From contig NC_014962.1 in assembly GCF_000186345.1 (NCBI RefSeq), positions 868,001-932,000 of the forward strand: a stretch of DNA of 64,000 nt, given 5' to 3'. The stretch's first letter is position 1; every line of letters begins with the position of its first letter. Below the pieces are notes generated by a model. The model was not told the DNA's origin. It did no database searches and saw only the letters and a program-made list of their open reading frames with translations. The stretch is from Isosphaera pallida ATCC 43644 (GTDB lineage: Bacteria > Planctomycetota > Planctomycetia > Isosphaerales > Isosphaeraceae). Shown one piece after another: positions 1 through 64,000 of the stretch. The translations under genes and the position numbers were made by a program.

Positions 1-1453
1 GGATGGTCTTGTCCTTGAGCGTAGGGTCGTCAAGCGTGCGCTCCTGGGGTTGCTTGGCGTTGGCCGACTCCAGCAGACGCAGGGTGAACTTGGGCACCAT
101 TTGACCCACCCAGCGCTGGGCGAAAGCCGGCTGAGGGTCGGCGAGGGGTGGCGGAGCCTCCCCTTCGTCCACACCGGGCAGACCGCCGTCGGCGGCCATG
201 CGGAACCGCCGCGCCAGGTCCTCCAATTCCGCCCCTTCAGGCATCAGTTCCCGAGCACGGGCGATCATCTCCTCCAGACCGGCCCCCTCGGGCAGCTGCT
301 TCTGAAGTCGAGAGATCATCTCTTCAATTTCACGGGCGTTCGGATTTTCTTTGCGGAATTGGTCGATGCGGCGACGGATCGCCTCGGCGTCGGGGTTATC
401 TCGGCGGAACTTCTCGATCGCCTCCCGAATTGGTTTGGCGTCGGGTCCTCCCTCGCCTTGGCGGAGTTGATCGATGATTTCCTCAAGACGGGCCGCGTCG
501 GGTCCGCCGGGACCGAAGCGGGCGATGAGGTCCTCCAATCCGCCGCCGGGTTGGTCGGGCGTCTTCTTTCCGTCGGGGGTGTCCTGGGCGTAGGCCTTGG
601 CCAGTTCGACCACCTTGACTCGTTGCTCTTGGGGCAGAATGAAGGCTGCATCGTCGGGTTGGGACGTGATGACGCCGGCGTTCCAACCGGCGTAGGTCAG
701 AGCGACCCTGAGCGCTGCGGGTTGAGCCGGGGCGTCACCCGGTGCGGCCTGGGGTTGGTCCAGCAGGGTTTCGGATTCGATGATCAACAGGCGTTCGGGG
801 TCGAGAGTCAAGCGGGTGGCAGCCAGGTTGGGACGCTCCAGGAGGAGGCGGGGGAAGACCCGGCCGTCCTGTTCCAGCGGTTCGGCCAAGCGGACGCGCG
901 TCTGACCGCCTTCGAGCAGGCCGACGCCGGCTTCGGGATCGAGCAGGAAGCGCAACGGCACCTCGGCGGCCCGACCGTCGGGGCTTCCCGCCAGGATCGC
1001 TTTGATTTGGGGATGGCGATCCAGCAGAAGCGTCCAGGAGCTGGGCAGGGGACCCGTTAGGATCTCGCGGGTTTTGAGGCTGGACTGGTCGATCACCACC
1101 CGGTCGGGCGCGGCCTGCAACTCGAAAACCCCCGCCTTGAGCGCGATGCGACCGTCAGCGGCCCGCGCCAGGCTCAAAGGCTGTGCGACTTCGAAGGTTT
1201 GGTCGCCCCGCCGCGAGCGGACCACGAGGCGGCCTTGGTCGGCGTAGCCTTGAAGATCGCGGTAGGCTCGCGCGACCTGCTCCCAAAGCGCCTTGGCCTC
1301 CGCATCGATCGGCGGGTTGGCGTTAGCGCCTGGCGGATCGTCTGGGGGCGCGGCGATCGCGTGGGCGATCGGATTCGGATGGGCGACCCAGGCGGCCAGC
1401 AGAACGAGCGGGAACATCCGACGGAGCAAGCAATCCAACGAGAATGAAGGCAT
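1..1453 (-). CDS. Exported thioredoxin/redoxin-type protein with 17-residue repeats (partial, C-terminus beyond window)
   Basis: An open frame runs from ATG 1453 off the left edge (484 codons seen). A signal peptide follows either Met1 or Met13 (MFPLVLLAAWVAHPNPIAHA), so the product should lie in the periplasm or cell envelope. Residues about 50-270 look like the lipoprotein-carrier-like sensor domain (DUF2092 type) that planctomycetes often put in front of thioredoxin folds. Residues 306 to about 423 form six or seven helical repeats, mostly exactly 17 residues long. From about residue 450 the text GQMVPKFTLRLLES is the usual entry to an AhpC-TSA/TlpA redoxin domain. The CxxC site would lie just outside the window, so redox activity is inferred. 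It is transcribed in the same direction as the two multihaem cytochromes upstream (gap 255 bp). Not recognised as a named gene. Confidence 0.75.
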   Translation of the reverse strand, partial: MPSFSLDCLLRRMFPLVLLAAWVAHPNPIAHAIAAPPDDPPGANANPPIDAEAKALWEQVARAYRDLQGYADQGRLVVRSRRGDQTFEVAQPLSLARAADGRIALKAGVFELQAAPDRVVIDQSSLKTREILTGPLPSSWTLLLDRHPQIKAILAGSPDGRAAEVPLRFLLDPEAGVGLLEGGQTRVRLAEPLEQDGRVFPRLLLERPNLAATRLTLDPERLLIIESETLLDQPQAAPGDAPAQPAALRVALTYAGWNAGVITSQPDDAAFILPQEQRVKVVELAKAYAQDTPDGKKTPDQPGGGLEDLIARFGPGGPDAARLEEIIDQLRQGEGGPDAKPIREAIEKFRRDNPDAEAIRRRIDQFRKENPNAREIEEMISRLQKQLPEGAGLEEMIARARELMPEGAELEDLARRFRMAADGGLPGVDEGEAPPPLADPQPAFAQRWVGQMVPKFTLRLLESANAKQPQERTLDDPTLKDKTI

Positions 1454-1708
1454 AACCACAGCGCGGACTCCGACGGGATAGGACAAACAGACAATGAGCG
1501 AACCGGTTTCGCCCTGGACGAACCTCAACCATCCCACGAGGCTGGGCCGGGGAAGGAGGTCAGTTGGGAGAAAGGGAATTCAGCGTCTGACACCCAATCC
1601 AATCCCAACCGTGGGATTGCCGACCCGTCCGCCAGGCGCGTTCGACTTCGGAGGATCAAGCCATCTCGTGGTTCGCCGTCTCTCCCATCATAGCTGTTCA
1701 TCGACGGT

Positions 1709-3469
1709 TCACAACGCGCCCGCCAGGGTGCCGAAGGCGGGAGCGACCGCGCGGGGGTCGTACTCGGCTTGACGGCTTAGACGTTCCTTGACCGCCGGAA
1801 CATAGAGCGAATCGGGCGAGGCAGGACGTTGGGCGGCTTGACGTTTGTTCTCAATCACCAAGTGGAGTTGGTCACGCAGCCCGTGAATCGCTTCAACGGC
1901 CCGGGCGTGGTCGGGGCCGCGTTGGTCTGGGGCGATCTCGTCGAGCAGCACCAGCGAGGCGAAGGCCAGTTGCCGGGCCGAGTCGAAGTCGAGGGGGGGA
2001 CGATCCGCGGAGGGCTGGGCATGGTCGGCGATCCGGGCGAGCAACCGCTTGAGATCGGCGTCGTCCAGGGTCAGTTTGCCCGAACGGATTCCGTACCAAA
2101 GTTCGTCGGCCAGATCGCGGGCGAACCGCGCGAGTTCACGGGCTTGGTCGCGGACAGCGCGGGCGTCGCCGAAGGGACGAACGACGAAAGCTGCCGCCAG
2201 ATCGGCCCGACGTTGGGTCCATTCCGCGCGGCGCTGGGCACGTTGCGGTTCGTCCAGAATGTCGATCGCCAGATCCACGAAGGTCGATTGCCAGGCGGCG
2301 AATGGGATGCGTCCTGGTGCGCGGCGGCGATCGGCTAGGTCTTGACGCCAAGCGTCGCGTTTGAGTTCGTGGTGGCAGGTGGTACAGTCGAGAAACGCCC
2401 ATTCCTTGATCCGAGAGGAACGGGGGACGGTGCGGTCGAGTTCCGCGGCCAGAAGCCGCATCGCCTCGCGGAAGGAGACCAAACCACCCAGCAAGCTCCA
2501 GTGGCTTTGTTCGCGTTTGGCGTAGGCGTCGAAGACGCTACGGTCGGTGAAGCCGAGTTCTTTCCGATAATCCTCCGCGTACTTGTCGTTGAACTTCTTC
2601 TCGGCCAACCATCGCCAGTGTTTGGGTTCGTTGTGGGCGAAGCTGACGACCTCGAATCCGGGCAAGGGGGGATGGCCGGCAGCGTACATGTCGTGGGTGA
2701 CGAGCCAAGAGGGGGTGTCCTCAGACGACTCGATCCCCTTGCCGACATGACAGTTGGCGCAACGTTCAGAGGCGGCCAAAGGGTTGCGGGTGTCGAGGAA
2801 GCCCGCCCGGGCGCGTTCGCTCGCGGTTTTGCCGTTGAACTCCTCCGCGGCGGCGTGAGAGAGGTGCCACTTCTCGGCGGGTCCGTGGCAGCTTTCACAT
2901 CCCACCCCTTGACCGATCAAGTCTTGTCGCTTCTCAGCCTTCGCCAACACCTTCGGTTCGGGCAACGCTCCCGGCGGCGCGTGGCAGACTAGGCAGCGGG
3001 CCCGGACTTGGGTTTCGTCGTATCCTAGGGTTTCGATGATCGCTTGTCCCGCTGGTTTCATCACGCTAGCGTGCGCAATCTCGTGCTTGTCCAGTTCAAA
3101 CCAGATTTCATACTGTCCGTTTCCAAGAATCCCGTCATCTTGACGGGAAACGAGGGTTTGACCTGTCAGGCGGGGATCATTCGATTTGGTGTCGCTATGG
3201 TGGCAGTTGAAGCAGTTGTTGTAAGCGAAGCCTTTTCCGAAGAAGACGGTGTCCACCGCGTCGAGCGAGCCGTCGGTGTGCTGGAGATCGTCAGCCTGAA
3301 CCGCTGACGTGGCGGGGAGGTTGGTGGGATGGGTGCGGCGGGCGGGTGGTTGGCCCTCCACGAAGGGAATCAACGCGCCGAAGGCGGCCAACAGCGAGAG
3401 ACCTAACCCTAGGGTCGCCGGGGCAAGCGGGCGGGACGCGACGCGCTTCGAGTTGGGAAGTCGGCTCAT
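1709..3469 (-). CDS. Exported pentahaem cytochrome c (cytochrome c554-like)
   Basis: The 586-residue product has an N-terminal hydrophobic export signal (residues about 16-38) and five CxxCH haem c sites: CFNCH 86-90, CLVCH 159-163, CESCH 191-195, CANCH 237-241 and CTTCH 362-366. The spacing and the GVGCESCHGP and AAGHP motifs fit the cytochrome c554/NrfB-like multihaem families. It should carry electrons in the periplasm or envelope; no catalytic activity can be assigned. The last 200 residues have no haem site and look helical. ATG 3469 is preceded by AGAGGAG. It lies 97 bp after a paralogue with the same haem layout, so the pair probably arose by tandem duplication and may be co-transcribed. 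Confidence 0.88.
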   Translation of the reverse strand: MSRLPNSKRVASRPLAPATLGLGLSLLAAFGALIPFVEGQPPARRTHPTNLPATSAVQADDLQHTDGSLDAVDTVFFGKGFAYNNCFNCHHSDTKSNDPRLTGQTLVSRQDDGILGNGQYEIWFELDKHEIAHASVMKPAGQAIIETLGYDETQVRARCLVCHAPPGALPEPKVLAKAEKRQDLIGQGVGCESCHGPAEKWHLSHAAAEEFNGKTASERARAGFLDTRNPLAASERCANCHVGKGIESSEDTPSWLVTHDMYAAGHPPLPGFEVVSFAHNEPKHWRWLAEKKFNDKYAEDYRKELGFTDRSVFDAYAKREQSHWSLLGGLVSFREAMRLLAAELDRTVPRSSRIKEWAFLDCTTCHHELKRDAWRQDLADRRRAPGRIPFAAWQSTFVDLAIDILDEPQRAQRRAEWTQRRADLAAAFVVRPFGDARAVRDQARELARFARDLADELWYGIRSGKLTLDDADLKRLLARIADHAQPSADRPPLDFDSARQLAFASLVLLDEIAPDQRGPDHARAVEAIHGLRDQLHLVIENKRQAAQRPASPDSLYVPAVKERLSRQAEYDPRAVAPAFGTLAGAL

Positions 3470-3566
3470 CTCCGGCGGCTCCTCTAGAGTGGGATGAGGA
3501 TGAATGGCGAAGGGGTGGTGTTTTCAGGATACGTAGAGAGGTCCGAGGATGAATGTTCGGCTCGAC

Positions 3567-5186
3567 TCAGGGACGGAGTCGAGCCGGTGGGGTAACGGAG
3601 TCGAGTGGGGCCAGACGTTGTAGAGCCGAACGAATCGCTTGGGGATCGGGACCGTTAGGGGTGTCCGAACCGGGCGGGAACCGCAGCGCTTCGGCTAGGC
3701 CCCGAAGACCCTCGATCACCTCGGGACGACGCACCGCCGCGCCCTGGTCGTCGAGGCCCTGAACTAGCGCTGAGAGACCCAGAAAGAGTTGGGCGACGCG
3801 GTCATGGCCCGCGAGGTCGCGTCTCAGACCGTGGCGTCTTAGAGCAGCAGCGACGCCAACTAATTCGGGAATCGTCCAGGTTCGATCGTGCAGCATTCGG
3901 GTCAAGGAAGCAAGAGCCGGTTGACTTGCGGCGGCGAGGGCGGCGACTCGTTTGGGGTCGGGATCAAGTCGGCTCATCTCGACCGCCAGAGGCGCGAGGG
4001 GCTGAACCAAGTCGTGTCGCCTGGCCGCGTGGGCGAGATCGGGCAGCAGAGGCAGGTTCCAGGTGCCCCAAGAGAAGATCGTGACGCCGCGTTGGGCGGA
4101 TTGGGCAGCGAGGTCGTCAGAGATCAAAGCGGTCCAGGAGTCCCAAGGCAGGCCGGAGGTCCGATGGTCGGGGCGGCGGGTCGATCCTCGAATAGGGGTT
4201 TGCGCGAGGTCGCGGTGGCAGGACTGACAGTCGTACTCGGAGAGTTCGGGCCAGGGACGCTCGTGGGCGTTGGCAGCGCGGGCTTCGAGCAGACGAATCG
4301 CGCCCTGGGCGGTGACGCTCTGGCCGACCAACCAGGCTTTGGCCTCCCAGTCGCTTTGGGTTCGGCGTTCGTTACCGTGGTCCCAGTGTTTGGGATAAAT
4401 GGCGTGGTAGGAGGCGAACTCGAACCGCAGACGAGGGTGACCCGCGGCGATCAGGTCGTGGTTGACATCCATGCCGGGGCGTCCGACGTGACAAGCCACG
4501 CACGACTCAGCGCGGTCGGCGATCGTGTCCATCGACCTCATCCCATAGCGGGCCTTCTCGTTGGGGGAGAGGGCCTTCCACCAGTCGGCCACGTGAGGGA
4601 CGGCCCAGGCTTCGGAGGGACCGTGACAGGCTTCGCATCCGACCCCCTCGGTGAAGCGGAACCCAGGGGAAGTGCGAGCCGTGTCGATGTGCTGTGCGAC
4701 GTGGCAGTTGAGGCATTCGCGGTCACGCTCGGGCCGGGGTGCGACCTCGTCAGGCAATTGGCGATAGCGTTTAAGGATGTCGCGCGAGCGCTGAGTCAGC
4801 AGCGAGGCGTGGGCGCGGGTGTGGGGGTCGAGCCGCACCCAGGTCCGATGTTCGGCACCGATTGCGCCCAGGGGGGCCCCATTGGTGTTGTCCACTCCGC
4901 CGTGACACGCCTGGGCCGAACAACTGCCCGACCCCATCCAGGCGAAACGGGCAAACGGGTCAGCCTCGGACCAGGGGAGGCGGGCGTTCGCAGGGGTCGG
5001 GTCGGTCGATTCCACGGCCGCATCGGATGCCCTTGCCAAGGGAACGACTCCGACCACCCGACGAAACACCTCGGTCCCGCCTGCCCAACCTCGGCGTTCA
5101 GCCCCTCCTGCCAAAATCACGATCCCCGCCGCAAGACCGCTGAGGATCAAGCCGACACCACCGCGCCATCGGGCCGCCGATCGCAT
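3567..5186 (-). CDS. Exported pentahaem cytochrome c with one CX4CH site
   Basis: The start is set at ATG 5186, which has an AGGTGG SD and directly precedes a signal sequence (hydrophobic residues about 9-28). The open frame upstream to 5357 adds 57 residues without export character. The 539-residue product has an unusual CX4CH site, CSAQACH (89-95), then CLNCH 158-162, CEACH 184-188, CVACH 229-233 and CQSCH 320-324. GVGCEACHGP and AAGHPRLRFEF match the neighbouring cytochrome, making the two paralogues. CX4CH haem attachment is known in some multihaem families, and the planctomycete group commonly has this first site. Role: periplasmic electron transfer, partner unknown. Confidence 0.87.
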   Translation of the reverse strand: MRSAARWRGGVGLILSGLAAGIVILAGGAERRGWAGGTEVFRRVVGVVPLARASDAAVESTDPTPANARLPWSEADPFARFAWMGSGSCSAQACHGGVDNTNGAPLGAIGAEHRTWVRLDPHTRAHASLLTQRSRDILKRYRQLPDEVAPRPERDRECLNCHVAQHIDTARTSPGFRFTEGVGCEACHGPSEAWAVPHVADWWKALSPNEKARYGMRSMDTIADRAESCVACHVGRPGMDVNHDLIAAGHPRLRFEFASYHAIYPKHWDHGNERRTQSDWEAKAWLVGQSVTAQGAIRLLEARAANAHERPWPELSEYDCQSCHRDLAQTPIRGSTRRPDHRTSGLPWDSWTALISDDLAAQSAQRGVTIFSWGTWNLPLLPDLAHAARRHDLVQPLAPLAVEMSRLDPDPKRVAALAAASQPALASLTRMLHDRTWTIPELVGVAAALRRHGLRRDLAGHDRVAQLFLGLSALVQGLDDQGAAVRRPEVIEGLRGLAEALRFPPGSDTPNGPDPQAIRSALQRLAPLDSVTPPARLRP

Positions 5187-5402
5187 GGGAACCCACCTCG
5201 CTTGGCTGTCATGAGGGTTCGGTTGGGGTTGAAAAGGAACGTCACTCAAGCGGTCAGCTAGACGCGAGCCAACGGCGAACGCATTGATCCCAGCTAATCC
5301 AATCGCGCGTGGTTGATCCAGGTCGCGTTTGGGTGCGAGCTTCGAACTCCAAGGCATCGTGTGGAGCGCCTCAAGGCGAATGGTTCTCGCTCGACTCGCC
5401 TC

Positions 5403-5432
5403 ATGATACGTCGAATCGTGGCGAACTCACAA
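5403..5432 (-). promoter_or_regulatory. Candidate sigma70-like promoter for the cytochrome genes
   Basis: On the minus strand TTGTGA (5432-5427) and TATCAT (5408-5403) are separated by 18 bases, about 220 bp upstream of the first cytochrome start at 5186. It is the best promoter-like pair seen in this gap; no experimental support. Confidence 0.3.
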
Positions 5433-5770
5433 TCGAGTTGTTTGGAGTGAGAGTGACGCTCAAACGTTGTGTTGAAACGACGAAGGCGATCGAAGGGAGG
5501 GCGAGGATTGTGGCGATCGAATCGGAGAGGCAGTGGGAAAAGCGAAATGAGAAGAAGAAGAGAATAACAAAGAAGATCGGCTGGCCTCACTCGGTCGTCG
5601 ATCCTCCGACCCCGACCGTTTGGTTGAAACCGCACGGTCCGCGGATGTTGTCTGAGACAATTGCTTTTCGACGCCACGACCGCCCAAGGCGTGAGGTTCC
5701 AGGAGTTCAGCCTCGATGCAGATTCGTATTCGTAATCGAGTTGGACGTATCTTGATCTGACTTTTTGAAT

Positions 5771-5823
5771 TCATTCACGGACTCATGCCGGGGATCATTC
5801 GGCTCATTCATAGACTCATGCCG
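5771..5823. repeat. Imperfect 20-bp direct repeat, 33-bp period
   Basis: Positions 5771-5790 and 5804-5823 are identical except for two adjacent bases. Each copy reads TCATTCA, two variable bases, then GACTCATGCCG. The repeat sits 200 bp beyond the 3' end of the HlyD-type gene. Function unknown; two sites on nearly the same face of the helix could bind a regulator. Confidence 0.6.
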
Positions 5824-6021
5824 CGTCGCGTCGATCGTTCCGAAGAAGGTGGATCACGGAACGAGCCAGGGCGACGTGAGACAGATCGTTTGATCCAAGG
5901 AAGATCCTTGATTTTATCAGGACAAGGAGGAGGGAACCGCGGACGGCACCGGAGACGATCGGCATTGTCCCATCGTCTCGTCCAAGGCGTCGCCCGCGCG
6001 AAGAAACCTGTGGTGGTGTGC

Positions 6022-7557
6022 TCAAAACGCCGAGGAAACCGTAGGCGTTTGGCTGGAACCCAGAGAGGCAGTGTTGGGCCGATCGGACAGATCGGAGGTC
6101 ACCGAGGTGGTGACGACAGGTGACGGATCGCTCAAAGGGATCGTGGAGGCGACCTCGGGAGCGATGGCCTGGGAATCGATCACGACCGACTCGCCTTCAG
6201 ACAGACCATCGACCACTTCGATCCATTGGGTGTTGGACCGTCCCAAACGGATGGGGCGGATTGTGACTTGATCGCCCTGAGTGACGTAACAGGCTTCGCG
6301 GCCGTCGGCCTGAGTCAACGCAGTGGCGGGGATCACCAAGGCGTCGTGCGACTGATCGGCCACGATTTCGATCTCGCTGTTCATGCCCGGCAGGAGACCG
6401 TTGACTCCGCCGTCCAGCTTGATGTGGGCTTTGTAGGTCTTCACATCCATCGGACGCCCCCGAACCGGTGGTTCGGGAAACTCGTCCACCGAGCTGACTA
6501 CCCCGATGAAGGTCCGGTCTGGCATCGACTCCGTGCGAACTCGCGCCTTCATGCCCGGCTTGACCTGATGCACCACCGACTCGTTGAGACGGGCGACCGC
6601 CTCCATATGTTCCAAGTCGGGTAAGAAGAACAGTTTCTGATTGGTATAGACCTGAGCGCCTTCCACCATCGGGCGGTCGGGGTCGTCGTTGGCGTAGATG
6701 ACCATCCCATCATGAGGAGCGCGAATGGTGCAGTTGGCGATCATCTGCCGAATCTGCTCCAGACGGTTTTCGTGACGTTCAAGACGTCGCCTGCGGCTTT
6801 CCACAATTGACTTGCGGCTCAGAATGCTGGCTTCCAGACCAGCCCGCTGGCGGGGAATCGTGTAGTCGCGATAAACCTGGAACGACCGCAGGATGCGTTG
6901 AACGTCCAGTTGCGCTTTGGCGAGGTTGCGCTCCTCGGAACGCAACTGGGAAAGCGACATGTAACCCCGATCCACCATCCGCTTGGTCCACTCGACCCGA
7001 TCCACCAGCCGAACCTGATCCGACTCGGCTAACGCCAGCTGCCCCTGATAGTTCTCCAGGGTCTGGGGGGCCAACCCGTCCAGAAACTCGTGGCGTGCTG
7101 CTTCGGCGACCTCCAGATCCAGTTCGGCTTGACGCAGCTCGAACCGTGACTCCTCCACCTCAAGGGTCTGCTGGAGCTCCATCTCGACGTACTCGGAGGA
7201 GTCCAGTTCGCAAATCACGTCACCCTTGCGGACCAAGGTTCCCTCGGGGACCAGTCGGAGGATGGTTGAGAGTCCGCTGGAGGTTCGTCGGGAACCTGAA
7301 GAGTAGACCGAAAATTGGGTCAACTCACAAACGACATTGGTTTTGGTCGTGCTGTCGATTTCGCCGGCAGTTCGGATGACCACATCCAGGACGCCCCGGG
7401 AGACAGGGCAAACCAAGTTGGGGGGCAACTCGACAGAGACGCCCGCAGGGGCCCAGAACGTCCAGACAGCGGCGAATGTGGTCGCGGCGACGACCATTCC
7501 AATGACCAGCATGGTCAAAGAGAGACCGCGGCGGGAGGAGGGTGAGGCGGGAGTCAT
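6022..7557 (-). CDS. HlyD-family periplasmic adaptor (membrane fusion) protein, orphan
   Basis: Start ATG 7557 gives a 511-residue protein with an N-terminal membrane anchor (about residues 12-33), while upstream in-frame sequence lacks export features. After the anchor come a barrel-sandwich half (VIRTAGEIDS), a long coiled-coil hairpin (about residues 130-290, rich in Glu, Arg and Leu), the returning lipoyl half (TIRAPHDGMVIYAN) and beta-barrel and membrane-proximal domains ending near VIPATALTQADG. This order is that of RND/ABC periplasmic adaptors, which bridge an inner-membrane pump to the outer membrane. No permease or ATPase gene adjoins it on its own strand. It is divergent from a complete RND adaptor-pump pair, so it may serve another transporter. 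Substrate unknown. Confidence 0.82.
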   Translation of the reverse strand: MTPASPSSRRGLSLTMLVIGMVVAATTFAAVWTFWAPAGVSVELPPNLVCPVSRGVLDVVIRTAGEIDSTTKTNVVCELTQFSVYSSGSRRTSSGLSTILRLVPEGTLVRKGDVICELDSSEYVEMELQQTLEVEESRFELRQAELDLEVAEAARHEFLDGLAPQTLENYQGQLALAESDQVRLVDRVEWTKRMVDRGYMSLSQLRSEERNLAKAQLDVQRILRSFQVYRDYTIPRQRAGLEASILSRKSIVESRRRRLERHENRLEQIRQMIANCTIRAPHDGMVIYANDDPDRPMVEGAQVYTNQKLFFLPDLEHMEAVARLNESVVHQVKPGMKARVRTESMPDRTFIGVVSSVDEFPEPPVRGRPMDVKTYKAHIKLDGGVNGLLPGMNSEIEIVADQSHDALVIPATALTQADGREACYVTQGDQVTIRPIRLGRSNTQWIEVVDGLSEGESVVIDSQAIAPEVASTIPLSDPSPVVTTSVTSDLSDRPNTASLGSSQTPTVSSAF

Positions 7558-8197
7558 GAGCGAGGGCCTCGTGCTGGGAACCGGGTGTCGCGGCGGCCGA
7601 GGTGATTCCGTTTCCTCATTGAGGATGCCCCACAGCACGGTTCGCGCCGATGGGCAGGGCGAGGCAATGAGGAAGAATGGAACTCGGGGCGAACACCACA
7701 AGCTCCGGGCCAGGGGACAGAGCCATTTTCGGACAGGCATGACCGCGTAGCGATCGAATCCGAAGTGGCTTAGGCAGGAGGGAATACCCGACGAGCGGGG
7801 GAGGGGGACCGTCCAGCAGGCTCGTTCGTCTCAAAAAAGCTGATACGAACGCTCACCTCTCGACAAGGACGGACCTTCATATGGATGGAAAGCGTCAGCT
7901 TTGACGCGCCGTCCCTAACTCTTTCGGGACCGACGGTAAAGCTGGCCGTAGACAATCTAAGTCAACACCTCCCCCCTGACAAGTCGAATTTATCCAACGA
8001 CCACGTTGGCGGGGCCGTCCTCAGACGAAACCCAAGCCACGAGGGACTCTTGACGCTCATTTGTCGCTTGCTTAAGGTCAGGAGAAAGTTCCCTCCGCGC
8101 ACCGATCGTTGCGACCTCGCGTCGAACTCCTTCGGGCGCACCTTGCCCATCCTCTACGGATGGTCCAAGCCCTCCCTCTGTCGGAATTGATCCCACC
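7558..8197. other. 640-bp divergent intergenic region
   Basis: This separates the minus-strand HlyD-type gene from the plus-strand efflux adaptor. No frame here has an SD plus recognisable protein character. One TTGACG-N17-TAAGGT pair on the plus strand is listed separately. It is the natural place for control of both transport units. Confidence 0.5.
8050..8078 (+). promoter_or_regulatory. Candidate sigma70-like promoter for the RND efflux operon
   Basis: TTGACG (8050-8055), a 17-base spacer and TAAGGT (8073-8078) lie about 120 bp upstream of the adaptor start. The -35 matches well and the -10 only moderately. Confidence 0.35.
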
Positions 8198-9571
8198 ATG
8201 CCAATCAGCTTCGGATTCCGTCCGCGCGACGGCGACGCCGCCGAAAGCTGCGAGCGGTCGCTCGTGGGGGCGTGCCTGGTCGGCCAATTGCGTTGTGGTC
8301 TCGCGGTCGTTGCTCTGACTACTGGGCTTGCTGGGTGTTCGCAGTCCGGTTCCAGCGCCGGCGTTTCGGAATCCGACATCGTCGAGACCACGGTTCCCAA
8401 AGTCGAGGTCATTCGGGCCGCCGATCACTTATGGCCGCTCACTGCGCGGATTCAAGGCAGCTTGGTGGGCGACGAGCAAGCTCAGATCGGAGCGCGGGTG
8501 GCCGGTCGGGTGGAGTCGGTCACGGTCGACCTGGGGTCGCGGGTGGCGACCGGCGATATTTTGGCGGTCTTGGATCAAAACGAGTTCGCACTCAAAGTCA
8601 GGCTGGCTCAGGCCCGGGTGGCTCAAACCCGCGCGGCGCTTGGGTTGAGCGAGGGGCAAACCCGGGACGATCTGGCGGTTGACCAGGTTCCCAGCGTGCG
8701 CCAGGAAAAGGCGCTGCTGGACGAGGCCAAAGCGCTTTACGACCGCTCGGTGACGCTCGCCGCCCGCAACGCCATCACGCCTGAGGAGTTCCGTCGCTTC
8801 GAAGCCCAGTATCAGGTGGCTCGGGCTCGTCACGCCGCGGCGATCAACCAGGTTGAGGAACTGTTGGCGCAGTATGAAGGGGCGCTGGCCGATTTCGATC
8901 TGGCCCGTCAAGAGCAGGCCGATTCGATTGTTCGGGCCCCGTTCGACGGGATTGTCGCCGAGCGGTTCGTCGCTCCCGGGATTTATCTGGCTGAAGGACG
9001 CCCGGTGGTGACTCTGGTGCGGGTCGATCCGTTGCGTTACCGGGCCGGCGTGCCTGAACGTCTCGCCATGAATGTGGCTCTTGGTCAAGAGGTGCGGATT
9101 TTTCTTGAGGGCCGCGACACGCCGCTGATCGCCCAGGTGACCCGGATCAGCCCGTCGCTTGATGTTCTCAGCCGGTCCTTGACCATCGAGGCCGACCTTC
9201 CCAACCCCGAAGGAGCCTACCGGGCCGGTCTGTTCGCGGAGGCCGAAATCGTGATCGACCCCCAAGCCCGCGCGGTGGTGTTGCCCGCTCAGGCGGTCAG
9301 CGACTTCGCGGGCGTCGAGAAAGTCTGGATGGTCCAAGACGGCCAGGCGGTTGGCCGCCCAATCCAAACCGGTCGCCGCGAAGGACACCTCGTCGAGATC
9401 GTCTCGGGTCTTCAGGTGGGCGATCTGGTGCTGGCCAAGGCCCGCGAAGGCCGCGGCGGTCCGGTCCAGGCGGTGATCGCCCCCGCAGAATCCTCCGCCC
9501 CCGCCGTCGCCGCCGAACCACCCGCCCGTCCACCAGTCCAACCACGTTCTGCCGGCGTTATCATAAATTAA
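8198..9571 (+). CDS. RND efflux periplasmic adaptor lipoprotein (AcrA/MexA type)
   Basis: The 457-residue product carries a long N-region, a hydrophobic stretch and a lipobox (TTGLAGC, Cys47), so it is probably a lipoprotein facing the periplasm. IGARVAGRVESVTVDLGSRV is the first lipoyl half, a coiled-coil hairpin spans about residues 140-245, and SIVRAPFDGIVAERFVAPG is the second lipoyl half. A beta-barrel and a membrane-proximal domain (VVLPAQAVSDF) follow, with a Pro/Ala-rich tail. It precedes the HAE1-type pump gene by 278 bp and should form a tripartite efflux complex with it. No outer-membrane TolC-type gene is in the window. SD is weak (GGAATT). Substrate cannot be deduced. Confidence 0.88.
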   Translation: MPISFGFRPRDGDAAESCERSLVGACLVGQLRCGLAVVALTTGLAGCSQSGSSAGVSESDIVETTVPKVEVIRAADHLWPLTARIQGSLVGDEQAQIGARVAGRVESVTVDLGSRVATGDILAVLDQNEFALKVRLAQARVAQTRAALGLSEGQTRDDLAVDQVPSVRQEKALLDEAKALYDRSVTLAARNAITPEEFRRFEAQYQVARARHAAAINQVEELLAQYEGALADFDLARQEQADSIVRAPFDGIVAERFVAPGIYLAEGRPVVTLVRVDPLRYRAGVPERLAMNVALGQEVRIFLEGRDTPLIAQVTRISPSLDVLSRSLTIEADLPNPEGAYRAGLFAEAEIVIDPQARAVVLPAQAVSDFAGVEKVWMVQDGQAVGRPIQTGRREGHLVEIVSGLQVGDLVLAKAREGRGGPVQAVIAPAESSAPAVAAEPPARPPVQPRSAGVIIN

Positions 9572-9849
9572 GTCTGTCAGATTCTGTCTGAATAAAATCT
9601 AGAAGCATAGGATAATCAATTGAATTGGATTACGTCACATTGGGCAACGCGAAATCATTTGAATGTTGAGTTGATCCTGATCGGGTCACCACCGTTGGAC
9701 CGCGACGGCGACCCTCCCGCCACCCCGTGTGTTCACGCCCGCTGTCGCGTTTTGAGATGTCGGGCGGATTCGCGTCTCCCGCCTCCCTCCTCCCGCCACC
9801 GACCTGCTCAACGGTTTCCTCTCCCGACCCGATACGGAGCTTTCCCGCC
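9572..9849. other. AT-richer spacer between RND adaptor and pump genes
   Basis: The first 120 bases are markedly AT-richer than the surroundings and contain TCAGA-TTCTG-TCTGA (about 9577-9591), a short inverted repeat followed by ATAAAAT. This could be a weak attenuator or operator. In-frame codons upstream of the chosen pump start (from 9727) look non-coding. Confidence 0.35.
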
Positions 9850-12800
9850 GTGCAGAAGCTGGCCGAAATCTGCGTCAAACGTCCGATCTTCGCTTTGATG
9901 TTGATGATGACGCTGGTGGTCTCCGGCAGCGCCGCCTACTTGGAACTGGGGGTGGACCGCTTCCCGAAACTCGACCTGCCCACCATCGCCGTGGTGACCA
10001 ATTACCCCGGCGCGACTCCCGAGGAGGTCGAAACGGAGGTCTCGCGGATCATTGAGGACGCCGTGGCGCGGGTCTCGGGCATCGACGAGCTTCGATCGAT
10101 CTCCTGGGACGGCAGTTCGTTTGTGCTCATCACCTTCAATCTCGACGTGGATATCAATGTCGGCTCGCAGGATGTACGCGACGCGGTCAACTCGGTGCTG
10201 AATCGGCTGCCGCCGACGATCGACCCGCCGATCATCCGCAAAAGCGACACCGAAAGTTCGCCGATCATCACCCTGGCGGTCTCGGGACAACGCGACCCCC
10301 AGGAGCTTTATGTGCTGGCCGATCGCGCGGTCAAGCAGATTCTGGAAAGCGCCCGGGGGGTGGCCGAGGCTCGAATCGCGGGAGCCTCCGAGCGAGCGGT
10401 GCGGGTGGAGATCGAAGCGTCCCGCCTGGCGGCCCACGGTCTATCGATCACCCAGGTGCGTGACGCCATCGCGCGTCAGAACCTCGAACTGCCTGGCGGA
10501 CGGGTTGAGACTGGGGTCAAGGAACTGGGGTTGCGCACCTTAGGACGTTTAGAGGCGGCCCGTGAGTTCGATGATCTGGTCGTCAGCAGCGGTCGAGGCG
10601 CGCCCGTGCGGATACGCGACCTGGGGCGGGTCATCGACGGTACCAAGCAGGTCCGTACCCTTTGCCGTCTCGACGGCGTGCCCGCGGTCGTGGTGGAGAT
10701 TCAGCGCCAGTCGGGCGCGAACACGATGGAGGTGATTCACGCCGTCAAGGAGCGTCTCGAGCGCTGCCGCGAGTTGCTGCCCCGCGACGTGACCCTCAAC
10801 ATCATCCAGGACCAATCGCGCTACATCGAAGCCTCGCTCCATGAGGTTTCCAACCACTTGATCATCGGCAGCATCATGGCGAGTCTGGTAGTTCTGGTCT
10901 TCATGAAAAGTTGGCGGTCCACGATCATCGCGGCGGTGGCCATCCCCACCTCGATCATCGCCACCTTCGCTGCCATGAAAGCGCTGGGATTTACCCTCAA
11001 CAACGTCACCATGCTGGCGCTCGTGTTGATGGTTGGGGTGGTGATCGACGACGCCATCGTGGTGCTTGAGAACATTTTTCACTGCATCGAGGAAAAGGGG
11101 ATGGACCCCTTCACCGCGGCAATCGAGGGGACCCGCGAAATCGGTTTGGCCGTGCTAGCCACCACGCTGTCGCTGGTGGTGGTGTTCCTGCCGGTCTCGT
11201 TCCTGAACTCGGTCACCGGGCGGATGATGTACGAGTTCGGCGTGACTGCGACGGTGGCGATTCTTGTGTCAATGCTGGTCTCCTTTTCGCTGACCCCCAT
11301 GATGTGTTCGCGGATGCTCAAGCCGACCCGCCAAGCGATCGCCGGCGCGCCGGGCGCTCTTGAGCAGCCTCACAGCCGTCGGGGCTTCTACCACGTCATT
11401 GAGGTCGGCTACGAACGTTGTCTGGCCTGGTCGATGCGTTGGCGGGGCCTGGTGCTGTTGCTTTGCGCGGCGACTCTGGTTTCGATCCTCCCACTTTACA
11501 ACATGGTCAAGCAGGACTACGTTCCCACCAACGTGGATGAAGGTGAGTTCGAGGTTGGCTTCCGCACCCCCGAGGGGATCTCGGTGGAGGCGATGGACAA
11601 GACCCTGACAATCGTGGAAAACGAGGTCCGCTCGATTCCCGGTGTGGTTCAGGTCCTCTCGACCGTGGGCACCCGCGGCGCAGGGTCGGTCAACTGGGGC
11701 AATCTTTACGTTCGTCTGGAACCAATCGAGGAGCGGACCTTCTCTTTCAAGCGGTTGCTCTACGGCCTTCTCAAAGGGGATCCCGGCGAAGCGTTCCGAG
11801 GCAACTATACCCAGCGCGACGTGATGACGGCGGTACGCGAACGGTTGCGCCAATATCCCGACCTCCAGGCGTCTACCCGCAACCAAACCTCGCTGCGTCA
11901 AGGCGCTCCGGTCGATTTGGACTTCAACTTGGTTGGACCCAACATTGAGGAACTCATCCACTACTCCGAATTGCTCAAAGCCAAAGCGGAGACCCTGCCA
12001 GGGCTAGTGGATGTCTCCACGACGCTTCAGATTGAAAAGCCCGAACTGCTCGCGCGAATTGATCGGGAGCGTGCCGCGGCGCTAGGGGTTGAAGTGGGCG
12101 AGATCGCCGAGACGCTCCGAATCGCTGTTGGTGGAGATGAACGGGTGTCGCGTTACCGTGACGCTCAACTCGACGACGTGTACGATGTGGAGCTGCGTCT
12201 GATCGGAATCGACCGCGCCAGTCCTGAGGCGATTTCGCAGTTATATGTCCGCGCCGCCTCCCCGCCCCGTTTGAGCGAGTCGGAAATCAAGGGAATGATC
12301 CCGGTTAGCAACACTGCGGCAACGGGCACCTTCGGGTTGGGAACCACGATGGGCGGCCCTCGCACTACATCGATGGAAAGCGCGGGGCTGACCCGCTTGG
12401 ACAACCTCGTGTCGTTCTTGCCCCACCTTTCGGCCACTCGGATTGACCGGATCGACCGCATGAGGTCCGTGGGTATTCGGGCCAACATCGCTCCAGGTTA
12501 CGCCTTGGGCGATCAAATCGCCTTGATCAACCAACAGGTCGCTACCCTCGATCTCCCCCCCGGCTTCGCCACCTCGGTGCGCGGACGGGGCCGCGAGTTG
12601 GAGAAAACCTTCGGCGATCTCCAATGGACGATCGTTCTCTCATTCCTCTTTATGTATATCATTCTCGCCGCTCAGTTTGAACATCTGCTCCATCCTGTCA
12701 CGATCTTGACCACCTTGCCGCTGGCGATCCCGTTTGGGCTAATCTCGCTGGAGCTGGGCGGGGAGACCCTCAACTTGTATTCAGCGCTGGGGGTTCTGGT

Positions 12801-13230
12801 CTTGTTCGGGGTGGTCAAAAAAGCAGCGATTCTCCAGGTGGACCACACCAACCAGTTGCGGGCCAAGGGGATGGAACGTTTGCCGGCGATCATGAAAGCT
12901 AACCGCGACCGTCTGCGTCCCATCCTCATGACCACGGTGGCCTTCGTGGCAGGCATGGTGCCGTTGCTCGTGGGGACCGGTCCCGGCGCGGAGGAGCGGC
13001 GTTCCATCGCCGTGCTGGCCTTTGGCGGCCAATCGCTGTCGTTGCTGCTGACCCTGGTGGCCGCTCCCGTAATTTACTCCTACCTCGATGATTTGGGACG
13101 GTTGCTCCGTCCGCGGTGGGTCCAACAGGTGCAGAACGAAACCCAAGAAAACGGCGAGCAACCCGCCACGCTTCCCGAGCCAATTGCCGCCGTTGCTGCT
13201 GTTTCGGCCGCGCAGGCGTCGAGGGGTTGA
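9850..13230 (+). CDS. HAE1/AcrB-type RND efflux transporter
   Basis: GTG 9850 is chosen because CGGAG lies 10 bases upstream and the product then begins as AcrB-type pumps do (MQKLAEICVKRPIFALML). The 1126-residue protein has the usual layout: TM1, a large periplasmic loop, TM2-6, a segment linking the halves, TM7, a second periplasmic loop and TM8-12. The proton-relay pair Asp400-Asp401 lies in GVVIDDAIVVLENI, matching AcrB Asp407/Asp408, and a Lys pair at 990-991 (GVVKKAAILQV) matches AcrB Lys940. The periplasmic domains bear the docking sequence typical of the superfamily. It is an inner-membrane, proton-driven exporter working with the upstream adaptor. The C-terminus is a short Glu/Ala-rich cytoplasmic tail. 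Confidence 0.93.
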   Translation: MQKLAEICVKRPIFALMLMMTLVVSGSAAYLELGVDRFPKLDLPTIAVVTNYPGATPEEVETEVSRIIEDAVARVSGIDELRSISWDGSSFVLITFNLDVDINVGSQDVRDAVNSVLNRLPPTIDPPIIRKSDTESSPIITLAVSGQRDPQELYVLADRAVKQILESARGVAEARIAGASERAVRVEIEASRLAAHGLSITQVRDAIARQNLELPGGRVETGVKELGLRTLGRLEAAREFDDLVVSSGRGAPVRIRDLGRVIDGTKQVRTLCRLDGVPAVVVEIQRQSGANTMEVIHAVKERLERCRELLPRDVTLNIIQDQSRYIEASLHEVSNHLIIGSIMASLVVLVFMKSWRSTIIAAVAIPTSIIATFAAMKALGFTLNNVTMLALVLMVGVVIDDAIVVLENIFHCIEEKGMDPFTAAIEGTREIGLAVLATTLSLVVVFLPVSFLNSVTGRMMYEFGVTATVAILVSMLVSFSLTPMMCSRMLKPTRQAIAGAPGALEQPHSRRGFYHVIEVGYERCLAWSMRWRGLVLLLCAATLVSILPLYNMVKQDYVPTNVDEGEFEVGFRTPEGISVEAMDKTLTIVENEVRSIPGVVQVLSTVGTRGAGSVNWGNLYVRLEPIEERTFSFKRLLYGLLKGDPGEAFRGNYTQRDVMTAVRERLRQYPDLQASTRNQTSLRQGAPVDLDFNLVGPNIEELIHYSELLKAKAETLPGLVDVSTTLQIEKPELLARIDRERAAALGVEVGEIAETLRIAVGGDERVSRYRDAQLDDVYDVELRLIGIDRASPEAISQLYVRAASPPRLSESEIKGMIPVSNTAATGTFGLGTTMGGPRTTSMESAGLTRLDNLVSFLPHLSATRIDRIDRMRSVGIRANIAPGYALGDQIALINQQVATLDLPPGFATSVRGRGRELEKTFGDLQWTIVLSFLFMYIILAAQFEHLLHPVTILTTLPLAIPFGLISLELGGETLNLYSALGVLVLFGVVKKAAILQVDHTNQLRAKGMERLPAIMKANRDRLRPILMTTVAFVAGMVPLLVGTGPGAEERRSIAVLAFGGQSLSLLLTLVAAPVIYSYLDDLGRLLRPRWVQQVQNETQENGEQPATLPEPIAAVAAVSAAQASRG

Positions 13231-13243
13231 GCAAACGCGAAGA

Positions 13244-13265
13244 CCTCCCTCACGATTGAGGGAGG
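13244..13265. terminator. Hairpin shared by convergent genes
   Basis: CCTCCCTCA (13244-13252), loop CGAT, TGAGGGAGG (13257-13265): a perfect 9-bp stem. It sits 14 bases after the RND stop and overlaps the last codons of the convergent UvrA-like gene. No clear T-run follows on either side, so it may end transcription only partly in each direction. Confidence 0.6.
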
Positions 13266-16021
13266 CTTGGCGTGTGGTCCGCGTTGTGTCGGGAGGGAGT
13301 CGAGCTGACGCGAGGCGGACCCTGAAAGATGACCCGACCGCCTCGGTCTCCGGCTCCTGGGCCTAGTTCGATCACCCAATCGGCCCAACCTTCCAGTTCG
13401 GGACGGCTAGAGGTGGCTACTAGGGTATGTCCCAACGCCGGCAACGAACGCAGACGGTCTAGCACCCGGGACCACTCGCTGCGATGTAGTCCCCAGATCG
13501 GCTCTTCGACCAGAAAGAGCGATTTGGGACCCCGCGACGAGCGTTCCACGGCAGCGGGCGAGGTGGCCAGAAACCCAGCCAGCCGCAACCGACGTGCTTC
13601 GCCGTCGGAAAGGCTTGTCAGGGGTTGGCCCAGACGGAGATGATCCAACCCCAGCTCGAGCGGCGCTCGCAACCGGGCTTGAATCTTGGGCTTGTTTTTG
13701 AACAGGGCAAACCCCTCGCGGATTGTAAGATCCAAGATGTCGGCGATGCTCCGATTCTGATAGGTGACGTCGAGAATCTCGGGTCGGAACCGTTTGCCAC
13801 CGCAGTCCGGGCAGGTGGCCGAGACGTCGGGCAGGAAGGCCAGGTCAAGGGTGACGACCCCCAGACCCTTGCAGGTTGAGCAGCGCCCGCCGGTCGAACC
13901 GATCCCGAAGAAGGCCGCCGGATAGCCGCGTTGCTTGGCCAAGGGAGTCGCGGCGAAAACGCGCCGCAGTTCGCCCGCGATTCCCAACACGCCCGCCGGA
14001 CAAGACCGCGGCGAGCGGATCGGCGGACCCGAAGCGATCACTTCCAACCCTTCGAGATGTTCGCAGCCTTCGATTGCCTCGAAGCCGACTGATTCATGGG
14101 CGCGTGGGCGAGGGTTGGCGTCCGCAGAGGGTCCCTTTTGGATTCGGATGGCCTCCGCGACCGCCCAGGCCAGTACGTCCAAAACCAGGGTTCGTTTGCC
14201 TGCGCCTGAGACGCCGGTCACAAGCGTCAGGCCCCCGAGGGGAATGGAGATGTCGATTCCCCGCAGGTTTCGGCCCCGCGCTCCTGTGAGTCGAAGCCAG
14301 GGACGATCGGGGGGGCGCTCGAACCGAGGCCGCGACGACTTGCGAGCACGCGAGAACCGAGCGGAATCAGGAGGGGAGTTTGACAAGGTCGGGGGCTGGG
14401 ACGCGACAGCCCAAGGAGTCGCCGAAGGGTTGGCTATTAGGCGTCCGGTGGGGGTGTCGGCCTGAGCGAGTTGGTCGGGCGTCCCCTGGAAGACCACCCG
14501 GCCGCCTTCCGAACCGGAGCCGGGACCCAGTTCGATCACCCAATCGGCGGCTCGGATCAAGTCGGGGTCGTGATCGACCACCACGAGACTTTGGCCCTGA
14601 TCGCGGGTTCGTCCCAGCGCTTCAGACAAGCGGCGAATGTCGCAGGGATGGAGTCCCGTGGAGGGTTCGTCCAACACCCAGAGCAGACCCGATAGACCCG
14701 AGGCGATCGCTCCAGCCAGGATGGCCCGAGTCGCCTCGCCCCGCGCTAAGTCGCGGCAGGGACGATCCAGTGGAAGATGACCCAGTCCCAATTGATCCAA
14801 CGTGGTCAGGATCGCTAGAGCGCGTCGGCGGGCCGAGGTGGTTCGGGGCGACTCGCCGGACGAAGCCGCTACGTTGGTCACGGGTCGCATTAAGCGTTCC
14901 GTCATTTGTTCGACCGTGAGCGCTTCCCATTCGAGTAGATTGGCGTCCTCAAGTCGAACCGCGAGGGATTCGCTACGCAACCGGAGACCCTGACACGTTC
15001 CGCAGACCGCCGAGCCGTGGGGGTCGGGGCGTCCCTGATCGTCCAGCCGCCCGACTCCTCGACAAACCGGGCAGGCTCCCAGGGGATTGGTCTCGAAGAA
15101 CAGTGGTGGAGTGGGTTCCAGAAACATACGCGCACAGGACGGACAACGCCAGTCGTTGCGGGCGTCGATCGCTCCGTTGGGCAAGGCGTCGCTGACGATT
15201 CGGCAAAGTCCCCCCCCTCGCGCTAGCGCCGTTGAGAGCGAATCCAGACGCCGCGCGGGGTTCTCGTTGCCGCGGATTAAACGGTCCACAATCACCCACC
15301 ATTCCCGACAGGTCTGTTTGAGGAGATCCTCGTCCTCGAAGGTTCGCACGCGGTCGTTGAACTGGGTTTTGGCTCGATCCCAGGGGACCACGCGGGTGTA
15401 GCCTTCGGCACGGAGCGTGTCGAGCGCGACTCGGCGATTCACGTTGGGACCGACTTCGACGGGGAAGCCAATCGCATAGCGAGTTCCCTCGGGGAGCTGA
15501 TCCAAAAGGTGAGCGAGATCGGTAGCGGAACGAGGCCGGATGCCGACTCGGCAGTCGGGACAGACAACGACCCCCTCCAAGCTGAAGAGGGTGGCCAAGG
15601 CGTGCCGCAGTTCAACGACGCGGGCCAGACTCGTGCGACGACCGCTGCTGATCGCGTCGGTCGCGGAAAGAAACCGGGCGGTGGGGATGCCTTCCAGCGT
15701 GTCGGCGTCGGGTCGCTCCAAACGTTCCATCGCGCGACGGGAGGCGGCGGGGAAGGTTTCAATGTAGCGGCGGCGTCCTTCGGCGTGCAACACGTCGCGG
15801 GCCAGGGTGGTCTTGCCCGCCCCGGTGGGCCCTGTGATCGCCACCCAACAGCCCCGGGGCAGATCCAGGTCCAGACCGTCGAGGTTTCGCGCCCGCACGC
15901 CGCGAAGTCGCATCCAGCCGAACCGTCCCACCCGCGAATTGGCAGTGCCGTCGCGCAGCAGAGCGTCCGCGGCCAGGCGCGGCGTGGGCGTGGAGACGGT
16001 GGAGGAACGGCGTCGGGCCAT
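13250..16021 (-). CDS. UvrA-like ABC ATPase paralogue with degenerate signature motifs
   Basis: The 923-residue protein has the UvrA architecture. The first Walker A is GPTGAGKTT (64-72). The zinc-site cysteines are CPDC, CPSC and CPVC, with FFETNPLGACPVCRGVG, followed by an extra CGTC pair. The first signature is at about 424 and Walker B is LWVLDEPSTGLHP. The second Walker A is GVSGAGKRT (about 603), the second zinc module runs CSTCKGLGVV to TCPDCGGKRF, and the second signature (LSDGEARR, about 802) precedes LFLVEEPIWGLH. UvrA binds damaged DNA in nucleotide excision repair. Here the first signature reads LARGEATR instead of LSGGEAQR, the second Walker A has Lys-Arg in place of Lys-Ser/Thr, and the second Walker B has VEEP. 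That suggests an accessory paralogue rather than the housekeeping UvrA. It follows the acyltransferase gene by 71 bp and is probably in the cmk operon. Confidence 0.85.
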   Translation of the reverse strand: MARRRSSTVSTPTPRLAADALLRDGTANSRVGRFGWMRLRGVRARNLDGLDLDLPRGCWVAITGPTGAGKTTLARDVLHAEGRRRYIETFPAASRRAMERLERPDADTLEGIPTARFLSATDAISSGRRTSLARVVELRHALATLFSLEGVVVCPDCRVGIRPRSATDLAHLLDQLPEGTRYAIGFPVEVGPNVNRRVALDTLRAEGYTRVVPWDRAKTQFNDRVRTFEDEDLLKQTCREWWVIVDRLIRGNENPARRLDSLSTALARGGGLCRIVSDALPNGAIDARNDWRCPSCARMFLEPTPPLFFETNPLGACPVCRGVGRLDDQGRPDPHGSAVCGTCQGLRLRSESLAVRLEDANLLEWEALTVEQMTERLMRPVTNVAASSGESPRTTSARRRALAILTTLDQLGLGHLPLDRPCRDLARGEATRAILAGAIASGLSGLLWVLDEPSTGLHPCDIRRLSEALGRTRDQGQSLVVVDHDPDLIRAADWVIELGPGSGSEGGRVVFQGTPDQLAQADTPTGRLIANPSATPWAVASQPPTLSNSPPDSARFSRARKSSRPRFERPPDRPWLRLTGARGRNLRGIDISIPLGGLTLVTGVSGAGKRTLVLDVLAWAVAEAIRIQKGPSADANPRPRAHESVGFEAIEGCEHLEGLEVIASGPPIRSPRSCPAGVLGIAGELRRVFAATPLAKQRGYPAAFFGIGSTGGRCSTCKGLGVVTLDLAFLPDVSATCPDCGGKRFRPEILDVTYQNRSIADILDLTIREGFALFKNKPKIQARLRAPLELGLDHLRLGQPLTSLSDGEARRLRLAGFLATSPAAVERSSRGPKSLFLVEEPIWGLHRSEWSRVLDRLRSLPALGHTLVATSSRPELEGWADWVIELGPGAGDRGGRVIFQGPPRVSSTPSRHNADHTPSLPQS

Positions 16022-16092
16022 AAGTCGATCGGTACTCCCTAGCCGGTCGCGGGGCGAGCCTTCCCCGCCGCGGCATCGAAGCGAAGGATGGA

Positions 16093-16794
16093 TCAGCGCA
16101 GGTTGCTAAGCGCGGCGCGCGCACGGGCGTGGGCGTCGAGCAATTCTGCGCGGAGGCGTTCCAGAATTTGTTCGGGTGTCAGCTTTTTGAGTTCTTCGGG
16201 AGCGATGGGGGGATTGTAGTGAATATGAACGGGATGAAGTCGCAACCAAGAGCGATGGCGGGGCCAGGCTTCGTAGGTGCCGGCCAGACCGACTGCGACA
16301 ATCGGCGCTTGGATGCGGGTGGCGAGGGCAACGATTCCTGGTTTGATCGGGCCAAGTTCCCCATTGGGGGAGCGGGTCCCCTCGGGAAACAAAGTCACGA
16401 TCCCCCCATTTCTAAGGCGTCGGAGGGTCTCCTTGATCCCTTCGGCTCCCATGCCGTCGCGTTGAATGGGGAAGCCGCCGACCGAGCGGATCAACCAGGC
16501 CAGGGGACCAACGAAGAGGGTTGAGCGGGCGACGTAGTTCAACGGACGAGGCAACAGCAGCCCCAGCATGAAGACATCGAGATGGCTCAGATGGTTGCTG
16601 ATGAGCAGAACCGGCCCCGTGCGGGGAAACTCCTTGCGTCCGCTGGCCCGAACACCGGCTCCCACCATCCAAAGCAACGAAACAACCGCCTGAATCCAGC
16701 GGTACCAGATCATGGCAGCGAGGCTTCGGTCCCGTCTTGGTCTTGACCTGGCAGGGGGCGTGGTGGAGGCGGGCAGAGGGGTGGAGGTGGACAT
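16093..16794 (-). CDS. 1-acyl-sn-glycerol-3-phosphate acyltransferase family (PlsC-like)
   Basis: The product (233 residues from ATG 16794) contains the HX4D catalytic motif NHLSHLD and the substrate-binding motif FPEGTRSPNG, followed by KPGIVALATRIQAPIVAVGLA. These define the PlsC family, which acylates lysophosphatidic acid at the inner membrane in phospholipid synthesis. A hydrophobic stretch (IQAVVSLLWMVGAG) precedes the catalytic motif. The start is uncertain: no candidate (TTG 16836, ATG 16794, ATG 16713) has a strong SD. It lies 117 bp downstream of cmk, a common bacterial pairing. Confidence 0.88.
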   Translation of the reverse strand: MSTSTPLPASTTPPARSRPRRDRSLAAMIWYRWIQAVVSLLWMVGAGVRASGRKEFPRTGPVLLISNHLSHLDVFMLGLLLPRPLNYVARSTLFVGPLAWLIRSVGGFPIQRDGMGAEGIKETLRRLRNGGIVTLFPEGTRSPNGELGPIKPGIVALATRIQAPIVAVGLAGTYEAWPRHRSWLRLHPVHIHYNPPIAPEELKKLTPEQILERLRAELLDAHARARAALSNLR

Positions 16795-16911
16795 GGTTGA
16801 GGAAGAGGAGATCGAAAGGGATTGCGGATGAGGCAACGACGCCCTGCTCGGACCGACTCGTAGTGGTACTCCAGAAAACCCCGATCCAAACCGGAAAAGA
16901 CGGGTCCACTC

Positions 16912-17649
16912 TCAAGTGATTCTAGGAGAACCAGTCCCGGTGGTTCCCAGACGTTGACGAACCAAGTTCACCAGATCGCCGACAACCTCATGAGGGGTGA
17001 GGTTCGTGGTGTCCAGCCGAAGGGCGTCGGGGGCGGGCTTGAGCCCACCAATGGGCCGGGACTCGTCCTCGCGGTCGCGCTGGAGAAGGTCGGCGAGGAC
17101 CTGGGCGGGGTCCACAATTTGGCCCTGACGAGTAAACTGAGCGACCCGGCGGCGGGCGCGTTCGGCGGGATCGGCGGTGAGGTAGATTTTGACCGGAGCG
17201 TGGGGAAACACCACCGTGCCCTGGTCGCGTCCTTCGGTGACGATGGGCTGATGACGTCGGGCAAAGCGGCGTTGCCAACCGACCAACACCGCGCGGACCT
17301 GCTGGTTGTCGGCGGCGTGGCGCGTGGCGCGGGTGACTTCGAGGGAGTGGATCGGCTCGGTGACATCTTCGTCCTCTAGCCAAGCGCGACCAGCCTCGAA
17401 GCGGGCCCGAAGGCCACGCGCTAAGGCCGCCAGACGGTCCTCGTCAGTTAAATCCAGGCCGCGGCGCATACCGGCCAGCGCGACCACCCGATACATCGCG
17501 CCGGTGTTGAGCAAGGTCCAGCCCAGGGTTTCGGCCAATTGGCGGGCGATGGTGCCCTTACCGGAAGCCGCCGGGCCGTCGATGGTCACTACCCGCAGCG
17601 ACGCCTCCGGAGCGTCGTCCTCCGCAAATGGATCGGAAGAAGAAGTCAT
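16912..17649 (-). CDS. cmk: Cytidylate kinase
   Basis: The 245-residue protein begins with VVTIDGPAASGKGT, the P-loop of bacterial CMP kinases, followed by LNTGAMYR (substrate loop) and ends in the usual lid and CMP-binding region (VTEGRDQGTVVFPHA, then YLTADPAERARRRV). It phosphorylates CMP and dCMP using ATP in the cytoplasm. It is about 15-20 residues longer than typical Cmk, mainly at both termini. It heads a minus-strand group with the acyltransferase and UvrA-like genes. Confidence 0.96.
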   Translation of the reverse strand: MTSSSDPFAEDDAPEASLRVVTIDGPAASGKGTIARQLAETLGWTLLNTGAMYRVVALAGMRRGLDLTDEDRLAALARGLRARFEAGRAWLEDEDVTEPIHSLEVTRATRHAADNQQVRAVLVGWQRRFARRHQPIVTEGRDQGTVVFPHAPVKIYLTADPAERARRRVAQFTRQGQIVDPAQVLADLLQRDREDESRPIGGLKPAPDALRLDTTNLTPHEVVGDLVNLVRQRLGTTGTGSPRIT

Positions 17650-17848
17650 AGGTCCAACCAGTGTCGTGGAAGCGCGCCCTCATGGCCACGATTTCCGCGA
17701 GTCGCCCTCGCGTAGAGCAGGCGGGAGTCGAGCGGGACGCGCCGGGGTTTGATGGTTTGATTCGACATCCCACCACAGCGGCATGGCCTGGCGCGTCGTC
17801 TTTGCCGTGTTCTCGGCAACATTCGTCCGTAGTATCATGACGCGCGGG

Positions 17849-17878
17849 CGTGCCGACGGCCAGCGGGGCGTCGGCACG
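17849..17878. repeat. Perfect GC-rich inverted repeat
   Basis: CGTGCCGAC (17849-17857) and GTCGGCACG (17870-17878) pair perfectly around a 12-base loop. No T-run follows. It lies between divergent genes, so it could be an operator, or a hairpin in an upstream leader. Function unknown. Confidence 0.55.
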
Positions 17879-17963
17879 TGAGGCGTGATTGAAAACCAAG
17901 GCGGGGACACTGCGAACCCGAGTGGGACGCCGAAGCGTTTCCACGCGAAAGCGGGGTTGGTCA

Positions 17964-17991
17964 TTGAGGCGGACAACTCCCAACGTACAAT
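17964..17991 (+). promoter_or_regulatory. Candidate sigma70-like promoter for the DUF2203 gene
   Basis: TTGAGG (17964-17969), a 16-base spacer and TACAAT (17986-17991), about 80 bp upstream of the start at 18073. Confidence 0.5.
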
Positions 17992-18072
17992 CAGAAACCC
18001 GGCATCGGTCGCGCTCAAGGCTCTCCGCCCCCTTGCGTCGCGTGACCCCACCCTTTTGCGAGAAATTCCTCG

Positions 18073-18669
18073 ATGTCTTCCTCATCCGTTTCGGCTCGCC
18101 GCTTCTCCTTGGAGGAGGCTAATCGGACGTTGCCGCTGGTGCGGCGGATCGTGGGCGACATTGTGAACCAGGTTCGGGTGATCAACGAATTGAGCCTCAA
18201 ACGCAAGGAGGTCCTGCTGCGGCGTGGAACCCACGCATCCACCGCCAATGGCTCGTCTCGCCGCTCGGGTTCGGGCCCGGTTCCAACCATCGTTTCATCC
18301 GGCGACCCAGGGCTGATCGCCCAGGCGGACCAGGCGGCGACCGGCAAACGATGGGTTGCTGCCCAAGGCGAAGCGGAACGCGCTGGGAGTGGCGAATCCG
18401 AAATCCATCGCTTCGAGGAGCGGTTGGCCTTCGAGAAACGTAAGCTGGCTGAGTATGTCCGCGAGTTGGAGAAGCTCGGGGTTGAACTCAAGGGACCCGA
18501 CGGCGTTTGCGACTTCCCCGCCGTCGTCGCGGGACGCGAGTTGATGTTGTGTTGGTGTCTGGGCGAGGAACGCATTCAGTATTGGCACGAGGTGGGCGAA
18601 GGATTCGCCCAGCGCCGTCCTCTGGCGGAATTGATTAACCACGGCGACACCGGACCACGACACGAATGA
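18073..18669 (+). CDS. DUF2203-family protein
   Basis: The 198-residue protein matches DUF2203 by its N-terminal FSLEEANRTLPLVRRIVGDI and its C-terminal MLCWCLGEERIQYWHE, ending in a short GEGFAQRRPL-type stretch. The family consists of small cytosolic helical proteins of unknown function. Here the two conserved ends are separated by a low-conservation insert (about residues 55-110, Ser/Gly/Ala-rich), making it longer than most relatives. A promoter-like pair lies 80 bp upstream. No pathway can be assigned. Confidence 0.82.
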   Translation: MSSSSVSARRFSLEEANRTLPLVRRIVGDIVNQVRVINELSLKRKEVLLRRGTHASTANGSSRRSGSGPVPTIVSSGDPGLIAQADQAATGKRWVAAQGEAERAGSGESEIHRFEERLAFEKRKLAEYVRELEKLGVELKGPDGVCDFPAVVAGRELMLCWCLGEERIQYWHEVGEGFAQRRPLAELINHGDTGPRHE

Positions 18670-19027
18670 ACGAGAGAGCGATCGTCTACCCGTTTGGTCC
18701 GGGACAGCAAGGCGATCGGGTTACGTTGCCGGTTGCGACCGATTCGGGCGGTTGGCTCACGCCGTCGTTGCCATGCGTGGTCGTGTGGTTGCGAACCCAA
18801 CGGACCTTCCCATAAACTAGACTGTGCCGATGGACCGGCGAACCGTGGCGACTTCGGTCGTCTGGAACGTCGGCCTACCCCGCCATCTCACCACCCCGCT
18901 TCCAGCGTTTAGGAACCGAGTCGGCGATCGGCTTGCCGCTGGGCTGGTCCCGAGTCGCTGCCCTTCCGAAACGCTCCCGCCCCTTGGACTATCGCCCGCC
19001 GCTTGGTCCCCACCGGACACTTCGACC
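18670..19027. other. Spacer before the DUF6599-like gene
   Basis: No feature beyond the possibility that the next gene begins earlier, at GTG 18824 or ATG 18830. That extension has no SD and an unprotein-like Arg/Pro-rich composition, so the start at 19028 is preferred. Confidence 0.4.
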
Positions 19028-20989
19028 ATGAGCGAAACCGCTGTCTCCGAATCCACCCCGTCAGCCGCTCCCCCCACCCCAGCTGTCAACTCCGTGTCTT
19101 CCCGCGTCCAATCCGCCTCGGTGGACCTTGCGCCCGGCGTGACGACTTGGGCGGTGGTGGCGGTCGGGTACTTGCTGGTGGTTGGTCTGGTCGCGGCGGT
19201 GATCCAGGGCGTGTTCGTCGAGGTCGTTGGGCCAGCCAATCGTGCAACCGCCTGGGAGTTCGTCGAGCGTCATCCCGCGCTGGCTACCGCGCTGGGATTC
19301 GCCCTGGCTACCCTGCTGGCGATTCCACCCAGCTTCGCGCTGCTGAGCCATCGGGCCTTCTTCCAAGCCCGTCGGGGGCGGGTGCTGCAACGCCCTGCCT
19401 TCTTCTCCATCGTGATGGGTATGGTCCTTTGCATGGGGGTGCCAGCCATTTTCGCCGCCATCGCCCTCAAAAGCCTGACATTCGACATCAATCGCTACGA
19501 GTTCGATCCCTCTCGCGCCTTCGGGGTGTTGGACCAGGGCCGCTCGTTCCGCGACCTCCGCGAGGCCGACCAGGCAATCAAGCAGGAGCGTCAACGTCTA
19601 GAGGCGCTGCGAACCGAGTTAATTGCGGCGGTCAAGGAGTTCGACGAGAAGTTCAAACTGATCCACAACCTGGCCCGCAGCTCCGCCGAGGTGGCCAAGG
19701 TGGTCAACCCGGCGTTGGAGGCCCAGGGTAAGATGAGGCGCTTGATCGGTTTGGACGCGCCGCTGCAAACGATCGACCTGCGTGGTTTGCCCGAAGGGTT
19801 GCCGGGAGCGTCCCCCTTGGTGGTCATGGGCTCGGTTCCGGCGATTTCCAACGCCCCCGCCGCCGCGTTGCAAACGACCTCCACCGTGGCTTCCTCCACC
19901 GGCTTTGGTCTTTCCGAAGCCGAACGCCAAAGCGAACTCGCTGCCCTGCCCGAGGCTCAACGCCACCTGGCCGCCATGTTGCCGCTGACCAACTTGCCCG
20001 AAGGTTGGGAGGTCGCTGACCTGGGCGGACACAAAGTCGAAACCTTCAGCGTTGAGAATCTCTACGAGAAGATCAACGGTCGGGCCCCCAGCTTCGAGGC
20101 GTTCGGCGTCAAAGGGATGGCCTATTGCTCGTTCCGTCGTCTCGGCGACCCCGACGGCAACGATGTTCAGGTTTACCTGTTCGAGATGGGCAATCCGCTC
20201 AAAGCGTTGGGCAAGTATGGCACCGAGAAGCCGGAGGGGGTCGAGACAGTCGCTGGTCTGGGCAGCGAGGGGTACTTAGTCAGTGGCAGCGCGCGGTTTC
20301 ACGCTGGTCCATATTACACGCTCATCGACTCAACCAGCGCTGATCCGGAATTCGAAGCGTTCGTGACCCAACTGGGCCGTCGAATCGCGGCGGTTCAACT
20401 GGGTCAGCCCGAACCGTTGCCCCCACCCAAGCCTCCGGTCGCGGCCACTTCGTCACCCCCTGCCGAGACAGCGATGACTCAGGCGACGCCGGCGACACCA
20501 CCGGCCGCGGCGGTCGGGGAAGGAGCCGGCGAGGCGGCGGCGATCCCAGCGACGCCCGAGGCGATTTTCGCCCTGTTGCCCGCCGAGCCGGGCCGCGAGC
20601 GTCCCCAATACGTTGCTGAGGATGTTTTCGGCTATGGATTCTTGTCTGACGTCTTTCTCGCCGATTACAAAGAAGGGGAAACGACGTTCCAAGGATTCCT
20701 GAAACCATGCGCCAGTCCCGAGGCGGCTCGGAGCTTGTTGGAAACCTATCGGGAGGAGACCGCCCGCAACGGTGCGGTCAACACCGAGGAGTCGGTCGAG
20801 GAACTGCCGGGCGTGACGGTGCTGCTCGTCTCCGATCAAGCCGACATCGGTTTGATCGACGTGGTGTTCGTCAAAGGCAATACCTTCGGCGGAGTCAATG
20901 GCGCGTCGGATCGCGCGGCGGCCCTAACGTTCGCCCGCGAGTTGGCTGCTGGGCTGCCCTCCCGTCTACCCGACCTGAGTAGTCCCTGA
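19028..20989 (+). CDS. Membrane-anchored protein with DUF6599-like region
   Basis: From ATG 19028 the product is 653 residues. Three hydrophobic segments (about 40-65, 85-110 and 128-150) anchor it. A helical, charged segment follows (about 170-245, probably coiled coil), then a Pro/Ala linker. The main extracytoplasmic part starts near LPEGWEVADLGG and includes FSVENLYEKINGRAPSFEAF, VYLFEMGNPLKALG and ARFHAGPYYTLID. These resemble DUF6599, whose members have ENLYEYINGAAE-like and YYV-like motifs. An Ala/Pro-rich insert (about 480-520) separates this from a second conserved part (YGFLSDVFLADYKEG to LAAGLPSRLP). Function unknown. It is the first gene of a set with DUF362 and polyferredoxin genes, suggesting a role in envelope electron transfer or metal chemistry. 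Confidence 0.72.
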   Translation: MSETAVSESTPSAAPPTPAVNSVSSRVQSASVDLAPGVTTWAVVAVGYLLVVGLVAAVIQGVFVEVVGPANRATAWEFVERHPALATALGFALATLLAIPPSFALLSHRAFFQARRGRVLQRPAFFSIVMGMVLCMGVPAIFAAIALKSLTFDINRYEFDPSRAFGVLDQGRSFRDLREADQAIKQERQRLEALRTELIAAVKEFDEKFKLIHNLARSSAEVAKVVNPALEAQGKMRRLIGLDAPLQTIDLRGLPEGLPGASPLVVMGSVPAISNAPAAALQTTSTVASSTGFGLSEAERQSELAALPEAQRHLAAMLPLTNLPEGWEVADLGGHKVETFSVENLYEKINGRAPSFEAFGVKGMAYCSFRRLGDPDGNDVQVYLFEMGNPLKALGKYGTEKPEGVETVAGLGSEGYLVSGSARFHAGPYYTLIDSTSADPEFEAFVTQLGRRIAAVQLGQPEPLPPPKPPVAATSSPPAETAMTQATPATPPAAAVGEGAGEAAAIPATPEAIFALLPAEPGRERPQYVAEDVFGYGFLSDVFLADYKEGETTFQGFLKPCASPEAARSLLETYREETARNGAVNTEESVEELPGVTVLLVSDQADIGLIDVVFVKGNTFGGVNGASDRAAALTFARELAAGLPSRLPDLSSP

Positions 20990-21145
20990 CGCGATGGCTT
21001 CGCCCTCCCGTCGGACCGGGACAATCATTGGGCCGATTGGATCGGCCCCCGCCCGATACTCGCATCGTGACTTCACCCCCACCCCAATTCAACCGTTCCC
21101 ACCTCTTGAACCCCACTCGTCCCGGTCTCCGGGGGAATCGTTCCG

Positions 21146-22273
21146 ATGAGCGAAAAGCTGACCCGGACTCAGTTGAAGAATCTCGAACGTCTCGGCGGGG
21201 TCAATCCGGCCGAGGCACCATTCAGCCGTCGTCAGTTTGTGACCCAAGTGGGCGGCGGATTGCTGGCCGCCGGCGCGGTGGTGGGCACGGGGCTGGCAAT
21301 CCTCGACCCCTGGGGAATGAAGGCAGTCGAGCCTCCGCCCCCGGTTCGACTCAAAAGCTACGCGGTGAGCGGCCGCCCGGCGAGTCGTCCCGACGTGGTG
21401 GTGGTTCGCTCGGCTCCCGTGCGGGCTGAGTCGCGCGAGGTTGAACTCGCCTTGCGGGAGGAGCAGGCGTTCCGCATGGTCAAGGCGGGCATGGAGGCGC
21501 TCGGCGGGGTCGAGTCGTTCATCACCCGGGGCGACGTGGTGGTGGTCAAGCCGAACGTCGCCTTCGACAAGAACCCCGACCTGGCCGCCACCACCCAGCC
21601 CGACACGATCGCGGCGGTGGTCCGGCTCTGCAAGGCGGCCGGAGCCCGTAAGGTGATCGTGTGCGACAACCCGATCAACAACCCCGAAAGCTGTTTTTTC
21701 AAGACCAAAGTGGGCGACGCCGCCCGCCGCGCTGGGGCCGAGGTGATGCTGCCCCAGGCCAGCTACTTCGAGCCGCTTTGGGTCGGGGGCGAGACAATCA
21801 AGACCACCTGGAGTATGTTCTACAAGCCGTTCCGCGAGGCCACCAAGGTGATCGGCGTCTCGCCGGTCAAGGACCACAACCTCTGCAAAGCGACCGTCAC
21901 CATCAAAAACTGGTACGGGTTGCTCGGCAACCCCCGCAACCAGTTCCACCAAGATATTCACGGCATCATCTCCGACTTCGCGTTAATGATGAAACCCACC
22001 CTGGTCATCGCCGACGGGCGGCGGCTGCTCATGAAGAACGGTCCCACCGGCGGCAGCCTCAACGATGTCAAGGTGGCCGACGCGATGGTGATCGGCACCG
22101 AACAGGTCGCCGTCGATAGTTGGTGTGTCACCCGCCTGCTCGAAAAGAAACGACACGACATCGTCTATCTCGATAAAGCGATTCAGCGCAACCTGGGCGT
22201 CGATTGGTCGCCCAACAAACTGCGCGACGATGTGGTGGTGGATGTTCCCACCGCTGAGTCGCTGTTCGGCTGA
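21146..22273 (+). CDS. Tat-exported DUF362-domain protein
   Basis: The 375-residue protein starts with a twin-arginine signal (FSRRQFVTQVGGGLLAAG, Arg28-Arg29), so it is probably folded before export and may carry a cofactor. The body has the DUF362 pattern: VVVVKPNVAFDKNPD, TIAAVVRLCKAAGARKVIV, KDHNLCKATVTIKNW and MKPTLVIADGRR. DUF362 proteins are uncharacterised and often linked to 4Fe-4S proteins, as here. The SD is GGGGGAA ahead of ATG 21146. It lies between the DUF6599-like and polyferredoxin genes (gaps 156 and 107 bp). Confidence 0.88.
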   Translation: MSEKLTRTQLKNLERLGGVNPAEAPFSRRQFVTQVGGGLLAAGAVVGTGLAILDPWGMKAVEPPPPVRLKSYAVSGRPASRPDVVVVRSAPVRAESREVELALREEQAFRMVKAGMEALGGVESFITRGDVVVVKPNVAFDKNPDLAATTQPDTIAAVVRLCKAAGARKVIVCDNPINNPESCFFKTKVGDAARRAGAEVMLPQASYFEPLWVGGETIKTTWSMFYKPFREATKVIGVSPVKDHNLCKATVTIKNWYGLLGNPRNQFHQDIHGIISDFALMMKPTLVIADGRRLLMKNGPTGGSLNDVKVADAMVIGTEQVAVDSWCVTRLLEKKRHDIVYLDKAIQRNLGVDWSPNKLRDDVVVDVPTAESLFG

Positions 22274-22380
22274 TTCGATCCCACCCGATCGTGTTGATTC
22301 TTCCCGATCGCCACCTGCTCCGCCCCGCTTCGCCCGGTTGAACCCGGTTGGTCTGGTCCCCTCGCCGGAGCCTTCGCGTC

Positions 22381-24144
22381 ATGGTCAAGATTCGTCGCGC
22401 CTACGAAGTTTTGTTTCTCGGTCTGTTTCTCTTCTTTCTGATCATCACCGACCTGCGTTATCTCGGAGGCTGGCCAGTCTCGATCTTCTTGGAAGCGACA
22501 CCGCTGGTGGCGGTCGCCACGGCGCTGACGACCCACACCATCTACCGCAACTTGGTTTGGGGTCTGGTCATCATCGCGCTGACGATGGTGGTGGGCCGGG
22601 TCTGGTGCAACTGGATGTGCCCCTTTGGGATTCTGCATCACTTTTTCGGCTGGATCGGTAACACCCGCACCACCAAGCAAGCGATCGAAGCCAATCGGTA
22701 TCGCAAAATTTACGCAATCAAATATTATATTCTCACAGCGATGCTGGTGATGGCGTCGCTTTGGATGATCCCTACCGCGCTTAACGCCCCGGCCAAGATC
22801 GCCGAGGTGTACGGCGAGTCGGAGGGAGGATTCAGCGCGGCGCTGGCGGCGATCCCTTCAGGGTTGGCCCGCTCGGCGGCGGAAAGCCGGGTGGAGAACG
22901 CTACCCTGCAAATCGGCCTGCTGGACCCAATCGCGCTGACGGTTCGCTCGATGACCACTAGCGTGCTGCCTACGGTCCATAAGGCGACCGAGGGAGTATA
23001 CAGCGAACCACGCGAATATTGGTTGGGCTGGATCGTGGGGGTGATCTTCGTCGGCCTCCTGCTGGCCAACTGGTGGATTCCCCGGTTCTTTTGCCGGGTG
23101 CTATGTCCCCTCGGGGCGCTGTTGGGCGTCTTTAGCAAGTTCGCGCTGTGGCGGATTGACCGCGACCCGGTGCGCTGCACCGATTGCGACCTCTGCCTCA
23201 AAAGCTGCGAAGGGGCCTCAGATCCGCATAAAGACCTTCGCAAATCGGAATGCTTTGTTTGTCTCAACTGCATCGAGGATTGCCCGCACGATGCGCTGTC
23301 GTTCCGTTTTCTGCCCCGGCGGGCCAGCGAGGTGACCCATCCCCAGGTTGGGCGTCGCAGTTTGCTAATGGCTGGGGTCTTCGGGCTGCTGTTTTATCCG
23401 ATGGCCCGGTTGTCCGGCGGCGTGAAGAAGAACTTTCACAAGTCGGTGATCCGCCCTCCCGGATCGGTGGCCGAGGAGGAGTTCCTCAAGCGTTGCATCA
23501 AGTGCGACCAATGCATTCGGGTTTGCCCCACCAACGTGCTGCAGCCCAGCTTGTTTGAGGGCGGGGTCGAGGCGTTGTGGACGCCGATCATGGTTTCCAA
23601 AATGGGCTGGTGCGAATACAATTGCACGCTTTGCTCGCAGGTTTGTCCCACCGGGGCGATCCGGGAAATCTCAATCGAGGAGAAACTGGGGGTGGGTCGT
23701 TTCGAGGCTCAGGGGCCGATCAAGGTGGGGACGGCGTTCTACAATCATGGGCGCTGTCTGCCCTGGGCGATGGACACGCATTGCGTGGTCTGCGAGGAGG
23801 TCTGCCCGACCAGTCCCAAAGCGATCTTTACCCGCAATGTCGAGATCACCGACCGCTGGGGCCAAACCAAGACACTCAAGCGTCCCTATATCGACCCGGA
23901 AAAATGCATTGGTTGCGGCATCTGTGAACACGAATGTCCGGTGAAGGACGACCCGGCGGTGTACGTGACCGCCATCGGGGAAACCCGCAGCAAGGAACGG
24001 TCGTTGCTGCTGTCGATGGTCGCCGGAGACGACACCGGCACCGTGGTGTCAGCCAACGACCGCTCGGCGATGGGCGTGGAACCGCGAGAACCGTCGTTGC
24101 TGTTGTCGTTAGTCGCGGGTCGAGATGCCGGCGCGGTGATCTAA
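22381..24144 (+). CDS. Membrane polyferredoxin (NapH/CcoG-like N-half, multiple 4Fe-4S sites)
   Basis: ATG 22381 has a CGGAG SD and gives 587 residues. TM segments lie at about 10-28, 57-75, 113-132 and 215-235. Two NapH-type motifs, CNWMCPFG (76-83) and CRVLCPLG (238-245), follow TM helices. Iron-sulphur ligands then appear in groups: 266-276 (CTDCDLCLKSC), 291-301, 372-382, 411-422, 468-475 and 509-519 (CIGCGICEHEC). An internal GRRSLLMAGVFGLLF (324-338) resembles a Tat-like or TM segment. The protein should pass electrons across or along the inner membrane through several 4Fe-4S clusters. The C-terminal 50 residues hold an internal repeat. Its partner is probably the Tat-exported DUF362 protein encoded just upstream. 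Confidence 0.88.
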   Translation: MVKIRRAYEVLFLGLFLFFLIITDLRYLGGWPVSIFLEATPLVAVATALTTHTIYRNLVWGLVIIALTMVVGRVWCNWMCPFGILHHFFGWIGNTRTTKQAIEANRYRKIYAIKYYILTAMLVMASLWMIPTALNAPAKIAEVYGESEGGFSAALAAIPSGLARSAAESRVENATLQIGLLDPIALTVRSMTTSVLPTVHKATEGVYSEPREYWLGWIVGVIFVGLLLANWWIPRFFCRVLCPLGALLGVFSKFALWRIDRDPVRCTDCDLCLKSCEGASDPHKDLRKSECFVCLNCIEDCPHDALSFRFLPRRASEVTHPQVGRRSLLMAGVFGLLFYPMARLSGGVKKNFHKSVIRPPGSVAEEEFLKRCIKCDQCIRVCPTNVLQPSLFEGGVEALWTPIMVSKMGWCEYNCTLCSQVCPTGAIREISIEEKLGVGRFEAQGPIKVGTAFYNHGRCLPWAMDTHCVVCEEVCPTSPKAIFTRNVEITDRWGQTKTLKRPYIDPEKCIGCGICEHECPVKDDPAVYVTAIGETRSKERSLLLSMVAGDDTGTVVSANDRSAMGVEPREPSLLLSLVAGRDAGAVI

Positions 24145-24162
24145 TCTCCGATGAAAGCGAAT

Positions 24163-25296
24163 CTAATCCGAGCCTTCGTCAAACAACCGACGTTGTTCGG
24201 CCAGCAGCGCGTTGACCACAAGGTCGTCGGCGGGCGGAGTCAAACCTAAAACGCGGTAGCCCTCGGGGGTAGCGCGACGGCCCCGGGGGGTGCGGACGAT
24301 AAACCGCCGGCGCAACATGTAAGGTTCAACCTCATCGGTGAGGGTGTCCACCGAGACGTTCATGGTCGCGGCGATTGCTTCGACGCCGGTGGGACCGCCC
24401 CGGAAGACCTGGATCAAGGTTTCCAGATAGCGGCGATCCTGACGATCCAGCCCCTCCTGGTCGATCTCCTGCATCGCTAGGGCGTCGCGGGCGACGCTCA
24501 AGGAAATGTGGCCGTTGGCCCGCGCCAGCGCGAAGTCGCGCACCCAACGCAGGCGGGCATTGGCCAGGCGGGGGGTACCCCGACTTCGCCGGGCGATCTC
24601 CTCGGCGGCGTCGGCGTCGAGGGTGACTTTGAGCTTGCGGGCGTTGACGGTCACGATCCGCGCCAGGTCGGCTGCGTCGTAGAACTCCAGATGCTCATGG
24701 AGGTGGAAGCGGTCGCGCAGCGGTCCGGAAAGCATCCCGCTGCGGGTCGTCGCGCCGATGATGGTGAACCGCTTGAGCGGCAGGTTGATGGTGCGGGCGG
24801 CCATGCCCTCGCCCAGCACCACATCGACCCGGAAATCCTCCATGACGGGATAGATGAATTCCTCGACGGTTTTGGGCAGGCGATGAATCTCGTCGATGAA
24901 TAGGATCGACCCTTCGACGGCGTTGGTCAAGTACGGCATCACATCCATCTTTTTATCCAGCGCCGGGCCGCTGGTCATCGCCAATTCGACGCCGAGTTCG
25001 TTGTGCAACACGGTGGCGAAGGTGGTTTTGCCAAGACCCGGAGGGCCGTCGAAGAGGATGTGGGGCAGCGGTTCGGCACGTTTGCGGGCCGCCTCCAGCG
25101 CGATGGCGAGACGTTCGGCGACTTTGCGCTGGCCGATCACTTCGGCCAACCGCCGAGGGCGCAGCGACTCGTCACTGACTTCCACAGGGCTGGAGCTGAA
25201 GCGAACCTCGCCGGCCCGCGACTCGTCGCGCCCCTCGCGCTGATCGTCGGGGTCGTCGGCGTATTTCCCCTGGCGAATGGCCACTTCCCGGCCCAT
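24163..25296 (-). CDS. ruvB: Holliday junction branch-migration ATPase RuvB
   Basis: The 377-residue product shows the RuvB AAA+ domain: LRPRRLAEVIGQ, Walker A GPPGLGKTT, Walker B ILFIDEIHRL, sensor 1 IGATTRSGML with arginine finger GPLRDRF, then the C-terminal winged helix ending RGRRATPEGYRVLG. The family normally has DEIHRL followed by the same order, so identity is secure. The N-terminus is extended by about 30 charged residues. RuvB hexamers drive branch migration with RuvA during recombination. It lies 57 bp downstream of ruvA and converges on the polyferredoxin gene with an 18-bp gap. Confidence 0.97.
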   Translation of the reverse strand: MGREVAIRQGKYADDPDDQREGRDESRAGEVRFSSSPVEVSDESLRPRRLAEVIGQRKVAERLAIALEAARKRAEPLPHILFDGPPGLGKTTFATVLHNELGVELAMTSGPALDKKMDVMPYLTNAVEGSILFIDEIHRLPKTVEEFIYPVMEDFRVDVVLGEGMAARTINLPLKRFTIIGATTRSGMLSGPLRDRFHLHEHLEFYDAADLARIVTVNARKLKVTLDADAAEEIARRSRGTPRLANARLRWVRDFALARANGHISLSVARDALAMQEIDQEGLDRQDRRYLETLIQVFRGGPTGVEAIAATMNVSVDTLTDEVEPYMLRRRFIVRTPRGRRATPEGYRVLGLTPPADDLVVNALLAEQRRLFDEGSD

Positions 25297-25353
25297 AAGA
25301 TGCGTCTCCTCGTATGAATCAACGTGGGGTTTGCCTTCGGGCAGGATGGAGGA

Positions 25354-26052
25354 TTAGGCCGAGCCGGTGGGTTGATCTCTGCGAGATGATTGGTGTTGGT
25401 AAATCGCATTGATCATGTCAGCCACGGAGCGAAACGCCTTTTTCGAGGACAACGCTTGGTCGATCGCCTGCCGCGCTTGGGTTTCGGTGTGACCGACCGA
25501 CAACAGCGCGGCGTACACGTCGCGGACAATCTCAGGATCGGTGGCGTTGGAGGAAGAATGCGGGGCGTCCTCCAGGTCGGAGGCGGTGAACCGGCTGGCA
25601 GGGACCCTAGGATCGCCCAAAGCCAGAGCGAACTTGCCGACCTTGCGGCGCAGCTTGGCGACGATCCGCTCAGCTAGAGCTTCACCGACGCCGGGAAAGG
25701 TGGCTAGGGTGGCGACATCCTGATCCTGAATGGTGCGCGCCAGATCCTTGACTGGTTGGCAGATCGCCCGCAGCGCCTTGCGCACTCCCACCCCGTCCAC
25801 CGAGCAAAACACCTCGAAAAACTCCCGCTCGACCGGACTGAGGAAGCCGATGAGGCGAGGAGACATCCTGCCCATCGTGGCGTTGCCCTCGATGTTCAAA
25901 ATCGTGTACAGCCGGATCTCTTCGCCCAGTTTGGTTTGAATCTGACGCCGAGTCAATTCGGTGACCCACACCTCGATTTCCCACGGGGGAACCGAGAGAA
26001 TCGCTTCCTCCTGACCCACCCGTTCCAAAATCCCGCGCACCAAGGTGATCAC
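25354..26052 (-). CDS. ruvA: Holliday junction DNA-binding protein RuvA
   Basis: The start is GTG 26052, preceded by a strong GGAGGAG SD. The 232-residue protein begins MITLVRGILERV, the OB-fold of RuvA, followed by two helix-hairpin-helix elements (FCSVDGVGVRKALRAI and LATFPGVGEALAERIVAKL). After a variable linker, a C-terminal UBA-like domain (VYAALLSVGHTETQARQAIDQAL) contacts RuvB. Several OB-fold positions are diverged (SPRLIGFLSPVEREFFEVF where GFxxxxERxLF is usual). It is slightly longer than E. coli RuvA (203 residues). ruvC is not in the window. Confidence 0.93.
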   Translation of the reverse strand: MITLVRGILERVGQEEAILSVPPWEIEVWVTELTRRQIQTKLGEEIRLYTILNIEGNATMGRMSPRLIGFLSPVEREFFEVFCSVDGVGVRKALRAICQPVKDLARTIQDQDVATLATFPGVGEALAERIVAKLRRKVGKFALALGDPRVPASRFTASDLEDAPHSSSNATDPEIVRDVYAALLSVGHTETQARQAIDQALSSKKAFRSVADMINAIYQHQSSRRDQPTGSA

Positions 26053-26309
26053 CCTAGGACTCCTCCCTCCCTGACCCTGCCTCTTCGTCCATCGATCAAC
26101 GACCGACCAGACTCGGCCGGAGAATCGTTTAACGCGGTTCCACGATCCGCTTCGCGATGATTTTGTTCAGGCATTGTGGCCGACGACTTCCCGGAGGTCA
26201 AGAATGGAATATCGTTCTTCCCCGGACATGAAGCGACCCTTGAGGGGAATGATGATGGTAGATTGGGACCCGGTTGGAAGGCGTTGATGGATGGAGAGGG
26301 ACGGCGTTC

Positions 26310-27089
26310 ATGTCGCGGAGTGACCCGGCGGTGCGGCTGACCGAGTTGACGGTGGGCTTCGGCGCAGAGGCTCCGGTGATTTTGGGGTTGGGGTTGGTGG
26401 TGGCGGCGGGTGAGATGGTGGCATTGGTGGGTCCGTCGGGTTGCGGCAAATCGACGGTGTTGCGGGTGATCGCTGGCTTGATCGCGCCTCGTTCGGGTCG
26501 GGTAGAGCGTGTGTCGGAACGTTTGGGGTTCGTGTTCCAGGAGGCGAACCTGCTCCCCTGGCGCACCGCGCGGGCTAATGTCCGGTTGGGTTTGGAGTTG
26601 GGTGCCGCGGGTGATCCGCCGCGACGGGAATGGGATCGGCGGATCGCCAACCAGTTGGAGGCGGTGGGTCTGGGGCCGGAGCATTGGTCCAAGCGTCCCC
26701 ACGAACTGTCGGGCGGGATGAGGATGCGAGTTTCGCTGGCCCGCGCCTTAGCGCCTCGTCCCGATCTTTTACTGTTCGACGAGCCGTTCGCCGCCCTGGA
26801 CGACCTGTCACGCAAACAGCTCAACCACGATTTGAACCGGATTCGCCGCGAACAGGGGTGGACCGGGGTGTTCGTCACCCACAACGTCGAGGAAGCGGTG
26901 TACGTGTCCGACCGGGTGTTGGTCATGGCGGCTAATCCCGGGCGAGTCGTCGCCGAGGTCGCCGTTCCTCTGGCTTATCCCCGGCGGCATCCCCGACGCG
27001 AGGACGGCGACTTCCTAACGATCCGCGACGAGATCGACGCGGCGCTGCGTGGCGTGGTGGAAACGGTGGCGGTTGGGGCATCAGCGTGA
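26310..27089 (+). CDS. ABC transporter ATP-binding protein (nitrate/sulfonate/taurine-type)
   Basis: ATG 26310 has a GGAGAGGG SD. The 259-residue protein carries Walker A GPSGCGKST, Q-loop FQEANLLPWRTA, signature LSGGMRMRVSLARAL, Walker B LLLFDEPFAALD and the H-loop FVTHNVEEAV. The QEANLLPW segment and overall length place it with the SsuB/TauB/ThiZ group. It energises uptake through the permease encoded 36 bp downstream and the Tat/lipoprotein binding protein after it. Confidence 0.93.
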   Translation: MSRSDPAVRLTELTVGFGAEAPVILGLGLVVAAGEMVALVGPSGCGKSTVLRVIAGLIAPRSGRVERVSERLGFVFQEANLLPWRTARANVRLGLELGAAGDPPRREWDRRIANQLEAVGLGPEHWSKRPHELSGGMRMRVSLARALAPRPDLLLFDEPFAALDDLSRKQLNHDLNRIRREQGWTGVFVTHNVEEAVYVSDRVLVMAANPGRVVAEVAVPLAYPRRHPRREDGDFLTIRDEIDAALRGVVETVAVGASA

Positions 27090-27125
27090 AAACGGTTCCA
27101 CGACCAGACGGAGTGATCCGAAACG

Positions 27126-28052
27126 ATGAGCATGACGGCGACGAAACGACCCGTCCGCCAAAGCGGCGTGGTTGAAGCGGTCCCGATCGTTGGGAGGACC
27201 TGGTGGAACGGTCGCGTGACTCACTTGGTTCGAACGGTCTGGCCGTCGTTGACGGTGCTGATCCTGGTGGTCCTGGCGTGGGATCGGGCGGTGGTGTGGG
27301 GCGAGATTCCCTCCTACCTGGTGCCGCGACCCGAGGCGGTGGCGCGGGCGGCCTGGAACGATCGGACCTCGCTGGCCTCAGCCGCCGGCTTGACTGCCCA
27401 GGCCGCCCTGTGCGGGTTTGCCCTGAGCCTGGTCGTCGGCAGTCTAACAGCGCTGGCTTTCGCCACTTGGTCCTGGGTGCGGAGGAGTTGTTATCCCTAT
27501 GCGATCTTCCTGCAAACCGTGCCGATTGTGGCGATTGCACCCCTGATCAACCTCTATCCCGGCCCCGGCTTCGGCTCGGTGGTGTTGCTCTCTTGGATGA
27601 TCAGTCTGTTTCCGATCGTCACCGGCGGCACGACCGGCTTGACCAGGGTGCCGCCTGAATGGCTCGAACTGTTCCGGCTTTATGGCGCGGGGCGTTGGAC
27701 CATTCTCTGGAAGCTGAGGATTCCCAACGCCGTGCCCCATCTGGTGACGGCCGCCAAGACCTCGGTGGGCTTGGCGGTCATTGGCGCGGTGGTGGGTGAG
27801 ATGTTCTGCGCCTCGTCGAAGTCGGGCTATGGCCTGGGCTATTGGATTCAGGCCACCAGTCGGACCCTGGAAGCCGATCGCGCGTTTGCGTATTTTTTGA
27901 CCTCGACCGGATTAGCGTTGTCGATTTTCCTAATCGCTGGCGCGGTGGGCACGATCGTTCTCAAGGCGATGGGCGACCGGGCGACGCTTCACCAATTGGA
28001 GTTGGAATACGACTCCAACGCCCGTCGTCGCCGCCCGCCACGTGGCGTCTGA
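27126..28052 (+). CDS. ABC transporter permease (SsuC/TauC type)
   Basis: The 308-residue protein has six hydrophobic segments and the BPD_transp_1 EAA region in MISLFPIVTGGTTGLTRVP and ELFRLYGAGRWTILWKLRIP, typical of SsuC/TauC-type permeases. It begins with a cytoplasmic segment of about 35 residues. It forms the inner-membrane channel of the importer. Spacing and orientation fit a single operon with the ATPase and binding-protein genes. Confidence 0.93.
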   Translation: MSMTATKRPVRQSGVVEAVPIVGRTWWNGRVTHLVRTVWPSLTVLILVVLAWDRAVVWGEIPSYLVPRPEAVARAAWNDRTSLASAAGLTAQAALCGFALSLVVGSLTALAFATWSWVRRSCYPYAIFLQTVPIVAIAPLINLYPGPGFGSVVLLSWMISLFPIVTGGTTGLTRVPPEWLELFRLYGAGRWTILWKLRIPNAVPHLVTAAKTSVGLAVIGAVVGEMFCASSKSGYGLGYWIQATSRTLEADRAFAYFLTSTGLALSIFLIAGAVGTIVLKAMGDRATLHQLELEYDSNARRRRPPRGV

Positions 28053-28154
28053 ACCGGAGCGTCCGGCCTCAACCCGAGTGGACGACGATGCAGCCCAAGA
28101 TCAAGATAAGGTCACTTCAAAGGGAGTTCAAACTCTCAGAGGGAATGGATCATC

Positions 28155-29315
28155 ATGGAACGGGCGACGACGCGGCGGCGGTTTTTGAGTGGGGTGGCAG
28201 CGGGGTTGGGGGCGTCCTGTTGGTTGGGATCGCTAGCCGGTTGTGGCGGAGAGGGATCGGGCATCGCCTCCTCCTCGGGCGACGGGACGCTGTCTGATGA
28301 GGGGCCGATCGGTCCCGACGGCAAGCCGACACCTCGGAAGGTGGAGCTGCTGCTCAACTGGTATCCCGAGGCCGAACATGGCGGCTTCTTCGCCGCCGAG
28401 GCGCTGGGGTTTTACCGCGAGGAGAACCTCGACGTGACTATCGTGGACGGTGGACCGGGCAAGCCGGTCTCGCCCCAGGTCGATCAGGGTCGGTTCGCCT
28501 TTGGAATCGAGAACGCGGATCGGATTTTGGTCTTCCGGGCGCGGGGGGCCGACGTGGTGGCATTGTTTGCGCCGTTGCACACGAGTCCGCGCTGCATTTT
28601 GGTCCATGAGGAGTCCGGGATCACCAAGCTGGAGGATTTGGCCAATCTGACGCTGGCGATGAACGACGACGATCCGTTCGCCAAGTTTATGAGAGCCAAG
28701 TTGCCATTGCCTGGCGTGGAGGTGGTGGCCTACACCGGCGGGGTCAAGGCGTTTTTGGCGCGGAAGGATTTCGCGCAACAGGGCTACGTCTTCAGCGAGC
28801 CGATCCTGGCGCGGCGTGGCGGGGCCAAGCCACGGGTGTTGCTGGTGTCCGACCTGGGATTCAATCCATACACCTCGGTTCTGATCGCACGAACCGAGAC
28901 GACCCGACGGGCCGCCGCGGTGGTCAAGGCGATGGTGCGGGCCTCGTCGCGGGGTTGGTTGGCTTATCTGAAGGACCCCGCCCCCATCAACGCCCGGATC
29001 GCCGCCCGCAACCCCGAGATGACCGAGGATTTCCTGGCCGAGAGCGCCGCGGCGCTGCGGCCCTTCTGCGACGATCCGGCGACCACCGACGCCCGTCGCT
29101 TCGGCACGATGGATCCAGCCCGCTGGTTGGAGCTGCGCGATCAACTGGCCTCGTTGGGGTTCTTCGAGTCCTCGGCGGTCGATCCGGCGGCGGCGGTGTT
29201 CGATGCGTTCGGATCGCCGCCGCCGAATGGTTCGGTATCGGCCAACGGGTCAGGCGTATCGTCCTCAAACCGACTGGAGCAACGCCCTCTTTCGAGCGCG
29301 CGGTTCAAGGTCTAG
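28155..29315 (+). CDS. NMT1/THI5-type substrate-binding lipoprotein with Tat-like signal
   Basis: The 386-residue product begins with a twin-arginine stretch (TTRRRFLSG, residues 5-13) and a lipobox (SLAGC, Cys30), so it is probably a Tat-exported lipoprotein. KVELLLNWYPEAEHGGFFAAEALGFY matches the N-terminal motif of the NMT1/THI5 family, and FAFGIENADRILVFRARG and VFSEPILARRG follow in the family order. Relatives bind pyrimidine precursors of thiamine, sulfonates, nitrate or riboflavin. No TPP riboswitch was seen, so the substrate stays open. Cys30 lies after a hydrophobic h-region with a second Cys22. The C-terminus is a low-complexity Ser/Asn tail. Confidence 0.87.
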   Translation: MERATTRRRFLSGVAAGLGASCWLGSLAGCGGEGSGIASSSGDGTLSDEGPIGPDGKPTPRKVELLLNWYPEAEHGGFFAAEALGFYREENLDVTIVDGGPGKPVSPQVDQGRFAFGIENADRILVFRARGADVVALFAPLHTSPRCILVHEESGITKLEDLANLTLAMNDDDPFAKFMRAKLPLPGVEVVAYTGGVKAFLARKDFAQQGYVFSEPILARRGGAKPRVLLVSDLGFNPYTSVLIARTETTRRAAAVVKAMVRASSRGWLAYLKDPAPINARIAARNPEMTEDFLAESAAALRPFCDDPATTDARRFGTMDPARWLELRDQLASLGFFESSAVDPAAAVFDAFGSPPPNGSVSANGSGVSSSNRLEQRPLSSARFKV

Positions 29316-29490
29316 AATCGCTTGAAGACAAGACACCGTTCGGGCGTAGGACGGTCCCCGAGGATGGTCAGACAGCAGCGCGGCTTGGTCCCCGGTGGCT
29401 CGCGCGATTCCGTTCAGTCCCGAACGATCCGCCTCCCGTTCTCTATCCTGACACTTTTCGCGGCCCGGCTTGGGCGGGAACAACGACCCG

Positions 29491-31074
29491 ATGGCGACCA
29501 TTTGCGTCATTTTGGGGCGCGGACGACACGCCGCCTTGATTCAAGAGTGGAAGGACGCCGCCGACGCTGGGGCGCAACTCGTGGAGCTGCGGCTGGATTG
29601 CCTGCGACGTGACATCGATCTCAAGCGTATTTTGGCGAACCGTTATTCCCCCTGCGTGGTGACGATCCGTCGGGGCCGCGACGGCGGCATTTGGCGTCAG
29701 GACGAGGAACGCCGTCAACGTCTGCTCCGCGAGGCGATTGTCATGGGGGTGGACTATGTGGACATCGAGGCCGACATCGCCAAGGAGATTCGGCGGTTTG
29801 GTAAGGTCAAGCGAATCATTTCCTATCACAACTTCAAAGAGACTCCTAAAGAACTGCCCGACATCATCCAGAAGATGGCCACGCTCGACGCCGACATCGT
29901 GAAGGTGGCCACCATCGCCACGAGTATTCAGGATGCGGCGTTCGTTCTCAAGACCGCCTCCGAAGCGCCGGTGCCGACTATTGCGATTGCGATGGGTGAA
30001 GTTGGGTTCTTCACCCGGATTCTGGGAGCCAAGTACGGCGCGCCGTTGACCTACGCCTCGTTCAATCCGGATCGTTCCTTCGCGCCGGGACTACCCAACT
30101 TCCGCGACCTCAAGCGGGATTACCGTTTCGAGAAGATCGACTCGGCCACTGAAGTTTACGGCGTGATCGGCGACCCGGTCGCTCAGTCGCTCAGTCCGAT
30201 GGTCCACAACGCGATCTTCGAGCATTACGGCCAAAACAAGGTGTATGTGCCGTTCAAGGTGGCCGAAGGCAAGCTCCCAACGTTCTTCGAGTCGCTCGAC
30301 TTCCTCAAGCTCAAAGGGCTAAGCGTGACGATTCCCCACAAGGAGGCGATCCGCCAGCACCTCGACGAGGAGGACGACATCGTGGAGACCACGGGCTCGT
30401 GCAACACGGTGGAGATTCGACCGGATGGAACCCGCGTTGGCCACAACACCGACTACCCGGCCGTGATCGAAACCCTGGAGGATGCCCTGGGTGGTCGTCC
30501 CAACCCCGCCCTCTCCCCCCTGGAAGGCAAGCAGGCGTTGTTGGTGGGAGCCGGCGGGGTGGCCCGCTCGATCGCCTACGCCTTGACCCGCCACGGCGCG
30601 GGGGTGACCATTGTGGCCCGCAACGACGAGAAGTCCAAGGCACTGGCCGAAGAGGTCGGCTGCAAGTTCGTGCCCTGGACGATGCGTGCCTCGACGCTTA
30701 GCGATATCCTTATCAACGCCACGCCAGTCGGAATGCATCCCGAAGTCAATGAGACTCCACTCCCTCCTGCTGCTTTTCGTGAGAATATTCTCGTTTTCGA
30801 CACCGTGTATCACCCTGAGAACACCTTGTTCCTCAAGCTGGGCCGCGAACACAATTGCAAGATCGCCACAGGGGTGGAGATGTTCGTCCGCCAGGCGGCT
30901 CGGCAAGCGCGGTTCTTCGCGGGCGTCGAGAATCCGCCGCTGGATGTGATTCGCGGCTTAGTAAGGCGAAAGTTTTCACCGCTTCAGCATGACGTGGATC
31001 CCGAACTGCTGGAAGCCCGCGACGAGCCACAGGTCACCGACCCCGACCTCGACGCCGAAGACCAGGAGCATTGA
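29491..31074 (+). CDS. aroDE: Bifunctional 3-dehydroquinate dehydratase / shikimate dehydrogenase
   Basis: From ATG 29491 the protein has 527 residues in two fused enzymes. The N-terminal type I dehydroquinase has the catalytic His in RIISYHNFKETP and the Schiff-base Lys in ADIVKVATIATS. The C-terminal AroE part starts at EVYGVIGDPVAQSLSPMVHN, has the catalytic Lys in VTIPHKEA, the Asp in GHNTDYPAVIE and the NADP loop LLVGAGGVARSIAYAL. The enzymes catalyse steps 3 and 4 of the shikimate pathway in the cytoplasm. The same fusion order is found in plants and in several planctomycetes and chlamydiae. aroK follows directly, forming a pathway operon. Confidence 0.96.
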   Translation: MATICVILGRGRHAALIQEWKDAADAGAQLVELRLDCLRRDIDLKRILANRYSPCVVTIRRGRDGGIWRQDEERRQRLLREAIVMGVDYVDIEADIAKEIRRFGKVKRIISYHNFKETPKELPDIIQKMATLDADIVKVATIATSIQDAAFVLKTASEAPVPTIAIAMGEVGFFTRILGAKYGAPLTYASFNPDRSFAPGLPNFRDLKRDYRFEKIDSATEVYGVIGDPVAQSLSPMVHNAIFEHYGQNKVYVPFKVAEGKLPTFFESLDFLKLKGLSVTIPHKEAIRQHLDEEDDIVETTGSCNTVEIRPDGTRVGHNTDYPAVIETLEDALGGRPNPALSPLEGKQALLVGAGGVARSIAYALTRHGAGVTIVARNDEKSKALAEEVGCKFVPWTMRASTLSDILINATPVGMHPEVNETPLPPAAFRENILVFDTVYHPENTLFLKLGREHNCKIATGVEMFVRQAARQARFFAGVENPPLDVIRGLVRRKFSPLQHDVDPELLEARDEPQVTDPDLDAEDQEH

Positions 31075-31079
31075 AGTCG

Positions 31080-31790
31080 ATGAGCGCGTGGCCCTCTGCC
31101 CGTACCGAGGGGATCCATGCCGGTGGCTTTGGCCGTCATGTCGCCCTAATTGGTTATCGCGCTGTTGGTAAGTCAACCATCGGGGCGTTGGTGGCGCGCC
31201 GGGCGCGTTGGGCGTTCGTGGACGCCGACCACGAGATTGAACGACGCGCTGGGCGCTCGATCGCCGAGATTTTCGCCAACGACGGGGAGACGGTCTTTCG
31301 GGATTGGGAGGCTCAAGTTATCGCTGAGATTCTCGCGGGGACGCACCCCGTGGTGCTGGCCACGGGCGGCGGGGCGATTCTTCGGGCCGAGACCCGCGCT
31401 CTGTTGCGGCAACGAGCCTTCGTGATTTGGTTGACCGCCGATCCCACCGAACTGCGCCGCCGGTTGGCTTTGTCGTTAGAACGGGGACGCTCGGGACATC
31501 GCCCCGCGCTGACGTCCGCGGGGTTGCTTGAGGAAATCGAACCGATCCTGGCCGCCCGCGCCCCTCTGTACCGAGCGGCCGCGCACGCCGAGATTGCCGG
31601 TTTGAACCGTTCGGTGACTGAGGTGGCCGCCGACGTGTATCGTCTGGCCCGTTCCTGCTTCGAGGTAACCTGCCCACTGCCCGCGGCGGGCGAGTCCCCG
31701 CCTTTGCTCCCCGAGGATCCCTCCGGGACGGCAACGGCTGTCCAACAAGCCGCAGTGGATATGGAGTCGCCATCGAGGAGGTCGTCATGA
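31080..31790 (+). CDS. aroK: Shikimate kinase
   Basis: From ATG 31080 (six bases after the aroDE stop) the protein is 236 residues. The P-loop is GYRAVGKST, the shikimate-binding Asp and Arg lie in VDADHEIERRAGRS, and GGGAILR is the other substrate loop. The lid Arg lies in SGHRPAL. The enzyme phosphorylates shikimate to shikimate-3-phosphate. The family is usually 170-190 residues; the extra 40-50 residues form a C-terminal Pro/Ser-rich tail. The stop overlaps the next start (ATGA at 31787), indicating translational coupling. Confidence 0.94.
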   Translation: MSAWPSARTEGIHAGGFGRHVALIGYRAVGKSTIGALVARRARWAFVDADHEIERRAGRSIAEIFANDGETVFRDWEAQVIAEILAGTHPVVLATGGGAILRAETRALLRQRAFVIWLTADPTELRRRLALSLERGRSGHRPALTSAGLLEEIEPILAARAPLYRAAAHAEIAGLNRSVTEVAADVYRLARSCFEVTCPLPAAGESPPLLPEDPSGTATAVQQAAVDMESPSRRSS

Positions 31791-32758
31791 CCTTTGAGAG
31801 GGCCGCCTTATCGATGCCGCCGGTGGTGATGCTGGCCGCGGGAATCGCCGTGGTCGTCGGCGCAGTGGTGGGCGGATGGTTGACCACGGCGATCGAGCGG
31901 TTGCCCTGGGAGCAAAGCCCGATCTGGCCCCGCCGCCGCAAGCCGGGCACACTGGAACCCATGCCGTTGCGGGGCTATCTACCTTGGATCGGCCCGTTCC
32001 TCGTGGGCGGACCCCCTGATCGCCTCCGCCGCGGTCTCGCAGTCGAACTGGTCACGGGAGGGCTGTTCGCCGCCTTTACCATCGTCGAGACCACCGCCTG
32101 GCTGGCCGGCGACCCCCGACTGGGCACGCTCAACCGCCTGGCAGCGCAACTGGTGTTCGACGCGATGTTGGTCTCGGTGTTGGTCGTCGCCACCTTCATT
32201 GACTGGGAATATCAAATCATTCCTAGTCCAATCACCGACGTGGGCATGGCGAGTGGTCTGGTTTTGGGGACGATGTTTCCGTTTGTGCGTCCCGAGCCGG
32301 AGACCGCTGCTACCTGGACCCAAGGACTGCTCACGGGGCTTCTGGGGCTGGCGGTGGGGGGGGGCATCGTTCTGGTCACCCGAATTCTAGGCGGCTGGGT
32401 GTTCCGGCGTGAGGCGATGGGCCTGGGTGACCTGACCTTGTTGGCCGCGATTGGCTCGTTTCTGGGCTGGCGAGCCGCCATCCTGACCTTCTTCGGCTCG
32501 GCCTTCGTGGGGTTGGGCCACTCGCTCTTCAAAATCCTGTCCTGGCTGGTCAAGAAACTCGCCGGACGGCCCACCACGCGCCGCGACCGCGAAATGGCGT
32601 TGGGACCATATCTCGCCCTCGCCGCCCTCCTCATCGCCCTCAACTGGCAATGGGTTTGGAACGATCTGGCTCGTTACTACTTTGAAGAACTCGGCATGGT
32701 ATGGTTGGTTGTAGTTCACGGCGCGGATGTTCCCGGGTTGGTTGATCCTCGTCCCTGA
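31787..32758 (+). CDS. Prepilin peptidase (A24 family), lacks zinc-cysteine segment
   Basis: The 323-residue polytopic protein has about seven hydrophobic segments and the two catalytic aspartates of A24 leader peptidases: Asp139 in ATFIDWEYQIIPSP and Asp215 in EAMGLGDLTLLAAIG. The N-terminal part carries no CxxC pairs, unlike PilD-type bifunctional enzymes, so N-methylation is uncertain. The enzyme cleaves type IV pilin or pseudopilin leaders at the inner membrane. Its start overlaps the aroK stop by four bases. No pilin or pilus gene is near. Confidence 0.85.
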   Translation: MTFERAALSMPPVVMLAAGIAVVVGAVVGGWLTTAIERLPWEQSPIWPRRRKPGTLEPMPLRGYLPWIGPFLVGGPPDRLRRGLAVELVTGGLFAAFTIVETTAWLAGDPRLGTLNRLAAQLVFDAMLVSVLVVATFIDWEYQIIPSPITDVGMASGLVLGTMFPFVRPEPETAATWTQGLLTGLLGLAVGGGIVLVTRILGGWVFRREAMGLGDLTLLAAIGSFLGWRAAILTFFGSAFVGLGHSLFKILSWLVKKLAGRPTTRRDREMALGPYLALAALLIALNWQWVWNDLARYYFEELGMVWLVVVHGADVPGLVDPRP

Positions 32759-32949
32759 AGTTGGATCTCGCCGTGAACAACTCAATCAATTCCATTCACT
32801 TGGTTGAGGCGGCTCGGCAATCCGCCAGGGTGTTTTGTTCGGATCGCACTCGATCGAATGTGGTTGGTTTCGTTCTCGTTTTCGATTCTCCCTTCCCCAA
32901 GGAGTAGTTCCTCACCGTAGCATCAAATGCGATGCAAGGATGGATGGCG

Positions 32950-33312
32950 ATGGTCGCCTCGCGTTACACCCGTAAACGTCCCTCGGTGGTCCGCACTCTC
33001 TGGGTCAACCGTTGGTTGTTGGCCTTCGGCTTTCTCGCGCTGTGTTTGATCTGGTTCATCTGGTCGAACAACACCGAGGTCACCATCACCTTTCCGCTGG
33101 GGTTGGGTGTCGTCCAGAGCACCGTGGCTTGGGTGTTGTTGAGTTCGTACCTGGTCGGTGTGGTTTCAGGCGTGCTGTTAGCACTGGCAGTGATGACCTG
33201 GAACCGCTTTCACGTTCAGAGTCACGAGGCGAGCGGCGCGACGGGTTCGACTTCTCTACCCTCTCAACCGCCCGTCAAACCGTCGTCCACTGAATCCTCC
33301 TCGCTCGCCTAA
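32950..33312 (+). CDS. LapA-domain (DUF1049) membrane protein
   Basis: ATG 32950 follows CAAGGA by nine bases; two in-frame ATGs upstream (32932, 32944) fit less well. The 120-residue protein has two TM helices (about 25-40 and 58-82) around WSNNTEVTITFPLG, the pattern of LapA/YciS-like proteins. The C-terminus is a Ser/Pro/Thr tail. LapA-domain proteins link lipopolysaccharide assembly or envelope quality control in proteobacteria; the role here is not known. Confidence 0.8.
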   Translation: MVASRYTRKRPSVVRTLWVNRWLLAFGFLALCLIWFIWSNNTEVTITFPLGLGVVQSTVAWVLLSSYLVGVVSGVLLALAVMTWNRFHVQSHEASGATGSTSLPSQPPVKPSSTESSSLA

Positions 33313-33373
33313 TCCACGCGCCGTGTTGCCACATCGTGCCTTGCTTTCTGTTCGGGTTGGAGACTCGGGAACG

Positions 33374-34441
33374 ATGACCATCAGCGCTTCTCCACACCAA
33401 ACTCCCGATCGCCGTCCCAACAAAAGTCCCACCCGTGCCCATCTCGTCGCCTTCGGGAGCGGTCGAGGGTGGGCGTGGATGGTGTCGCTCGGATCATTGT
33501 GCAGTTTGATGGGCTGTGCTGAACGGGGACCATTTCTAGGTGGGGTCAATCGGAATCAGGAATTGGTTTTGCGCAATGCCGCGTTGGAGGCGGAAAACCG
33601 CGACCTTCAGCGCCAGTTGGCTTCGATGCGTGACACTGCCGATCAAATCGAAACCGAACTGGCCGAGCTTCGTCGCCGCGAATCGTTCATGACGGCTGGT
33701 CGGCGGGGAGAGGATCGCCTGCGGGATGGAGATGAGGATTTCGGCTTCGACTCCCAATTAGAGCGCCGCCGCGATCGCGATGCGGGAGCCGCCAAGGGTT
33801 ATCGCCGCCCTCCAAGCCGTGAGACCGAGCAGGATTGGCGGACCCCCGACAACTCGCCAATGGCCGACGCCCGCGAGGATCCACTCGATTCTCCCTCCCT
33901 CTCCCCCTCCTCCTCGTCCTCGGGGACAGGCACCCGTCGCGCTGCCGGGTCGCTCGAAGCCATGCCCCGCGCCCCTCTGAACGGCGACAACCCTCCAGAC
34001 GGCTCGGGTGGGTTCGAACTGCACGACCTGTTCTCCAATCCCAACTCGGACGCCGGCGGTCGGTTGCCACCTCCCGACGCCGATCCCGGCGAGCTCGCTT
34101 CAAGAGAAACCGACTGGCAGACCCCCTCCCTTCGCGCGACGCTCCAGCCCTCCGACTCCTCGGCGCGTTCCATGACCGCCTCCGACTCCAGCGAGTTGGC
34201 CCAACGTCGTTCCGAACCTGCCGCGAACTCCGCCTCCTCACCGCGTCTTCGCTCACCGGTTCGCTCCGGCTCCACATTCCCCAACGCCCCCTGGCCCGAC
34301 GACTCGCCGTTGCGTCGCCTTCCCGGCGCGGAGATGTTCCGCGAACCGTCACGCACCCCCTGGCTCAACCCTGCACCTTCCTCCGACTCTCCAAGTCGCC
34401 CCAGTCCGCGAGCCTCCCCCACTCCTTCGCGCTCCCAATGA
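33374..34441 (+). CDS. Coiled-coil lipoprotein with Ser/Pro-rich C-terminus
   Basis: From ATG 33374 the product is 355 residues. A hydrophobic segment and a lipobox (CSLMGC, Cys48) follow a basic N-region, so export as a lipoprotein is likely. Residues about 60-100 (LVLRNAALEAENRDLQRQLA and following) are a strong coiled coil. The rest is low-complexity Ser/Pro/Asp/Arg sequence without a fold. Not recognised as a named family. It could be a tether between outer layer and membrane, but that is speculative. Confidence 0.72.
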   Translation: MTISASPHQTPDRRPNKSPTRAHLVAFGSGRGWAWMVSLGSLCSLMGCAERGPFLGGVNRNQELVLRNAALEAENRDLQRQLASMRDTADQIETELAELRRRESFMTAGRRGEDRLRDGDEDFGFDSQLERRRDRDAGAAKGYRRPPSRETEQDWRTPDNSPMADAREDPLDSPSLSPSSSSSGTGTRRAAGSLEAMPRAPLNGDNPPDGSGGFELHDLFSNPNSDAGGRLPPPDADPGELASRETDWQTPSLRATLQPSDSSARSMTASDSSELAQRRSEPAANSASSPRLRSPVRSGSTFPNAPWPDDSPLRRLPGAEMFREPSRTPWLNPAPSSDSPSRPSPRASPTPSRSQ

Positions 34442-34730
34442 TTGATTCAACGAAGAGTGATGAACCTGACCAAGATCTTTCCAACCTCGATTTGATCGTC
34501 GTTTGTGGTTCAAAACCCCAAAAAGTTGCCTGAATTCCCTAAACCTGCTTACTTTCCCGATTTCGTTGGGTTTACTGGCGAAGTTCGCCGATGAAGAGAC
34601 TCAGTGAGAGGTGGCACGCCCGACTCTCTCAGGGATGGGTTTGATCGTCGGTCGTGGCCGGAATGGATTCCGCCGCCCGGAACGCCATTGGGTTCGTCCG
34701 ACGTGATCGGTTGAGGGAAAGGAGACCGTC
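34442..34730. other. 289-bp spacer upstream of the small lipoprotein gene
   Basis: No open frame of note. A weak TTGCCT-N17-TTACTT pair near 34527 on the plus strand is the only promoter-like sequence seen. Confidence 0.3.
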
Positions 34731-35147
34731 ATGTCGTCGAGGTGGTTGCCCGCGATCGCCGCCGGAGTGTTGGCGGGTGTGGCGGGCTGCGCTCAGTGTC
34801 AAACGTGTGCCGATTTTCCACCGGCTCCCCCCTTCGCCTATGAGCAGGGGATGGTGGCGACTCCCCCGTTGCGTTACGGTCCCAACGCGATTGGGCCGGT
34901 CATGACGATGGAATCGCCCGGCAGGCCTGGGGCCAACGGCTCGGCTTCAACTCCGGCCACCGCCCCCGCGCCCAATGGCGGCAATAGCAACCAAGATCAA
35001 ACGACTCCACCCGCCCCAACCACCACCCCGACGGATTCGTCAGGACGATTACCATTGACACCGCCGAATTCCGGCCTGGAACCTCCCCCAGAATTGCCAA
35101 TGCCCAACCTCGACAATCCCACCGCCATGATCGTGCCGATCCCCTGA
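34731..35147 (+). CDS. Small Pro/Thr-rich lipoprotein
   Basis: The 138-residue product has an AAGGAG SD eight bases before ATG 34731 and a short signal with lipobox (LAGVAGC, Cys20). The remainder is Pro-, Thr-, Asn- and Gly-rich, without domains. Function unknown. The SD and clean lipobox support that it is a real gene despite low complexity. Confidence 0.72.
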   Translation: MSSRWLPAIAAGVLAGVAGCAQCQTCADFPPAPPFAYEQGMVATPPLRYGPNAIGPVMTMESPGRPGANGSASTPATAPAPNGGNSNQDQTTPPAPTTTPTDSSGRLPLTPPNSGLEPPPELPMPNLDNPTAMIVPIP

Positions 35148-35240
35148 CCGAGCGAACGCATGAAATTGGATGCGATTGGTTCCTCGGTCATTACCTCAAC
35201 GTCAAGGTTGCGACAAGCTGGATGCGAAACGCCCCTCCTC

Positions 35241-35270
35241 TTGGTCGCAAGGTCGTCCACACGTTACAAT
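35241..35270 (+). promoter_or_regulatory. Candidate sigma70-like promoter for the HAD gene
   Basis: TTGGTC (35241-35246), an 18-base spacer and TACAAT (35265-35270), 75 bp before ATG 35345. Confidence 0.45.
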
Positions 35271-35344
35271 GTGCGGCCCGGCTCTGTCGCGCCGCCACCG
35301 GCGCGGGGTCGGGTCGTGGCCGTTGAACCAATCCATATCCATCC

Positions 35345-36079
35345 ATGTTCTCGGAATCCTCCCTGATGGCGATTCGCGCCTTGGTGTTCGACTTTAACGG
35401 GGTTATTCTCGACGACGAAGCTGTTCATGGCGAATTATTCCGCCAGGTGCTTGCTCCTTTGGGTGTCACCATTTCTGAAGAGGATTATTTTCGAATCTAT
35501 CTTGGGTTTGACGATCGGTTGTGTTTGGAGACCGCGTTGACCAATCATGGACAGCCCGCCCCGCCAGAGTTGATCGACCAACTGGTGGAACGCAAGGCGG
35601 CGCTTTATTTGCAGCGAGCCGAAGCGGGGCTGCCATTTTACGACCAGGCTCCCGAAGTGGTCGGACGTCTCTGCCGCCGCTATCCCACCGCGATTTGTTC
35701 CGGCGCGTTGCGGCACGAAATTGAACTGGCGCTCAAGCGTTTAGGAGTGCTGGACCAGGTGCGATGCATTGTCGCGGCCGAGGATGTCACTCGGAGCAAG
35801 CCCGATCCCGAAGGTTATCTCCTGGCGTTCCGTCATCTGGCCAACCAGCCCGAGTTTCGTGAACAACCCCTTCAGCCTCACGAGGTTTTGGTCATTGAGG
35901 ATACCACGATGGGAGTGCGCTCGGCGCGGGGGGCTGGTTTATGTGTGGTGGGCGTGGCCACCACCACTGAACCTCGGGAACTTCTCAACGCCGGCGCGCG
36001 GGAGGTGATCCCACGCCTGGCCGACTACACCGAGGAATGGATCGCCGCTCGGTTTGGGGCAACCGCCCCCACCGTTTGA
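35345..36079 (+). CDS. HAD-superfamily hydrolase (beta-phosphoglucomutase-like), Asn in motif I
   Basis: The 244-residue protein (or 237 from ATG 35366) has HAD motifs I (VFDFNGVILDD), II (AICSGALRHE), III (SKPDPEGY) and IV (VLVIEDTTMGVRSA) and a helical cap after motif I, as in subfamily IA phosphatases and phosphoglucomutases. The second Asp of motif I (general acid/base) is Asn18. That variant exists in the superfamily but usually alters catalysis. Substrate unknown. It appears to be transcribed alone from a nearby promoter. Confidence 0.88.
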   Translation: MFSESSLMAIRALVFDFNGVILDDEAVHGELFRQVLAPLGVTISEEDYFRIYLGFDDRLCLETALTNHGQPAPPELIDQLVERKAALYLQRAEAGLPFYDQAPEVVGRLCRRYPTAICSGALRHEIELALKRLGVLDQVRCIVAAEDVTRSKPDPEGYLLAFRHLANQPEFREQPLQPHEVLVIEDTTMGVRSARGAGLCVVGVATTTEPRELLNAGAREVIPRLADYTEEWIAARFGATAPTV

Positions 36080-36160
36080 GCAAAGAGCTTGCCTTCGTGG
36101 CGGGTTCCATGCGGGTTCGTTTTGATTGATTTGACTTGTCGCCTCTCGGTTTCAGGTGGG

Positions 36161-36616
36161 ATGGTTTCCATGAGTTCGCCAACCACATCTCCCTTCACCT
36201 CCTCATCGCCGACCGACCTGGTCATGGTGGGCCGCGACTTGATTTTCACCAGCAAGGTGATCGGAACCGCCCGCGCCTTGGGCTTTGCCGGCGTCACCGC
36301 CGCCGGTCCCCAGAGGGGCTTGGAACTGATCCGCCAGCACGCGCCAAGACTCGTGGTCCTCGATCTGACCTGTCCTGAAGTCGATCACCCCGAAACCCTC
36401 GCCGCCCTCGCCGCCGCCGCGCTCCCTAGTGCACGGGTGGTCGCCTTCGGTCCCCACGTCGAGGGTGACTTGCTTCGCAGCGCCCAACAAGCCGGTTGCA
36501 ACCCAGTCCTCCCCCGCTCCCGATTCACCGCCCGACTCCCTGAATGGCTCGTGGAGTGGCTCGGTACGCCTCGCTCCACGCCGGATGCCAATCCGACACG
36601 TGCCACTCCCAGCTGA
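36161..36616 (+). CDS. Degenerate response-regulator receiver-like protein
   Basis: From ATG 36161 (or 36170) the product is about 151 residues. After a Ser/Thr/Pro-rich start it follows a receiver fold: DLVMVGRDLIFTSKVIGTAR (strand 1), PRLVVLDLTCPEVD with Asp68 at the phospho-acceptor position, VVAFGPHVEGDLLRSAQQAG (strand 4) and NPVLPRSRF (strand 5). The acidic pair of strand 1 is replaced by Gly-Arg-Asp, the Thr/Ser switch by Gly, and the Lys of strand 5 by Arg. It therefore probably does not work as a normal phosphorylated receiver. No output domain, no adjacent kinase. Confidence 0.6.
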   Translation: MVSMSSPTTSPFTSSSPTDLVMVGRDLIFTSKVIGTARALGFAGVTAAGPQRGLELIRQHAPRLVVLDLTCPEVDHPETLAALAAAALPSARVVAFGPHVEGDLLRSAQQAGCNPVLPRSRFTARLPEWLVEWLGTPRSTPDANPTRATPS

Positions 36617-36776
36617 ACCCACCGCTGGACTGCCATTTTGGCATCGTCGGCCGTGGAACGAGGAGACCAACTGTTCGGTTTTTGTCGATCGCCTAGGAAG
36701 TCCTCGGTTGCGGAATGCGGTTTGCATAGGTTCGTAGGTGAACGTTGATGTCCCCGTCGCAACCGGAGGCAAACCC

Positions 36777-37220
36777 ATGGCGGAGTTTCCTTGGCCGATG
36801 AGGTGGGATCCCTTTCGGGAGTTCCAGCGCGATGTGCATCGGATTCTGGAGACTCTGAGTCCGGGCCGTGCGTTTGGGATGCGCCCGTATCCCCCTTTGA
36901 ATTTGTTTGATCTCGGGTCGGAGTTCCGGGTGGTGGTCCAGGCTCCCGGATTGTCCGCGGCTGATCTGGACTTGTCGATCACCCACGAAACTCTGACGAT
37001 CCGGGGCGAACGCAAGCGACCCCAAGATGTGGCCGATGAATCGTATCGTCGCCATGAGCGGTTCTTCGGCGCGTGGACGCGGTCGTTGACCTTGCCCGAC
37101 CGGGTGGACGCCGACCAGGTGACGGCGGAATGCCTCAATGGGTTGCTGACCATCCGTCTGCCCAAGGCGGAACCGCAAGCCCCTCGCCAAATCCCAGTGC
37201 TGACGGGCGATCGATGTTGA
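36777..37220 (+). CDS. Small heat-shock protein (Hsp20/alpha-crystallin family)
   Basis: The start ATG 36777 follows GGAGGC; the product is 147 residues. The alpha-crystallin domain runs from about 45 to 140: NLFDLGSEFRVVVQAPGLS, LTIRGERKRP and ECLNGLLTIRLPKAE, ending with a short tail whose IPV matches the IxI/V motif. sHsps are ATP-independent holdase chaperones in the cytoplasm. A second, extended sHsp gene follows 112 bp downstream. No CIRCE element was seen upstream. Confidence 0.93.
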   Translation: MAEFPWPMRWDPFREFQRDVHRILETLSPGRAFGMRPYPPLNLFDLGSEFRVVVQAPGLSAADLDLSITHETLTIRGERKRPQDVADESYRRHERFFGAWTRSLTLPDRVDADQVTAECLNGLLTIRLPKAEPQAPRQIPVLTGDRC

Positions 37221-37332
37221 GTTGAGGCCAAGGAGAAGAACGGAGACCTCGACGCCCCAACGGGTCTCAAATTGAGATCATATCATAGCCACGAATCAGA
37301 TTTCAGTTGGGGGTGTGGGGAGGGTTGGACCT

Positions 37333-38001
37333 ATGACGACGGATGATCGCAAGCAGGCCGAGTCGAAAACGGTGACGGTGACGATCGGTGGTGATCCCGC
37401 CGCCCGACCGAATCGTCCGACTGGCTCCATGCGGTTGGCGTCGGTCGAACCCGCTTCGCTTGAGCGGACCGACGAATCCAACGTCGGCCCGACCCACCCG
37501 GTTTGGACGCCGCCGCTTTACCAAGAGCAACCGCTTCGTTCCGACGCGTCCGAGGAACCTCCTCTGATTGCGGGGCCAAGCCTCCAACAGCTGTCACGCT
37601 CGTCTCAGAATGAGCCGAGCCAATCCCCCGATCCTCACGCCCAACCGGCCACCCTGACCCCCGCCTCGCGGCCCACGGTCACGCCACCCATCGACATCTA
37701 CGAAAACCACGAAGGGCTGGTGCTGGTCGCCGACCTTCCGGGTGCCGCCGAGTCGGACATCAAGGTTCAGCTCGATCAAAACGTGTTGCGCTTGTTCGCA
37801 CGGACTGCCGCCGTGACCCCGCCCGAAGCACAACCCCTCCATTTGGAATTTCCCGACGCCGACTTCGCGCGAACGTTTATCCTTTCGCATGAAATTGACC
37901 GTGACGCCATCCGCGCCGAATGGCGCGATGGAGTTTTGAGAGTGATCATGCCCATGTTGCGGAGGGAAGCGACCCGGCGCATCGAAGTCAAGGGACATTG
38001 A
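37333..38001 (+). CDS. Second Hsp20-family protein with long disordered N-terminal extension
   Basis: ATG 37333 has a GGGGAGGG SD. The 222-residue product has about 115 residues of Ser/Pro/Gln-rich sequence before an alpha-crystallin domain (IDIYENHEGLVLVADLPG to WRDGVLRVIMPMLRREATRR). The extension is unlike the first sHsp and probably disordered. The C-terminus ends without an obvious IxI motif. The tandem placement suggests duplication and divergence of chaperones with different substrate range or localisation. Confidence 0.88.
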   Translation: MTTDDRKQAESKTVTVTIGGDPAARPNRPTGSMRLASVEPASLERTDESNVGPTHPVWTPPLYQEQPLRSDASEEPPLIAGPSLQQLSRSSQNEPSQSPDPHAQPATLTPASRPTVTPPIDIYENHEGLVLVADLPGAAESDIKVQLDQNVLRLFARTAAVTPPEAQPLHLEFPDADFARTFILSHEIDRDAIRAEWRDGVLRVIMPMLRREATRRIEVKGH

Positions 38002-38026
38002 GCCGCATCGGCTTTCCAGTTATGGT
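37998..38026 (+). promoter_or_regulatory. Candidate promoter for the 70-residue membrane protein
   Basis: TTGAGC (37998-38003), a 17-base spacer and TATGGT (38021-38026). It starts at the stop codon of the upstream sHsp gene and leaves a leader of about 10 bases before ATG 38045. Confidence 0.35.
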
Positions 38027-38044
38027 AAGCTGGGAAAGGAAATC

Positions 38045-38257
38045 ATGTCCCACCCCGTCGGGAGCCTCGCCGTCATGGGTTTCGAAAAGGCCCTGAGCTA
38101 CATGTCAATCGTGATCGCCGCGTTGGTAATCACTTTGTTTTTGGCGGATCTCGTGACCGGCGTGTTCGGTTCCTATTATGTTATGGATGCCCTTTTCATT
38201 ATTGGGGCCGCCCTTGTCCTTTGGCAGGGAATCGAAACCGTTCGTGAGTTGCGTTAG
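38045..38257 (+). CDS. Small membrane protein, 70 residues
   Basis: AAAGGAAA precedes ATG 38045. The short product has two hydrophobic helices (about 17-38 and 46-62) joined by a short loop. Function unknown. It could be a co-transcribed partner of the upstream heat-shock gene or independently expressed from the promoter noted above. Confidence 0.6.
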   Translation: MSHPVGSLAVMGFEKALSYMSIVIAALVITLFLADLVTGVFGSYYVMDALFIIGAALVLWQGIETVRELR

Positions 38258-38652
38258 CGACGCGACGTGGGCGGTCCCCTCTTTGACTCAGCGCGACGCG
38301 GTTGGCTACGACCTAGGAAGGGATCAAACAGCGCGGTTTCCAACGCGGCCCTTTGGAAACACGATCCAAAGCCCTACGAATTTCACCATCGCCAATCCCA
38401 GCTTGGAATGGTTGCGCGGAACCAAGATCCACGCGCGAACCATTGGCTCCAAGGCCGGTGTGGTATGACGGCGGTGTGATAGTTTTGACCGGATTGCGTC
38501 GTAGGGTCGGGAATTGGGATGGGTTGGTTTGATTTAGGAACTGATCGGCGCGGGATGGGATGGATTGGGTCCGCGATCCCGACGTGTCTTGTGGCAGGCG
38601 TGTCTTGTGGCAGGAAGAGTCAAGGATCAAGGAACCTCCGGGGGCACGGAGG
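38258..38652. other. 395-bp intergenic region between convergent genes
   Basis: No supported gene, and no terminator hairpin was recognised. A tandem 16-bp duplication at 38583-38614 is listed separately. Confidence 0.45.
38583..38614. repeat. Tandem 16-bp duplication
   Basis: CGTGTCTTGTGGCAGG occurs twice without a spacer (38583-38598, 38599-38614), 40 bp past the argF stop. Likely slippage product. Confidence 0.9.
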
Positions 38653-39567
38653 TCAAGCGAGCAGCCAGGAGAGAAGACCTTTTTGGACATGCATTCGATT
38701 GCCTGCCTGGGCAATCACCCGACTGGCGGAACCGTCGATGACCGAGGCAGTGACCTCCTCGCCGCGCCGGGCGGGTAGACAGTGCAAGAAGACAGCGTGG
38801 GCTGGAGCCTTGGCCATCAATGCCTCGTCCACCTGATAACGCTGGAAGTGGCTCAAGCGGCGCGTTGCCTCCTCCTCCTGACCCATGCTGATCCACACAT
38901 CGGTATAAATCGCATCGGCCCGAGCGACAGCGAGGGAGGGGTCGGGTTGGTGGTCGTAGGTGTCGGGTCGCCCCACGGAGCGGACGCGGGCAGCGAAGTC
39001 GTCGGGGAAGGCGTAGGCTGGTGGAGCGGCCAGGGTCAGCCGCGCGCCGCCCAGCGCGCAGGCCACGGCCAACGAGCGGGCCACGTTGTTGCCGTCGCCC
39101 ACGAAGACGATGTGAAGACCATCGAGCCGGCCAAACTCCTCGCGCAGAGTCATCATGTCGGCCAGCGCTTGACAGGGGTGGGCCAGGTCGGATAGGGCGT
39201 TGATGACTGGTACACGGGCGTAGCGGGCCACGGTTTCGATCAACTCGTGACGGTAGGCTCGGATCGCTAGCGCGTCGAGGTACTCGCTCAGAACTCGGGC
39301 GCAGTCTTCGATGGGTTCGCGCGATCCCATGCCCACGTCCTCGGCATTGAGGTAAAGCCCCTTGCCACCCAGGTGGACCATCGCGGTCTCGAAGCTCACG
39401 CGGGTCCGCAGCGACGGTTTCTCGAAGATCAGACCCAAAGTCCGTCCCGGCAATCGCGCCGGCCGTTGTCCCTGGCTCCACTCGCGCTTGAGATCCTCGG
39501 CTCGATCCAGGATCGCCGTGAAGTCGTCGGGGGTGAGTTCGAACAGGTCGAGCAGATGGCGAGGCAT
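38653..39567 (-). CDS. argF: Ornithine carbamoyltransferase
   Basis: From ATG 39567 the protein has 304 residues. It contains the carbamoyl-phosphate loop as FEKPSLRTRVSFE, the HPCQALADM ornithine/CP motif, FVGDGNNVARS and HCLPARRGEEV. Ornithine carbamoyltransferases usually read S-T-R-T-R in the first motif; here it is S-L-R-T-R, a tolerated variant. It makes citrulline in arginine synthesis. It is transcribed with argB and argD, but 444 bp separates it from argD. Confidence 0.96.
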   Translation of the reverse strand: MPRHLLDLFELTPDDFTAILDRAEDLKREWSQGQRPARLPGRTLGLIFEKPSLRTRVSFETAMVHLGGKGLYLNAEDVGMGSREPIEDCARVLSEYLDALAIRAYRHELIETVARYARVPVINALSDLAHPCQALADMMTLREEFGRLDGLHIVFVGDGNNVARSLAVACALGGARLTLAAPPAYAFPDDFAARVRSVGRPDTYDHQPDPSLAVARADAIYTDVWISMGQEEEATRRLSHFQRYQVDEALMAKAPAHAVFLHCLPARRGEEVTASVIDGSASRVIAQAGNRMHVQKGLLSWLLA

Positions 39568-40011
39568 GGGTGGGTCCAGTGTTCGCAACGGGGCAGACGC
39601 GCGATCAAATCAACACAATCAATCCCTTGAGACGAGACGGTGATCCTCGGACCAATCAACCGGAATGAACCCACGGTCAGGCGACGAGGGCGGGTCAGCG
39701 AACCGAATTGGAAGCAGACGACGCGCGACGCATCGGACCTTGAACAAGAGTAACAAAACGAAGATAGACCCCACGACGAGAGGCCAACCTACATTTGACG
39801 TGAGGCTCGCGTTAAGTCGTGGTTGGGATCAATCCCAATGACAGGGCAAGATCAAGTCAATTTGAGATTTGATTTGAGGGGGCAGCGGGGATCGAGCCGA
39901 TTTCGATTCCTCCTTCTTGAACCAAACCAAACCGAACGGCTTGGCTTGGCTTGGCTTGGCTTGGCTTGGCTGGGTGAGAAGGAAATCGAGGGAGGTGGTT
40001 TGGTTTGGGGC
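39568..40011. other. 444-bp spacer between argD and argF
   Basis: No coding frame is supported. A run of six TTGGC units (39941-39970) is listed separately. The spacing is large for genes of one pathway and could hold an argF promoter, which was not recognised. Confidence 0.45.
39941..39970. repeat. Pentanucleotide repeat (TTGGC)6
   Basis: Six perfect TTGGC units in 30 bp, ending before TGGGT. It lies 40 bp past the argD stop on the transcribed strand. Such repeats change length by slippage. Confidence 0.95.
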
Positions 40012-41220
40012 TTAGGCGAACTCGCGCAACACATCGGCAAGAATGCCGCAACCCTCGTCGATCAGATCATCCTCCAGGGTCAAGGCTGGCAGCAGGCGCA
40101 GGACGCGGCCCTGAGTGGCGTTTACAAGCAACCGTCGTTCCATGCAAGCGGCGACGACTTGGCTGGCGTCGATGGACAGATCGACCCCGATCATGGTCCC
40201 CAGCGCGCGGATATCTCCGATCAGGTCAGGGAATTTGGTTTGGAGCGCCTCGAAGTGCCGGCGGAATCGGGCCTCGATTCGTTGAGCGCGTTGCAGCAGG
40301 TCGTGGACCTCGATGGTTTCCACCACGGCCAAACCCGCCCGCATCGCCAACGGGTTGCCGCCGAAGGTGGAAGCGTGCATTCCCGGTTTGAGATGGGCGG
40401 CGTGTTCAGCGCGGGCGAGCATCACCCCCGCGGCCACTCCCCCCGCCAGCGCCTTAGCGCAGGTGAGAATGTCGGGAATGATCCCGAAGTGCTGATAGGC
40501 GAACCATTTGCCGGTTCGTCCCATGCCGGTTTGAACCTCGTCCAGGCACAGCAGTGCGCCGCGGCGGTCGCACAGGTCGCGGAGGCCTTCGAGATAACCG
40601 GGGGCGGGCAAATTGATGCCGCCTTCGCCCTGGATTGGTTCGACCAAGACGGCGGCCACATCCGCGCCGATGGCTTGGTCAGCGGCGGCCAGATCGTTGT
40701 AGGGCACATAGCGGAAACCCGGCACCATCGGCTCGAAGCCGTGGTGATATTTGGGTTGGGCGGTGGCTGAGAGCGCCGCGTAGGTCCGCCCGTGGAAGCC
40801 TTTCTCCATTGTGACGATCACCGAGCGGCCGCCGCGTTGGCGACCCACGGCGCGGGCCAATTTGATCATTGCCTCGTTGGCTTCGGCCCCGCTGTTGCAG
40901 AAAAAGGCTTGCCCGCCGAACGAACGTTCGGCCAACGCTTGGGCGAACTGGCCCTGGGCCTCCATGTACCAGGTGTTGGGCACATGAATCAACAGGCCGA
41001 CCTGTTCCCGGATCGCCTCCACGACTCGGGGTGGGCAGTGGCCCAACAGGTTGCAGCCCCAGCCGGGGAAAAAGTCCAGATAGCGGCGGCCTTCGGCGTC
41101 CCACACGAATGACCCCTCGCCCCGTACCAAGCAGACCGGGTAGCGGGTGTAGTTGGGAATCACGTGGCGGGCGAATTGAGCGATCGTCGCCTCCGAACCG
41201 GCGATCTCGGCGACTGACAT
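40012..41220 (-). CDS. argD: Acetylornithine aminotransferase
   Basis: The 402-residue class-III aminotransferase has the start LVRGEGSFVWDAEGRRYLDF, the cofactor phosphate site (FFCNSGAEANEAMIKLAR), FHGRTYAALSAT, the Asp that holds the PLP pyridine (LLCLDEVQTGMGRTG) and the Schiff-base Lys in ILTCAKALAGG. It transaminates N-acetylglutamate semialdehyde. A GAGG SD lies eight bases before ATG 41220. Same order as argB and argF. Confidence 0.96.
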   Translation of the reverse strand: MSVAEIAGSEATIAQFARHVIPNYTRYPVCLVRGEGSFVWDAEGRRYLDFFPGWGCNLLGHCPPRVVEAIREQVGLLIHVPNTWYMEAQGQFAQALAERSFGGQAFFCNSGAEANEAMIKLARAVGRQRGGRSVIVTMEKGFHGRTYAALSATAQPKYHHGFEPMVPGFRYVPYNDLAAADQAIGADVAAVLVEPIQGEGGINLPAPGYLEGLRDLCDRRGALLCLDEVQTGMGRTGKWFAYQHFGIIPDILTCAKALAGGVAAGVMLARAEHAAHLKPGMHASTFGGNPLAMRAGLAVVETIEVHDLLQRAQRIEARFRRHFEALQTKFPDLIGDIRALGTMIGVDLSIDASQVVAACMERRLLVNATQGRVLRLLPALTLEDDLIDEGCGILADVLREFA

Positions 41221-41524
41221 GACGGCGACCTCTTTCTTGTTTTGGTCTCAGGAAGTTCTCACGCCGGGACGCAGCGAAGAACGATCAAAGCCGACTCAAT
41301 CGAGAACAGATCCAAGCCATCCCATCTTGGAACCGATTGGAACGAGGAGACAATCACCCCGCAACGAAGTCGGGCCGACCAATCCGGACGAGTTGCCCAG
41401 ATGGGGCGGCGATTCCTTTTCCTCCGTCCAAGCGAGGGCCGCGGCGGGTTGGAAGAGGCGGATGGTTCGTTGCGGTAACGAGTTGGGGCGAACCATCGAC
41501 GCGACGCAGCGCGACGTGACCGGG
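41221..41524. other. 304-bp spacer between argB and argD
   Basis: No gene, terminator or clear promoter was seen. Confidence 0.35.
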
Positions 41525-42472
41525 TCAGGGGTGAATCTCGGTGCCAATTCCCTGCTCAGTGAAAATCTCCAAGAGCAGAGAATGACGCAGACGACCATCA
41601 ATCACGTGAACCTTGCCCACCCCGGCCTTGAGGCTGTCCAAACCCGCTTGGACCTTGGGAATCATACCTCGATCGATCACTCCCGAGGCGATCAAATCGT
41701 GACACATCGCCGGATTGAGGCCGCGAATCAGGCTGGAAGGGTCCTCCTTGTGGCGGAGGATGCCGGGGGTGTCGGTCAGGAACACGAATTTGTCGGCCGA
41801 CATCGCGCGGGCGACGGCCGCCGCGGCAGTGTCGGCGTTGACGTTAAGCAGAGGAGGCGTGATCCGGGAGGGTTCGCCTTGGATCGCCTTGGATTCGCCG
41901 GCGGAATCGGAGGGAGGATCCGTGGGAACCTCTTCCACCGCGATCGAGGGCAGCACGGGAACCACGCCCGCCAGACAAAGATTGATCAGAGGGTGAGTAT
42001 CAACCCGACGCACTTCACCCACTCGGCCCAAATCGATCGGTTGTCCCTGATCGTCGGTCAAGGTCAGCCGGGTTCCAAACAGACAGGGGGTCGTCTTGTG
42101 ATGCAACCCGGCCGCGCGTCCGCCGTATTTGACGATGTGGCGCACAATGTCGGCGTTGATTTCCTCGGCCAACACCCGGGCGACGATTTCCAAGGTGGCC
42201 TCGTCAGTGTAACGGCGACCCTGGACGAACCGCGGTTCTAGTCCCGCGCGTTCCATAGCGCGGGTGATCGCCTTGCCGCCGCCATGCACGATGAGCGGCC
42301 TCATGCCGACGCTCTGCATGAACACAACATCCACTAGCAAGGCTTGAAGCGACTCGGGATCCTCCATCACCGAGCCGCCCAGCTTCACCACCACAAACGC
42401 GCCGTGGAACTTGCGGATGTAGCCCAACGCCTCAATCAGAACGTCAGCTTTGCGAATGGCTTCGTCATGCAC
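41525..42472 (-). CDS. argB: Acetylglutamate kinase
   Basis: GTG 42472 is chosen because GAGG lies eight bases upstream and it gives a normal N-terminus (HDEAIRKADVLIEALGYIRK); the frame is open to 42580. The 315-residue protein has VVKLGGSVMED, LIVHGGGKAIT, the Arg of FVQGRRYTDEAT, NADTAAAAVARAM and TDTPGIL. It phosphorylates N-acetylglutamate. A stretch of about 25 residues (VPTDPPSDSAGESKAIQGEP) is inserted before LLNVNADT, where other AGKs are short. N-terminal extension and Arg-sensing residues were not evaluated. Confidence 0.94.
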   Translation of the reverse strand: MHDEAIRKADVLIEALGYIRKFHGAFVVVKLGGSVMEDPESLQALLVDVVFMQSVGMRPLIVHGGGKAITRAMERAGLEPRFVQGRRYTDEATLEIVARVLAEEINADIVRHIVKYGGRAAGLHHKTTPCLFGTRLTLTDDQGQPIDLGRVGEVRRVDTHPLINLCLAGVVPVLPSIAVEEVPTDPPSDSAGESKAIQGEPSRITPPLLNVNADTAAAAVARAMSADKFVFLTDTPGILRHKEDPSSLIRGLNPAMCHDLIASGVIDRGMIPKVQAGLDSLKAGVGKVHVIDGRLRHSLLLEIFTEQGIGTEIHP

Positions 42473-42683
42473 TCCGGGAGCCTCGCGCGGATCGAACCCA
42501 AACCAAAACCGAGTCGAGTCAGGTCGAGTCGCCGCCGAAGCCGCGGCTCGAAAACCGCCGTTTCGCCGCCACGACGGCAAGATCCAACGGAATCGGACGC
42601 GCCACCCTCCTCAAAGCGAGTGGGGGACGGTTCCGCTGATCTTGAACCTGGCATCCCCGCCCGCATGACGACGGGATCAGCCG

Positions 42684-42697
42684 GTTCGAATTCGAAC
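42684..42697. promoter_or_regulatory. 14-bp palindrome, possible operator
   Basis: GTTCGAATTCGAAC is a perfect palindrome about 210 bp upstream of the argB start. The symmetry suits a dimeric repressor. No known operator consensus is claimed. Confidence 0.3.
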
Positions 42698-42861
42698 GAA
42701 TCACCCATCGAAAGGGATTAGGACAAGGCGGCTCCGATTCAAAGCGGAATTGTTTCCCAACAGGTCTTTCCCGTCAAGAGGGCTGTGCAGTGGTTGGACC
42801 GTTACCCTGGCAAGGTTTGGGTCGGGTGACGCAATCAAGCCGAAGCCAGGTCCTGGGGTCG

Positions 42862-42890
42862 TTGACCTCGCTGCGAAAAAGTTCTAAACT
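42862..42890 (+). promoter_or_regulatory. Candidate sigma70-like promoter for the ACT-domain gene
   Basis: TTGACC (42862-42867), a 17-base spacer and TAAACT (42885-42890), 140 bp before ATG 43031. Confidence 0.5.
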
Positions 42891-43030
42891 GATTCACCTC
42901 AAGTGGAATCGGCAATCCGAAGATGGACCTTGGCCATGTTCGGTCTAAGCCTAGGGCGGTCCGATGAAGTTGGATCGCGTCACGCGAATCAAGCGTCGCG
43001 CGAGGCGATCTCGACCTGAGAGGGTCCACG

Positions 43031-43525
43031 ATGAGCGTCAATGAAGGCGCGGGCGGCGAAGCGGTTGAGTTTGAAACGGCCCAGGCGCGTCACTGGCCCA
43101 GCGTCACCCAGTTTTCGGTCTTCCTCGAAAACCGGGTTGGGATGCTGCTGGAGTTGGTCAAATGCTTCAGCGGCTCCAAAGTCCGCATCGTCGGACTTTC
43201 GATCATGGACTCCACCGATTGTTGTATCATCCGTCTCATGCTCAGCCATCCCGAGCAGGGCCGGGAAATCTTGGAACGAGCCGGGTTCGCCTTCGCGGAG
43301 AACGAGTTGCTCGTGGTGGAGTTGCCCATCGGTTCGCAATCGCTGGTCGATCTTTGTTCTGGTCTGCTTCAGGCTGAAATCAACATTTACTACTGCTATG
43401 CTCTGATCATCCACCCTCATGGCCGTTCCGCTGTGGCGTTGCACGCTGACAATGTGGAACTCGCTAGCGCGATTTTGCACGACATGGGTTTCGACATTCT
43501 GAGCGAAGCCGATCTGCATTATTGA
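43031..43525 (+). CDS. Tandem ACT-domain protein
   Basis: The 164-residue protein has two ACT-like modules: about 27-97 (FSVFLENRVGMLLELVKCFS, then STDCCIIRLMLSH) and about 100-160 (SQSLVDLCSGLLQAEINIYY, then HADNVELASAILHDMG). ACT domains bind amino acids and regulate metabolic enzymes; no catalytic domain is present. GAGAGGG precedes the start. Placed next to argB, it may sense an amino acid, but the ligand is unknown. Its last codons overlap the convergent Nudix gene. Confidence 0.83.
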   Translation: MSVNEGAGGEAVEFETAQARHWPSVTQFSVFLENRVGMLLELVKCFSGSKVRIVGLSIMDSTDCCIIRLMLSHPEQGREILERAGFAFAENELLVVELPIGSQSLVDLCSGLLQAEINIYYCYALIIHPHGRSAVALHADNVELASAILHDMGFDILSEADLHY

Positions 43526-44247
43526 TATTGATCGCGGTTGACATCGGCGGTCATCCCGCGGCGTGTGATGATGGTTCGCTCGGGATCGGCCACCAGCGCG
43601 CCGGATCGAATCCCCGCCTGAAGCCAACGACGAGCCGCCGCGCCGGGGCGGGCGATCCCGGCGGCGCGAAACCAACGCGTCACCTCCTTCATAGCGAAGC
43701 GTTGCGGCGGCCAACCTTCCGCCTCGGCCCGTCGAGAACTTCGATCGGTCAGACGGTTTATGAGCCAGCTTCGAGCATCGGTCAGGATCGCGTCGTGGTC
43801 GAAGGCTAGTGGTCGCGGCAACTCGTTCAGGCCCCACCACCGCGCCTGGCGGGCGTCGTCGCCCGCTCGCGGTTCGAGCTTGGAATCAATAAGTTCCACA
43901 TACGCCAGGCTGATCGTGCGTCCGCGCGGATCGCGGTTCACCTTGGCGTAAACGCCCAGCAATTCTGGCGGTCTCGTCAAAGTGATGCCAGTCTCTTCGG
44001 CCAACTCGCGCAAAGCGGCCGCTTCCGGTTCCTCGGTCAAGTCCAGAAATCCCCCGGGAATCGCCCACAAACCCGCGAAAGGCGGACGACCCCGCTTAAT
44101 CAGGAGTGTCTCAAACCAGCCAATCGCTTCGTTCCAGGCAAACAACACCAGATCCACCGTCACTGACGGCTTGGGCCATCCCCCTGGAGGCTCGGCCGCG
44201 ACCGATTCCGAAACGGACGACAACGAAAAATCGGAGTTGGAGGTCAT
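43519..44247 (-). CDS. Nudix hydrolase with C-terminal winged-helix-like region (NrtR-like)
   Basis: Start ATG 44247 gives 242 residues. The Nudix box is complete (GFLDLTEEPEAAALRELA then EETGI), with the Glu and Arg metal and substrate positions kept. Nudix domains cleave nucleoside-diphosphate-linked compounds such as ADP-ribose. The remaining 100 residues contain DHDAILTDARSWL and a basic C-terminal segment that resembles the winged helix of NrtR-type NAD regulators, so it may be a regulator rather than an enzyme. This identification is tentative. Convergent, with a 7-bp overlap, to the ACT gene. Confidence 0.8.
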   Translation of the reverse strand: MTSNSDFSLSSVSESVAAEPPGGWPKPSVTVDLVLFAWNEAIGWFETLLIKRGRPPFAGLWAIPGGFLDLTEEPEAAALRELAEETGITLTRPPELLGVYAKVNRDPRGRTISLAYVELIDSKLEPRAGDDARQARWWGLNELPRPLAFDHDAILTDARSWLINRLTDRSSRRAEAEGWPPQRFAMKEVTRWFRAAGIARPGAAARRWLQAGIRSGALVADPERTIITRRGMTADVNRDQYQ

Positions 44248-44366
44248 GGATTCTTCTTGCCTCATCGTCGTCGGTGGGAGATGATGGCGAGGCCAGGTGT
44301 CATCAACGAGGTGTCATCCATGTTGGAGAACCGCGAAGGTTCGAGCTCTTGTGAGGAATGCCCGTC

Positions 44367-45548
44367 ATGAACCGTCTCGCCGCCGCGGCGGCCGATTTTA
44401 TCTTAGCGAGCTTCGACGAGGAGGCGACCCCGCTGCCCGGTGTGGAATGGGCCGAGTTGACTCGAACGCTGGCCTCGTTGGAAGACCGTCTTGACGGTGA
44501 TGAGCGTCGGACGGACTGGTTCGAACCGCTCCACGATGCCATGAAGCGTGCGGGGGTCTGGACCTGGGCGGCTTCAAGATCGCTTCCAAGAGGCGAGATG
44601 TTGGCAAGGTACGCGCGGTTGGCCCAGGGCTCGCTCACCGCCGCCTTGATTCTCACTCAGCACGACGCCGCGGTTCGTCGCTTGATTCAGGCGGTTGATA
44701 GCGAGTCGTCCGGCAAGGCAGTAGCCTCCGAATGGTTGAAGCAGATCGTTGCTGGTGAGGCGTTCCCCACCGCCGGACTCTCACAGTTGACCACTTCCAC
44801 CCGTCGCGGTACTCGCGCCGTGACCGCGCGGGCCGAGCCGGACGGCGGTTGGCGGATTGATGGGATCATCCCTTGGGTCACTGCCGCCTCGCGCGCCGAC
44901 CTGATCGTGGTGGGAGCTGTCACAGAAGAAAACCAGCAAATCCTGGCAGCGCTTCCCACTCGACGGGAGGGCGTGCGCGTGGAAGAGGCGATGAACCTGG
45001 CGGCCCTTGAGGGCACCGAGACTGCCGAGGTGAGTTGCCGGGCGGTTCGGATCGACCCCGACGAAGTGTTGATCGGCCCGGTCGCCAACGCTCTCGCCGG
45101 CGCGACCGGCGGGTTGGAGACCTCAGCGCTCGCCCTAGGGCAGTCCCGCGCTGCAATCGCCGCTCTGCATGATCTGGCGACGACCCAACATCATGGCGGT
45201 CTCGACGAGGTCGCCACGGGGCTCGCGGGAGCTTGGCGGTTGCTTTGGGCGGGTTTGGAGAACCTGGCTGATGACTCCCCCTCTGCCGCGTCCCAAGCTG
45301 GCGCGTCGGCCCAACGCGCTGCCTTGCTCCGAGGAGCGGCCAACGACTTGGCGTTGCGCGCGACTCAGGCCTATCTGATCGCGCGTCGGGGGTCCGGGCT
45401 GATCCGACCCGACCCTGCCCAACGCTGGGCGCGTCAAGCGCTCTTCTTTCTAGTTTGGTCCTGTCCCTCCACGGTGGCCCAAACCGCTTTGGGTCATCTA
45501 GCGGCCTGTCCCACCGAGTTCGATTCCGACCTCCCTGCTCAACTCTGA
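44367..45548 (+). CDS. Acyl-CoA dehydrogenase-family protein, divergent
   Basis: ATG 44367 is preceded at eight bases by GAGGAA (overlapping an earlier ATG 44358). The 393-residue protein has the order of acyl-CoA dehydrogenases: helical N-domain, a middle part with LTTSTRRGTRAVTARAEPDG and GIIPWVTAASRADLIVVGA, then a C-terminal helical FAD domain (LALGQSRAAIAALHDLATTQ). The FAD-binding and catalytic Glu positions are not clear, and the middle region reads PTAGLSQL where TEP or TGSD is common. Activity and substrate are uncertain. It is followed by a FAH-family gene. Confidence 0.7.
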   Translation: MNRLAAAAADFILASFDEEATPLPGVEWAELTRTLASLEDRLDGDERRTDWFEPLHDAMKRAGVWTWAASRSLPRGEMLARYARLAQGSLTAALILTQHDAAVRRLIQAVDSESSGKAVASEWLKQIVAGEAFPTAGLSQLTTSTRRGTRAVTARAEPDGGWRIDGIIPWVTAASRADLIVVGAVTEENQQILAALPTRREGVRVEEAMNLAALEGTETAEVSCRAVRIDPDEVLIGPVANALAGATGGLETSALALGQSRAAIAALHDLATTQHHGGLDEVATGLAGAWRLLWAGLENLADDSPSAASQAGASAQRAALLRGAANDLALRATQAYLIARRGSGLIRPDPAQRWARQALFFLVWSCPSTVAQTALGHLAACPTEFDSDLPAQL

Positions 45549-45694
45549 CCCGGGGGTTGCCCGCGCGAGTCGGGAGTGAGCGACGTGTTGTTCCCACGCG
45601 ACCGATGGACTAGGATGCCTGGCTCCGGTTGACCGTTTCACCCATCGGATGGGGACGGATCGGACTGGAACAACACGCAGGGAGTCGTTCCTCC

Positions 45695-46579
45695 ATGAAA
45701 CTCGCCACCTTGCGCACCGAACGTGGTCCGCGTCCTGCGGTGTTACGTGAACACCCCTCAGGTTCGCTCGCTGCGGGATATGTCGATCTGCGCGATGCCG
45801 ATTCCGAATTGCCAATGTCGTTGCGGGGGTTGCTGGCCGAGTGGGATCAGGTGCGGGATCGGGTTCAACGCGCCTTGGAGACTGCCCGGCAGGTCATTCC
45901 CATCGACCAAGCGGCCTTCCACGCGCCGGTGCCGGACCCGGAGAAGATCGTTTGCCTGGGTCTGAACTACCGCGAACACGCGATCGAATCGCACATGCCG
46001 ATTCCCGAAGAGCCGGTCTTCTTTTCCAAGTTCAACCCCGCTTTGGCCGGGCACGGCGAGCCGGTGCGGTTGCCCCGCGTATGCGAACAACCGGATTACG
46101 AGGCTGAGTTGGTGGTAGTCATTGGGAAACCAGGCTACCGCATTCCGCGTGAGCAGGCGTTTGCGCATGTGGCTGGTTACGCGGTGGGCAATGACGTGTC
46201 GGCCCGCGACTGGCAGTTCCGCAACGCCGGCAAGCAGTGGTTGGCGGGGAAAACCTTCCCCACCTTCGCTCCGGTCGGACCCCATCTGGTCACCGCCGAC
46301 GAGGTGCCCGACCCCCACGCCTTGCGAATCGCGCTTCGGCTCAACGGCCAAACGGTTCAAGACTCGACGACCGCTGAACTCATTTTCCGGATTGACGAGA
46401 CGATTCATCGGCTCTCGACGATCGTGCCGCTGGCATCCGGCGACCTGATCTTCACCGGTACCCCCTCCGGTGTGGGAGCCTCCCGCAAGCCGCCGCTCTG
46501 GATCAAGCCGGGCGACGTGATGGAAGTCGAGATTGAGCGTCTTGGCGTGCTGCGCAACGACTGCGTCGATGGCGGTTGA
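45695..46579 (+). CDS. Fumarylacetoacetate hydrolase-family enzyme
   Basis: From ATG 45695 (SD GGGAG) the protein is 294 residues. KIVCLGLNYREHAIESHMP, PVFFSKFNPALAG and DYEAELVVVIGKPG hold the metal ligands (Glu, Glu and Asp) typical of the FAH superfamily; NDVSARDWQF and FTGTPSGVGASRKPP follow. Members cleave C-C bonds or decarboxylate in aromatic and keto-acid catabolism; the substrate here is not known. Confidence 0.92.
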   Translation: MKLATLRTERGPRPAVLREHPSGSLAAGYVDLRDADSELPMSLRGLLAEWDQVRDRVQRALETARQVIPIDQAAFHAPVPDPEKIVCLGLNYREHAIESHMPIPEEPVFFSKFNPALAGHGEPVRLPRVCEQPDYEAELVVVIGKPGYRIPREQAFAHVAGYAVGNDVSARDWQFRNAGKQWLAGKTFPTFAPVGPHLVTADEVPDPHALRIALRLNGQTVQDSTTAELIFRIDETIHRLSTIVPLASGDLIFTGTPSGVGASRKPPLWIKPGDVMEVEIERLGVLRNDCVDGG

Positions 46580-46608
46580 GGAGGGGTTCGCCTACGTTCG
46601 CGGTGGGT

Positions 46609-48135
46609 TCAGCCGTCGGGGAAGGTGTTAGTTGGTCGGGGCGGTGTCCAGTCATGTTTCGCTTGGTTAAGGCGTTGAGCCAGTTCACTTCCCTCCCGTG
46701 CGAACAGGCCGCCCCCGGCCTCTTCGTGGATCAAGACCCATCCGGGAGCCGCGCCCAGCATCAACGCCCCCACCGGACGGACCCAAGGAATCAACACCAG
46801 ATCGGTTTCAGGCCGGTCAATCAACCCCCGCCAAGTCCGCGCGCCATGGAAAAAGCGGAGGTTCTCCCGGTAGATCGCCGGGGGATAGACCGTTTCGCGG
46901 CGTCCGTCGAGCGAGACCTTCACGTTGGGTCCCAGATGCCAGATCACGTATTCCCCCCAGTCGAAATCGACCGCAAGGTTGGCCTCGACGCCAGCCCGTC
47001 GCATCAGATCGACTGATTCGATGGGGAGAGGACGAGTGGAGGAGTGAGGAATAGTTCCGCCCTGGGACAGAATCACCCCCAATAAGACCAAAGGACCAGT
47101 CATCCACAAAATCGAGGACTGATCGACACTCTGTTGTGTTTGGGTTTCCCAGTTTGCGAGCCAGCCGTCCCGCCTGATGATCGACACCCAAGGCATCAAC
47201 AACACCCAGCCCGCTACCAGCAACGGCAAATGCCTCACCGCCAGCAACGGAGCCAACGCCAACGCAGCGAACAACGACGGGCGGACCCAACCAGTCGGCT
47301 GAGGGCACCTCGCCAGGAGAATGATGCCCCCAGCCACCAAGATGGGGTAGCTCCAAAATCTAAGATCCCCTGAGGCTAGGCTAAGCGGCTGCCAGTCGGC
47401 GATTTCGGGTCGAGGACCAATTCCTTCATGAATCAGAAACTGAGGATATTCCCATCCCCAGGGATGAACGATCATTGCCAGTCCGCAAGCGATTGCCACA
47501 AGCGTAATCTGGATCAAGCGGGCGAACGAGGCTTGCCAGGTGGTCAACAGTTCGACGAGGGTTTCGCCTAAAACCGCGGCCCACCAGACCGCGATCAATC
47601 CCAAACCGGCGAGGACTCCGCCGTGCAGGTTGCCCCAAACCGCGATGAGGAGCGGCAACAACCACGCGCGCCGGGTTTGTCCCCGTTCCACCGACAGGAT
47701 CGTCGCCACCACCAGGGCCACCCCGACGACGGTGAAAACCTGTGGACGATGTTGTTTGAGGCCTAACGACAGGGTCGGCGTCAAGATGAGGAGGAGCAAG
47801 CCTGCGGCAATGGGTCCCCAACCATCACGTCTCAGCGCGAAGAAGAGTACAGCGATCAATCCTAGGACAACTGCTGCTTTAAACAGATTCAACCCCCAAA
47901 CGCCTCCCACTCGCCAAGCCCCCCCCAATATCAACTCAAACAGCCACTCATGGTTTACCCAGGTCGAGCCCTGCGTCAAATAAGAGTAGGGATCGACTCG
48001 TGTCGGCCAACCCGAGTCGAGAATGTCCAGACCGAACCGAAGATGGCCCCACAAATCGGGGTCGGTCTCTGAAAAGGCCAGGAGTCCTCCGGCTAGGGTG
48101 ATCGCGTGCAAGTTGGCGAGGTAAGGGAAGCGCAT
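46609..48135 (-). CDS. Polytopic membrane protein (uncharacterised GT-C-like)
   Basis: ATG 48135 gives 508 residues; an upstream frame to 48297 runs over a pseudogene. About ten TM helices are visible. DPDLWGHLRFGLDILDSGWP, VDPYSYLTQG and WVNHEWLFELILG form a conserved N-terminal signature seen in many bacterial uncharacterised integral membrane proteins with a GT-C-like layout. A soluble C-terminal tail has LAVDFDWGEYVIWHL and VKVSLDGRRETVYP. Glycosyl transfer is possible but not shown. The gene begins 27 bp after the last codon of the pseudogene. Confidence 0.8.
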   Translation of the reverse strand: MRFPYLANLHAITLAGGLLAFSETDPDLWGHLRFGLDILDSGWPTRVDPYSYLTQGSTWVNHEWLFELILGGAWRVGGVWGLNLFKAAVVLGLIAVLFFALRRDGWGPIAAGLLLLILTPTLSLGLKQHRPQVFTVVGVALVVATILSVERGQTRRAWLLPLLIAVWGNLHGGVLAGLGLIAVWWAAVLGETLVELLTTWQASFARLIQITLVAIACGLAMIVHPWGWEYPQFLIHEGIGPRPEIADWQPLSLASGDLRFWSYPILVAGGIILLARCPQPTGWVRPSLFAALALAPLLAVRHLPLLVAGWVLLMPWVSIIRRDGWLANWETQTQQSVDQSSILWMTGPLVLLGVILSQGGTIPHSSTRPLPIESVDLMRRAGVEANLAVDFDWGEYVIWHLGPNVKVSLDGRRETVYPPAIYRENLRFFHGARTWRGLIDRPETDLVLIPWVRPVGALMLGAAPGWVLIHEEAGGGLFAREGSELAQRLNQAKHDWTPPRPTNTFPDG

Positions 48136-48161
48136 TGAATTGGGAATCCGGTGAAAAACGA

Positions 48162-48598
48162 TCAAGTCGCCGTGGGTGAATCGCCGCCGGGGCGTCGGGG
48201 TTGTCGGGCGATCATGACTGCGCCCAACGCTGCTGCCAAGACGGTGCCCACCAAGGTGCCGGGTTTGGGCGGAATCGTGCTGTTGGGAGTGATTCACGGA
48301 CGAAACACGCCCAGACCCGCGCCGACTTCGCCTCCTTTGTTGCTATCTAGGCGAAACGTCACCGGGTTGGTGATGAACTCCAGCTCCGAAACGTCGATGA
48401 TCCAGGTCAACGAGGGGTTGCTCAGGTTCGAGGGGAGGTCGTCAAGGCGTTGGAAAGCCCATCGGGGCTGGTAAGGAAAGTTACCCGTGAATCGGCGAGG
48501 GTGACCACCGAGGCGTTGCCCGCCGTGGCGGTGGCGTTCACCGGAGCGTCCGTTTGGGATGAAACGATGGTCGCATCCTGAGCGACCGGCGTGGAAAC
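48162..48598 (-). pseudogene. Broken gene for an exported protein with PEP-CTERM-like tail
   Basis: On the minus strand one frame runs from 48598 to a stop at 48422 with protein-like text (VAQDATIVSSQTDAPVNATA, VVTLADSRVTFLTSPDG). Near 48450 a shift leads to the frame ending WIIDVSELEFITNPVTFRLD and VGAGLGVFRP, stopped by TGA at 48296-48294. The same frame continues past that stop with PPKPGTLVGTVLAAALGA and MIARQPRRPG to a stop at 48164-48162, which is a PEP-CTERM-type anchor (Pro-x-Pro-Gly, TM helix, Arg cluster). A stop also precedes the first segment. The likely reading is a degraded surface protein gene with a frameshift and at least one nonsense codon. Sequencing error is an alternative. 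Confidence 0.6.
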
Positions 48599-48674
48599 TC
48601 AAACCGCCCGCAGCGAGACAACAACGACCTCATGCGAGCGGGCGTTGTGATAGATCCGTCGCAAAAACAGAACC

Positions 48675-50126
48675 TTAAACCTCAATTGTTCGCCCTGTCG
48701 GGCGTTGATCGCCGAAGCGGGCGCGGAGGGGTTCGACGACGGTTTCCAAGAATTCGTCCACTTGTTGGGGGCTGCGGCCCACGGCGCGTCGGGGATCAAG
48801 GGTGGCGACGAGATCAACCTGGGCAAAAGCGGGGTCGTTGGCGAGCCGCTCCAGCAAATCGTTGTCGCGTTCGCCCTGATCGAGTCGGTCGGCAGCGGCC
48901 AAGGAGTGGACGCGGATCTTCTCGTGGAGCTCTTGACGATCGCCGCCGGCGGTCACTCCGGCCATCAGGATCGCCTCGGTGGCCATGAACGGCAGTTCGC
49001 GCTGGAGATTGCGGGCGACCACGGCTGGATTGACCTCCAAACCCGCCGCGATGTTGTGATGTAGACTGAGGCAGGCGTCGGCGGCGAGGAAGCCCTGGGG
49101 CAGGATGATCCGACGAATGGCGCTGTCGTCCAATGTGCGTTCGAGCCACTGGGTCGCGGCGGTTTCCGAGGCGGCCGCCGGCAGGGCGCGAAGGTAGCGG
49201 GCTAGGGAGCAGAGCCGTTCGGCCCTCATTGGGTTGCGTTTGTAGGCCATTGCCGAGGAGCCGATCTGACGCGACTCAAACGGTTCGCGGAGTTCGCGTT
49301 CGTGAGCCAACAGGCGAATGTCGCAGCCGAAGCGATGACCGCTCTCGGCGATCCCGGCGAGGGTCTCCAGCACACGGGCGTCGAGCTTGCGGGTGTAGGT
49401 TTGGCCTGAGACCGGCTGGAGACGCTCGAAGCCGAACCGCGCCGCCACCCGCCGGTCCAACTCACGGACCTTGTCGTGGTCACCGTTGAACAGGGCGAGG
49501 AAGCTGTTTTGGGTGCCGGTGGTCCCCTTGACTCCCAGGAACGCCAGGGTCTCGATGCGATGATCCAACTCAGCTAGGTCGTGAACCAGGTCGTAGGCCC
49601 ACAACGTCGCGCGTTTGCCCACTGTCAGCGGCTGGGCCGGTTGGAAGTGGGTGTAGCCTAAACAGGGCAGGTCCCGCCAGCGACGGGCGAAGTCGCCCAG
49701 GGTCAAAATCACCCCGGCCACCTGCGCGCGGATCATCCCCAATGCGTCGCGCATCAGAATCAGATCAGTATTGTCAGTGACGTAGCAACTGGTCGCGCCC
49801 AGGTGGATGATGGGGCGGGCTTCGGGAACTTGATCGCCGAAGGCGTGGACGTGGGCCATGACGTCGTGCCGCAACGTCGTTTCATACGCCTGGGCGGCGG
49901 CGAAGTCGATGGTTTCGACATGCGCGCTCATGGCCCGAATCTGAGCCTCGCTTATCGCCAGACCCAATTCGCGTTGAACCTCCGCCAGAGCGACCCAGAG
50001 CCGTCGCCAGGTCGAGAACTTGCGCTGGGGGGACCACAACTCCAGCATGGCGCGGCTCGCGTAGCGTTCGGCCAGGGGGTTGTCATAAGTTTGGTGGGCG
50101 GAGGCGGTGGGTTGGGGGGTGGACAT
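48675..50126 (-). CDS. purB: Adenylosuccinate lyase
   Basis: The 483-residue protein carries the fumarase/lyase signature [17 protein letters not shown] and [20 protein letters not shown], and the family order of helices. It cleaves adenylosuccinate and SAICAR in purine synthesis. [20 protein letters not shown] is the typical second motif. The last residues end [10 protein letters not shown] weak SD precedes ATG 50126. Downstream on the same strand lies the PEP-CTERM pseudogene. Confidence 0.96.
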
Positions 50127-50354
50127 GGCCTGAAATGAGCGTGGGAAGGTGTCGCGGGGTCTGGGATGCTGATCGTCTGTCTAATCGCCGAGCGAACCGA
50201 CGGGTGGTCAGGATCGATATGATAGCATGACGGTTCCCTCGCCGACGCGACCAACCGGGCCTTTGCTGTCCGCGTGCCGAGGCTCAGGCGCGATCCGGCT
50301 CGGTTTCACTGCGCCTTCGCTCCCACCGATGGACTCGCCTACCGAGACCCGACG

Positions 50355-51122
50355 ATGAATCCTCACCGCCTCGAGGAAACGAATTTGGCCGAAATCCGCC
50401 GGCACCCGCCGGTTAAAGTGGCGGTGCTGCCGCTAGGAGCGACTGAACCCCACAACCTTCATCTGCCTTACGGCACCGACACGTTCCAGGTCCGCGTTCT
50501 GGCCGAGTTGGCCTGCCGCAAGGCGCGTCGGGAGGGAGCCGCAGTGATCGAACTGCCCGCGATTCCTTACGGCACCGAGTCCAACCTAATGCGGTTCCCG
50601 CTGGCGATGAACCTCCAACCCAGCACCCTGGGACGGGTGGTCGCCGATCTGGTTGATTCGCTAGCGGCTCACGGCGTACCCCACTGTTTGCTGCTCAATG
50701 GTCACGGCGGCAACGACCTGAAGTGGCTGCTCCGAGAACTCACCGGACGCACCCCGGTCAATCTGTTTTTATGTCACTGGTGGAAAGTGGGACTCGACGA
50801 GGCCAAACGGCACTTCGAAGACCCCGGCGACCACGCCGGCGCTCTTGAGACCAGCATGGGTTTGGCCCACTTTCCTGAACTCGTGTTCCTCGATCAGGCC
50901 GACGACGGCGCGACGGCCCAAACCCGGTTCACCGCGATCAACCAAGGGTGGGTGGAGATCACCCGTCCCTGGCATTGGCTGACCACCAACTCCGGCGCGG
51001 GCAACCCGCGGGAGGCCAGCGCCGACGCGGGACGGGCCATCACTGAACGAGTGGCCTCCCGCGTGGCCGACTTCTTGATTCACCTGGCGAGCGAGCCCGT
51101 CGATGAGCGCTTCCCCTACTGA
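50355..51122 (+). CDS. Creatininase-family metal-dependent amidohydrolase
   Basis: From ATG 50355 the protein is 255 residues. GATEPHNLHLPYGTD corresponds to the family motif with Glu, His and Asp metal ligands, LLNGHGGNDLKW holds another His, and DHAGALETSMG the final His and Glu. Creatininase-family proteins include creatinine, formamidopyrimidine and mycofactocin amidohydrolases, so the substrate is open. The stop overlaps the start of the SCO1 gene by 20 bp. Confidence 0.92.
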   Translation: MNPHRLEETNLAEIRRHPPVKVAVLPLGATEPHNLHLPYGTDTFQVRVLAELACRKARREGAAVIELPAIPYGTESNLMRFPLAMNLQPSTLGRVVADLVDSLAAHGVPHCLLLNGHGGNDLKWLLRELTGRTPVNLFLCHWWKVGLDEAKRHFEDPGDHAGALETSMGLAHFPELVFLDQADDGATAQTRFTAINQGWVEITRPWHWLTTNSGAGNPREASADAGRAITERVASRVADFLIHLASEPVDERFPY

Positions 51123-52326
51123 AATTGAACTCCCAACTTACCGGCAACGCTTCGGGGAATCCCATCCCACCCGTCTTGGGTGGAGATGGGTGGTGTGGCC
51201 GGCGCTTGGGGTGTGCTGCCTGGCGGGTTGCGACCCAACAAGCCGACCGACGTCCCGCCAAGTGGTGCCGGACCCGCCGTCGGCACCTGCTCCGGCTTCT
51301 CCTTCGACCTCGGGTTCGAGTTCGGCCGCCGCGTTTAACGTCAACCTCCCGCCCCGCGACGGCGAGGCCCGCTATCCGATCACCGGAGTCGTTCGCCAGG
51401 TGGATCGGGAACGTGGCAAGATCGTCGCGCGCCATGACGCCATTCCCGGCTTCATGGATGTGATGACGATGCCGTTTGAGCTGACCAACCCCGAGGAACT
51501 CGATGAGGTCCGTCCCAACGACGAATTCGAGGCCGAGTTGGTGGTGATCTACAAGAATGGTCAGGTCGCGGACTACCGCTTGGAGGGGTTCGTCGTCACC
51601 CGTTTCGCACCCAACACGCTGACGGTCTCGACCAAGGAGGGTCAACTTCGCGTGAACCAACCCGCTGAGGAACCCCCCCCGCCGCCTAGTCTGCTTCAAG
51701 TGGGTGAGGAGGCCCCCGAGTTCGTTGTGACCACGCAGGAGGGCGAAACCCTCAAACTGTCCGACCTACGGGGCAACGCGGTGGCGTTGACCTTCATCTA
51801 CACCCGTTGCCCCTTGCCCAACTACTGCCCCAAGATGAACTTCCGCTTCCGCGAGGTGGCCAAATTGCTGGAGGCCGCACCCAAACGGGCCGAACGAATT
51901 CGGCTGCTCTCGGTCAGTTTCGATCCGGCGCGGGACGATCCGGCGACCCTGGCGGCCTTCGCCAAGTCGATCGGAGCCCGACCGCCGCTTTGGACCTTCG
52001 CCGTGGCCGACCACGCCGAACTCGCGCGAGTCGCCCCCCGGTTCGGTCTGATCTATGGACCGGGTCGGGATGAAGTGATCCACAACCTCTGCACCGTGAT
52101 CCTCGACCCTCAGGGACGGGTGGTTCGGCTCGACGTTGGTTCCGAAAACGACGACCGAACCGCCACCCAAATGCTAGGCGATCTGACGCGGGCGTTGAGG
52201 GCGGACAATCGCCATCCTCCGGCTATCCACGGCGGCGAGGCCGGCGACACCAACGCCAAGGCCTCCCGTGAGGAACCACTGGCTCACCCGGAACAACCTC
52301 TCGATCCGTCCAAGGCGGGTTCCTGA
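51103..52326 (+). CDS. SCO1/SenC lipoprotein with CusF-like copper domain
   Basis: The 407-residue product has a lipobox (CCLAGC, Cys43), then a Pro/Ser linker and a CusF-like copper-binding domain (YPITGVVRQVDRERG to IPGFMDVMTMPFEL). From about 197 there is a SCO1/thioredoxin-fold domain with TRCPLPNYCP, whose cysteines are at 236 and 242, and His327 in VIHNLC. SCO proteins carry copper to the CuA site of cytochrome oxidase in the periplasm. Canonical SCO has C-x3-C; this subtype has five residues between the cysteines. It starts inside the upstream gene's stop region. Confidence 0.9.
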   Translation: MSASPTEIELPTYRQRFGESHPTRLGWRWVVWPALGVCCLAGCDPTSRPTSRQVVPDPPSAPAPASPSTSGSSSAAAFNVNLPPRDGEARYPITGVVRQVDRERGKIVARHDAIPGFMDVMTMPFELTNPEELDEVRPNDEFEAELVVIYKNGQVADYRLEGFVVTRFAPNTLTVSTKEGQLRVNQPAEEPPPPPSLLQVGEEAPEFVVTTQEGETLKLSDLRGNAVALTFIYTRCPLPNYCPKMNFRFREVAKLLEAAPKRAERIRLLSVSFDPARDDPATLAAFAKSIGARPPLWTFAVADHAELARVAPRFGLIYGPGRDEVIHNLCTVILDPQGRVVRLDVGSENDDRTATQMLGDLTRALRADNRHPPAIHGGEAGDTNAKASREEPLAHPEQPLDPSKAGS

Positions 52327-52490
52327 AGCGCCCGGCTCCACCAGACAAGCGGGTCGCGCCGTGGGTTGCCGTCCTGGGGGCGATCCCACATCGACGCGAC
52401 CTTGTCGAATCGGTTATGATTGGTTGGAGACGCGGGCGGCGGAATCGGAACACCCGCCGCGACCATGCGACCCCCAACGAGGAATCGAAC

Positions 52491-52901
52491 GTGGCAATGG
52501 ACCCGATCGAAGAACCGATGGACGAAACCCGACCTTGGGCGGAAATGACTCAAACCTGGAAAGGGACCTTGAGCCATTATCACCGTCACTGCCACGGCGA
52601 GCATGTCGAAGCCCTCGTCCAGGAGACGGCCGACGCCGTTGCTCAACGGCTTCGCAAACACCTGTCTGCCTCTCCCTACTGGTCGGAGGTGTCCGACGCC
52701 CGGCTGGTCGCCGTGCTGCTTTATCTGGTGGATCGCGGCGCGTTGCGACGGGTTCGCACCGGCAACGGCATCATCTTCGAGGCTCAGCCCGACGCCGAGG
52801 ATTGGGCCCGCGCTCAGACCGGCCTTAAAGCCAAGCTCGGTCCGATCCTCGACCTGATCGCCGCCGTCCGCGCCTCGGGATCCTCCCACTCCCAGGCGTG
52901 A
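52491..52901 (+). CDS. Hypothetical protein, 136 residues
   Basis: GTG 52491 follows GAGGAA by six bases; ATG 52497 is the next choice. The product is acidic at the start, then contains a helical middle (HVEALVQETADAVAQRLRKH) and a winged-helix-like part (RLVAVLLYLVDRGALRRVRT). No family was recognised. It could be a small DNA-binding or protein-binding factor, but nothing more can be said. It follows the SCO1 gene by 164 bp. Confidence 0.6.
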   Translation: MAMDPIEEPMDETRPWAEMTQTWKGTLSHYHRHCHGEHVEALVQETADAVAQRLRKHLSASPYWSEVSDARLVAVLLYLVDRGALRRVRTGNGIIFEAQPDAEDWARAQTGLKAKLGPILDLIAAVRASGSSHSQA

Positions 52902-53168
52902 GGCGGCTCGACCATCCCACGGCATTGTGGCGGGGTGGTATTGCCGTCCATTGATGTGAGTTTACCCCACCCTATTTCATCCCACGTCACCCCATTCTGA
53001 ACCCCCCATCCGACCGATCGAGCCGGCCAACTCGGTTCCTTCGGTCGGATTGGCGTTTCTGGTTCTCTCGAATTGGAAAGCGCGTAGGCGTGATGGTCCC
53101 AACGGAATCCCATGGGATAGTGTCGCTGAGCGGACTATCCTACAAGGCGAATTTCAGGAGGAGGTGAC

Positions 53169-54287
53169 GTGGCGCGACGCGGTGGTGGTGGAGTGGCGGT
53201 GTTCGTCACTTCGCACGGTTTTGGACACCTCAACCGAGTCGTGCCGGTCCTCAACGCGGTTCCAGCGGAGGTGCCGGTCACCATCGCTACCCCAGGCGAT
53301 CTTGAAACGGCTTGGCGGCAACGGCTGACGCGACCCGTCGAGTTTTGGGAACATCCCAGCGACGCCGGAGCCTACAACCCACCGGGCGACAGCCTGGCCA
53401 CCGACGGTCCCGAAACGCTGAGACGCGCTTTCGAGACCGATCAACGTCAACGCGCCCAATTGCCCGAGTGGTCAGCAAGGCTCATCGAAGCGGGCATCGA
53501 CGCGGTGCTGGCAGATGCCCCCGCTTTGCCACTGGTGGCGGCGGCCAACACAGGGATCGCCGGCTTCCTTCTGGCCAACTTCACCTGGGCTGACATTTAT
53601 CGTCCCCACGCCCAAATCCTTGGCGAACCCTGGATCGGATTCGTGGAGCGTCTGGCGGAGGATTACCGCCGCGCTACCAAAACCTTCCGCGCCCAGCCGG
53701 GCCTCACCCTCAAAGGACAGCCGCGCGTCGAGTCCGTCGGTCTGGTAGTCAACCCCGCTCGCAACCGCCGCCAGGAGCTGCGACGCCGAATCGCCGCCGA
53801 TCCCGCCGAGAAGCTCGTCTCGTTTTATGTGGGGAGGTACGGCCAGGCCGACCTCGATTGGCAACGAATGAGCCGGCTTGGTTTGCGCGGGGTGCGATTC
53901 GTAACGTTTCACGTCCCCGACGGTGTCAATATCCCCAACCTTGCGGTCGTCGATCCTAACGAGTGGACCGGGTCAGACCTGGCCACCTCGTGCGACCTGG
54001 TGTACGCCAAGGCCGGTTACGGCACCGTCGCCGAGGCGATGGCCGCGCGGACCCGTCTGATTTATCCCCCCCGATCCAACTTCGCCGAACATCCTGCGCT
54101 CGATCGCGCCTTACGAACCTGGGGCGGCGGTATTCGAGTTTCAGCGCGGGAATTCCTGACCTTCGGACCCCGCGCGGAGGAAGCCCTACTCAGAGCGTTG
54201 GGACAACCCGACCCGCCTCCACCTCCTCCCTATCCAACCAACGGCGCGGCTCGGGTCGCCGCAGCGCTCGTTACTCATCGGGAGTGA
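53169..54287 (+). CDS. GT-B fold glycosyltransferase-like protein
   Basis: GTG 53169 is preceded by AGGAGGAGG. The 372-residue protein begins with VAVFVTSHGFGHLNRVVPVL, the Gly-rich/His N-domain of GT-B enzymes (MurG and UDP-glucosyltransferase-like); SCDLVYAKAGYGTVAEAM in the C-domain is the donor-nucleotide region. Substrates cannot be inferred. The C-terminus is Pro-rich. A similar domain forms the N-terminal part of some sugar kinases, but no kinase domain is present. Confidence 0.83.
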   Translation: MARRGGGGVAVFVTSHGFGHLNRVVPVLNAVPAEVPVTIATPGDLETAWRQRLTRPVEFWEHPSDAGAYNPPGDSLATDGPETLRRAFETDQRQRAQLPEWSARLIEAGIDAVLADAPALPLVAAANTGIAGFLLANFTWADIYRPHAQILGEPWIGFVERLAEDYRRATKTFRAQPGLTLKGQPRVESVGLVVNPARNRRQELRRRIAADPAEKLVSFYVGRYGQADLDWQRMSRLGLRGVRFVTFHVPDGVNIPNLAVVDPNEWTGSDLATSCDLVYAKAGYGTVAEAMAARTRLIYPPRSNFAEHPALDRALRTWGGGIRVSAREFLTFGPRAEEALLRALGQPDPPPPPPYPTNGAARVAAALVTHRE

Positions 54288-54494
54288 GGAGTGGGGTGGT
54301 TCCTCTGTCACGTTCTCGAACTATTGGGGGGGACGGCGAGGCGTGAGGGGCGGGACAACTGGGAGCGAGGGGCGGTGGGTTGGCGCTTGGGCGTGGCGTT
54401 CGTAGGATGACCGAACCGCGCTCAAAGGGATGCATGGTCGCCGGACCTCACCACGTTAGACGCGATCCGCCCGCCGCCAGAGGTTTGCCTTGCC

Positions 54495-55592
54495 ATGTCC
54501 GCCGCGTCCGAGTCCGCCGCCGCTGTCCCCACCCTCCGTCGGATAGTGATCCATCCGCCGATCGACTCCACGCGGTTACAAGCCCTCGCCAACGTCGCGC
54601 CGGGTTGGGAATTGGTCAACGCCGCGACGGTTCAAGAAGCCCGCGACGCTTTACCCAACGCCTCGGCGATGCTAGGCAAAATGACCCCTGAGCTTCTGGC
54701 CGCTGCTGATGCGGGCAAGACGGTGAGCGACCTCAAGTGGGTTCAGGCGTTCACCGCAAGTTTGGAGCATTATCTGTTCCCCGAACTGGAAGCGCATCCC
54801 TGCGTCCTGACCAACACCCGGGGCATCTTTTCGGATGTGATCGCCGATCAGGTGTTGGGCTATGTGGTGATGTTCGCGCGGAATTTGCATCTGTATGTGC
54901 GTCGTCAGATGGAACGGCGTTACGAACCGTTGGGCGGGGAAGGGGAGCGGGTGGCGTTCGACTCGGGTCCGGGGGTGGTCAACGCGATCGACCGGGCCAC
55001 GATTCCGTTGGCGGGGTGTCGGTTGGGGATTGTCGGGCTGGGGTCGATTGGTCGGGAGATCGCCCGCCGCGCCGCGGCCTTCGGGATGACAATTCGCGCG
55101 GTGGAACGTCGCTATGAGCAGGTCCGCGAGGAGGTGGCGGCTGATCTGACCTTGGCGGGAATCCTCGAACGAATCGATCCAGCCGATCTCGAATCGCTCG
55201 ATTGTCTGGCCTCCTGGTCGCGGTTTCTTGTGTTGGCGGTGCCTCAGACTCCCGAGACCACCGGCTTGTTCAACGCTGAACGCTTGGCCGCGATGAATCC
55301 CCAGGGGTACCTCATCAACGTCGGTCGAGGGGCGCTGCTCAAGCTGGCCGCTTTGGTCGAGGCGCTGCGGGCTGGACGACTCGCCGGAGCAGCGCTCGAT
55401 GTCTTCGAACAGGAACCACTGCCGGCCGAACATCCTCTTTGGGAATTTCCCAACGTGATTCTTACACCTCACACTGCTGGATATTCGCCATTGATCGCCC
55501 AGAGGCACCTTGAAATCCTCACCGATAACGTGCGGCGCTTCACCCAAGGTCGCCCCTTGAGAAATGTGGTGGACAAGCGGTTGTGGTGTTAG
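54495..55592 (+). CDS. D-2-hydroxyacid dehydrogenase (NAD-dependent)
   Basis: The 365-residue protein has a Rossmann domain with GLGSIGREIARRAAAFGM, and catalytic Arg (INVGRGALLK), Glu (DVFEQEPLPAEHP) and His (LTPHTAGYSP) in family order. The protein belongs to the phosphoglycerate/lactate/glyoxylate dehydrogenase superfamily; substrate unknown. The insert after the first GxGxxG (residues about 205-235) is family-typical. ATG 54495 follows AGAGG. Confidence 0.92.
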   Translation: MSAASESAAAVPTLRRIVIHPPIDSTRLQALANVAPGWELVNAATVQEARDALPNASAMLGKMTPELLAAADAGKTVSDLKWVQAFTASLEHYLFPELEAHPCVLTNTRGIFSDVIADQVLGYVVMFARNLHLYVRRQMERRYEPLGGEGERVAFDSGPGVVNAIDRATIPLAGCRLGIVGLGSIGREIARRAAAFGMTIRAVERRYEQVREEVAADLTLAGILERIDPADLESLDCLASWSRFLVLAVPQTPETTGLFNAERLAAMNPQGYLINVGRGALLKLAALVEALRAGRLAGAALDVFEQEPLPAEHPLWEFPNVILTPHTAGYSPLIAQRHLEILTDNVRRFTQGRPLRNVVDKRLWC

Positions 55593-55732
55593 ATCCGCGA
55601 TGAGGGCCGAGTTCGAATCGGTCCGAGTCGCCTTGGGAGGTTTGAAAATCGGGATCGTGTTGAACACCAGGATCGTGATGGGAACCGTCCGCGTTCGCCC
55701 AGCGCGGCTCGCTGGGTGAGGGTGGGGTTGGG

Positions 55733-57577
55733 ATGGCGACGTCGAAGCGTAGAGGAGGCGGCGAGATGGCCGAAGAGACGGGAATGGAGTCGGGTATGGA
55801 GACCGGTTCGTCGGCTTCGTCGGTGACGGTTCCAGTGGTGGGTTCCTCCGCTGCGAGTTGGCCGTCGGTCTCGGCCTCGTCGATGGAGACGTTGGCAGTG
55901 GATTCGCGTTCGAGTGGGTCTTCGGCCACGGTGCGGGTCGGCTCGGGGACGTTCCAGGTCGTTAGTCGGAAACCGCGGCGACCGATGACCTCGCGCGATT
56001 TGCTGGTGACGCTCCCCTTGGCGTTGGCGGCTCTGGTTTTGATCGTGCTGCACGCCATGTTGCTGTTCGATCCCAACGATACCCACCACCTAGAAACCCC
56101 ACTGGCGTTGGCCTTGGCCCGTCAGGTGATCGATGGTCCCGAGACGCTCTACGGCCCGTACCCGGCGGGTCGTCCGTGGGTGATCATTCATCCGCCACTT
56201 TATTACCGAATGTGTTTGCCGACACTGTGGGGGTTGACCAACGGCTTGGGGTTGCCTCCAGAGCAGGCCGCGATGGTGGCGGGGCGGTCGCTGTCAGCTT
56301 TGGCGCTGGTGGTGGTGGTGATCTTGACGGCCACCCTGGCCCGACTGGACGGAGCTTCGAATCGCGCGGGACTTTGGGCCGGCTTGATCCTGTTGGGAAC
56401 CGCTTTGACCATGAGCTACCCGGTGACCACCCGGCCCGACCTTCTGGGAGTCGCGTTGCAAACCCTGGGGCTGACGCTCACTCTCAACGGCTTGAAGCGA
56501 GCCGCTCGGACCAAAACAATGCCCGAGGTGGCGCAGCCGGGGGAGGGTTGGGTCGTTGCGGGGTTCGTCAGTTTCGGATTAGCGGTATGTGTCAAACAGC
56601 ATGATGTGGTTCTGGGCGGGGTGGGTTTGGCGGCCACGCTGTTTGGAGTGGGGATGAAGTGGTTGCGATGGCAGACCTTCGCCGCGGCGTTGGCCTTGGG
56701 TCTGGCGATTCCCGCGGGTTACCTGTTCGCGGAAAACCAAATCGCTCAGGGGCGGTTGGTCGAGGCGCTGCTGACAGTGCCCGGCGAGATGAGGGTGATT
56801 CACCCTGTTGAACCGGCGATGGTGTGGGAACTTCTCAAGGAGACCTTGCGACGCTTGGCCGGGCCGTTGCTGGTGGCGGCAGCGATTGTTCTGGTTCGTC
56901 CCCAAGCCTGGGCGCGCGGCCGTTGGCTCGATCTGGTGCTGGCCGTGGCGCTTCTCGGGGAGGCCGGAGCGACCTTGGGACTTTACACGCTCAGCTCGGG
57001 GGCGTGGCTCAACTATGCCCTGCAAGCGTCAGTGCTACTGGCGGTGCTGGTGGGTCGGGCTCTTGATCGCGCTTTGGTGCCCAACCCAGCGTCGTTGAAG
57101 GAGATACCATCCCCGTCCCAAGCTCAAGCTGATCTCTGGCGCTGGGGGGTGGTCGGCTTGGCGGGGTTGGTCATGGCGGCGGACAACTTCAAATTGGCGC
57201 GACATGAGTGGACCTTTCGGCGGGCCGAGGCGCAGCAGATCGAGGCTGCGCTCAACCCCGCCGGCGTGTTGATCCGCTCGGCCGAGGAACGCTACTTCAC
57301 CCACGCGCCGCAATATAATCGACAGTTGGGACGAATAACTCTTGCTCACGACGAGTGGCTCTATCAGGGCTTTGAGGCGTTGGCCCTCGCCGAACCGCGA
57401 ACCCTTTGGCTCAAGGAGGCTCTGACCAAGGGGGGAGTCAAACGGGTCTTCACGCCGGACGATTCTTCAGGAGTACCGGGTCTTGGCAACGAGAGTCTTA
57501 GTCGCCTGGGTTATCGACGCATCGGCCGTTTTGGACGATTCGTCGTTTGGGATCGACCTGATCCCCCTGGTGGTTGA
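55733..57577 (+). CDS. Polytopic membrane glycosyltransferase-like protein (GT39/ArnT-like)
   Basis: The 614-residue protein has about 80 residues of Ser/Gly/Met-rich cytoplasmic sequence, then about ten TM helices from residue 100. LLFDPNDTHHLETPLAL with acidic residues after the first TM and HPPLYYRMCLPTLWG resemble the D-E/H motifs of GT-C (PMT/ArnT) enzymes that use lipid-linked sugars. A soluble tail with LAHDEWLYQGF ends the protein. Substrate unknown. GAGGGTGGGG precedes ATG 55733. Confidence 0.82.
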   Translation: MATSKRRGGGEMAEETGMESGMETGSSASSVTVPVVGSSAASWPSVSASSMETLAVDSRSSGSSATVRVGSGTFQVVSRKPRRPMTSRDLLVTLPLALAALVLIVLHAMLLFDPNDTHHLETPLALALARQVIDGPETLYGPYPAGRPWVIIHPPLYYRMCLPTLWGLTNGLGLPPEQAAMVAGRSLSALALVVVVILTATLARLDGASNRAGLWAGLILLGTALTMSYPVTTRPDLLGVALQTLGLTLTLNGLKRAARTKTMPEVAQPGEGWVVAGFVSFGLAVCVKQHDVVLGGVGLAATLFGVGMKWLRWQTFAAALALGLAIPAGYLFAENQIAQGRLVEALLTVPGEMRVIHPVEPAMVWELLKETLRRLAGPLLVAAAIVLVRPQAWARGRWLDLVLAVALLGEAGATLGLYTLSSGAWLNYALQASVLLAVLVGRALDRALVPNPASLKEIPSPSQAQADLWRWGVVGLAGLVMAADNFKLARHEWTFRRAEAQQIEAALNPAGVLIRSAEERYFTHAPQYNRQLGRITLAHDEWLYQGFEALALAEPRTLWLKEALTKGGVKRVFTPDDSSGVPGLGNESLSRLGYRRIGRFGRFVVWDRPDPPGG

Positions 57578-57670
57578 CGCCTTGGGGTGACGCTTTGGTT
57601 CGATCCCACCTCAAGTTCTGCATTCAAGCTTGCGATTGAGTTGAACTGAACCGAGGAGAGGAGACGAACC

Positions 57671-58111
57671 ATGCCATCGCTTCACCCCACCCGCCGCCGG
57701 CCCTTGCCGCCCGTGCGCGGCGGTGGTTGCCACCCTCGAGGCGTCCATTTGTTGAGGTCGGCTTCCTGGTCGCCCCTCAACCTCAATCCCGAGGCCGATT
57801 TGCGGATGATCGTGAATCCCTTGGGTTGGTTGGGGCTGGTGGCTTGGTTGGGTTTAATGTTCTGGACCAATTGGCCTCTCGTTTGGACGGGTCCTCTTGG
57901 CCTGGGCATCCCTTGGCTGTTTCGCTACTATTGTTGGGACTGTGGAGGTGGTGGGTTGCTGTGGCGCTGGACTAAACACACCTGCCCCGCTGTCCAACGC
58001 CGTCGCGCCCAAGGCGGCCACCCCAGACCCTGGTGGTGGTTGGCCCCAAGTCTCCAACTCTGGGCTTGGTTGTATCTGATTGTGGCGATCCTCGTGTGCT
58101 GGTACGCCTAA
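57671..58111 (+). CDS. Small Trp-rich membrane protein, 146 residues
   Basis: GAGGAGAGGAG precedes ATG 57671. A basic, Pro-rich start is followed by three hydrophobic stretches rich in Trp (about 49-66, 71-84 and 122-145), with [10 protein letters not shown] in the second. Function unknown. It ends 91 bp before metH. Confidence 0.62.
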
Positions 58112-58202
58112 CCGAGGCTGCCTCGATCCCCGACACCTCCACCTTCGCCCACTCGGCTCCCGTTTTGCGCTCCGCTTCAACGCCCTGGAAACGTCTTACG
58201 TT

Positions 58203-61200
58203 ATGAACGCGATTCTCACCCCGTCGTCCTCTCGCCTGGACTTGCCCACGACTGCCACCTTGGACCTACTCCAAGCGATGGCGGCCCAACGCATCCTGCT
58301 GCTCGACGGTGGCATGGGGACCATGATCCAGCAGGTACCCTTGGGGGAATCCGACTTCCGGGGTCGTTACTTTGCCTCCCATCCCAAGGAACTCAAAGGT
58401 AACAACGACCTGTTGGTGATGACCCGGCCCGAGGTGATTCGCTCGATCCACGAAGCCTACCTCGCGGCCGGTTCGGATATCATCGAAACCAACACCTTCA
58501 ACGGCACGGCGATTTCCCAGGCTGAGTACGGCCTGTCGCACATCGCCTACGACCTCAACGTGGAGGCCGCCCGGTTGGCTCGGGCCGCCGCCGATCAGTG
58601 GAGCGACAAGACGCCCGACCGTCCCCGGCTGGTCGCCGGAGCGATCGGCCCGACCAGTTGCACCCTCTCGATTTCGCCCGACGTCAACAACCCGGCATTC
58701 CGCCCGGTCAGCTTCGACCAACTCAAGGAAGCCTACGCCGAACAGGCGCGGGGACTCATCGACGGCGGCGTGGATTTGATTCTGATTGAAACGATCTTCG
58801 ACACCCTCAACGCCAAAGCGGCGCTGGTGGCGGTCGAGGAGGCGTTCGAGCTGAAGGGAATCCGATTGCCCCTGATGTTGTCGGTGACGATCGTGGACAA
58901 GTCGGGCCGCAACCTTTCAGGCCAGACGGTTGACGCCTTTTGGGCCTCAGTGGCCCACGCTCGCCCATTCAGCGTCGGGATCAACTGCGCGCTGGGGGCG
59001 GTCGAGATGCGTCCTTATCTAGCCGAACTGGCACGGGTGGCCGATGTGTACGTCAGCTGCTATCCCAACGCCGGATTGCCCAACCCGTTGAGCGACACCG
59101 GTTACGACGAGTTGCCTGAGACCACCGGCGCGCACCTTGGCGAGTTCGCTCGCTCCGGCTTAGTCAACATCGTGGGTGGCTGCTGCGGCACCACCCCCGA
59201 CCACATCGCCGCCATCGCCCGGGCCGTCCGCGAGTCGCCCCCCCGCACTCTGCCCAAGGTCCCGGGGAGGCCCGAACGCCGCGCCGCGCTGTATTCGGGG
59301 CTGGAGACCCTAGCGATCCGTCCCGACTCCGGCTTTCTGATGATTGGCGAACGGACCAACGTGACCGGCAGCAAGAAGTTCGCCAAACTGATTCTAGCCG
59401 GCGACTACCAAGGGGCCCTGGAGGTAGCCCGCGATCAAGTGCGGGGCGGAGCCAACATCCTCGACGTCAACATGGACGAGGCGATGCTCAACGGTGAGGA
59501 GGCGATGACCACCTTCCTCAACCTGATCGCCACCGAGCCAGAGATCGCCCGCATTCCGATCATGATCGACTCGTCCAAATGGTCGATCATCGAGGCCGGT
59601 CTCAAATGCGTCCAGGGCAAGCCAATCGTCAACTCGATCAGTCTCAAGGAAGGGGAGGAAGATTTTCTGGAGAAGGCTCGCACCGTGCTGAAATACGGCG
59701 CAGGGGTGGTGGTCATGGCCTTCGACGAGGTGGGCCAGGCCGACACGGTCGAGCGTAAGGTCGAGATTTGTCAACGGGCCTACAAGCTTTTAGTCGAGAA
59801 GCTAAACTTTCCGCCCCAAGACATCATTTTCGACCCCAACATCCTGGCAATCGCCACCGGAATCGAGGAACACAACAATTACGCGGTCAACTTCATTGAG
59901 GCGACCCGGATCATCAAGGCGACCTGTCCGGGAGCCAAGATTTCCGGCGGGGTAAGCAACCTGTCGTTTTCGTTCCGGGGCAACGACGTGGTGCGAGAGG
60001 CCATGCACGCGGCCTTCCTCTACCATGCGATTCGAGCCGGCATGGACATGGGGATCGTCAACGCCGGTCAGTTGGCAATCTACGACGAGATTCCCGCCGA
60101 TCTCAAGGAGCATGTCGAGGACGTTATCTTCAATCGCCGCCCCGACGCCACCGATCGCCTGCTGGCCTTCGCCGAAACGGTCAAGGGCAAGGGTAAGCAA
60201 CGGATAGCCGACGACGCTTGGCGGTCCGGCACGGTGCAGGAACGGCTTCAGTACGCGTTGATCCACGGCATCGACGCATACGTCGTCGCCGACGTCGAGG
60301 AGGCCCGCGCCCACTACGACCGTCCGTTGCACATCATCGAAGGTCCGCTCATGGACGGAATGCGGGTGGTCGGCGACCTCTTCGGAGCGGGCAAGATGTT
60401 TTTGCCCCAGGTCGTCAAAAGTGCCCGGGTGATGAAGAAGGCGGTTGCCTATCTCGAACCGTTCATGGCCGCCGAGAAGGTCGCAACCGGCGACATGTCC
60501 GCCCAAGGGCGGGTGGTGCTGGCAACCGTCAAGGGGGATGTGCATGACATCGGCAAGAACATCGTAGGCGTGGTGTTGGGTTGCAACAACTATGAGGTCA
60601 TCGACCTGGGGGTGATGGTGCCGATGGAACGCATCCTCCAGGCCGCCGAGGAACACCAAGCCGATATGATCGGTCTGTCGGGCCTCATCACCCCCTCGCT
60701 CGACGAGATGGTGTCGATCGCCGCCGAAATGGAACGCCGTGGCATGACCATCCCCCTGCTTATCGGCGGGGCGACCACGAGCAAACAGCACACCGCCGTC
60801 AAAATCGCCCCCAAATATTCCAAGGCCACCGTGCATGTGCTCGATGCCTCCCGCGCCGTCAACGTGGTGGCCAGTTTGCTCGATAAGGACAACCGCGAGG
60901 CGACCATCGCCGCAATCAAAGCCGATCAGGAACGACTGCGAGAGCTCCACGCCCGTCAGACTGCCACCGTGCTGCTGACCCAAGCCCAGGCGATCGCCAA
61001 CCGCCACGCGCCGGATTGGTCGCAAGCCGATCTGCCGGTTCCCGAGTTCCTAGGCACGCGGATCATCGAAACGCCGATCGCCGAACTGATCGACTTCATC
61101 GACTGGACCTTCTTCTTCATCGCTTGGGAGCTGAAAGGCAAATTCCCAGCGATCCTGCAACACCCCGAATACGGCCCAGCCGCCCGCGAGCTGCACCAAA

Positions 61201-61946
61201 ACGCCCTGGCGATGCTCGACGACCTCGTGAAAAGCCAACGGCTCCAAGCCCGTGGGGTTTACGGCTTCTGGCCCGCCAACTCCGACGGCGAAGATGTGGT
61301 GCTGTACACCGACGAATCCCGCACCGTCGAAGCCGTCCGGTTTCCAATGCTCCGCCGCCAAACCCAAGCCCACCGCGACACCCGCAACTACTCGCTGGCC
61401 GACTTCGTGGCCCCGATCGAATCGGGCCGCAAGGATTATGTGGGTGCCTTCGCCGTCACTGCCGGACTCGGGGCCGAAGAACTCGCCCGCGAGTTCGAGG
61501 CCGATCACGACGATTATCGCTCGATCATGATCAAGGCCCTGGCGGACCGGCTGGCCGAAGCCTATGCCGAATGGCTCCACGCTAAGGTCCGCCGCGAGTG
61601 GGGCTATGGCCGCGACGAACATCTCACCAACGAGCAACTCATCAACGAGGAATATCGCGGCATCCGTCCCGCCTTCGGCTACCCGGCCTGCCCCGACCAC
61701 ACCCCCAAACGCGACCTGTTCCGGCTCCTCGGCTGCGAACAGGTCGGCATCAGGTTGACCGAAAGCTGCGCCATGATGCCCGCGGCCAGCGTCTCGGGGC
61801 TCTATTTCGCCCACGAACACGCCCGCTACTTCGCCGTCGGCAAGGTGGGCCGCGACCAGGTCGAGGATTACGCCCGCCGCCGCGGCATGCCGGTCGCCGA
61901 AGTCGAAAAGTGGCTCGCCCCCGTCCTTGCCTACGACCCCGCCTGA
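58203..61946 (+). CDS. metH: Cobalamin-dependent methionine synthase
   Basis: From ATG 58203 the protein has 1247 residues in the full MetH order: homocysteine-binding barrel (about 25-355) with the zinc Cys pair in [13 protein letters not shown], pterin-binding domain ([20 protein letters not shown]), helical cap, cobalamin domain with [20 protein letters not shown] (about 779) whose His binds cobalt, and AdoMet reactivation domain ending [12 protein letters not shown] with [16 protein letters not shown]. It methylates homocysteine using methyltetrahydrofolate. Neither a SAM nor a cobalamin riboswitch was recognised upstream. The frame is open to 58080, but that part overlaps the previous gene. 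Confidence 0.98.
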
Positions 61947-62142
61947 TCGAACCGACCACCCTCGTTTGGACCGGGCCGTGCTGTTCCATCGGCCCTTGTC
62001 GAGCGCGGTCTTGGTTCCCTAAGATGTCAAGCCGCTTTCACCCAGGGATTCCGCTTCGCTCGGATCGAACCGACCCCGCTTCAATCTGCCGCCGGGCGAT
62101 GAACCCCGTTGGACCTCCTGACCACGACGAGACGGCTCCGGC

Positions 62143-63630
62143 ATGTTCGACGATCTTCAAAAACGGCTCTCGGGCGCGTTCGGTCGATTCCGGGTGCGCG
62201 GAGTCCTCACCGAACAAAACATCCAGGATGGCCTGCGTGAGGTCCGCACCGCCCTCCTGGAGGCCGACGTCAACCTCAACGTGGTCCAGGACTTCATCGC
62301 CAAAGTCAAGCAACGGGCGGTGGGCGAGCAGATCATCAAGAGCATCCGGCCCGATCAACAGATCGTCAAAATCGTCCACGACGAACTCGTGGCGCTCATG
62401 GGCGAAACCGACGCCACGATCCGATTTGAGAAAACCGGGCCCACGATCCTGATGCTCTGTGGTCTGCAAGGCTCGGGCAAAACGACCACTTGCGGCAAAC
62501 TCGCTCGGATGCTGGCCCTACAGGGTCGCAAACCTATGCTGGTGGCCGCCGACCTGCAGCGACCCGCCGCGGTCGAACAACTCAAGACCCTGGGCCAACA
62601 ACTGGCCATCCCCGTCCACGCCGAAACCGGTGTCGGCCCAGTCCAGGTCTGCCAAAACGGAGTCGCTGCTGCCGCCAAAGCCGGCTGCGACACCGTTATC
62701 CTCGATACCGCCGGGCGGTTGCACATCGACGATGAGTTGATGGAGGAACTCAAGACGATCGAGAAGAAGGTCAAACCGCATCACGTCTTCTTCGTGTGCG
62801 ACGCCATGACCGGCCAGGACGCCGTGGCTTCGGCCAAAGCGTTCAACGAAGCGCTCGAACTGGATGGAGTAATTCTGACCAAGCTCGACGGCGACGCCCG
62901 AGGCGGCGCGGCGCTGTCGATCCGTCAGGTGACCGGAGTGCCGATCAAGTTCATGGGCATCGGCGAGAAGCTCGACAAGCTCTCGCCGTTCGACCCCCGA
63001 CGCATTGCCGGCTCGATTCTGGGCATGGGCGACATCGTGGGCCTCGTCGAGGCCGCGCAATCAGCCATCGACGCCGAGGAGGCCCGCAAGCAGCAGGAGA
63101 AGCTGGCCAAAGGGAAGTTCGACCTCAACGACTTCCGCAACCAGATCGGCCTGATCAAAAAAATGGGGTCGGTCAAAGACTTGGTAGGGAAAATCCCTGG
63201 CTTCAACGCCATTCCTGGGCTCGATCTGGACTCGGTGGACGCCGATGGCGACATGAAGCGCATCCAGGGCATCATCGACAGCATGACCCCCGCCGAACGG
63301 GCTGACCCCAGCCTCATCGACATTTCCCGCCGCCGCCGCATCGCCGCCGGCGCGGGGGTCGAGCCAGCCGATGTGTCGGGACTGGTCAAACAGTTCGACG
63401 CCATGGCCGCAATGGTCAAGCAAATGGCCCAAATGACCTTCATGGACCGCATCCGAACCCTTACCGGTATGGGACGCTCCGGTCTGTTCCTCCCCGGCGC
63501 GAAACTGCCAGCCGTCAAGCAGGGAACCGGCAAACGCCTCACCCCCAAAGAACGCGAAAAGCTCCGCAAGGAACGCGAGAAGGAGGAACGCAAACGCCGC
63601 CGCGAACAACGCGGTCAAGCAGGCGCGTGA
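62143..63630 (+). CDS. ffh: Signal recognition particle GTPase Ffh
   Basis: The 495-residue protein has a helical N-domain, G-domain motifs GLQGSGKTTTCGKLA, DTAGRLHID and TKLDGDARGG, and a Met-rich M-domain (DLNDFRNQIGLIKKMGSVKD, then RRRRIAAGAG) that binds SRP RNA and signal peptides. An extended basic tail (about 460-495, Arg/Glu/Lys) is longer than in E. coli. It targets membrane proteins co-translationally. It follows metH by 196 bp. Confidence 0.97.
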   Translation: MFDDLQKRLSGAFGRFRVRGVLTEQNIQDGLREVRTALLEADVNLNVVQDFIAKVKQRAVGEQIIKSIRPDQQIVKIVHDELVALMGETDATIRFEKTGPTILMLCGLQGSGKTTTCGKLARMLALQGRKPMLVAADLQRPAAVEQLKTLGQQLAIPVHAETGVGPVQVCQNGVAAAAKAGCDTVILDTAGRLHIDDELMEELKTIEKKVKPHHVFFVCDAMTGQDAVASAKAFNEALELDGVILTKLDGDARGGAALSIRQVTGVPIKFMGIGEKLDKLSPFDPRRIAGSILGMGDIVGLVEAAQSAIDAEEARKQQEKLAKGKFDLNDFRNQIGLIKKMGSVKDLVGKIPGFNAIPGLDLDSVDADGDMKRIQGIIDSMTPAERADPSLIDISRRRRIAAGAGVEPADVSGLVKQFDAMAAMVKQMAQMTFMDRIRTLTGMGRSGLFLPGAKLPAVKQGTGKRLTPKEREKLRKEREKEERKRRREQRGQAGA

Positions 63631-63698
63631 TCAGTGTCCCCCTCCCGCCACGCCTCAAAGCCCGCTCGCTCACCCATCCCATCCTCCCGGGTAGAGCG

Positions 63699-63726
63699 TT
63701 GACGGCCCGCTACCGGGGCTTACAAT
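63699..63726 (+). promoter_or_regulatory. Strong sigma70-like promoter for the nuo genes
   Basis: TTGACG (63699-63704), a 16-base spacer and TACAAT (63721-63726), about 137 bp before ATG 63863. It is the best promoter match seen in the window. Confidence 0.6.
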
Positions 63727-63862
63727 AACCTACCGCTGGAGTTCGTGACGAATTTCACAAACCCGGAAGCGTCCCCGTCCTTGGAGATTCCTGGCAAAGG
63801 GATGCGACCCGTTGCCACTAACTGAGTTCCGCACCTACCCCCACCCCACCGGAATCCGTCTC

Positions 63863-64000
63863 ATGGGGATCGAGTTCACCCCAGTCTTTCTGCTCATCCT
63901 CGTCGCCATCAGCCTGGCGCTGGTAACAGTGGCCCTCTCGTTGCTCCTCGGTCCCAAACGGACCAATCGGGTCAAAGAGATGCCCTATGAGTCGGGCATG
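63863..64000 (+). CDS. nuoA: NADH-quinone oxidoreductase subunit A (partial, 5' end only)
   Basis: The first 46 codons show a TM helix (FTPVFLLILVAISLALVTVA) and the LLGPKRTNRVKEMPYESGM motif of NuoA, the small membrane subunit of complex I. NuoA usually reads YECG; here it is YESG. A TTG at 63812 is an alternative in-frame start. The rest lies beyond the window, presumably as part of a nuo operon. Confidence 0.9.
   Translation, partial: MGIEFTPVFLLILVAISLALVTVALSLLLGPKRTNRVKEMPYESGM

Follow-up and report, generated by a model that had tools for sequence, protein, structure and literature searches.

The window analysed here, a stretch of 64,000 nucleotides from the Isosphaera pallida ATCC 43644 genome, contains near one end two adjacent genes for exported five-haem cytochromes, one of them with a haem motif of the form CX4CH. 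The locus raises the questions of whether this motif is a real haem site and of which electron pathway the pair serves. The sequence-only reading had suggested a dedicated periplasmic chain that would also include the redoxin-type gene lying downstream.

Two paralogous pentahaem cytochromes

Both open reading frames lie on the minus strand where that reading had placed them, and their products are homologous (26% identity over 356 alignment columns, E 3e-23 in BLASTP). The features of the locus are:

3567..5186, minus strand: gene A, exported pentahaem cytochrome (one CX4CH and four CX2CH), 539 aa
4902..4922, minus strand: A haem site 1, CSAQACH (CX4CH), residue 89
4701..4715, minus strand: A haem site 2, CLNCH, residue 158
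4623..4637, minus strand: A haem site 3, CEACH in GVGCEACHGP, residue 184
4488..4502, minus strand: A haem site 4, CVACH, residue 229
4215..4229, minus strand: A haem site 5, CQSCH, residue 320
1709..3469, minus strand: gene B, exported pentahaem paralogue of A with five CX2CH, 586 aa
3200..3214, minus strand: B haem site 1, CFNCH, residue 86, at the place of the CX4CH of A
2981..2995, minus strand: B haem site 2, CLVCH, residue 159
2885..2899, minus strand: B haem site 3, CESCH in GVGCESCHGP, residue 191
2747..2761, minus strand: B haem site 4, CANCH, residue 237
2372..2386, minus strand: B haem site 5, CTTCH, residue 362
2..1494, minus strand, running out of the window: redoxin-like gene without redox cysteines (WATWSAAS), judged to be outside the system

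Gene A starts at the ATG at 5186, a further upstream start at 5357 being also open, and 97 nt separate it from B. All ten cysteines of each protein fall inside haem motifs, and four or more CX2CH motifs did not occur once in 20,000 shuffles each of A and B. The GVGC(E)(S/A)CHGP and AAGHP motifs that had been noted were found in both proteins, the latter as AAGHPRL in A and AAGHPPL in B. The supposed match in haem-site spacing proved to be a similarity rather than an identity (69/26/45/91 residues in A versus 73/32/46/125 in B), and CSAQACH, ascribed to the second gene, is indeed present but in the gene that comes first in the direction of transcription. A lies just upstream of B on the same strand in 69 of 73 B genes (some genomes counted twice), and both are present in 102 of the 297 genomes of the class Planctomycetia, B being confined to Planctomycetota among the named loci, i.e. 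the 80 best of at least 313 confirmed stretches, from which all named-locus counts below derive. To judge from their sequences, A and B would form an old module.

A consists of a c554-like haem domain followed by a C-terminal helical bundle. Five histidines outside the haem motifs are conserved, four of them without exception across 72 sequences and the fifth in at least 90%, thus providing five ligand candidates for five haems. The structure alignments took in the protein of the window and, from the named loci, 71 of the 89 A-type and all 29 B-type sequences, whereas the tree, a quick and unrooted one, combined the 80 named loci with 18 of 52 longer fetched stretches and dropped rows with fewer than four CX2CH, those without CX4CH and with fewer than five CX2CH, and those above 760 residues. 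When the phylum was searched with A as query (59 of 294 at E <= 1e-5), short c554-type matches were numerous, and the result served for finding loci only.

The putative CX4CH haem site

Most c-type haems use CX2CH, and this counts for a reading in which the longer motif of A is no haem site, as does its appearance by chance in 0.7% of 20,000 shuffles of A. Nevertheless, CX4CH is kept in 141 of 145 distinct proteins chosen by a better match to A than to B, not by the motif; of the four exceptions, one is a truncated fragment, two resemble B and one is a distant ten-haem protein. C89, C94 and H95 of A are invariant with exact spacing in sets of 27 and of 72 sequences despite 86 different motif strings among 143 proteins (these 143 being chosen by having the motif), the site occupies the place of a CX2CH in B, and at one site of an LVIVD-repeat cytochrome the two forms exchange (of 46 proteins, 29 have CX4CH there and 14 have CX2CH). 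In addition, mass spectrometry has demonstrated haem at a CXXXXCH site of MmcA, as described in the part of PMC11024163 consulted. The pattern of conservation thus speaks for a real site and against a chance motif, as had been supposed, and a non-haem role is barely credible.

On the other hand, site 1 is of the CX4CH form in two B genes as well, and this, together with the exchange at the LVIVD site, argues against regarding the longer motif as what essentially sets A apart from B. The original proposal was a closed periplasmic chain of A, B and the redoxin, with the potentials of the two cytochromes set apart by the CX4CH haem. The adjacency of the genes fits such a chain, and a redoxin-type gene does exist downstream (complete at L034:11573-13537, its start 171-214 nt from B). 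However, although this protein matches PF00578 and PF08534, its thioredoxin site reads WATWSAAS and lacks CxxC, and BLASTP at E 1e-5 retrieved no homologue in the other loci searched; the redoxin was rejected as a partner of A and B on these two grounds. A promoter-like match, one of two in the region against 0.5 expected from shuffles, also overlaps the end of B. Terminator-like sites near the genes are no more numerous than chance would give (4 against an expected 3.9). Taken with the two B genes that share CX4CH, the properties of the redoxin and the promoter-like match render the closed chain highly improbable.

Likeness to cytochrome c554

Both proteins match the Pfam family Cytochrome_C554 (PF13435) well above its gathering cut-off of 20.8 bits (A 45.4 and B 38.1 bits), and all 72 of the A-like proteins match this family with E values no higher than 1. 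Among sequences of solved structures, c554 (PDB 1bvb, 1ft5) is by far the best match (E 5.2e-12, the next 2.1e-4), in an alignment that takes in haems 2-4 and the GVGCESCHGP motif. Cytochrome c554 has four haems, and its haem 1 is not known to be of the CX4CH type. It could be asked from this likeness whether A and B are nitrogen-oxide enzymes or relays like the c554 of ammonia oxidisers, outside any envelope conduit. The Nitrosomonas c554 equivalog model NF043010, however, gives only 28.0 and 29.8 bits for the pair against a cut-off of 400, which makes them weak candidates for c554/HAO-type nitrogen proteins. Unlike c554, which has 211 residues, A continues into a C-terminal bundle and has one more haem site, its fifth; its five candidate distal histidines leave no obvious open haem, and no nitrogen-oxide enzyme is among the ten neighbour families identified. 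Such a function is accordingly quite improbable.

The C-terminal halves were most similar in structure to EfeO/imelysin-like proteins (for A, Z 11.4-12.0 across 201-205 residues; for B, Z 10.0-11.2), with values within the chance range for a helical bundle, and the peptidase M75 family was absent among the first 25 of the 65 Pfam families matched by A-like proteins. Foldseek retrieved no match to the A model in the PDB at E <= 0.001, and no cytochrome is among the 50 VIA-align matches listed for A. Since the models contain no haem and one domain fills the match list, this absence of structural cytochrome matches excludes nothing.

Partner genes across genomes

The presence of A across the 297 genomes of the class follows that of an LVIVD-repeat ten-haem cytochrome: both were found in 98 genomes, A alone in 9, the LVIVD protein alone in 3 and neither in 187, a table on which the Fisher test ignores common descent. 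Five of the 9 genomes with an A match but no LVIVD match (9/107) have weak A matches only. Within the family to which the window belongs (45 genomes), 22 have both, one has A only, two more have weak A matches, and one has LVIVD only. Searching the class with the Fe-S/cNMP protein gave matches in 129 of 297 genomes (E <= 1e-40) that mixed several protein families, such as NuoG-like N-termini and shorter cNMP/Fe-S proteins, and these were left out of the co-occurrence analysis for this reason.

A-like genes cluster with genes for a b-cytochrome, a decahaem cytochrome, NuoEF, Fe-S/cNMP proteins and a barrel-like protein. Of the 62 named loci of at least 12 kb, 55 have one or more partner genes near A and the other seven have none. 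Among 73 proteins of the b-cytochrome group, 70 show both WX3HX13H motifs and 61 show SGxxG in addition. The barrel-like gene, present near A in 17 of the same 62 loci, encodes proteins that end in F or Y in 35 of 36 cases and that gave no Pfam match. NuoEF was found near A in 29 of the 62 but in 0 of 7 loci in Pseudomonadota, so that NADH input is not general. The system includes 5- and 10-haem genes besides that of the large LVIVD ten-haem protein; a separate four-haem gene was absent from the seven Pseudomonadota loci checked. In two species a 15-haem protein fuses decahaem and CX4CH pentahaem parts.

In Isosphaera pallida itself the A/B, barrel/LVIVD and NuoEF/b-cytochrome sets lie at distances of 0.5 to 3.7 Mb from one another along the contig:

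C2:4.60 Mb: A-like gene (CGRRGCH) with NuoEF, Fe-S/cNMP, b-cytochrome and decahaem genes
C2:4.08 Mb: barrel gene with LVIVD ten-haem cytochrome gene

The b-cytochrome (L035:16925-18118) has two WX3HX13H motifs, SGXXG and five hydrophobic segments, in agreement with the inner-membrane signature of PCC4. The Fe-S/cNMP protein encoded near it scores 24.7 bits against PF13247 (cut-off 26.2), and the decahaem partner falls far short of the MtrA/DmsE model TIGR03508 (38.6 bits, cut-off 192.2). Adjoining the barrel gene, the LVIVD open reading frame (4.3 kb, 1,438 residues) has nine CX2CH and one CX4CH.

A putative trans-envelope conduit

The conserved order of A and B, the co-occurrence with the LVIVD cytochrome, and the clustering and fusion with redox genes make a periplasmic relay the most likely role of the pair, and the idea of a dedicated electron chain including both cytochromes is thereby sustained. 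We consider it rather probable that this relay belongs to a trans-envelope conduit of the porin-cytochrome type, and that the CX4CH site of A binds a normal, covalently attached haem. We infer a location, an order of carriers and a direction of flow in which a cytoplasmic NuoEF-type NADH module and the Fe-S/cyclic-nucleotide-binding protein would exchange electrons with the five-helix di-haem b-type membrane protein, from which the periplasmic decahaem cytochrome would take them; A, with its Planctomycetota-only partner B, would carry them across the periplasm, and the porin-like barrel and the LVIVD ten-haem cytochrome would pass them across the outer membrane.

Several observations count against this conduit: the distances between the three gene sets in this genome, the seven named loci with no partner gene near A, the nine genomes with A but no LVIVD match, the limited presence of NuoEF, and the aerobic way of life ascribed to the cultured relatives. 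The pair could instead serve internal respiration, from quinol or NADH to a terminal reductase or oxidase, the barrel and LVIVD genes co-occurring with it only through a shared respiratory island. The distance of the barrel/LVIVD locus from A/B in this genome is in line with that reading, as is the greater frequency near A, among the named loci, of inner-membrane-type genes than of barrel/LVIVD genes (26 versus 11 of 36 in Planctomycetota, 16 versus 11 of 17 in Acidobacteriota). The near-congruent distribution of A and LVIVD across the class argues against it, as does the fact that A directly adjoins barrel/LVIVD genes in several phyla, and we regard internal respiration as unlikely. A more elaborate version of the conduit can be put forward only tentatively: about a third of the sampled Planctomycetia (102/297), some of them regarded as aerobic heterotrophs, might carry a cyclic-nucleotide-gated extracellular conduit with NADH entry through NuoEF, an Fe-S/cNMP valve controlled by a nucleotide cyclase together with a cAMP-phosphodiesterase-like protein, and a pentahaem CX4CH cytochrome, duplicated to A/B in Planctomycetota, bridging the periplasm to the surface LVIVD protein. 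A cyclase gene near A in only 10 and a phosphodiesterase-like gene in only 4 of the 80 named loci argue against the gating.

Comparison with known systems

The nearest described relatives of the proposed conduit are PCC3 and PCC4. According to the portion of He et al. 2017 (PMC5566968) consulted, their inner-membrane proteins have five helices and the signature of two WX3HX13H plus SGXXG, the named holders of PCC4 include Planctomycetes, and in PCC4 subgroup II an Fe-S (pfam13247) gene lies upstream of that of the inner-membrane protein. The likeness may extend to the porin, for which the barrel-like protein is a candidate counterpart, to the five- and ten-haem cytochromes and to the Fe-S partner. 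In PCC4, compared by description only, the periplasmic cytochromes have 4, 5 and 10 haems and an extracellular cytochrome is lacking, whereas the system described here has the A/B pair, the large LVIVD ten-haem protein and, at many loci, NuoEF. Group 1 PCCs of karst MAGs, also compared by description only, resemble the LVIVD locus of Isosphaera pallida in that a large ten-haem gene, 4-5 kb long, neighbours the gene for an outer-membrane porin, with a ferredoxin-NADP reductase gene nearby in 7 of 11; the description available to us (PMC13264449, in part) mentions no CX4CH pentahaem pair, LVIVD repeats or Fe-S/cNMP protein. The LVIVD cytochrome matches ExtM of the Geobacter Ext conduits at E 2.5e-16 but reaches only 59.1 bits against a cut-off of 800 (NF040943), and is not ExtM. 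MmcA of Methanosarcina acetivorans is, like A, a multihaem electron carrier with haem at CXXXXCH (PMC11024163, in part); it differs in being an archaeal heptahaem Rnf partner and is likened here by motif and role. In the literature searched, including parts of PMC10734462, PMC6295460, PMC10732223 and PMC13322032 and with subscription journals thinly covered, the A/B pair is undescribed.

The natural series of CX4CH and CX2CH at one haem site offers a way to study the role of the longer motif, and cultured hosts carrying A and B are at hand in Zavarzinella formosa DSM 19928 (L168) and Gemmata sp. IIL30 (L169). Two genes that had only a general family label thus lead to a testable hypothesis on how many Planctomycetota and Acidobacteriota may exchange electrons with their surroundings.

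Results

The window lies at 868001-932000 of C2 (5,472,964 bases), one of the two contigs of a 5,529,304-base genome, and carries these genes:

3567-5186, minus strand: gene A, cytochrome with one CX4CH and four CX2CH motifs
1709-3469, minus strand: gene B, cytochrome with five CX2CH motifs
2-1494 (L034:11573-13537): redoxin-fold gene

A and B are separated by 97 nt on the same strand, with A transcribed first, and the N-terminus of each shows, by eye, a hydrophobic export-type segment. The two proteins are homologous (26% identity, E 3e-23), both pass the PF13435 cut-off, and all their cysteines fall within haem motifs. The tandem pentahaem pair proposed in the sequence-only reading is real and conserved; that reading was also right in assigning CX4CH to one protein of the pair, but placed it in the second gene, whereas its carrier, A, is the first transcribed.

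At E <= 1e-5, A was found in 107 of the 297 genomes of the class Planctomycetia; B, searched at E <= 1e-10, was found in 102. The two counts are not independent, because each query matches the other's gene. Of the 73 B genes in the loci examined, to which some genomes contribute twice, 69 had A upstream within 4.5 kb and in the same orientation; in L101, L103 and L106 A is absent upstream of B or would fall past the contig end, and in L188 a B-like gene stands apart from A. An unrooted tree gathered 46 of the 47 CX2CH rows and the two B genes with CX4CH into one set (SH-aLRT 98%), which the remaining row, L188, joined weakly. B without CX4CH occurred in 31 of 48 Planctomycetota loci versus none of 32 others among the best 80 of 313 confirmed stretches. 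These comparisons, with the tree unrooted, suggest that B originated as a Planctomycetota duplicate of A. A-like genes also occur in records titled Candidatus Kuenenia stuttgartiensis (L161, L163, L178, L183, L191 and L197); for L197 this title looks wrong.

Residues C89, C94 and H95 of the CX4CH site are invariant both in 27 A proteins from Planctomycetia and in 72 sequences including Acidobacteriota, Binatota, Myxococcota and Pseudomonadota. When proteins were assigned by their better match to A or B, the motif playing no part in selection, CX4CH was present in 141 of 145 distinct A proteins. Of the four without it, one is a fragment cut by a locus end, two are B-like proteins with nearly tied matches, and one is a distant protein with ten haems. 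It was absent from 65 of 67 B proteins; the other two (L166:11201-12772 and L167:11336-12850) have CX4CH at site 1 followed by four CX2CH. Among 46 aligned proteins of the LVIVD-repeat ten-haem cytochrome (LVIVD), one site has the CX4CH form in 29 and the CX2CH form in 14. This interchange at homologous sites argues, at the sequence level, that CX4CH holds haem as CX2CH does; haem at a CXXXXCH site is described as demonstrated for MmcA in passages of PMC11024163. Non-motif histidines 122, 243, 250 and 267 of A are invariant in 72 sequences, as are 129, 259, 266 and 284 of B in 30, while 198 (A) and 205 (B) are conserved in at least 90%. Five such residues per protein suffice for five bis-His haems, a putative pairing in both. 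A B gene with just four CX2CH motifs was seen in L113 (7157-9199), in a genome region whose LVIVD matches contain an internal stop, which may reflect decay or assembly error.

The predicted structures (A, pLDDT 82.0, pTM 0.80; B, pLDDT 71.8, pTM 0.76) place the fifth haem site of each protein inside a C-terminal half (about 272-537 in A, 293-586 in B) resembling EfeO/EfeM/Algp7/imelysin bundles, with Z 11.4-12.0 for A (next row 5.1) and 10.0-11.2 for B. This modelled likeness may be a mere common arrangement of helical bundles. The haem core of A resembles c554 by profile match (E 5.2e-12).

All-against-all comparison of ORFs near the pair recovered recurring families: a b-type membrane protein (b-cytochrome), a decahaem cytochrome (exactly ten CX2CH in 71 of 83), an Fe-S/NuoG-like/cNMP-binding protein, a NuoE-NuoF fusion, a beta-barrel-like protein, LVIVD, an HbpS-like protein, a cAMP-phosphodiesterase-like MBL protein and a nucleotide cyclase. 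Among the best 80 of 313 loci, 62 spanned at least 12 kb; 55 of these had one or more genes from seven partner families, and seven had none.

Partner families in the 62 loci (among the best 80 of 313)
Decahaem: 46
Fe-S/cNMP: 42
b-cytochrome: 39
NuoEF: 29
LVIVD: 27
Barrel: 17
HbpS: 15

Across the same 80 loci the cyclase occurred in ten and the phosphodiesterase-like gene in four, and NuoEF was near A in none of seven Pseudomonadota loci. L037:7301-10471 (the same protein as in L199) and L226:505-3732 encode 15-haem fusions, 46% identical, of a decahaem part followed by a CX4CH pentahaem part. In L107 a single cytochrome cluster encodes a nucleotide cyclase, an MBL protein resembling class-II cAMP phosphodiesterases and an Fe-S protein that bears cNMP-binding domains (9178-11082, 3890-4756 and 11104-13632); cyclic-nucleotide control of electron entry is possible there.

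Ten partner queries gave no match in the 64-kb window. In this genome A and B, at 0.87 Mb, lie apart from two partner sets: at C2:4.60 Mb an A-like gene with CGRRGCH, NuoEF, Fe-S/cNMP, b-cytochrome and decahaem genes; at C2:4.08 Mb the barrel and an LVIVD protein (nine CX2CH and one CX4CH, 67% identity to a relative's). LVIVD (E <= 1e-60) served as an independent test of A's co-occurrence: 98 of 297 genomes had both, nine A only (five of them weak A matches), three LVIVD only and 187 neither (Fisher p 1.7e-63, common descent ignored). LVIVD is more conserved in sequence than A or B, relatives of the L151:7232-11545 type sharing 59-69% identity with the I. pallida protein in near-full-length rows (48% for one second copy).

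Discussion

The redoxin-fold gene had been read as completing a dedicated periplasmic chain with A and B. It has a long N-terminal region and WATWSAAS in place of the CxxC site, and no homologue was found in the other loci searched; the tie was dropped and the redoxin excluded from the proposed chain. Two tandem TlpA-like thioredoxin genes with WATWCGPC lie about 6-8 kb past B (L034:5888-6625 and 6832-7926).

Electrons would most likely pass from NADH through NuoEF/Fe-S-cNMP and the b-cytochrome to the decahaem cytochrome, and from there through A (and B) to the barrel/LVIVD pair and outside; the flow could also go in the opposite direction, inwards. B may widen capacity or offer a second docking partner.

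Outer-membrane barrels as a rule end in F or Y, as do 35 of 36 barrel proteins here. The inner-membrane proteins of the porin-cytochrome complexes PCC3/PCC4 are characterized, in PMC5566968, by two WX3HX13H motifs plus SGXXG and five helices. Our b-cytochrome family carries this motif signature: all motifs are present in 61 of 73 members, including the I. pallida protein, and both WX3HX13H in 70. The LVIVD/barrel pair agrees in size and haem number, as compared by description, with a group of porin-cytochrome loci that a paper of 2026 (PMC13264449) depicts as a 4-5 kb ten-haem gene next to a porin. The A/B pair is probably part of a porin-cytochrome-type system with already described relatives, distinguished by the CX4CH pentahaem pair and by the NADH-type input seen in many loci.
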